Source of the DNA: a virus
DNA length: 23,761 nucleotides
Strand: one strand, 5' to 3'
Virus record (IMG/VR): IMGVR_UViG_3300008111_000128
Coordinates: 1-23,761 of that record
Made by a program: the position numbers and the translations under genes. This document shows, piece by piece, positions 1 through 23,761 of the stretch. Positions within the stretch are counted from its first letter, which is position 1. Every line of letters starts with the position of its first letter. A model generated the notes under the pieces. It saw only the letters and a program-made list of their open reading frames with translations, was not told the origin of the DNA and did not search any database.

Positions 1-168
1 TGCATAAAAAAGGTGCACCAGCTGGAAGTGACATATAACTTTAACTCTTTGGAGGCATTGTTACTGGGTGTTACAAAGTATAGCCAAATGTACACCCAGA
101 ACAATCTTCCCTACGAACATAAAATCTTAATTGGTGAGAATACTTTTATAGCTATCTTTGTAATATGA
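1..168 (+). CDS. 3' end of an upstream gene (partial, unknown)
   Basis: Frame 1 is open from the first base to a TGA at 166-168 and would give 55 residues ending in ENTFIAIFVI. The stop overlaps the ATG of the next gene (ATGA at 165-168), the coupling used repeatedly in this window, which supports real translation. I do not recognise the protein. Against it, the first few codons (GTG, CAC, CAG, CTG) are atypical for this AT-rich genome, and another frame (3-38) has more typical codons up to a TAA at 36-38. The gene may therefore start inside this interval, for example at TTG 49, TTG 58 or ATG 88, after the other frame ends. The true 5' end lies outside the window or cannot be decided here. 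Confidence 0.45.
   Translation, partial: CIKKVHQLEVTYNFNSLEALLLGVTKYSQMYTQNNLPYEHKILIGENTFIAIFVI
3..38 (+). CDS. possible C-terminal end of another upstream gene
   Basis: Frame 3 reads HKKGAPAGSDI and stops at TAA 36-38. Its codons (GGT, GCA, CCA, GCT, GGA, AGT) match the usage of the virion genes in this window better than the overlapping frame 1. It may be the last residues of a large upstream protein, or the short product of a -1 shift at AAAAAAG (6-12). Eleven residues are too few to decide. Confidence 0.3.
   Translation, partial: HKKGAPAGSDI
131..160 (+). promoter_or_regulatory. Bacteroidota-type promoter upstream of the 165 gene
   Basis: TTG at 131-133, a 19-nt spacer, then TATCTTTG at 153-160 fit the known Bacteroidota sigma consensus (TTG/TTTG near -33, TAnnTTTG near -7). 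The start codon lies only 4 nt beyond the -7 element, so the transcript would be leaderless or nearly so. The same 9-mer TATCTTTGT lies at 18590-18598, also just before an ATG. Confidence 0.5.
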
Positions 169-518
169 GAAGAACCCAACAACATGAATTGTTTACTACT
201 AACTATGCTGTAACTTATGAGGGATGGCAAAAGTTAGACTACCCTATTGAGGGTCAATTCAGAGATGTATATTTATGGTGTAATTACTATGTATATACTT
301 GGGCTCCAAATTATTATTTGCTTGTAAAGATTGTAGATAAGAATAATAAGATTATCTACGAAAACTACATTAACTCAATATCTGAGTTTCAATATGTTAA
401 AAAGAAAATAGGTTTAGATAAACCTAACAAACAATGTACTGAACAAAGTGTAGTTTATTTTATAGATGAATTTGGTAATTATTTAGTAAACGAAAACAAT
501 ATATTTTTAACACAATGA
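165..518 (+). CDS. hypothetical protein, 117 aa, possible fibre-associated gene
   Basis: I do not recognise this 117-residue protein. It is rich in tyrosine and aromatic residues in its first half (YVYTWAPNYYLLVKIVD, about residues 43-59), with alternating hydrophobic residues suggestive of beta strands. No signal peptide, membrane segment or catalytic motif is visible. A promoter-like TAnnTTTG lies 4 nt before the ATG, and the stop overlaps the ATG of the next gene (ATGA at 515-518), so the two are probably translated together. The next gene is fibre-like, so this may be a small virion or fibre-associated protein. That role is inferred from position only. Confidence 0.75.
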   Translation: MRRTQQHELFTTNYAVTYEGWQKLDYPIEGQFRDVYLWCNYYVYTWAPNYYLLVKIVDKNNKIIYENYINSISEFQYVKKKIGLDKPNKQCTEQSVVYFIDEFGNYLVNENNIFLTQ

Positions 519-904
519 GTGGACCACAAAGAACACAATTGGCTACAGTAAGTACTGTAACCCCAACTTTAACTGACAAAGCTATTGTTAGTCAGACTAA
601 TACTGTAAAAGCAAGTACATTTCAGAGTATATATAATTTGTTTAAGACAGGTTATGATACAGTTTATACTACAACTGCTGCCGTAGCTGCACAAATAACA
701 GCTGCTTTAACTAACTATGTTACTAACTCCAGCCTTGCTAGTACATTAACTGGTTATGTAACTAGTTCTCAACTTAGTACAACTCTTACAACACTACCTC
801 AAGTAGCAAGTGTAACAATAAACAAATACAAGTTTTATCTTGTATTGTTAATTTTGAAAATACTCAAAGTGATGATTATATTTCAAATACACAGTTACAG
901 TTGA
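515..904 (+). CDS. fibre-like structural protein, 5' part of a frameshifted gene
   Basis: The first 100 or so residues are rich in Thr, Ser and Ala with repeated helix-like patterns (ITAALTNYVTNSSLASTLTG, then YVTSSQLSTTL), as in phage fibre shafts. From about residue 103 the product changes to a Lys/Ile/Leu-rich tail that looks like out-of-frame translation, ending at TGA 902-904. The -1 frame, open from 727, carries sensible protein from about 820 to 1137. Joining the two gives one protein of roughly 207 residues. No canonical X XXY YYZ slippery heptamer is in phase in the overlap. A one-base deletion in the phage or the assembly is the simplest explanation, and programmed shifting is possible. 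Confidence 0.65.
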   Translation: MSGPQRTQLATVSTVTPTLTDKAIVSQTNTVKASTFQSIYNLFKTGYDTVYTTTAAVAAQITAALTNYVTNSSLASTLTGYVTSSQLSTTLTTLPQVASVTINKYKFYLVLLILKILKVMIIFQIHSYS

Positions 905-1137
905 TTGAAGGTTTTTCAGGTGACATTATTGCATTAAGCAGAACTGATTTTTTAGGTGGTATTCTTGCTACATATTCTCAGTATTTAATTATGCAACAAG
1001 CTGCATCACAACTTACTAATCAAATAGTTAGTAATTCAAACATTAAGCTTTCTGTTGTTGGTGGAAATCCTATACCAAACGGAAGCCCTGACGTAACATT
1101 GAAAGTATATGTTGTGTATCAGGTTATTAACCTATAA
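820..1137 (+). CDS. fibre-like structural protein, 3' part of a frameshifted gene
   Basis: This frame is -1 relative to the gene starting at 515 and stops at TAA 1135-1137. The stretch from about 820 reads as normal protein (KQIQVLSCIVNFENTQSDDY, then IEGFSGDIIALSRTDFLGG) and ends with a beta-like tail (LKVYVVYQVINL). The only local start candidate near the previous stop is TTG at 901, which would discard the good coding sequence before it. I therefore read this as the C-terminal half of the protein begun at 515. It is probably a virion or fibre head domain; I do not recognise the family. Confidence 0.6.
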   Translation, partial: KQIQVLSCIVNFENTQSDDYISNTQLQLIEGFSGDIIALSRTDFLGGILATYSQYLIMQQAASQLTNQIVSNSNIKLSVVGGNPIPNGSPDVTLKVYVVYQVINL

Positions 1138-1138
1138 T

Positions 1139-1444
1139 ATGAACCCTGATTTTAAACAAAAGCATTTTAAAACCCTGATTGATTTGTCAAGGAAACATAA
1201 CTTTTCAGTAGATCAGGTAATTAAGATGTATAAATCTCAGTTTCATTTAGTTGAACATGCTATAACAGATGATTCAGTTAAACCTATATCTGAAAGAAGA
1301 ACAGTAAAACTAGAAGGGTTGGGAAGTTTTGTATTTCTCCCCTATATTGCTAATAAATTAACAGACTTAAAAAGACAAAAAGATGAACGAAAAATTTTTC
1401 CTGAAAGCTCTTCCCAAGATGGAGACGGAGCTCAACTTAATTAA
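1139..1444 (+). CDS. hypothetical small phage protein, 101 aa
   Basis: ATG at 1139 gives 101 residues starting MNPDFKQKHF. A longer reading from 1109 would overlap the previous gene by 29 nt and add a poor leader, so 1139 is preferred. The N-terminal 60 residues look helical. A motif ERRTVKLEGLGSFVFLPY around residues 65-83 resembles small proteins near packaging genes of Bacteroidota phages, and loosely the GxGxF strand of HU/IHF proteins, but it is too weak to call a DNA-binding protein. The gene lies between a fibre gene and the packaging-side genes. Function unknown. Confidence 0.75.
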   Translation: MNPDFKQKHFKTLIDLSRKHNFSVDQVIKMYKSQFHLVEHAITDDSVKPISERRTVKLEGLGSFVFLPYIANKLTDLKRQKDERKIFPESSSQDGDGAQLN

Positions 1445-1613
1445 GACCATGATTGACGTAGCTATCTACGAAAAAAACATGGCACAAACTCCTAATACTG
1501 AAGTAATCTACATTGCAGAAAACATTATTAGAGAAAAGGTTCTTGAAATTCAAAAGGTACTTAAAAACCCAAGCAAGTTTGACAAAGGACCTAAAGACGA
1601 TCTAATAGACTAA
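1383..1613 (+). CDS. hypothetical protein, 76 aa
   Basis: This small, mostly helical, charged protein has no recognised motif. Starting at ATG 1383 it overlaps the preceding gene by 62 nt. Internal ATGs at 1419 and 1449 would shorten the overlap or remove it, and 1419 or 1383 keeps the plausible helical start. It ends 4 nt before the exonuclease gene, consistent with one operon. Function unknown. Confidence 0.65.
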   Translation: MNEKFFLKALPKMETELNLIKTMIDVAIYEKNMAQTPNTEVIYIAENIIREKVLEIQKVLKNPSKFDKGPKDDLID

Positions 1614-1617
1614 CATT

Positions 1618-2388
1618 ATGACAGCCTTTAAAAGGTTATACTTCGATATAGAAGTAAGTCCAAATGTAGGATTCTTCTGGAGTCCTGGACATAAAGTTTC
1701 TATTGACCACAATGCTATTATACATGAAAGAGCTATAATATGTATATGCTGGAAATGGGAAGGAGAAAAGAAAGTCCATTCTTTAGAATGGGATAAAGGA
1801 AATGATAAGAAAATGATTCAGCAATTTATGAAAATAATAAATGAAGCTGATGAAGTAATTGGACATAATGGTGATAACTATGATATAAAATGGTTAAGAA
1901 CCAGATGTTTAATTCATCGTATTCCTGCTTTTCCAAAGTATCAAACTTTAGATACGTTAAAATTAAGTAGAAAGTATTTTAGATTTAACTCTAATAAGTT
2001 AGATTATATTTCTAAAATAACCGGAGGGGATGGTAAAACTAAAACAGAGTATTCATGGTGGAAACAGATTGTTTTATTTAATGATCAGACTGCTATGAAT
2101 AAGATGGTTAAGTATTGTAAGAAAGATGTACTTGAATTAGAAAGAGTTCATCAAGTATTTAAACCTTATACTGAAGCTAAAATTCATGTTGGAGTTGTAG
2201 AAGGTGGTTCTAAGATTGACTGTCCTGAATGTGGATCTGATAATACTCATTCAAGAGGATATTCAATTTCTGCTGCTGGAGTAAAAAAGAATAGGTGTCA
2301 ATGTCAGGATTGTGGTAAATGGTATTCTGTTGCAACAACTACTTACAATACAGAATGGAAAGAAAGGAATCGTAAAGATAAAGTTTAA
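1618..2388 (+). CDS. DEDDy 3'-5' exonuclease (RNase H-like) with C-terminal zinc ribbon
   Basis: This 256-residue protein has the three exonuclease motifs of the DnaQ/YprB-like (RNase_H_2) fold. Motif I is FDIE at residues 9-12 (D10, E12), motif II is GHNGDNYDIKWL at 82-93 (D89), and motif III is YCKKD at 166-170 (Y166, D170), the YxxxD form of DEDDy enzymes. Residues 202-232 add a zinc ribbon: CPEC at 202-205 and CQDC at 229-232, with C227 nearby. It is likely to remove nucleotides from DNA 3' ends (RNA is possible), with the ribbon binding nucleic acid. It sits among packaging-proximal genes rather than beside a polymerase, so a role in end processing or recombination is possible but unproven. 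Confidence 0.85.
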   Translation: MTAFKRLYFDIEVSPNVGFFWSPGHKVSIDHNAIIHERAIICICWKWEGEKKVHSLEWDKGNDKKMIQQFMKIINEADEVIGHNGDNYDIKWLRTRCLIHRIPAFPKYQTLDTLKLSRKYFRFNSNKLDYISKITGGDGKTKTEYSWWKQIVLFNDQTAMNKMVKYCKKDVLELERVHQVFKPYTEAKIHVGVVEGGSKIDCPECGSDNTHSRGYSISAAGVKKNRCQCQDCGKWYSVATTTYNTEWKERNRKDKV

Positions 2389-2391
2389 ACT

Positions 2392-2706
2392 ATGGAATTT
2401 ATAAAGTTAAAAGTTCAATGTTATCCTTATAAACAGGATAGTGAAAAGGATGAAATGGATGCCTTAACTAAAAGTGTACTTAAAGATATAGGTAGAATTT
2501 CAACTGAAGATGATGACGATGAGTTAGAATCTGAACCTATATGGTTAGACATGATTTATAGTAAACAATATCTTGCAGACACTGTTCAATGGATGCATGT
2601 TGGTTTAGCAAATGAAGATTATACCGTAATGTATTTTAGTCAACAAGAGTTTGTTTTGGTTGATATGCCAATTGATAAATTAATTGAGACTTTAAATGAG
2701 ATATGA
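2392..2706 (+). CDS. hypothetical acidic protein, 104 aa
   Basis: This acidic protein has an Asp/Glu run (TEDDDDELESEP, about residues 38-49) followed by a hydrophobic, aromatic C-terminal half. No known domain is visible. Its stop overlaps the ATG of the metalloprotein gene (ATGA at 2703-2706) and it begins 3 nt after the exonuclease gene, so it belongs to the same operon. A DNA-mimic or regulatory role would be speculation. Confidence 0.75.
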   Translation: MEFIKLKVQCYPYKQDSEKDEMDALTKSVLKDIGRISTEDDDDELESEPIWLDMIYSKQYLADTVQWMHVGLANEDYTVMYFSQQEFVLVDMPIDKLIETLNEI

Positions 2707-2999
2707 TTCCCTCAAAGTTTAACATATTGAATCATACTATAGAAGTAGTTTATGATAATGAACATTGTGATAAGAATGATTGCTTTGCTCAGTTTATACC
2801 TAAAGAGAATAAGATTATCTTAGCTAATAAATATAAAATTAAAACTGGCTGGAGAAAGTATAAACAAGAAATAATTGATCATTCTTTTTATCACGAACTT
2901 GTACATTGCATTTTATACTATATGAATAGTAAGTTATGGGAAGACGAAAAGTTTGTAGATCAGTTTGCTGGTTTAATGGCACAAATATTTAAGAAATAA
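2703..2999 (+). CDS. small HExxH zinc metalloprotein (ImmA/IrrE- or SprT-like)
   Basis: The 98-residue protein carries HELVH at residues 64-68, the zinc-binding and catalytic motif of gluzincin-type proteases, preceded by a helix and followed by acidic residues (E80, D81, E82, D86) that could supply the third ligand. Length and layout fit small phage metallopeptidases of the ImmA/IrrE- or SprT-like kind. Two cysteines (C22, C27) lie upstream. Possible roles include cleaving a host or phage protein such as a repressor or virion precursor; the sequence does not say which. It is coupled to the preceding acidic gene by a 4-nt overlap. Confidence 0.7.
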   Translation: MIPSKFNILNHTIEVVYDNEHCDKNDCFAQFIPKENKIILANKYKIKTGWRKYKQEIIDHSFYHELVHCILYYMNSKLWEDEKFVDQFAGLMAQIFKK

Positions 3000-3001
3000 A
3001 A

Positions 3002-3616
3002 TTGAAAGAACTTAATTTAAACATACCACATTTCAAAGCATTAGTAAAGCGTTCATATTTTACTAAAGATAATACACCTGAATTTGATAATGTGTATGTG
3101 TTTGGGGCTCAATCAATAGGTGGCAAGATACTTACATTTCACGTTATGACTGACTATGGTATGTTGCGTTCAAGAGTTCCCATATCTGAAATATATTTAA
3201 AGAAACCTGAAAATGATGTACCTTATCATTTTAAACAGCTTTGGGATTGCTTTGATGAACATGCATCTGTAATAACCTATGATTTTTTAGTAGGTAATAA
3301 GTGTCAAGTAGTTTTAAGAGATGGTACTGAAATATGGGCTACTTATATGTTCACGATAGATTGGTATAATAACCCATATTCTAATGAACCTTCTGATTAT
3401 AAATGTGGTCATGTGCTTGTTGCTGATGATGGATACTTGCTTTGCCAACCTAATAACAGGTTATATTGGAGGGATTCTAATTGGATAACAAAACCGTTTC
3501 CTGTTATACCAAAGAGTATAAAAGTAGATACTCAACTGCTTAGTGTTGAAAGTGTTAGTGATAAATGGGTTTCTAAAGATGGAAACTCTTATTACTATGA
3601 TATGGATAAGAAATGA
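3002..3616 (+). CDS. conserved phage protein of unknown function, 204 aa (TTG start)
   Basis: This resembles a family of roughly 200-residue proteins seen near terminase genes in diverse phages. Shared patterns as I recall them are an N-terminal xELNLxIPHF, a central FHVMTxxGxL, a LWDCF motif (residues 79-83) and a late HVLVADDGxxLCQPNNRLYW segment. The usual N terminus of that family matches a start at TTG 3002, two nucleotides after the previous stop, so the non-ATG start is well supported. The fold looks beta-rich and soluble. The stop overlaps the ATG of the next gene. Function unknown; head or packaging association is suggested only by position. Confidence 0.8.
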   Translation: MKELNLNIPHFKALVKRSYFTKDNTPEFDNVYVFGAQSIGGKILTFHVMTDYGMLRSRVPISEIYLKKPENDVPYHFKQLWDCFDEHASVITYDFLVGNKCQVVLRDGTEIWATYMFTIDWYNNPYSNEPSDYKCGHVLVADDGYLLCQPNNRLYWRDSNWITKPFPVIPKSIKVDTQLLSVESVSDKWVSKDGNSYYYDMDKK

Positions 3617-3876
3617 AAAAATTTTTAAAAACAAATATTGAACTGTTTACTACAGGCTTTATACAAGTCTATTTTGTAGCAATAAACACATGCTTTTTAG
3701 CTAAAGAAATGTATCTTGGAGTATTAATTGCATCTTTTGCTATTAGTATGATATGGTCTTTTAATATTAAACGTCTTGCATTTGGTTCTAAAACAGATAG
3801 AATTATTTATGCATTAGGTGCTACAATTGGAAGTATTATTGGTTTGTTTACAAGTTCATTAATTATAAAACTATGA
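3613..3876 (+). CDS. small membrane protein, about three TM segments
   Basis: The 87-residue protein has hydrophobic segments at about residues 10-28, 34-50 and 64-85, with a basic link (KRLAFGSKTDR) between the second and third. It pairs with the 204-aa gene upstream through a 4-nt ATGA overlap, a pairing I recall from other Bacteroidota phages. Size and topology would allow a holin or a superinfection-exclusion role, but it lies far from the lysis cassette at 20.7-23.2 kb, so I do not assign either. It is coupled downstream to the candidate terminase gene by another ATGA overlap. Confidence 0.75.
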   Translation: MKKFLKTNIELFTTGFIQVYFVAINTCFLAKEMYLGVLIASFAISMIWSFNIKRLAFGSKTDRIIYALGATIGSIIGLFTSSLIIKL

Positions 3877-4502
3877 GATTACTGAAAGTAAATGATGATT
3901 TGACATTAGACATTGTACCTGAAGTATTAGAAATACCTGAGTTTAAAGTTATAACCAGAAGGTTAAAGAAAACTAAAGGGGATATGGACGGTAGATTAAA
4001 GGTACTTGCTAAGAAAGAGTTAGCTTATGTTTATCATATGGCTTCTGAAGAAGGTCCTTATTCAAGTTTTGAACCTAAAGAAAGACATAAAAGATTAGCT
4101 AATGATTTATTTGAAGATCCTAAGTGGCAACCTGATGATGATATAAATAAAGCTATTGAAAAGTATAAAGAACTAAATCATACAGCTGCATCTAAGACAT
4201 TAGCTACTATTATAAATGCATTGTACAAAGCTAACAAGATAGTTGATACTTTAATTAATGAGATTGAGAACAATCTTGAGACTGGTAAATATAAAGAAGG
4301 TATCAATAATAAAAAGGGTCAAGTAATTACAGGTGTAGAGATAATGTTAAATGACATTCAAGCTTTACTTAAAACAAGTAATGAAATTCCAAAAACAATT
4401 GATATATTTGAAAAACTTCAGGACAAGATTATAAAAGAAAAACAAGTAGCTGCTTCTAAGTTTAGAGGTGGTGCTGAAATAAGTGATTTTGAAAGGACAT
4501 AA
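3873..4502 (+). CDS. candidate small terminase subunit, 209 aa
   Basis: The protein is almost entirely helical and charged. It has a central segment with ELAYVYHMASEEGPYSSFEP (residues 49-68) that resembles proteins encoded directly before the large terminase in other phages. Its stop shares an A with the TerL start (TAATG at 4500-4504), so the two are translationally coupled. A small terminase that recognises phage DNA and regulates TerL would be expected here. I see no clear helix-turn-helix, so the call depends on position, coupling and composition. It could instead be a head-assembly or unknown packaging protein. Confidence 0.5.
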   Translation: MRLLKVNDDLTLDIVPEVLEIPEFKVITRRLKKTKGDMDGRLKVLAKKELAYVYHMASEEGPYSSFEPKERHKRLANDLFEDPKWQPDDDINKAIEKYKELNHTAASKTLATIINALYKANKIVDTLINEIENNLETGKYKEGINNKKGQVITGVEIMLNDIQALLKTSNEIPKTIDIFEKLQDKIIKEKQVAASKFRGGAEISDFERT

Positions 4503-6583
4503 TGTTTGACCAAAAGATAATAAAGTCAATAAATACCGAAGAGTTTAGACGAGAAGCTATAAAGTTTGAAGAGAATAGAAAACGACACGGAGAAGGTTTT
4601 TATATAGATCCTAAACTTAAAGGTACAAAAGAATGGAAAGATTATTGGAATCTTCAGGCTTTCTATTGTATTAATGGTATGTCTGTAGGTGGAGTTAAAA
4701 TTACAGGAGAACATTACTTCTATCTTAACTTTTGTCAAATATCTTTAAAGTTAACGAAAAAGATAACTGATTTAACTACCTTAACTGAGTTAACTACCAA
4801 AAAGGTCAAAGTAGATACAACAGTTACATTTCCTGATTTCTGGGATAGTGATTGGTATTATTTTAATGAATGTAAAAGAGCTGAAGAACTTGGTTTACAT
4901 ATAATTGTATTAAAACCAAGACGTAGAGGTTACTCATATAAAAATGCAGCTAAATGTGCATGGACTTATACATTTAGTAAAACAAGAGCTAACTCATTAA
5001 TACTTGCTGAAGATAAAAAGTATTCTGAAGAAACTATGAGGATGGCTGTAAGTTATCTTGATTTTCTTAACAGACATACAGGTTTTAGTCGTCAACGTCA
5101 GCATATTAACAAACCCAGAGAAATGGTTCAGGCATCTTATGAAGAGATTACACCTGATGGTAGAAAGTTAATTGGTGGTTCTATGTCTAGGATTATGCAA
5201 TACTCTACTCTTAATAATCCAGATGTAGCCAGGGGTAAAGATGCAAAAGTAATTCTATTTGAAGAGGCTGGTTCAATGTCAAATTTAAAAGCTACTTATA
5301 CAGTAACCCGTCCTACAGTTGAATCTGGTACAGCAGTATCAGGTCAAATGTTTGTATACGGAACAGGTGGTGACTTTAGTGGTGGTATGGTTGACTTTGA
5401 AGAAATGTTTTATGACCCGGATACTTACGGGTTTTTAGCTTATGATAATATGTATGATGAAGGTGCTACTTCATCTATAGGATATTTTTTACCAGATAGT
5501 TATTCTAAGTTAGGATTTATAACTGAACAAGGAATGTCACTTCATAAAGAAGCTGAGTTTGCAATCCAAGCTGAAAGAGATCACCTTAGAAGAACTACAA
5601 AAGATATTAACATTGTAGATAAGATGATTTGTGAAAATCCTCTTAAACCTTCTGAAGCTATGTTAAAGGTAGGTACTAATATCTACCCTAAAGATGAGAT
5701 TAACAGACAGATAGCTAAGATAAAAGGTAACTCTGCATTACATAATCTTGGAACTCCAGGAGTATTTGTACAAGAAGAATCAGGTGTTAAGTGGCATCCG
5801 TCAACAGACGTTAAACCTATTTTACATTTTCCATATAAAGCTGATGTTGATGGTGAAGGTTGTGTTATTATGTATCAACCACCTTATAAATTTGGTAATA
5901 CAGTACCTCCGGATTTATATTATATTGCTACTGACCCTTTTGCAATGGACAAAGATAAATCTAAAGAATTAACTAAAAGAGATTCGTTAGGTGCAGCTTA
6001 TGTAATGAAGAGAGTTAACTCATTTTCAAAGCCTTATGATATAATTGTGGCGGAATATGTAGCCAGACCTAATTTTCAGGATGATTTTAACAGACAGTTG
6101 TTTATGATGGCTGAGTATTATAATGCTAAGATTGTATTTGAGAATGATAGGGGTAATATAATAGAATATGCTAGGAATAATAAACTTCTTTACAGACTTG
6201 AAGAAGAGTTAACTGTTTATGACTCAAGCAATAACCCTAGAAGAAAGTTAGGTAGAAGTTATGGTGTATCTATGTCTAATATTGAAGTTAAGAAACAAGC
6301 TGTACAATATTTTAGGGATTGGTTATTAGCTCCAAGAGATAGAAATGAAGATGGAACTCAAGAATTGAACTTACATAAGATTTATTCCATACCTTTGTTG
6401 GAAGAAATACTAAAGTTTAGTTATGAAGGTAACTTTGATAGACACTCTGCAATGTTAGTGGCTATGTTATATAAGAAAGAGTTAGTTATGAAACCACTTC
6501 CTGAAACAAATGAAGGTAATTCAGAAGTAGGGGAGTTTTTTTATCGTTTAAAAACTAAAGTTGGTTTAAAGCAAACTTTATAA
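4502..6583 (+). CDS. terL: terminase large subunit (packaging ATPase/nuclease)
   Basis: TerL pumps DNA into the prohead through the portal and cuts the concatemer. The 693-residue protein shows an arginine-rich Walker A-like loop LKPRRRGYSYK (residues 137-147) and a Walker B strand with catalytic acids VILFEEAGSM (250-259). A C-terminal RNase H-like nuclease has ATDPF (D478), a second acidic cluster FENDRG (E548/D550) and a third around FDRHSAM (D646). The length is typical of crAss-like and other long TerL proteins. It is coupled to the upstream gene by TAATG and followed 22 nt later by the portal gene, the usual order. No inteins or breaks are seen. Confidence 0.93.
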   Translation: MFDQKIIKSINTEEFRREAIKFEENRKRHGEGFYIDPKLKGTKEWKDYWNLQAFYCINGMSVGGVKITGEHYFYLNFCQISLKLTKKITDLTTLTELTTKKVKVDTTVTFPDFWDSDWYYFNECKRAEELGLHIIVLKPRRRGYSYKNAAKCAWTYTFSKTRANSLILAEDKKYSEETMRMAVSYLDFLNRHTGFSRQRQHINKPREMVQASYEEITPDGRKLIGGSMSRIMQYSTLNNPDVARGKDAKVILFEEAGSMSNLKATYTVTRPTVESGTAVSGQMFVYGTGGDFSGGMVDFEEMFYDPDTYGFLAYDNMYDEGATSSIGYFLPDSYSKLGFITEQGMSLHKEAEFAIQAERDHLRRTTKDINIVDKMICENPLKPSEAMLKVGTNIYPKDEINRQIAKIKGNSALHNLGTPGVFVQEESGVKWHPSTDVKPILHFPYKADVDGEGCVIMYQPPYKFGNTVPPDLYYIATDPFAMDKDKSKELTKRDSLGAAYVMKRVNSFSKPYDIIVAEYVARPNFQDDFNRQLFMMAEYYNAKIVFENDRGNIIEYARNNKLLYRLEEELTVYDSSNNPRRKLGRSYGVSMSNIEVKKQAVQYFRDWLLAPRDRNEDGTQELNLHKIYSIPLLEEILKFSYEGNFDRHSAMLVAMLYKKELVMKPLPETNEGNSEVGEFFYRLKTKVGLKQTL

Positions 6584-6591
6584 TAAATTTG
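6561..6591 (+). promoter_or_regulatory. promoter-like site upstream of the portal gene
   Basis: TTG at 6561-6563, a 20-nt spacer and TAAATTTG at 6584-6591 match the Bacteroidota consensus. The site overlaps the last codons of terL. A start about 4-8 nt downstream would leave a very short AT-rich leader before the ATG at 6606. Confidence 0.4.
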
Positions 6592-6605
6592 TAATTTAAA
6601 TTAAA

Positions 6606-8930
6606 ATGTCTAAACAAATTCAGTATAATGCAAATATCCCAGTTCAAACCATAAGTTATAAAGAAAAGATAGCTGATGATTTTGAATGGGGTAAAAAGAC
6701 AATGAGGGCTTATATCGAAAGGTCTTACTTTGCTACTACTCAACGTAAATGGTGGTTAAAGAAGCTTTACGATTATTACAACGGGCATATTGATATAGAT
6801 GATTATAAGATAATTACTGAGCCTTTTGGAAAACCTATTGAAGGTGATTGGGCAGATGTAGTTAATTATCCTATTATACGTACAAAGATAGATTTACTTC
6901 AAGGTGAATTTGCAAAACGTCCTAAACAATATCAAGTATTTGTTACTAATGATGATGTTGTAAATGAACAACTTACTGCTCAAAATCAAAAAATACTTCA
7001 AACACTTCAACAATTATTTGTAAATACATTAAATGAAGAAGGGGTTGATACAGGTATGCCGTCAGAACAAACTCAAACTCCGGAAGAAGTAGCAAAAGAA
7101 TTTGCATCTTCTTACAGAGATAAACGTGCAATGCTTGGTCAAAATGCTCTTGATTTTATTTATGAGTATAATAAATTAGATGAGAAGTTTTTACTTGAAT
7201 GGTTTCACTGGTTAGTATCTGGTGAAGTTTATTCTTATAAAGCAATTGAACATAACGAACCGTATTATGAAGTAGTTAATGTTCTGGATATAGATTACGA
7301 TAAAGATCCTGATAACGAATATATTGAAGACGGAGAATGGGTTGTAAGAAGAAAATACATGAACCCTTCTACTATTGTTGAATTTTTTTATGATGATTTA
7401 GGTAAAAATGAACAGGAAATCAAAGACGCTATTAACAAGATTGAAACTCTGGGTGCCAATACTACTGTATTCTCAGCTTCTGCTCCTAACTTGTATGATC
7501 GTACTGGTCCTCAAAATGTTTACAACCGTCTTGTCGAAGTTAAACATATTGTTTGGAGGAGTAAAAGAAAAGTAGGTATTTGTACTTTTATAGATGATTT
7601 TGGTCAACCTCAACAAATGGAAGTTGATGAGAATTTTAAAGCTGTAAAAGATGCAGGTCAAACTGTTGAATGGTTATGGGTAAATGAAATATGGGAAGGT
7701 TATCTTATAGGTACAGATATGTATTTTAGAATACGTCCTATTCCTGTACAAAGAACTTCTTTAGATAACTTAGCTAAATGCAAACTACCTTATAATGGTA
7801 GAGTATTTTCTGCTATCAATTCTCGTAATATATCGTTGGTAACTTTAGGTATACCTTACCAAATACTTTATAATGCTACAATGCATCGTCTTAAATTAGC
7901 TATGGCTAAGATGAAAGATGATATGGCTGTTGTAGATTATAACTGGAAACCTAAGAATATGTCAATGGATGAGTGGTTGTTAACTGCTGATATGACATCT
8001 ATCTTGTTTGTTGATTATAACAAAGAAGGTGTAAAACAAAATCATCAGCATCAATCAACTTTAAGATTAGCATCATCTACAATATCTGCTTATATAGAAC
8101 TGTTACGTTTTATTAAACAAGAATGGGATGAGGTTTGTGGTATTACCCGTCAAAGAGAAGGTAGTATTACAAGTTCTGAAACAGTAGGTGGTGTAGAAAG
8201 AGCTGTGGTTCAATCTTCACTTATTACTGAAATATTCTTTAGTAAGTTTGAGCATTTTATGAATAGGGAATATCAAGGATTACTTGACTATTCAAAATTT
8301 GCCTGGATTGAAGGAAAGAAAACAAGTTATGTTCAGCCTGATACCGGTAAAATAGTTTATATGGATGTTGATCCTATTGAACATAGTGAAGCTGAGTACG
8401 GTATATTTGTTGCTAACTCTTCAAGACAATTAGAGAAGTTAAAGAAGCTTGAAGCTCAGATTCAGAATTTAATTCAGAATGGAGTTAAAGGTTCTACTAT
8501 TGTTGATATAATGGATACAGATAACTTTGCTGAAATGAAAGCTAAGTTTTTGTATGCAGAACAAAAAATGGATGAATATCAACAACAAATGCAACAACAA
8601 CAAGGTGAACAACAAAAAGAAGTTTTAGCTATGCAAGATCAGTTAGCTGCTGCTCAACATGAAAGAGAACTTGAGAAGATAGACAGAAAAGGTGAATGGG
8701 ATGTACGTAAAGCTGAAATTACAGCTTATGCTATAGACGAAGGATCAAATGTTGATGCTATACATAAAGCTGCTAAGTTAGATCTTGAACAACAGCAGAT
8801 AAATATAAGACAGGAAGAGTTGAATCTAAGAGAAAGAGACTCTCAAAGAAAGGCTGATGTTCAAAGAGAAAAGACTGCAAGCAATGAAAAAATAGCTAAA
8901 ACAAAGACAGTTTCAAAAGAGAAAAAATAA
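6606..8930 (+). CDS. portal protein
   Basis: The portal forms the dodecameric ring at the head vertex through which TerL moves DNA. Evidence is its place directly after TerL and before the scaffold and capsid genes, its length (774 residues, usual for crAss-like portals), and its portal-like layout: a mixed alpha/beta N-terminal half, then long helices. From about residue 655 it becomes Gln-rich (YQQQMQQQQGEQQKE, about 658-672), followed by a charged coiled coil to the end, like the crown or barrel helices of large portals. No frameshift is present. A terminator-like hairpin follows the stop. Confidence 0.85.
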   Translation: MSKQIQYNANIPVQTISYKEKIADDFEWGKKTMRAYIERSYFATTQRKWWLKKLYDYYNGHIDIDDYKIITEPFGKPIEGDWADVVNYPIIRTKIDLLQGEFAKRPKQYQVFVTNDDVVNEQLTAQNQKILQTLQQLFVNTLNEEGVDTGMPSEQTQTPEEVAKEFASSYRDKRAMLGQNALDFIYEYNKLDEKFLLEWFHWLVSGEVYSYKAIEHNEPYYEVVNVLDIDYDKDPDNEYIEDGEWVVRRKYMNPSTIVEFFYDDLGKNEQEIKDAINKIETLGANTTVFSASAPNLYDRTGPQNVYNRLVEVKHIVWRSKRKVGICTFIDDFGQPQQMEVDENFKAVKDAGQTVEWLWVNEIWEGYLIGTDMYFRIRPIPVQRTSLDNLAKCKLPYNGRVFSAINSRNISLVTLGIPYQILYNATMHRLKLAMAKMKDDMAVVDYNWKPKNMSMDEWLLTADMTSILFVDYNKEGVKQNHQHQSTLRLASSTISAYIELLRFIKQEWDEVCGITRQREGSITSSETVGGVERAVVQSSLITEIFFSKFEHFMNREYQGLLDYSKFAWIEGKKTSYVQPDTGKIVYMDVDPIEHSEAEYGIFVANSSRQLEKLKKLEAQIQNLIQNGVKGSTIVDIMDTDNFAEMKAKFLYAEQKMDEYQQQMQQQQGEQQKEVLAMQDQLAAAQHERELEKIDRKGEWDVRKAEITAYAIDEGSNVDAIHKAAKLDLEQQQINIRQEELNLRERDSQRKADVQREKTASNEKIAKTKTVSKEKK

Positions 8931-8943
8931 ACCTTAGTGTAAT

Positions 8944-8982
8944 ATATAAATAGCTCAGAAAAAAATACTGAGTTATTTATAT
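8944..8982 (+). terminator. hairpin between portal and scaffold genes
   Basis: A 15-bp stem (8944-8958 with 8968-8982, one G-U pair) closes a 9-nt A-rich loop. The stem is mostly A/T with a CTCAG/CTGAG core, and no long T tract follows. It may be a weak terminator or an RNA-processing or stability element separating portal from scaffold/capsid transcripts. Confidence 0.5.
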
Positions 8983-9016
8983 TAAAACATTGATAAATAT
9001 TAATTTTACAACGATT

Positions 9017-10156
9017 ATGAGTAAAGAAAATGAAGAGTTGGACTTTGATGTTACTAACATTGAAGACCCAATTGAAGTAGGAGCTGGTTTGGAATCAGAG
9101 CCTACAAAAACAGAAGAAAAACCAAATGAGGTAAAGGACGAAAAACCTGAACCTAAAAAAAGAGGTCCTAAACCTAAAAATGGAAAACCTGAAGGAACTG
9201 AAACTAAGTCAAACACAGAAGAAACTACTAGACGAGTTTCTGAGGACGAAGAATCAGAATCGGACGAAGAAGAATCAGAAGACGAATCAAACGAAAAAGA
9301 AGAAACCCAAGAAGAAAGTCAAAACTTCATTTTGGAGCTTGCTAACAAAATGGGTGTTGAAATTCCTGAAGGAGTTGAATTTGAAGATTCGGAAGATGGG
9401 TTAATGGAGTTTAACGATTACGTATCCGAACTAAAAGCTGATGAAAAGCTGAATGGTTGGTTAGGTAGTCTTCCTCCTGTAGCTACAGATTTTTTTGATT
9501 ATCTGCAAATGTTAGGTGACAGTGCAGATGAAGAAAAAATAAAAGAGTTCTTTACAACTGTAAAACCAGAGATTGATTACAAATCTATTGATTTAACCGA
9601 TGTTGTTGCACAAAAAGCTGTGATGAGAACATTGTATAAGTCACTTGATTATTCTGATGAAGAAATCAAAGATGCAATCGAAGATCTGGAAATAGCTAAT
9701 ACTTTGGAAAAACAAGCAAAGTTAGCAGCTGGTAAACTTGCAGTTCGTCAAGAAAAGGAAAGAGATGTAATGCTTCAAAAAGAAAGGCAACAAGCCCAAA
9801 TGAGAAAAGAAGCAATACAACAGTTCTTTGGAGGTGTAAAACAAGTTATTGAATCCGGAAAAGTAAATAATTTTACAATTCCTGTTCAAGAACGTAGAGC
9901 AATATTTGAATACGATGCAAGAGGTCAATTTATGGAAGATTTAAATGCCGTATTAAAAGACCCAGCAAAACGTGTTGAATTAGCTATTGCTCTAAAAAAT
10001 AAATTCAATCTTGATAAATACGTCAAGACTGCTGCTGCAACTCAAAGAGCTACATCTTTAAAAGATAAAGTTAAGAGTTCAAACAAGTTGAAAGGTGGTA
10101 ACACTTATGACAGAGTAGTAAATGACGATATTGATTGGGATGATGTTGGTAAATAA
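9017..10156 (+). CDS. scaffold-like head-assembly protein
   Basis: ATG at 9017 gives 379 residues. A TTG at 8990 is in frame but lies next to the hairpin and adds a poor leader. The first 110 residues are very acidic (many Glu/Asp/Ser between about 60 and 105) and include a basic AT-hook-like patch KKRGPKPKNGKP (about 47-58). The middle is helical, with a coiled coil near 225-275, and the C terminus is a mixed charged tail ending DIDWDDVGK. An acidic, coiled-coil protein between portal and major capsid genes is the usual position of a scaffold, which shapes the prohead and is then lost. The call rests on position and composition; a minor head protein is the alternative. Confidence 0.65.
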   Translation: MSKENEELDFDVTNIEDPIEVGAGLESEPTKTEEKPNEVKDEKPEPKKRGPKPKNGKPEGTETKSNTEETTRRVSEDEESESDEEESEDESNEKEETQEESQNFILELANKMGVEIPEGVEFEDSEDGLMEFNDYVSELKADEKLNGWLGSLPPVATDFFDYLQMLGDSADEEKIKEFFTTVKPEIDYKSIDLTDVVAQKAVMRTLYKSLDYSDEEIKDAIEDLEIANTLEKQAKLAAGKLAVRQEKERDVMLQKERQQAQMRKEAIQQFFGGVKQVIESGKVNNFTIPVQERRAIFEYDARGQFMEDLNAVLKDPAKRVELAIALKNKFNLDKYVKTAAATQRATSLKDKVKSSNKLKGGNTYDRVVNDDIDWDDVGK

Positions 10157-10181
10157 AATTTTTAAAAACAAACAATAAAGT
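10154..10181 (+). promoter_or_regulatory. A/T-rich leader of the capsid gene, shared with the 13745 gene
   Basis: The segment before the capsid ATG contains TTTTTAAAAACAAACAATAA. A near copy (TTTTTAAATGTCAAACAATA) precedes the ATG at 13745. No TAnnTTTG promoter box is present, so it is more likely a translation-enhancing or RNA-processing leader than a promoter. Confidence 0.45.
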
Positions 10182-11612
10182 ATGGCAAGAATTATCACAA
10201 GTCAAACATGGAATGAACAAATGGTATCTAACGATGCTTCGTTAGCTAAAGCCCTTTTGCTTCAACCTGAAAAAATCACTCCTGTTCTTACTTACCTGAT
10301 GGGTAACGAAGATAGCAGGTTTCCTCTTCACTATTTATCAGAAGGTATGCGTTCAACCGTAGAAATCGAAGGTGACGAATACGAATATGATATTGTAGGA
10401 AGATTATTTAAAGCTGTTCCTCTAGCAGCTGCAACTACAACTGTTAATGCTGGTATTGGTTTCTCAGAATTTGTTCTGAAATTCCAAGAAGGTATTTTCC
10501 CTGAAAAGTACACCATCCTTTCTCCTAAAGGTTACCAATTGGTAATTACTAGTCGTAGACAAGCTGCTGGTTACTGGGAATATACAGTTAAAATTGCTGG
10601 TGCTAAATCAACTTCTGAGTTTATCCCTGCAAGTGAATTACAAGCTGGTGCTCTTTATGCATTAGGTTGGTATGCTGCTGCAAGCTTTGGTTCAAGAGGT
10701 TCTGAGTCAACAACTACATCTCCTTACAAAGTTCGTGGTGACGTATCTACTATTCGTAAATCTTACAAATGGGAAGGTAACGTAAAATACCGTTCAGCTA
10801 AAGGTATCGAATTAGGTACTAAAGGTGGAGGTACTAAACAACTTTGGTGGTCATTTGAAGAATGGCAACACAACTTGTCATTCCGTAGGGAATGTGAAAC
10901 CAATTTCTGGTATTCAAAATCTAACCGTGACCAATTTGGTCAAATCTCTGAAAGAGATGAGGAAGGTAACATGATTATCCGTGGTTCTGGTTTGTTGGAG
11001 CAAATTATCAATAAAGATACTTACTCTGAACTTACTGCTGAGAAATTGAAGCAAACCATTCGTGATACTTTCTTTGGTATGTCAGATGCTGAAAACAAAC
11101 AAATCACTCTTTTCACTGGAACAGGTGGACGTGATGCATTTGACCAAGCTATGAAAGCTGAATTGCTAGGTGCTGGTTATATCAAACTTAGTGACAGACA
11201 TTTCGTAACAGGTGGTGGTTACAACTTGAAGTTAGGTGGATACTTTGATACCTATCAACACGTTGATGGTTATACCATTAACATCGTAACTAACCGTCTG
11301 TATGATGATGGACCTGCTGCTAAAGGTTTGTTCCATCCAAAAACAGGTCTTCCTTTGGAATCATATCGTATGACTTTCGTTGATACTTCAGTATATGACG
11401 GTCAGTCTAACCTGATTATGATTACCAAAAAAGGACGTGCTATGGTTCGTGGTATGGTAAAAGGTATGAATGAAGTAAGTCAAAACTTGTCAGGTAATGA
11501 TGTAATTTCAACTGACAAAGATGCTAGCTCATTGCATATGTTAAAAACAGGTCAAGTTGTTCTACGTAGGTTCAATACTTCTATTGACCTTCGTTGTGTG
11601 GCTGGTCTGTAA
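10182..11612 (+). CDS. major capsid protein
   Basis: The 476-residue protein follows terL, portal and scaffold in the standard order and has a size fitting an HK97-fold capsid subunit of crAss-like phages. Its codon use differs from its neighbours: more C-ending codons (ATC, AAC, TTC) and CGT for arginine, as expected for the most abundant virion protein. The sequence is a soluble alpha/beta mixture, with a long central beta-rich part and a late segment (HMLKTGQVVLRRFNTSIDLR, near the end) typical of a capsid C terminus. A GC-rich hairpin and a tRNA-like element follow the stop. An A-rich leader shared with the 13745 gene precedes it. Confidence 0.85.
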   Translation: MARIITSQTWNEQMVSNDASLAKALLLQPEKITPVLTYLMGNEDSRFPLHYLSEGMRSTVEIEGDEYEYDIVGRLFKAVPLAAATTTVNAGIGFSEFVLKFQEGIFPEKYTILSPKGYQLVITSRRQAAGYWEYTVKIAGAKSTSEFIPASELQAGALYALGWYAAASFGSRGSESTTTSPYKVRGDVSTIRKSYKWEGNVKYRSAKGIELGTKGGGTKQLWWSFEEWQHNLSFRRECETNFWYSKSNRDQFGQISERDEEGNMIIRGSGLLEQIINKDTYSELTAEKLKQTIRDTFFGMSDAENKQITLFTGTGGRDAFDQAMKAELLGAGYIKLSDRHFVTGGGYNLKLGGYFDTYQHVDGYTINIVTNRLYDDGPAAKGLFHPKTGLPLESYRMTFVDTSVYDGQSNLIMITKKGRAMVRGMVKGMNEVSQNLSGNDVISTDKDASSLHMLKTGQVVLRRFNTSIDLRCVAGL

Positions 11613-11620
11613 ACCAAATA

Positions 11621-11646
11621 AAGTAGGGGGCTAAAATCCCCTACTT
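11621..11646 (+). terminator. GC-rich hairpin after the capsid gene
   Basis: AAGTAGGGG (11621-11629) pairs perfectly with CCCCTACTT (11638-11646) around an 8-nt loop. There is no T tract, so it may cause partial termination or protect the 3' end of the capsid mRNA. The tRNA-like cloverleaf starts 4 nt later. Confidence 0.6.
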
Positions 11647-11649
11647 AAC

Positions 11650-11717
11650 TATAGTGTAGCTCAAGTAGAGCCCTAGATTGTACTAGGAGGTTGTGGGATC
11701 GTACCCCATCACTATAG
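11650..11717 (+). tRNA. tRNA-like cloverleaf with shortened loops (anticodon unclear, UGU-Thr possible)
   Basis: All four helices form. The acceptor stem 650-656/710-716 has 7 perfect pairs (offsets from 11000). It is followed by T-A at positions 8-9. The D stem GCTC/GAGC is 659-662/668-671, the anticodon stem CCTAG/CTAGG 672-676/683-687, the variable loop AGGTT 688-692, and the T stem GTGGG/CCCAT 693-697/705-709 with one G-U. G717 is the discriminator. The loops are abnormal: the D loop has 5 nt (AAGTA), nucleotide 26 is missing, the anticodon loop has 6 nt (ATTGTA), and the T loop is ATCGTAC, with the usual T54 and A58 exchanged. CCA is not fully encoded (CAA). If T678 is U33 the anticodon is UGU (Thr); if T679, GUA (Tyr). 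It is either a reduced tRNA or a tRNA mimic. Confidence 0.6.
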
Positions 11718-11731
11718 CAAATTTTAAGAAT

Positions 11732-12619
11732 ATGACAAGTAGAAAAGTAACCGTGAAACGGAAAGAGTTCAAAAGGTACGGGGTACCTGAGACTATTGCA
11801 AATGACAAAGTAACCAACTTAGGTAGTGTGATGGATAAGTACGGAAACACCCTAAGACCATTTACGTATGAAGAAGAAGATAAGTGGATGGGAGATGTAG
11901 TAAATGTAAAAGTAACAGATCCTGGTTTTAGACAAGCTGTTACAAATTGGTACAAAAACATGAGAAAGAAAATCCCACTTGGAGGTGAAACCTTAGAAAT
12001 AGGGTTAGATGCAAGTGGTAATCCTTACTCAGTTGAAGATTATGCATATTATAAGTTGTTGTTAAAACATCCTTACTATGCTGAATCTGAAAATGGTGCA
12101 AATGCAGATGAATTAAAAGAGTTCTTTATAGTTGATCCTTTGGCAGAACTTGAAAAGGAAAATGAAGAAGTTGATGCTATCTCAAAAGCTTATGTAGAAC
12201 TTACTAAGATTTTGGAAGACGAAACTAAGATGGAATGTGTACTTCGTACCCTTTCTGTTGAATATCCTGAGTTAGGTTCTGTAGGAGAAATAGCTGCACT
12301 TAAACCTGAAATTAAGAAAGCTAAATTAAATCAAGCTCTAAACAAAAACCCTAAGAAGTTTATGCAAGTAGCTGGAGATCCTGATTTAATGTACAAAGCT
12401 CAAATAGCTTCAATGGTAAGTGCTGGTATTTTGATACAAGAAGGTCAAAAGTATATTAATGGAACAACCTCATTGGGTACATTAAATTCAACAATAGCTT
12501 GGATGAAAGACCCTAACAACCTTTCAGATTACACAATTCTGTTAACAAGGTTGGAAGAATTTGGTGCTCCGATTAAAACTAAAGAACCAAAAAAATATAA
12601 CAAAACAAAAACTGAATGA
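11732..12619 (+). CDS. virion-associated protein, unknown, 295 aa
   Basis: ATG at 11732 is preferred: an upstream GTG at 11693 would run back through the T arm of the tRNA-like element. The protein has a basic N terminus (SRKVTVKRKEFKRYGVPET), a mixed middle with YYKLLLKHPYY (about 102-112), then long charged helices. No catalytic motif is visible. It lies directly after the capsid gene and is coupled to the next virion gene by ATGA at 12616-12619, so a head-completion or minor structural role is likely. I do not recognise a named family. Confidence 0.75.
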   Translation: MTSRKVTVKRKEFKRYGVPETIANDKVTNLGSVMDKYGNTLRPFTYEEEDKWMGDVVNVKVTDPGFRQAVTNWYKNMRKKIPLGGETLEIGLDASGNPYSVEDYAYYKLLLKHPYYAESENGANADELKEFFIVDPLAELEKENEEVDAISKAYVELTKILEDETKMECVLRTLSVEYPELGSVGEIAALKPEIKKAKLNQALNKNPKKFMQVAGDPDLMYKAQIASMVSAGILIQEGQKYINGTTSLGTLNSTIAWMKDPNNLSDYTILLTRLEEFGAPIKTKEPKKYNKTKTE

Positions 12620-13710
12620 CAGTAAACGATATGCATATTGCTATAGACTTGGAGTTAAATAAACTTAACTCCAATCTATACGATATTATATTACCTCAAG
12701 AAAAGGATTATTTTTTAAATAGGGCACAAGAACGTCTTATCAAACAGTACTATTCACCTAAATCTAATAAAAAAGGTGAAGGTTTTGAGATGTCTCAAAA
12801 ACGTATTGATGATTTAAGAAAACTTCTTGTGCCTAATTATTATGATAAGACTTATCTTCTTCCTGTAAACGATTTTGACTATTCAAGAAAACTTCGTTTT
12901 TATTTTCCGGATAATTACATGTTTCTTGCTTCACAAAGAAGTAAGATTTATTATAGTGAATGTGGTACTATTACTACAACTAATAATATCCAAACTATAA
13001 CTTACTATGTAATGGAAGTACCTTATGATCTAGATTTTAATATGTTTTATATTAAAAAAGACGGTGTTGGTACTAATTATATAGATAATGTTCAATATCC
13101 TGTATTAAATACTCTTACTTCAGAAGAAAGAAGTCTTTTTATTGAATTTTTTATATCAACCTGGAACTCTACTTTTGCATCCACTACTGGATGGACTGCT
13201 TATTATTCAAGATATAAAGGTATAACTTCAGAAGGAAATATAATTTTTGTTGTAACAGGAGATACACCTGAAGATCTTGTTTTTGGTTTTGAAGGTGAAG
13301 AAGCTATACCTATAAATGATGAATCAGATAGTACTGCAAATTATGTATATCTTACTGCTACAGGTGGTCAAGAAATTATAATGCCTAATAGATTTGCACA
13401 AGAGGATGACGTTTATGCTATGCAGATAGATCCATTTAATAAATCATCTGTAAATAACGGTCCAACTACAATAATAACTGAAAGTTTTATTGATGTTTTT
13501 ATTAATAGTGCAGAATTTATTGTAAAAGAGATTGCAATATCATATCTTCGTAAACCGAAAAGTATCTCATTACAGTTAAATCAATCATGTGAACTAGCCG
13601 AACACATGCATGCTGAGATTGTAAGAGATGCTGTAAATCTGCTTTTAGAGAATTTTGAAGCTAGTGGTAGACTTCAAACTTCACTTGGAGTGGAACAAAC
13701 AAATGAGTAA
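12616..13710 (+). CDS. putative virion neck/tail ring protein, 364 aa
   Basis: The N terminus (IDLELNKLNSNLYDIILPQE, about residues 9-28) followed by EKDYFLNRAQERLIKQYY resembles structural proteins found after the capsid gene in crAss-like and related Bacteroidota phages. In these, a helical start with a regularly spaced NRAQ(E/R)xLI segment leads into a beta-rich body and a helical C terminus. It probably forms part of the head-tail connector or a tail ring. No membrane or catalytic motif is visible. It is coupled to the gene before it and is followed by the leader shared with the capsid gene. Confidence 0.6.
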   Translation: MTVNDMHIAIDLELNKLNSNLYDIILPQEKDYFLNRAQERLIKQYYSPKSNKKGEGFEMSQKRIDDLRKLLVPNYYDKTYLLPVNDFDYSRKLRFYFPDNYMFLASQRSKIYYSECGTITTTNNIQTITYYVMEVPYDLDFNMFYIKKDGVGTNYIDNVQYPVLNTLTSEERSLFIEFFISTWNSTFASTTGWTAYYSRYKGITSEGNIIFVVTGDTPEDLVFGFEGEEAIPINDESDSTANYVYLTATGGQEIIMPNRFAQEDDVYAMQIDPFNKSSVNNGPTTIITESFIDVFINSAEFIVKEIAISYLRKPKSISLQLNQSCELAEHMHAEIVRDAVNLLLENFEASGRLQTSLGVEQTNE

Positions 13711-13714
13711 ATTT

Positions 13715-13744
13715 TTAAATGTCAAACAATAAAACTAAAAAACA
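13715..13744 (+). promoter_or_regulatory. A/T-rich leader resembling that of the capsid gene
   Basis: TTTTTAAATGTCAAACAATA followed by an A-rich stretch precedes the ATG at 13745 and matches the leader of the capsid gene with one indel and two or three substitutions. Both genes downstream have codon use suggesting high expression, so the element may raise translation. Confidence 0.45.
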
Positions 13745-15034
13745 ATGTTAAAAAATGTTTTAATCGGTACAAATGTATCGTACAACACAACTGCTAATTC
13801 ACCTGCTGACCTTTCTGCCGGACAAATAGGTGTTTTTGGTATTAATCCTTCAACTGGTGCTCTGGCTGTAACAACTACAGGTAACGTAGCTACTCAAGTT
13901 GCATCAGGTTTTGATTTTATGATAGCTCAAGGTGTTCCTGCTGGAAAAGCTGTTAAAACCTTTATCATTAAAAGCAAACAAAAAATAGCTTATTCTAACA
14001 CTGCCTATGCTGCTCCTGTACCTAACGTATTTGTAGTTGGTTACGATGGTGTATCATCATCTTATGATTTAGCTGCTGGTGCTGCTGGTACTTATGATTT
14101 CAAATTGCAAAACATTACTGTAGGTAATCCTCCATTCCCTACTGTTGGTTCAACTCCTTTCTTTAATACTGCTGCTGCTGCTACTTCAATTGCAATTGCT
14201 AAAGCTATTGTTAAAGATGTAAACAACCAACAATTAACTTCTAGTGTTGATGTAATGCCTTCTTATCGTTTTGCTTTTGCAGAAATTTTAAGTTCAGCTA
14301 CTACTGCTGCTCCTACTTCAACCCCAACTGCAACTGTTGTTAATGGTTCTGAAAATGTAACTTTATCCACTTCTTCAGTTGATATTGTTCCTGGAGTTTT
14401 TATTAAATTTGGTGCTGCTACAGGTACTACTCTTGCAGTTTATGAGGTTGCAAGTGTTAGTGGTACTGCTGTAACTTTATCTAGCCCTTATGTAAATGCT
14501 AGTGCTGCTTTAGGTACTACTATTTCTGGTTTAACTACAGGTTTTGCTACAGCTGCTACTGTAAATGCTGCTAGAACTGGTATCCGTGTTACTGAATTTG
14601 GTAACATGTTTAATGGTATCCAAGTACAAGAGCCACAACCTAACAAAATCCTTAACGTATCTTGTAACGTAAACCTTTCTGGAACTCCAGTACAAAACAA
14701 CCAATTAGTTACTAGAGCTTATACTGCTGCTGCTGGTACTATTACAACTGGTATTTATACTGAAGGTAACGGTACTTATGCTCAAGTATTTAAAGCTGAG
14801 TTGACTGCTGCTGGTTACATTGGATTTATCAACCGTACTTTCTTACCTGATAACTTCCCTTTATATACAGTAAACGGTACTAATTATGTAACTCTTGGTT
14901 TAACTTTTAATGCTCCTGCAAAAGATTATACTGCACAAAATTTTAAATTTGGTGAAATTCAGGATGCTTTATTAGCTATTACTAGCGGTGCTTCACAGAT
15001 TACTGATTTAAATACTATTTTAACCGCAATTTAA
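13745..15034 (+). CDS. abundant virion structural protein, 429 aa, possible Ig-like insertion
   Basis: The protein is rich in Ala, Thr, Gly, Ser and Val, with a beta-rich N-terminal part and an Ala/Thr/Ser-rich middle (about 185-275: TVVNGSENVTLSTSSVDIVP and similar) that looks like an Ig-like domain. The C-terminal domain contains LPDNFPLYTVNGTNYVTLGL (about 376-395). There is no enzyme motif, signal peptide or membrane segment. Codon choice is biased as in the capsid gene, and it shares that gene's leader and is followed by a strong terminator, so it is probably one of the most abundant virion proteins. A head decoration, tail or fibre-collar subunit are the main options; the exact role cannot be read from sequence. 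Confidence 0.7.
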   Translation: MLKNVLIGTNVSYNTTANSPADLSAGQIGVFGINPSTGALAVTTTGNVATQVASGFDFMIAQGVPAGKAVKTFIIKSKQKIAYSNTAYAAPVPNVFVVGYDGVSSSYDLAAGAAGTYDFKLQNITVGNPPFPTVGSTPFFNTAAAATSIAIAKAIVKDVNNQQLTSSVDVMPSYRFAFAEILSSATTAAPTSTPTATVVNGSENVTLSTSSVDIVPGVFIKFGAATGTTLAVYEVASVSGTAVTLSSPYVNASAALGTTISGLTTGFATAATVNAARTGIRVTEFGNMFNGIQVQEPQPNKILNVSCNVNLSGTPVQNNQLVTRAYTAAAGTITTGIYTEGNGTYAQVFKAELTAAGYIGFINRTFLPDNFPLYTVNGTNYVTLGLTFNAPAKDYTAQNFKFGEIQDALLAITSGASQITDLNTILTAI

Positions 15035-15059
15035 TTGGTTGTCTGATTCAATTATAAAA

Positions 15060-15096
15060 CAAATGGGGAGTCGAAAGATTCCCCTTTGTTATTTTT
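15060..15096 (+). terminator. strong intrinsic terminator with GAAA tetraloop
   Basis: The stem pairs CAAA with TTTG and GGGGAGTC (15065-15072) with GATTCCCC (15077-15084), with one bulged T and one G-U pair, closed by a GAAA loop (15073-15076). TTATTTTT follows (15089-15096). This is a textbook rho-independent terminator ending the head/structural transcript. Confidence 0.85.
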
Positions 15097-15115
15097 AACC
15101 TTTTTATTAATTTTG
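15085..15115 (+). promoter_or_regulatory. Bacteroidota-type promoter upstream of the 15121 gene
   Basis: TTTG at 15085-15088, a 19-nt spacer and TAATTTTG at 15108-15115 match the full Bacteroidota consensus and spacing. The -33 box lies inside the 3' arm of the preceding terminator. The ATG is 5 nt after the -7 box, so the mRNA would be leaderless or nearly so. It would start transcription of the fibre genes. Confidence 0.65.
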
Positions 15116-15120
15116 CTAGC

Positions 15121-15582
15121 ATGAATACAATATTTGGTAACTTCCTTGAAAGGATAATTCCTAACCTTAAAAAAGCAACTCTAAAATTAAATATTTCCGG
15201 TCATGATGCTGAAATGACTGTAGAAGATTTTAAATCAGCAATAGTTCCAGCTCCAGTTGAACCACCTTATAAAATATATAGAGCTTTATTAACACAAACA
15301 GGAGGAAATGCCCCTGTTGCTACAGTATTAGAAAATACACTTGGCACTATAGTATGGAGTTATCTTGCTCCAGGACTATATTTAGGAACTTTAAACGGTG
15401 CTTTTCCAATCAATAAATATTTTGCATTTTTAGCTGCTGGTGGTTTTGATACAGCACCTAATAATGGTGGTAGTGGAAATCCTTACTATTATAGTAGACT
15501 TGATGACAATAGTGTTGCTGTAAACTCTGTTACAGATGATAAATTAATTAACAGCCCGATAGAAATAATAGTATATAACTAA
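15121..15582 (+). CDS. putative fibre/receptor-binding accessory protein, 153 aa
   Basis: An N-terminal helical part (residues 1-20) is followed by EMTVEDFKSAIVP (about 31-43) and a proline-rich linker (PAPVEPP). A compact beta domain comes next, starting YKIYRALLTQTGGNAPVATV (about 50-69) and ending SPIEIIVYN. This YxxYxALLTQTG... domain resembles small domains attached to fibre proteins in Bacteroidota phages, as I recall them. It is the first gene after the terminator/promoter pair and leads the fibre block, so it is probably a virion surface protein. No enzyme motif is visible. Confidence 0.65.
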   Translation: MNTIFGNFLERIIPNLKKATLKLNISGHDAEMTVEDFKSAIVPAPVEPPYKIYRALLTQTGGNAPVATVLENTLGTIVWSYLAPGLYLGTLNGAFPINKYFAFLAAGGFDTAPNNGGSGNPYYYSRLDDNSVAVNSVTDDKLINSPIEIIVYN

Positions 15583-15583
15583 T

Positions 15584-16372
15584 ATGGCACTTATAACTAA
15601 ATCATCATCTGCTTTATCTACAAACGGTAAAGTATTATCATTATCTGATACTACAGGTAATTACAATGTAACTACAAATCCTGGTGGATATGGTGCATCA
15701 CAAACACCTGCTGGACTAAGAGAAGTATCAGATATTGACGGAGGAAAATTAGATTTTTATTTTAACGGATCTACTAATCCCGATTATACTTTTACTTTAA
15801 CTGCTGGTACAGCTCAAGGATTAGCTAATGGTTCATCTACTTATGATTTAACTATGGGTAATCTTGGTGGTTCAAGTAATGATGTATTTGATGATGAAGT
15901 TGTTAAATTAGTTTATCAAGTTATTTTTGATGGAAATGATTTGTGTCAAGTTAGTCAAGGTTCTAATAGTGTAACTTTGTATTCATTAAATGATGCTGCT
16001 GGTGCAAAATATTTTGTAATTATAGATGGTGTAGACGAATATACTTACGAAATAATAAGTGAAGGAAGTTCTTTTGTAACATTAGATTCTGAAGTAACTT
16101 TAACAAGTGGAGATTATAATTATAAAGTAATTTACGAATCAACTAACTATCTTGCTTTAACACATAACATTCTTAAATGTATCCATACTAATATAGCTAA
16201 TGTAGCATGTTCTACTTGTAGCTGTAAAGAAAAAGCTGTTGAAAAAACAACTGAAGCTTTAATGCAATACTTTGGTATTGAGACTAATATGGATAAAGGT
16301 AATTATAACTGTGCTCAGGAAATAATTGAAAGTTTAACTATTTATTGTGGTAAAGATGGGTGTAACTGTTAA
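15584..16372 (+). CDS. virion surface protein with Cys-rich C terminus, 262 aa
   Basis: The first 185 residues are beta-rich, with Ser/Thr/Gly repeats (an N-terminal part, then a possible Ig-like part near 120-185). The C-terminal 75 residues are helical and cysteine-rich: ILKCIHTNIANVACSTCSCK (about 196-215) and a final YCGKDGCNC. Such Cys-rich tails occur in Bacteroidota phage fibre-module proteins. The following gene starts inside this one (ATG 16356) and is also Cys-containing, so the two may assemble together, perhaps around metal or disulfides. Function is inferred from location between fibre genes. Confidence 0.65.
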   Translation: MALITKSSSALSTNGKVLSLSDTTGNYNVTTNPGGYGASQTPAGLREVSDIDGGKLDFYFNGSTNPDYTFTLTAGTAQGLANGSSTYDLTMGNLGGSSNDVFDDEVVKLVYQVIFDGNDLCQVSQGSNSVTLYSLNDAAGAKYFVIIDGVDEYTYEIISEGSSFVTLDSEVTLTSGDYNYKVIYESTNYLALTHNILKCIHTNIANVACSTCSCKEKAVEKTTEALMQYFGIETNMDKGNYNCAQEIIESLTIYCGKDGCNC

Positions 16373-16631
16373 TTATACACAAGAAGAATTAGATGATTTA
16401 TTATCTAGGTTAGATAATAAATACAATACCTATATATGTAAGTTAGCTAAAAAGAACTTATATAAAATAGGTGTTTGTGATATGGAGTTACTTAAAGAAT
16501 TATTTCTTTATAAATGGTCATTGTCTTACTGGCAACAAAATGTGACTGGTTCAACTACTGGTAAAGATAATTACTTAACTCAAGAGCAATTTAATTGTAT
16601 AACATTTAGAATAAAATCATTAACTTGTTAA
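16356..16631 (+). CDS. small helical protein paired with the Cys-rich virion protein, 91 aa
   Basis: ATG 16356 (MGVTVNYTQEE) is chosen over an in-frame GTG at 16347, giving 91 residues and a 17-nt overlap with the preceding gene. The protein is helical, with cysteines near the middle (YICKLAKK, IGVCDMELL) and near the end (QFNCITFRIKSLTC). It probably accompanies the preceding Cys-rich protein as a fibre chaperone or subunit; that is inference from overlap and composition. The next gene starts at a TTG overlapping this stop. Confidence 0.7.
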   Translation: MGVTVNYTQEELDDLLSRLDNKYNTYICKLAKKNLYKIGVCDMELLKELFLYKWSLSYWQQNVTGSTTGKDNYLTQEQFNCITFRIKSLTC

Positions 16632-18169
16632 GTTTACCTAATCCATATAATGATGAGCTTTGTGGTTCTGAACAATTATTTAATTCAAACTCAGAGCCTT
16701 GTGAACCTTGTACTCCGGAAACATTACAAGTAAGATGGGCAGATATTATTGATAAACCTGTTTGTTTTCCTACTTGTTCTCCTGAAGTAACAGGTGTAAC
16801 TTCTTTAAACGGTTTAGCAGGAAATGTTACATTAGGTATAGGTTCTACAGGAACTAATTTTAATATAGTAAGTTCATCAGGAACAATTACTTTAAATCTT
16901 CCTATTGCTGATGCTACTAAAACAGGTAAATTATCTTCGATTGATTGGAATACTTTTAATAATAAACAAAACCCTATAACATTGACAACTACTGGTAACA
17001 GTGGTGCTGCTACTTTTATAGGTAATATTTTAAATATTCCTAATTATACATTAGCTGGTTTAGGTGGAGTTCCTGGTACAGGTACTATTAACTATTTAGC
17101 TAAATGGACTTTTACTACTACAACAGCATTAACCAATTCAATAGTTTATGATAATGGTACTCAAGTAGGTATAGGTACTTTTGCTCCTACTGCTCTTCTT
17201 GATGTTGTAACTGCTTCAACTATAACATCTTCTATAAAAGCTAGAAATAGCAATGGTGCTACAATTTTATCTAATACTTCTGCAATAGGTTCTTTATCAA
17301 CTGATTGGAACGCACCTCTAGCATTTTCTACAAATAGTGTTGAGTACATGAGAATACTTACTAATGGAAATGTAGGTATTGGTACAACTAATCCTACTGA
17401 ACTACTTCATGTAGACGGAGGATCAAGTTTAAAAAATATATTACTTAAAACGACTGCTGCTGGAATAGCTAGTTCTGGTTATTTATATGAAAACGGAAAC
17501 GGTACTATTAAATTAGGAGGATTTAATTCAACTTTAGGTGTTGGTACTACCGGTTCATATGGTTTTAATTTATTTTATAATAGTACAGCTGTATTAACAG
17601 TAGATGCTGCAAAAATAGGAATTAACAATACTACTCCTCTTACTACTCTTGATATTAGACCAGCATCTTCTGGATTTAACCCAACTATAACATTACAAGA
17701 ACTATCTAATAATAGATATTATTATTTTTATGTAACTGATACTACTGGAGATTTGTATATACAAAGAGATGGTGGAACAAACGGAGGGTATTTTGGTATG
17801 GATTGGGATACTAATTTTACTTTTGGTAGTGGTTTAATTACAGGAGGTGTTACTCATTATACTTCTTCTGGAATTTTAGATCCAGCAGATTATATTGTTT
17901 GGGTAGGACATCCAACCAACTCTATTACTTTAACATTACCTGCTTTGTCAACAGTTAAGCACGGAAAAACATATATTATTAAAAGATTAAGTGGTCATGC
18001 TGTAACTATAAATAAAAATGCAGCAGATCCGAATTTTGATTTACCTAGTACTAGTCAAGCAACAATTACTTTAACTGATGGAGAAATGGCAAGAGTTGTT
18101 GCATGGAAAGACCAACCTCCTAGAGGAACAGCTTATCCTACTAGTTTTTGGATAATTTTGAGCAATTAA
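16625..18169 (+). CDS. tail fibre protein with GIGTTxP-type repeats, 514 aa (TTG start)
   Basis: The layout is fibre-like. A Cys-containing N-terminal attachment segment (about 12-51) comes first, then a shaft with VTSLNGLAGNVTL (58-70) and ATKTGKLSSIDWNTFNNKQ (97-115). Three copies of a beta-turn repeat follow: VGIGTFAPTALLDV (181-194), VGIGTTNPTELLHV (250-263) and IGINNTTPLTTLDI (331-344). The C-terminal head contains ITLTLPALSTVKHGKTYIIK (434-453). The last part probably contacts the host surface or caps the trimer. No ATG exists in frame before residue 242, so TTG 16625, overlapping the previous stop, is the likely start. The GIGTTxP repeat is common in Bacteroidota surface and phage fibre proteins. 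Confidence 0.8.
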   Translation: MLSLPNPYNDELCGSEQLFNSNSEPCEPCTPETLQVRWADIIDKPVCFPTCSPEVTGVTSLNGLAGNVTLGIGSTGTNFNIVSSSGTITLNLPIADATKTGKLSSIDWNTFNNKQNPITLTTTGNSGAATFIGNILNIPNYTLAGLGGVPGTGTINYLAKWTFTTTTALTNSIVYDNGTQVGIGTFAPTALLDVVTASTITSSIKARNSNGATILSNTSAIGSLSTDWNAPLAFSTNSVEYMRILTNGNVGIGTTNPTELLHVDGGSSLKNILLKTTAAGIASSGYLYENGNGTIKLGGFNSTLGVGTTGSYGFNLFYNSTAVLTVDAAKIGINNTTPLTTLDIRPASSGFNPTITLQELSNNRYYYFYVTDTTGDLYIQRDGGTNGGYFGMDWDTNFTFGSGLITGGVTHYTSSGILDPADYIVWVGHPTNSITLTLPALSTVKHGKTYIIKRLSGHAVTINKNAADPNFDLPSTSQATITLTDGEMARVVAWKDQPPRGTAYPTSFWIILSN

Positions 18170-18172
18170 TAT

Positions 18173-18180
18173 TATATTTG
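18173..18180 (+). promoter_or_regulatory. TAnnTTTG promoter box 4 nt before the 18185 start
   Basis: TATATTTG at 18173-18180 matches the -7 element. The nearest upstream TTG (18148-18150) is 22 nt away, a little long. The ATG follows after 4 nt, the same spacing as at 153-165 and 18590-18602. Confidence 0.4.
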
Positions 18181-18184
18181 AGAC

Positions 18185-18577
18185 ATGAAAATAAAAGAAA
18201 TAATTGAACTGAAAAGAGCAATTGACTCATTATCAGCTGCTAAGACACCGATTTGGTATGAATTGGGTAAAAACAAAACTACTATTGAAAGATCAGTAGA
18301 GCCTCTTTTTGAGGATTTTAACAAAGCTAGACAACTTGTTATTGAAAATTTAGCTGAAAAAGATGAAAACGGTCAGTTTAAAGTTGAAGATAATAAGTAT
18401 GTTTTTGGTAGTAATACTGAAGAAGCTAAAAATCTACTGATTGAATTAGAAACAGAATTTTTGAACAAAGACGTAGAATTAGATCTACACAAGATTTCTG
18501 AAGAGAAGTTTAAAACCCTTCAGGAATTAAATTTTGAAGCAAATTTAATGCTTCCAATAATTGAATTTTTAACTTAA
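18185..18577 (+). CDS. helical protein, DUF1617-like, 130 aa
   Basis: The protein is nearly all helical, with a charged pattern and a middle EKDENGQFKVEDNKYVF (about 59-75). The N-terminal KAIDxL..-type helix, the central ENGQ segment and the following ELETEFLNKDVELDLHKI helix resemble the DUF1617 family of small phage tail-associated proteins. The match is by pattern only. It lies between two fibre-type genes and has its own promoter-like box. It could be a fibre chaperone or a small virion component. Confidence 0.6.
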   Translation: MKIKEIIELKRAIDSLSAAKTPIWYELGKNKTTIERSVEPLFEDFNKARQLVIENLAEKDENGQFKVEDNKYVFGSNTEEAKNLLIELETEFLNKDVELDLHKISEEKFKTLQELNFEANLMLPIIEFLT

Positions 18578-18589
18578 AAAAATAATTAA

Positions 18590-18597
18590 TATCTTTG
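18590..18597 (+). promoter_or_regulatory. TAnnTTTG promoter box 4 nt before the 18602 start
   Basis: TATCTTTG followed by TGTT and ATG repeats the arrangement at 153-167 (TATCTTTG, TAAT, ATG). No TTG at the ideal 19-nt distance is present (nearest at 18561-18563, 26 nt away), so the -33 element is weak or missing. Confidence 0.4.
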
Positions 18598-18601
18598 TGT
18601 T

Positions 18602-18910
18602 ATGGGATTTACTAATTTAGAATCACTCGTAAAGTCAATATTTAGTCTATTTACTAAACAGGCTTATAACGGTTCATGTACAACCGGAGCAACTTTTGTT
18701 CCTCTTTCTACTATAGATATACCAGCACAAACGGTATGGATTTCAGCAATTACCGGAGCTGATTATCTTAGTGTAAGAATAGGAGGTAATGAATTTTATA
18801 TTCCTGATGGTGCTGTTGTACCTATTAACCATATAAGTAATTTACAAAACGTATTTGTAAAAGTAGACGATAACTCTGTTAAAACTATTACTTATAGATA
18901 CGAATGTTAA
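18602..18910 (+). CDS. small beta-rich virion-type protein, 102 aa
   Basis: A short N-terminal amphipathic helix (NLESLVKSIFSLF) is followed by a beta-rich domain with alternating hydrophobic residues (TVWISAITGADYLSVRIGG, about 44-62) and a C-terminal strand TITYRYEC. No catalytic motif is visible. It is coupled to the long adhesin-like gene by an overlap (next ATG at 18904, this stop at 18908-18910), so it is probably a fibre-associated or adaptor protein. Family not recognised. Confidence 0.65.
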   Translation: MGFTNLESLVKSIFSLFTKQAYNGSCTTGATFVPLSTIDIPAQTVWISAITGADYLSVRIGGNEFYIPDGAVVPINHISNLQNVFVKVDDNSVKTITYRYEC

Positions 18911-20385
18911 TTGTTACTAGAAATAGTTATAATAAACAGGTAGTTTCTTTATCAAGTAATAAGATAGAACCTGAAACATTAGCTCATATAGCAAGGGTAC
19001 AAGCTGATGGTGGTACAGTAGATAGTATTGAGTTGTGTAATACTTACTTTGTATTTAAGAAAAGTAATGCTTACATGGCAGATGTGTTAGCTGATGCTAT
19101 GCCTCATGTTTTAGGTTATAAACCAAATGCTACTAATCCATATCTTTGTCTTAAAATATATAGTTCATTACCAAGTGGTATTGGGGATTTAGCACAAACT
19201 AATGGTGTTATATATCAACCTTTATTATTAAAATACCAAGGAGAAAGATATTATTATAGTTCTAATTCATCATATAGTAATTTAAAATCAAATAAAGATT
19301 CAGATACAGGTGATTTTGATGTTAAAGCTAAAATAGAATGGAATGGTGGTACTAATGTTCTTGTAGGAAAACATGATGGTAGTGGTGCTACTGAACATTT
19401 TACTTTGTCTATAACTACTGCTGGAAATATACAAATTGTTTTTGCAAATACACATACTTATACTTCAACTGCAACAATAGGAAGTACTTATACAGGTCAT
19501 GTAAGAGTAACAAGACAAGCAAGTAGTGGAGAAATTAAATTTTATACTTCTACTAATGGTTCAACATGGAATCAATTAGGTAGTACAATTACAGGTATAA
19601 CAACAGTATATACAGCACAAGCATATCTTCAAGTAGGTTCTTATTGGAATGGTAGTGCATCATTATCATTTAATGGAAAAATTTATACACTTACTTATTC
19701 TGATACAATAAACGGTACACCAACAGAATCAATTGACCTTGCATCATATAATGCTGCTGTTTCACAAACAACTTGGACAAGTACAACAGGAGAAACATGG
19801 ACATTAATTAAACCTACAGCTAATAATATTTATTATTCAAGTGTTGTTGTAAGAACTACAGTTCAACTTAGGTTTGGTTATAATTGGTTAGAAACTTCTC
19901 TTAATCCATTACCTTTAGGTAATATAACTCAAATGAATTTAGGTTCAATAAATGCTGCTCCTGCAAGTAGTGGTGGTAGCATTTTTAGAAGTGCTCTTGT
20001 TCAAACAAGAGATGGGTTTTATTATAACTATTCTATATTTACAGGTTCTGAAAACTCTGATGAAATATTAAATAGTTATTTTACAACTTTTTCTCCTATT
20101 ATTAAACATGGTATTAATGTTTTAAATTATAAAACTCAATTTTTTACACAAAGAGTTCAAAGTGGTGTATCTTGTAAAGTTTATTTAAACAATAATTTAC
20201 TTACTACAGGAAACACATCTGCATGGCTTGCTTATAATATAACAAGAATTGGAGGCTATGGTGCATTTACTCTTAATCAGAACAATAACGGTGTATTCAC
20301 ATTTAATAGTTTATTGTCTGAGGCTAATACGTTTGCTTTCCAAAGTTTTGTTAATACATCTTTAATGAATAATGAATTATGGTAA
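18904..20385 (+). CDS. receptor-binding/adhesin-like fibre protein with LamG/ConA-like domain, 493 aa
   Basis: Three parts are visible. Residues 1-112 form an N-terminal alpha/beta region (VVSLSSNKIEPETLAHIARV near 13-32). Residues about 113-285 form a jelly-roll-like domain of the LamG/concanavalin A kind, with FTLSITTAGNIQIVFAN, GHVRVTRQASSGEIKFYTS and SLSFNGKIYTLTYSDT as the usual strand order. Residues about 305-493 form a C-terminal beta domain with VRTTVQLRFGYNWLE near 313-327. Carbohydrate or host-surface binding is likely. The LamG-like part looks like an insertion between two phage domains, as expected for exchangeable host-range modules. It lies in the fibre block and is coupled to both neighbours by overlaps. 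Confidence 0.65.
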   Translation: MLIVTRNSYNKQVVSLSSNKIEPETLAHIARVQADGGTVDSIELCNTYFVFKKSNAYMADVLADAMPHVLGYKPNATNPYLCLKIYSSLPSGIGDLAQTNGVIYQPLLLKYQGERYYYSSNSSYSNLKSNKDSDTGDFDVKAKIEWNGGTNVLVGKHDGSGATEHFTLSITTAGNIQIVFANTHTYTSTATIGSTYTGHVRVTRQASSGEIKFYTSTNGSTWNQLGSTITGITTVYTAQAYLQVGSYWNGSASLSFNGKIYTLTYSDTINGTPTESIDLASYNAAVSQTTWTSTTGETWTLIKPTANNIYYSSVVVRTTVQLRFGYNWLETSLNPLPLGNITQMNLGSINAAPASSGGSIFRSALVQTRDGFYYNYSIFTGSENSDEILNSYFTTFSPIIKHGINVLNYKTQFFTQRVQSGVSCKVYLNNNLLTTGNTSAWLAYNITRIGGYGAFTLNQNNNGVFTFNSLLSEANTFAFQSFVNTSLMNNELW

Positions 20386-20657
20386 TTAACACTAAACCAA
20401 CTGTAAACTATATTGTAGGTTCAAAAGAACAAATTGAAAATGTTATTATTTCAATTGATAAACAATGTGGTTATCCTGAAGAAAATGGTACTTTAACTTA
20501 TGGTAAAGCTGTGAAACATCCGAAAAAAGATGAATATATGTTGCCAGTAATTAGCTTTTACATTAAATATTTTGATGAAAAAGTTTTAGAAACTTTAGGT
20601 GTTGAAGAAATAGACAGCACTTGGATTGAAGCTCCTGAAATTAAATTTTCTAACTAA
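20379..20657 (+). CDS. hypothetical small protein after the adhesin gene, 92 aa
   Basis: The protein is a compact alpha/beta domain starting MVINTKPTVNYIVGS, with no recognised motif. Its start lies inside the adhesin gene (7-nt overlap) and its stop shares an A with the next start (TAATG). Such short genes after fibre genes are often chaperones or tip proteins; this is inference from position. Confidence 0.65.
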   Translation: MVINTKPTVNYIVGSKEQIENVIISIDKQCGYPEENGTLTYGKAVKHPKKDEYMLPVISFYIKYFDEKVLETLGVEEIDSTWIEAPEIKFSN

Positions 20658-20779
20658 TGGCAAAGTCAACTAACAAACAAAATATAAAAAAATCTTTTGG
20701 CAAGAAGAAACATGGTATTGCCAAGAAAAAACTTAATAAACATGAGTGCAAAAAAGAATATAACAGACAAGGCAGGTAA
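20657..20779 (+). CDS. very basic 40-aa protein
   Basis: ATG 20657 (TAATG overlap with the preceding stop) opens 40 codons to TAA 20777-20779. The product is strongly basic, with many Lys and Arg (IKKSFGKKKHGIAKKKL in the middle), and ends KKEYNRQGR. Short basic proteins ending in a YRGQGR-like tail occur in other Bacteroidota phages, as I recall. RNA, DNA or virion-interior binding is possible. The tight TAATG start and the recognisable tail support it despite its size. The next gene begins 38 nt before its end. Confidence 0.6.
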   Translation: MAKSTNKQNIKKSFGKKKHGIAKKKLNKHECKKEYNRQGR

Positions 20780-21041
20780 TTTAGGGATGCCTATTTCATT
20801 TGAGCAATTTTCTAAAGACCCAGTTAAGGGTTTGTTGTTTATTGTTCTTATAGCTATTGGTTATTTATATGTGGACGGCAAAATGAATTATCAATCTCAG
20901 ATTGCAAAGCACGAACAAAAGATTGAGCTACTCGAAAGCAAAGTAGATATACTTACCATTGCATTAAAGCGTTCTGACAGTGCATTGGTATCCGTTACAA
21001 CTAAGTTGGAAGTTTTAACACAAATGGGAAAAATCAAATGA
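20742..21041 (+). CDS. membrane-anchored coiled-coil protein, lysis region, 99 aa
   Basis: ATG 20742 (MSAKKNITDKAG) is preferred; an earlier in-frame start near 20697 would read through the basic 40-aa gene. One membrane segment (LLFIVLIAIGYLYV, about residues 31-44) is followed by a coiled coil (EQKIELLESKVDILTIALKR, about 59-78). This N-in membrane anchor with a periplasmic coil resembles an inner-membrane spanin or a holin-associated protein. It is coupled to the next gene by ATGA at 21038-21041. Confidence 0.65.
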   Translation: MSAKKNITDKAGNLGMPISFEQFSKDPVKGLLFIVLIAIGYLYVDGKMNYQSQIAKHEQKIELLESKVDILTIALKRSDSALVSVTTKLEVLTQMGKIK

Positions 21042-21355
21042 AATACATATTAATCAGCATATTGCTTCTGCTTATAGGTTACGGTGTGACAAAAACAGAA
21101 ACTAAAGAAGCTACTACAGTAGATAGTATTCTTATAAAAAGTGAACAGACTTTTGCCAAAGCATCCAATGTTTGTATAAAAGCTGACGAAAAACAGAAGC
21201 AAGAAATGATTAAGATACAGGAGAAAGTTTTAACTTTGCAAACTCAGAACAAAGAATTAAAAGAAGTTATAATATCCCAACAAAATGAAATCAAAAACCT
21301 TAGTTCTACTCCTGTTGATACTGGTGAGCAATTCAACTTATTCTCAAAGGATTAG
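21038..21355 (+). CDS. inner-membrane spanin-like protein (Rz-type), 105 aa
   Basis: The N-terminal 18 residues (KYILISILLLLIGYGVTK) form one membrane anchor or uncleaved signal, followed by a periplasmic coiled coil to about residue 90 (KQEMIKIQEKVLTLQTQNKE). This matches the topology of i-spanins, which link inner and outer membranes during lysis of Gram-negative hosts. There is no Cys lipobox. The next gene begins inside its 3' end, the arrangement often seen for overlapping spanin pairs. It ends in TAG, the only intact gene here to do so. Confidence 0.6.
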   Translation: MKYILISILLLLIGYGVTKTETKEATTVDSILIKSEQTFAKASNVCIKADEKQKQEMIKIQEKVLTLQTQNKELKEVIISQQNEIKNLSSTPVDTGEQFNLFSKD

Positions 21356-21578
21356 GGTTATAAATGGTGATACACTTGTTACGTTTACACGTACTCAAGC
21401 TAAAGCTATAAATGATACGTTCTTTGTTCAGAGGCAAACGATAAAGGAGCTTAGTAATAAGCCACCTGATACGATAAAGATAAAAGAGGTGATAAAGCAA
21501 GAGGCAACTGTTACAAGAGATGGGTGGATATTTTTAACTGCACAAATTGTTATATTGATAATTGTAATACTTGTATGA
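21285..21578 (+). CDS. secreted/membrane protein overlapping the spanin-like gene, 97 aa
   Basis: The start lies 71 nt inside the preceding gene. Residues 1-20 form a signal peptide (KTLVLLLLILVSNSTYSQ, with a cleavage site likely after TYS and before Q). This is followed by a periplasmic part (INGDTLVTFTRTQAKAIND) and a C-terminal membrane segment (WIFLTAQIVILIIVILV). No lipobox Cys is present, so it is not a classical o-spanin. Similar small proteins occur near lysis genes of Bacteroidota phages. The overlap and position suggest a partner of the spanin-like protein; the mechanism is not shown. Its stop overlaps the next start (ATGA). Confidence 0.6.
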   Translation: MKSKTLVLLLLILVSNSTYSQRIRVINGDTLVTFTRTQAKAINDTFFVQRQTIKELSNKPPDTIKIKEVIKQEATVTRDGWIFLTAQIVILIIVILV

Positions 21579-21823
21579 AATTTTTAAAAGATTTATTTGA
21601 TGACAATAACTCTATCAACGAGAAAGCAGTTGTAGGGTTTATTGCTTTTTTTATGCTTGTAATAGCATTAGCTGTAGATTTAATTACAGGATACTTTGGT
21701 AATCCATTAGTTATAAATGAGTTTATATTTGATGGCTTTATGGTTATCATATTAGGTGCATTTGGTATTGCATCTGTAGATAAATGGATGAATAAAAAGA
21801 ATAATTCTAACGGAAATGAGTAA
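21575..21823 (+). CDS. holin candidate, 82 aa, two TM segments
   Basis: ATG 21575 (MKFLKDLFDDNN) gives 82 residues and the common 4-nt overlap; a reading from 21524 would overlap the previous gene by 55 nt. Two hydrophobic segments (about 16-38 and 48-66) are separated by a short loop (GNPLVINEFIF), and the C terminus is charged (DKWMNKKNNSNGNE). Directly upstream of the endolysin, this is the normal position and topology of a class II-type holin. It is not identified by a family match. Confidence 0.65.
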   Translation: MKFLKDLFDDNNSINEKAVVGFIAFFMLVIALAVDLITGYFGNPLVINEFIFDGFMVIILGAFGIASVDKWMNKKNNSNGNE

Positions 21824-22268
21824 TATATCCAAACACATTACAATGAAAGAGGCTACCTTTTCCTCAACAGGTGAAGCCAAAGGTATTGACAATAGCCCAA
21901 CTCCTGAACACTTAGAGAACATGAAGTTGTTGGCTGAAAAAGTATTTGAACCACTAAGGGAGTGGTATGGTAAACCTATAAAGATTAACTCTTTTTATAG
22001 AAGTAAAGCATTAAACTTAGCAATTCCTGGAAGTAGTTTGACAAGTCAACATTCTTTTGGGCAGGCTATGGACATTGATACCACCTCTGACAACAAGAAG
22101 TTATTTGATTATATCAAGGCTAATTTGACTTGGGATCAGTTAATTTGGGAATTTGGAACTGCTGAAAACCCTGATTGGGTACATGTTAGTTACAAAGCAA
22201 CAGGTAATAGGAAGCAAATACTTAAAGCTAAAAAGGTAAATGGTAAAACTGTTTACGAACCATTCTAA
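21816..22268 (+). CDS. endolysin-like peptidase M15A, 150 aa
   Basis: The protein matches the short M15A (D-Ala-D-Ala carboxypeptidase-type) family used by many phages as endolysin. SFYRSKALN at residues 59-67 is the usual pre-motif. SQHSFGQAMDID at 77-88 supplies zinc ligands H79 and D86, and WVH at 121-123 supplies H123, with E112 nearby as possible catalytic base. It should cut peptide cross-links in peptidoglycan. No signal peptide is seen, consistent with holin-dependent export. It overlaps the holin candidate by 8 nt and is followed by membrane-protein genes, completing a lysis cassette. Confidence 0.9.
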   Translation: MSNISKHITMKEATFSSTGEAKGIDNSPTPEHLENMKLLAEKVFEPLREWYGKPIKINSFYRSKALNLAIPGSSLTSQHSFGQAMDIDTTSDNKKLFDYIKANLTWDQLIWEFGTAENPDWVHVSYKATGNRKQILKAKKVNGKTVYEPF

Positions 22269-22462
22269 TGCCTGGCATTGAAAACAACAAATTAGACGGT
22301 ACTATAATAGAAAACGAAACAATCAAATCTAATTACGTATTAGATTTTGAAGAAGTAGATTTTACTTTAGTATCTGTAAATATTCTAATAAATCTATTAC
22401 TATTAGCAGTAATAGTTTATTTTTGTATAAAATTATATAATCAGAAGAAAAATGAGCTTTAA
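22268..22462 (+). CDS. small single-TM protein, 64 aa
   Basis: ATG 22268 shares an A with the endolysin stop (TAATG). A polar N-terminal half is followed by one membrane segment (LVSVNILINLLLLAVIVYFC, about residues 34-53) and a charged tail (KLYNQKKNEL). Topology would suit a pinholin-type or lysis-regulating protein; no family is recognised. Confidence 0.65.
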   Translation: MPGIENNKLDGTIIENETIKSNYVLDFEEVDFTLVSVNILINLLLLAVIVYFCIKLYNQKKNEL

Positions 22463-22793
22463 TTTAATTCTTATTATTATTTGCTGGTATTTAGCCGGTA
22501 TTTGTAATGGTTTTATGGATGCTATTAAATATCATGATGCTTATAAACATTGGGGTCCTTTTTGGTCTAAAGGTTCTTGGAAAAGATTATATGATGGAGA
22601 TATTAACTGGTTTGAAAAGATATTTGATGCTGCTTTTGATGCTTGGCATTTATTTAAATACATTATGATGTGTTTATTTATATTATCTTTGGGATTAGCT
22701 TTTGCAACAAATTTACATATGTTTCAAAATATTCTAATTTGTTCTATAACCGTTTTATCGTTTATTATTGGATTTAAAACAACATATAAATAA
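22452..22793 (+). CDS. conserved phage membrane protein, 113 aa, three TM segments
   Basis: A first membrane segment (residues about 4-22, ending AGICNGFMDA) is followed by an aromatic, charged loop with HWGPFWSKGSWKRLYDGD (about 33-50). DAWHLFKY (about 64-71) and two more membrane segments (about 72-87 and 93-108) come next. The AGICNxxMD...FW...SWK...DAWHLFK pattern recalls a membrane-protein family in lysis or late regions of Bacteroidota phages. Its role is not known. It overlaps the upstream gene by 11 nt. Confidence 0.7.
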   Translation: MSFNLILIIICWYLAGICNGFMDAIKYHDAYKHWGPFWSKGSWKRLYDGDINWFEKIFDAAFDAWHLFKYIMMCLFILSLGLAFATNLHMFQNILICSITVLSFIIGFKTTYK

Positions 22794-22799
22794 TTGATT

Positions 22800-22919
22800 A
22801 TGAGATACTTACTTATTATACTAATTCTATCTTCTTGTTCTGCTCAATGGCATCTTAAAACTGCTATTAAAAAAGAGATTCTATCCAACAAGCTTATGCT
22901 AAACAAAACGATAGTTTAG
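22800..22919 (+). CDS. u-spanin-like lipoprotein, 5' part of a frameshifted gene
   Basis: ATG 22800 encodes a lipoprotein signal, MRYLLIILILSSCSAQWHLK, with lipobox LSSC (Cys13), then KTAIKK and an out-of-frame tail ending at TAG 22917-22919 (39 residues). The SCSAQWHL start is typical of lysis-region lipoproteins in Bacteroidota phages, as I recall. At the run of six A (22869-22874) the -1 frame continues with a matching protein, KKRDSIQQAYAKQNDSLV, into the next entry. Joined, they make a 129-residue protein with an outer-membrane lipid anchor at the N terminus and an inner-membrane segment at the C terminus, the u-spanin design. Confidence 0.65.
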   Translation: MRYLLIILILSSCSAQWHLKTAIKKEILSNKLMLNKTIV

Positions 22920-23188
22920 TTATGGTTTACAATGATAGTCTTGTGTCCATATATATGGACTATGATCAATTATCAAAGAATTTTAAACTTAAAGGAAAAG
23001 TAAAAGAAAAGCTTGTACCTTACGAAGTTATAGTTCATGATACAGTTCCTGTTGAAGTTCCTTGTCCTAATCCTATCTATAGTTTAAGCAAACTAGAAGA
23101 GTTTCAGATATGGTTGGGTAGGATTTTAGGTTTATTATTAGTAATTTTGTTAATTATATATGGCATCAGCAAAAGAAATAATTTATAA
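22871..23188 (+). CDS. u-spanin-like protein, 3' part of a frameshifted gene (TM end)
   Basis: This frame is -1 relative to the lipoprotein start. From 22871 it reads KRDSIQQAYAKQNDSLV, then a periplasmic part (VPYEVIVHDTVPVEVPCPNP) and a C-terminal membrane segment (LGRILGLLLVILLIIYGI). An ATG at 22922 could start a free 88-residue protein, but that lacks the outer-membrane anchor and the reading frame is clearly coding upstream of it. Joined with the previous entry it gives a complete u-spanin-like protein that would fuse inner and outer membranes at lysis. The next gene starts 29 nt before its stop. Confidence 0.6.
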   Translation, partial: KRDSIQQAYAKQNDSLVMVYNDSLVSIYMDYDQLSKNFKLKGKVKEKLVPYEVIVHDTVPVEVPCPNPIYSLSKLEEFQIWLGRILGLLLVILLIIYGISKRNNL

Positions 23189-23761
23189 CTGGAGAAACTT
23201 GATGGAAGCAGGACGTATCAGTGATGATAGTCTTCCTTCTTATTCTCAGTTGTATTTTATACTTAATTATAAAAGAGCCCAATACTTACGTCAAGACCAA
23301 ACTAAAAACTGGTTTAATATGGATACCATATACCAGGATCTAGGTTGTCTTGAAATGGAAGAAGTAGACTCAGCTGAATGTTGTCATTTTGAAACAGGTT
23401 GTACTGTATTTAGAACTGTTACAGAAATACCTCCTGTATTACGTTGGAAGTTAGCTTACGGTTTAAAAATATCAGCTATTAACAAAACCAAAAGGTTTGA
23501 AATTATACTTCCTGAAAGATTTGATTTTGTAGGTCATACAAGATACCCAAGACTTACAGAACCAGTTTACTATTTAAATAACAGATTATATACAAAAGAC
23601 GTTGCTGCATTAAATGTTAGAGCTGCCTTGGTTGATCCAAGGGATGCTAAAGCTTTTAAATGTGAAAATGGTGTATGCTATACAGATGATATGGAATATC
23701 CTCTACCACAGGACATTTTAGATTTGATTACCAGAGATGTGATGGGAACAGAATTGAAATA
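23160..23761 (+). CDS. crAss-like virion ring/tail-type protein (partial, runs off the window)
   Basis: ATG 23160 opens a frame that is still open at the window end (about 200 residues seen). The N terminus contains IIYNWRNLMEAGRISDDSLP (about 7-26) and SYSQLYFILNYKRAQYLRQD (27-46), then YQDLGCLEMEEV. This pattern (a helical segment with a conserved NYKRAxxLRQ and a QDLGC motif, then a beta-rich body) is one I associate with neck/tail ring proteins of crAss-like phages. It overlaps the u-spanin-like gene by 29 nt. The C-terminal part is not in the window, so its full length is unknown. Confidence 0.7.
   Translation, partial: MASAKEIIYNWRNLMEAGRISDDSLPSYSQLYFILNYKRAQYLRQDQTKNWFNMDTIYQDLGCLEMEEVDSAECCHFETGCTVFRTVTEIPPVLRWKLAYGLKISAINKTKRFEIILPERFDFVGHTRYPRLTEPVYYLNNRLYTKDVAALNVRAALVDPRDAKAFKCENGVCYTDDMEYPLPQDILDLITRDVMGTELK

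Follow-up and report, generated by a model that had tools for sequence, protein, structure and literature searches.

What does a tRNA-shaped sequence do between the major capsid protein gene and the next structural gene of a phage? The locus lies in an IMG/VR viral record (IMGVR_UViG_3300008111_000128), which we analyzed as a single window of 23,761 nt. A first-pass annotation made from the letters alone had described a cloverleaf with intact stems and shrunken loops, and had proposed either a tRNA mimic serving as a processing site or a reduced functional tRNA reading UGU-Thr or GUA-Tyr.

The cloverleaf behind the capsid gene

The capsid protein carries the Crass_capsid domain of Crassvirales, and its closest named relatives are ~30% identical. 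The features of the gene border, all on the + strand, are as follows.

10182..11612, +: major capsid protein gene (Crass_capsid, PF23898, Pfam E=3.8e-70; PHROG major head protein)
11621..11646, +: GC-rich hairpin AAGTAGGGG...CCCCTACTT without a T-run (-14.2 kcal/mol, z -3.5), proposed 3' end protector of the capsid mRNA
11647..11649, +: 3-nt spacer; the putative RNase P cut would fall at 11649/11650, or at 11648/11649 if C11649-G11717 pairs
11650..11717, +: type A tRNA-like cloverleaf, from acceptor to discriminator G (Rfam tRNA 35 bits, ARAGORN tRNA-???, fold)
11650-11656 / 11710-11716, +: acceptor stem TATAGTG / CACTATA, 7 bp
11657-11658, +: T8-A9
11659-11662 / 11668-11671, +: D stem GCTC / GAGC, 4 bp, loop AAGTA (5 nt)
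11672-11676 / 11683-11687, +: anticodon stem CCTAG / CTAGG, 5 bp, loop ATTGTA (6 nt)
11693-11697 / 11705-11709, +: T stem GTGGG / CCCAT, 5 bp including one G-U, loop ATCGTAC
11718..11720, +: CAA where CCA would stand, the commonest 3' context of sampled phage tRNAs
11732..12619, +: next structural-module gene, 295 aa, no family match; start codon 14 nt past G73

Every part of the cloverleaf described in the first-pass annotation was located: all four helices (7, 4, 5 and 5 bp), the single G-U pair, T8-A9, and a variable loop of 5 nt (AGGTT). The reduced loops were likewise as described, with base 26 absent, and the discriminator G73 is 11717. The upstream hairpin is also present, although the gap between it and the element is 3 nt and not 4 nt. 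The element has neither a 7-nt anticodon loop with U33 nor the G18-G19 of the D loop and the U54-A58 pair of the T loop. C11649 and G11717 are able to form an eighth acceptor pair.

ARAGORN, one of the programs that the annotation had suggested, returned tRNA-???, and a local Rfam search over 241 nt scored it at 35.0 bits against the tRNA family (RF00005; E=5.1e-6), above the gathering threshold of 29, with the four-armed 7/4/5/5-bp cloverleaf of that family; it is unlisted in the default whole-window Rfam scan, where it was filtered out. Its minimum free energy structure is the cloverleaf (-21.7 kcal/mol, z -2.4), and a cloverleaf descriptor gave it 51.5, compared with at most 41.5 across 100 shuffles of the window. 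An assembly error can be set aside, since three more IMG/VR contigs (L001-L003) carry the identical sequence.

The GC-rich hairpin at the capsid end resembles that of an intrinsic terminator, but the tail that follows it (TTAACTAT) is not a T-run. Elsewhere in the same operon (window 15035-15120), a hairpin with a T-rich tail follows a 429-aa gene, an ordinary terminator-like border.

A slot filled by interchangeable bodies

Relatives were gathered by IMG/VR capsid searches and by a search with the next gene. Those with capsids 77-100% identical to that of the window form a crAss-like clade that is monophyletic in the capsid tree (support 95/98). A tRNA or tRNA-like element fills the slot in 22/22 clade contigs extending beyond the capsid stop codon (the window, L001-L004, L006-L019, L023, L041, and L043; the L004 contig ends 38 nt into the element). 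Five kinds of body occupy it.

Type A, non-canonical: the window and L001-L004
Type B, non-canonical: L006-L010, L012, L013, and L023
Type C, non-canonical, with the acceptor and T arm of standard form and the middle expanded: L041
tRNA-Met(CAT), canonical: L011 and L015-L019
tRNA-Trp(CCA), canonical: L014 and L043

The type B and L041 elements fall below the reporting level of the Rfam tRNA scan and were for that reason recognized by position and arms rather than by score. Canonical tRNA-Met and tRNA-Trp stand in the same slot as type A, which may itself derive from a tRNA gene, although no one tRNA was identified as its source. The order of the module is constant: hairpin, 3-5 nt in all clade members, body, CAA (rarely CCA, as in L023, or CAT), a short A/T-rich leader, and the start codon. 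The hairpin is present in all relatives, its arms changed yet still pairing (AAGTAGGGG, AAGGTAGGG, AAGGGAGG, AAAGTAGGAG), and across the clade its tail begins with 2-3 T residues. As judged by sequence comparison, a hairpin and a tRNA-shaped body separate the capsid gene from its downstream neighbor across the whole clade, and the bodies are freely replaced. Counted by hand, the element changed type at least seven times on the capsid tree, with zero empty slots. In four longer clade records (G001, 83.8 kb; G003; G005; G006), no tRNA-like descriptor match outscores that of the slot element (a tie in G001); ARAGORN and Rfam found no other tRNA in these four, and a search of the clade's longer records for further copies of the module gave none apart from the end of a tmRNA, described below.

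The type B elements indicate which part of the body is maintained. Between L006 and L023, 54/55 positions of the acceptor, D, and T arms are identical, compared with 77/120 four-fold sites of the capsid gene (64%; Fisher p=1e-7). The anticodon arm matches at 9/19 positions in the same pair and is unalignable, although it still forms a hairpin in every sequence. The compensatory changes that the first-pass annotation had proposed to look for in the relatives' stems do occur, a few of them and from few sequences: one T-stem pair in type B changed from G-C to A-U on both sides, in a set of five type B sequences that keeps covariation counts small. Type B elements also have two acceptor-stem mismatches, and their fold stability is no better than that of shuffles (z about 0 to -1.5). 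On these comparisons, the acceptor, D, and T arms are constrained whereas the anticodon sequence is not, a pattern unlike that of a decoding tRNA or of a decaying gene.

The proposal of a reduced Thr or Tyr tRNA did not hold up. Anticodon loops of type B and the other non-canonical slot elements have 3, 6, or 7 nt and unrelated sequences, and its canonical relatives in the slot are Met or Trp; decoding of Thr or Tyr by the window element was rejected. The mimic or processing-site proposal, on the other hand, finds support in the comparative evidence of the filled slot, the swaps, the arm constraint, and the compensatory changes.

A broader alternative is that this is an ordinary phage tRNA slot, holding an initiator-like Met or a Trp tRNA for translation, in which the window copy has decayed or is drifting. 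Phages commonly carry tRNA genes, and several clade members hold a canonical tRNA-Met or tRNA-Trp with a 7-nt loop; these could still decode, which counts against the processing-mark reading. However, retention of the type B arms with a scrambled anticodon arm is the opposite of what relaxed decay or decoding would produce, the stems of the window copy are intact, no clade member has lost the slot, and exchanges among Met, Trp, and non-decoding bodies make no sense as codon supply. We regard this explanation as unlikely.

A clean exchange involves L010 (type B) and L011 (tRNA-Met). These contigs are identical at 4906/4918 positions upstream, hairpin included (99.8%), and at 807/811 positions downstream (99.5%), whereas the elements themselves, being of different kinds, match at 41/79 positions (52%). 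L041 and L043 share a different hairpin and yet differ in their bodies. Both cases would fit a DNA-level exchange hotspot, at which tRNA cassettes move by recombination or integration and the RNA has no role. A mere hotspot, however, would be expected to be often empty or to hold other cargo, while only tRNA shapes were found, and it would not explain the fixed 3-5 nt spacing or the compensatory changes in the hairpin and T stem. This makes a hotspot without an RNA function quite improbable.

A processing mark as the proposed role

Swaps in a slot that is always filled, often by a body that cannot decode, suggest that the tRNA shape serves as a cutting mark on the mRNA. We consider it likely, from these sequence comparisons, that the element mimics tRNA structure and punctuates the mRNA, serving as an interchangeable processing site. 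The hairpin and the end of the capsid gene occupy the 40 bases upstream of the element, which makes a promoter of its own unlikely. Because there is too little room for one, the late transcript would be expected to read through the hairpin, and the canonical members would have to be excised from the capsid transcript to mature. RNase P would cut just 5' to the body. The resulting capsid mRNA would end in the hairpin and a tail of 3-5 nt, which offers too little length for most 3' exonucleases; hairpins with such tails resist PNPase and RNase R. On the other side, tRNA 3' processing, by RNase Z or exonucleases, would release the downstream mRNA, which would then carry a leader of about 14-20 nt. 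The predicted outcome is a stable, separate capsid mRNA made by RNA processing, as opposed to the terminator-like hairpin of related phages.

Several features are compatible with these steps. An acceptor stem and T arm constitute a model substrate accepted by bacterial RNase P (PMC11143913), and it is this domain that the non-canonical bodies keep. The 3-nt spacer before a structured neighbor should be no bar to the enzyme, since a spacer of that length is also found in the Pro-Ser tRNA precursor of T4 (PMC11143913). Because CAA is the commonest tail among 295 ordinary tRNAs from sampled phages, the 3' side may be handled by ordinary tRNA processing. Pairing between N-1 and N73 occurs in 14/14 elements (C-G in three) and was initially a candidate special feature; it is retained as weak evidence, since 60% of the same 295 tRNAs share it.

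Two other RNA-level roles were weighed. The element could counter host defenses that cut tRNAs, as a decoy or as a replacement RNA made abundant by cotranscription with the capsid gene; a tRNA-shaped RNA with no decoding role, probably highly expressed late in infection, would suit that purpose, but such nucleases usually attack the anticodon arm, where the elements are least conserved, and the upstream hairpin would be left unexplained, so that we give this idea very little credence. A stable 3'-UTR fold that is never cut and simply blocks exonucleases or the passage of ribosomes or polymerase is highly improbable: the hairpin and the type A cloverleaf do fold stably, and hairpins alone follow the capsid genes of relatives, but a plain hairpin, already present, would suffice, and the restriction of the slot to tRNA shapes would have no explanation.

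Gene borders in other phages and known counterparts

Sister phages (L119-L125) and outgroups have a hairpin after the capsid gene and no tRNA there. In the 54%-identical outgroup, 5-8 T residues directly follow the hairpin in 5/6 cases; the capsid hairpin tails of L124 and L125 begin with 7 and 4 T residues, and in L119-L123 and L048 the T-run is broken (TTAATTTT). L124 and L125 have a hairpin without a T-run, followed by a tRNA-Met, one gene further on, and at that border L119-L123 have the hairpin only, so that they have a tRNA at neither border. The arrangement in L124 and L125 suggests that hairpin and tRNA act as a unit that can stand in for a hairpin terminator at the end of a gene. These two tRNA-Met genes (L124:3915-3988 and L125:3908-3982) are initiator-like, with a C1-A72 mismatch and an A11-U24 pair, although the G29-G31 run is incomplete. 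Absence of a T-run does not by itself require a tRNA, since the distant relatives L062, L064, L066, L091, and L100 have a hairpin and neither of the two. In L047, the capsid gene and hairpin are followed, after 4401, by an insert of several GC hairpins with no Rfam match.

No tRNA is annotated after the capsid gene in ten named Crassvirales and related phages; a nucleotide search gave no match among named phage genomes, and a capsid profile search of 84,980 genomes of bacteria and archaea yielded no relative. A scan found initiator-like tRNAs with a preceding ATAT at 78 viral loci, most of them with no adjoining hairpin. One, L205 (L205:2271-3715), is an unrelated HK97-type phage in which the capsid gene (PF05065) is followed by a GC hairpin, ATAT, tRNA-Met, and the next gene. 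In L160 (L160:746-2781, minus strand), a tRNA-Met lies between the tail sheath and tail tube genes with no hairpin. Both are isolated cases, since a distant relative of L205 (L226) and the relatives of L160 with 54-62% identical sheath proteins lack the tRNA. The hairpin and tRNA of L145/L197 were excluded because they probably represent a host attachment site; a likely integrase fragment is close to that of L145.

Plant mitochondrial t-elements (Forner 2007; PMC11658184) are the closest parallel. They are tRNA-derived, tRNA-like structures whose cleavage by RNases P and Z defines the ends of mRNAs, and they are CCA-tailed but not aminoacylated (PMC11658184); the window likewise has a tRNA-like body without a standard anticodon arm at an mRNA border. 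They share with the phage elements a tRNA-shaped non-decoding cloverleaf at the end of an mRNA; the phage elements differ in belonging to a bacterial virus, in the hairpin at fixed spacing, and in bodies that can be swapped with canonical tRNAs, and their cutting is proposed. In mitochondrial tRNA punctuation, too, mRNA borders are set by tRNAs lying between coding regions, but those tRNAs also decode and act at many sites, whereas many of the present elements cannot decode and occupy one. RNase P also processes operon mRNAs and some phage RNAs, and its non-tRNA substrates in bacteria and phages include M3 RNA and the P1/P7 C4 antisense RNA (PMC11143913, PMC4919922); these resemble our case in that RNase P acts on mRNA or phage-derived RNA, but they are single cases with no conserved cloverleaf slot behind a capsid gene. 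The mascRNA/MALAT1 element (PMC11658184) similarly has a tRNA-like body with a diverged D stem and anticodon region and is processed by RNase P and RNase Z; it belongs to a eukaryotic long noncoding RNA and is unrelated in sequence. Intrinsic terminators behind crAss-like capsid genes match the clade hairpin in place, shape, and the proposed separate capsid mRNA, but the clade hairpin lacks the T-run and is followed by a tRNA shape. In the open-access literature, to which the search was confined, no paper that we found reported tRNA punctuation after a phage capsid gene or described a conserved, interchangeable tRNA slot at that position.

If the punctuation reading is correct, it would add a bacterial-virus counterpart to mitochondrial t-elements, would offer a testable reason beyond codon supply for the single tRNA genes of phages, whose purpose has long been debated, and would suggest that the amount of capsid mRNA can be set by tRNA processing instead of by termination of transcription. 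A tentative extension, which we consider possible, is that interchangeable tRNA-shaped RNase P marks, either canonical or non-canonical, with a 3'-protecting hairpin behind the most highly expressed structural genes are a general and repeatedly evolved form of phage late-gene control. Some lone tRNA genes of phages would find an explanation in such general punctuation as well.

Other tRNA-related signals were noted in the course of the analysis. Rfam gave no tmRNA (RF00023) match in the window. The record of L023 (G001) contains a phage tmRNA (RF00023, 92 bits, E=4e-35) at L133:8189-8569, minus strand, corresponding to G001 28189-28569, which ARAGORN misses. The record of L052 has degenerate tRNA-like matches at L219:560-628 and 2777-2845 (24 and 34 bits), one of which adjoins a weak tmRNA-like match of 25 bits, below the cutoff. 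In L175, L169, and L200 (for example, L200:4694), a lone tRNA with the loop GTCATGT separates the conserved genes phrog_17745 and phrog_12247, both of unknown function.
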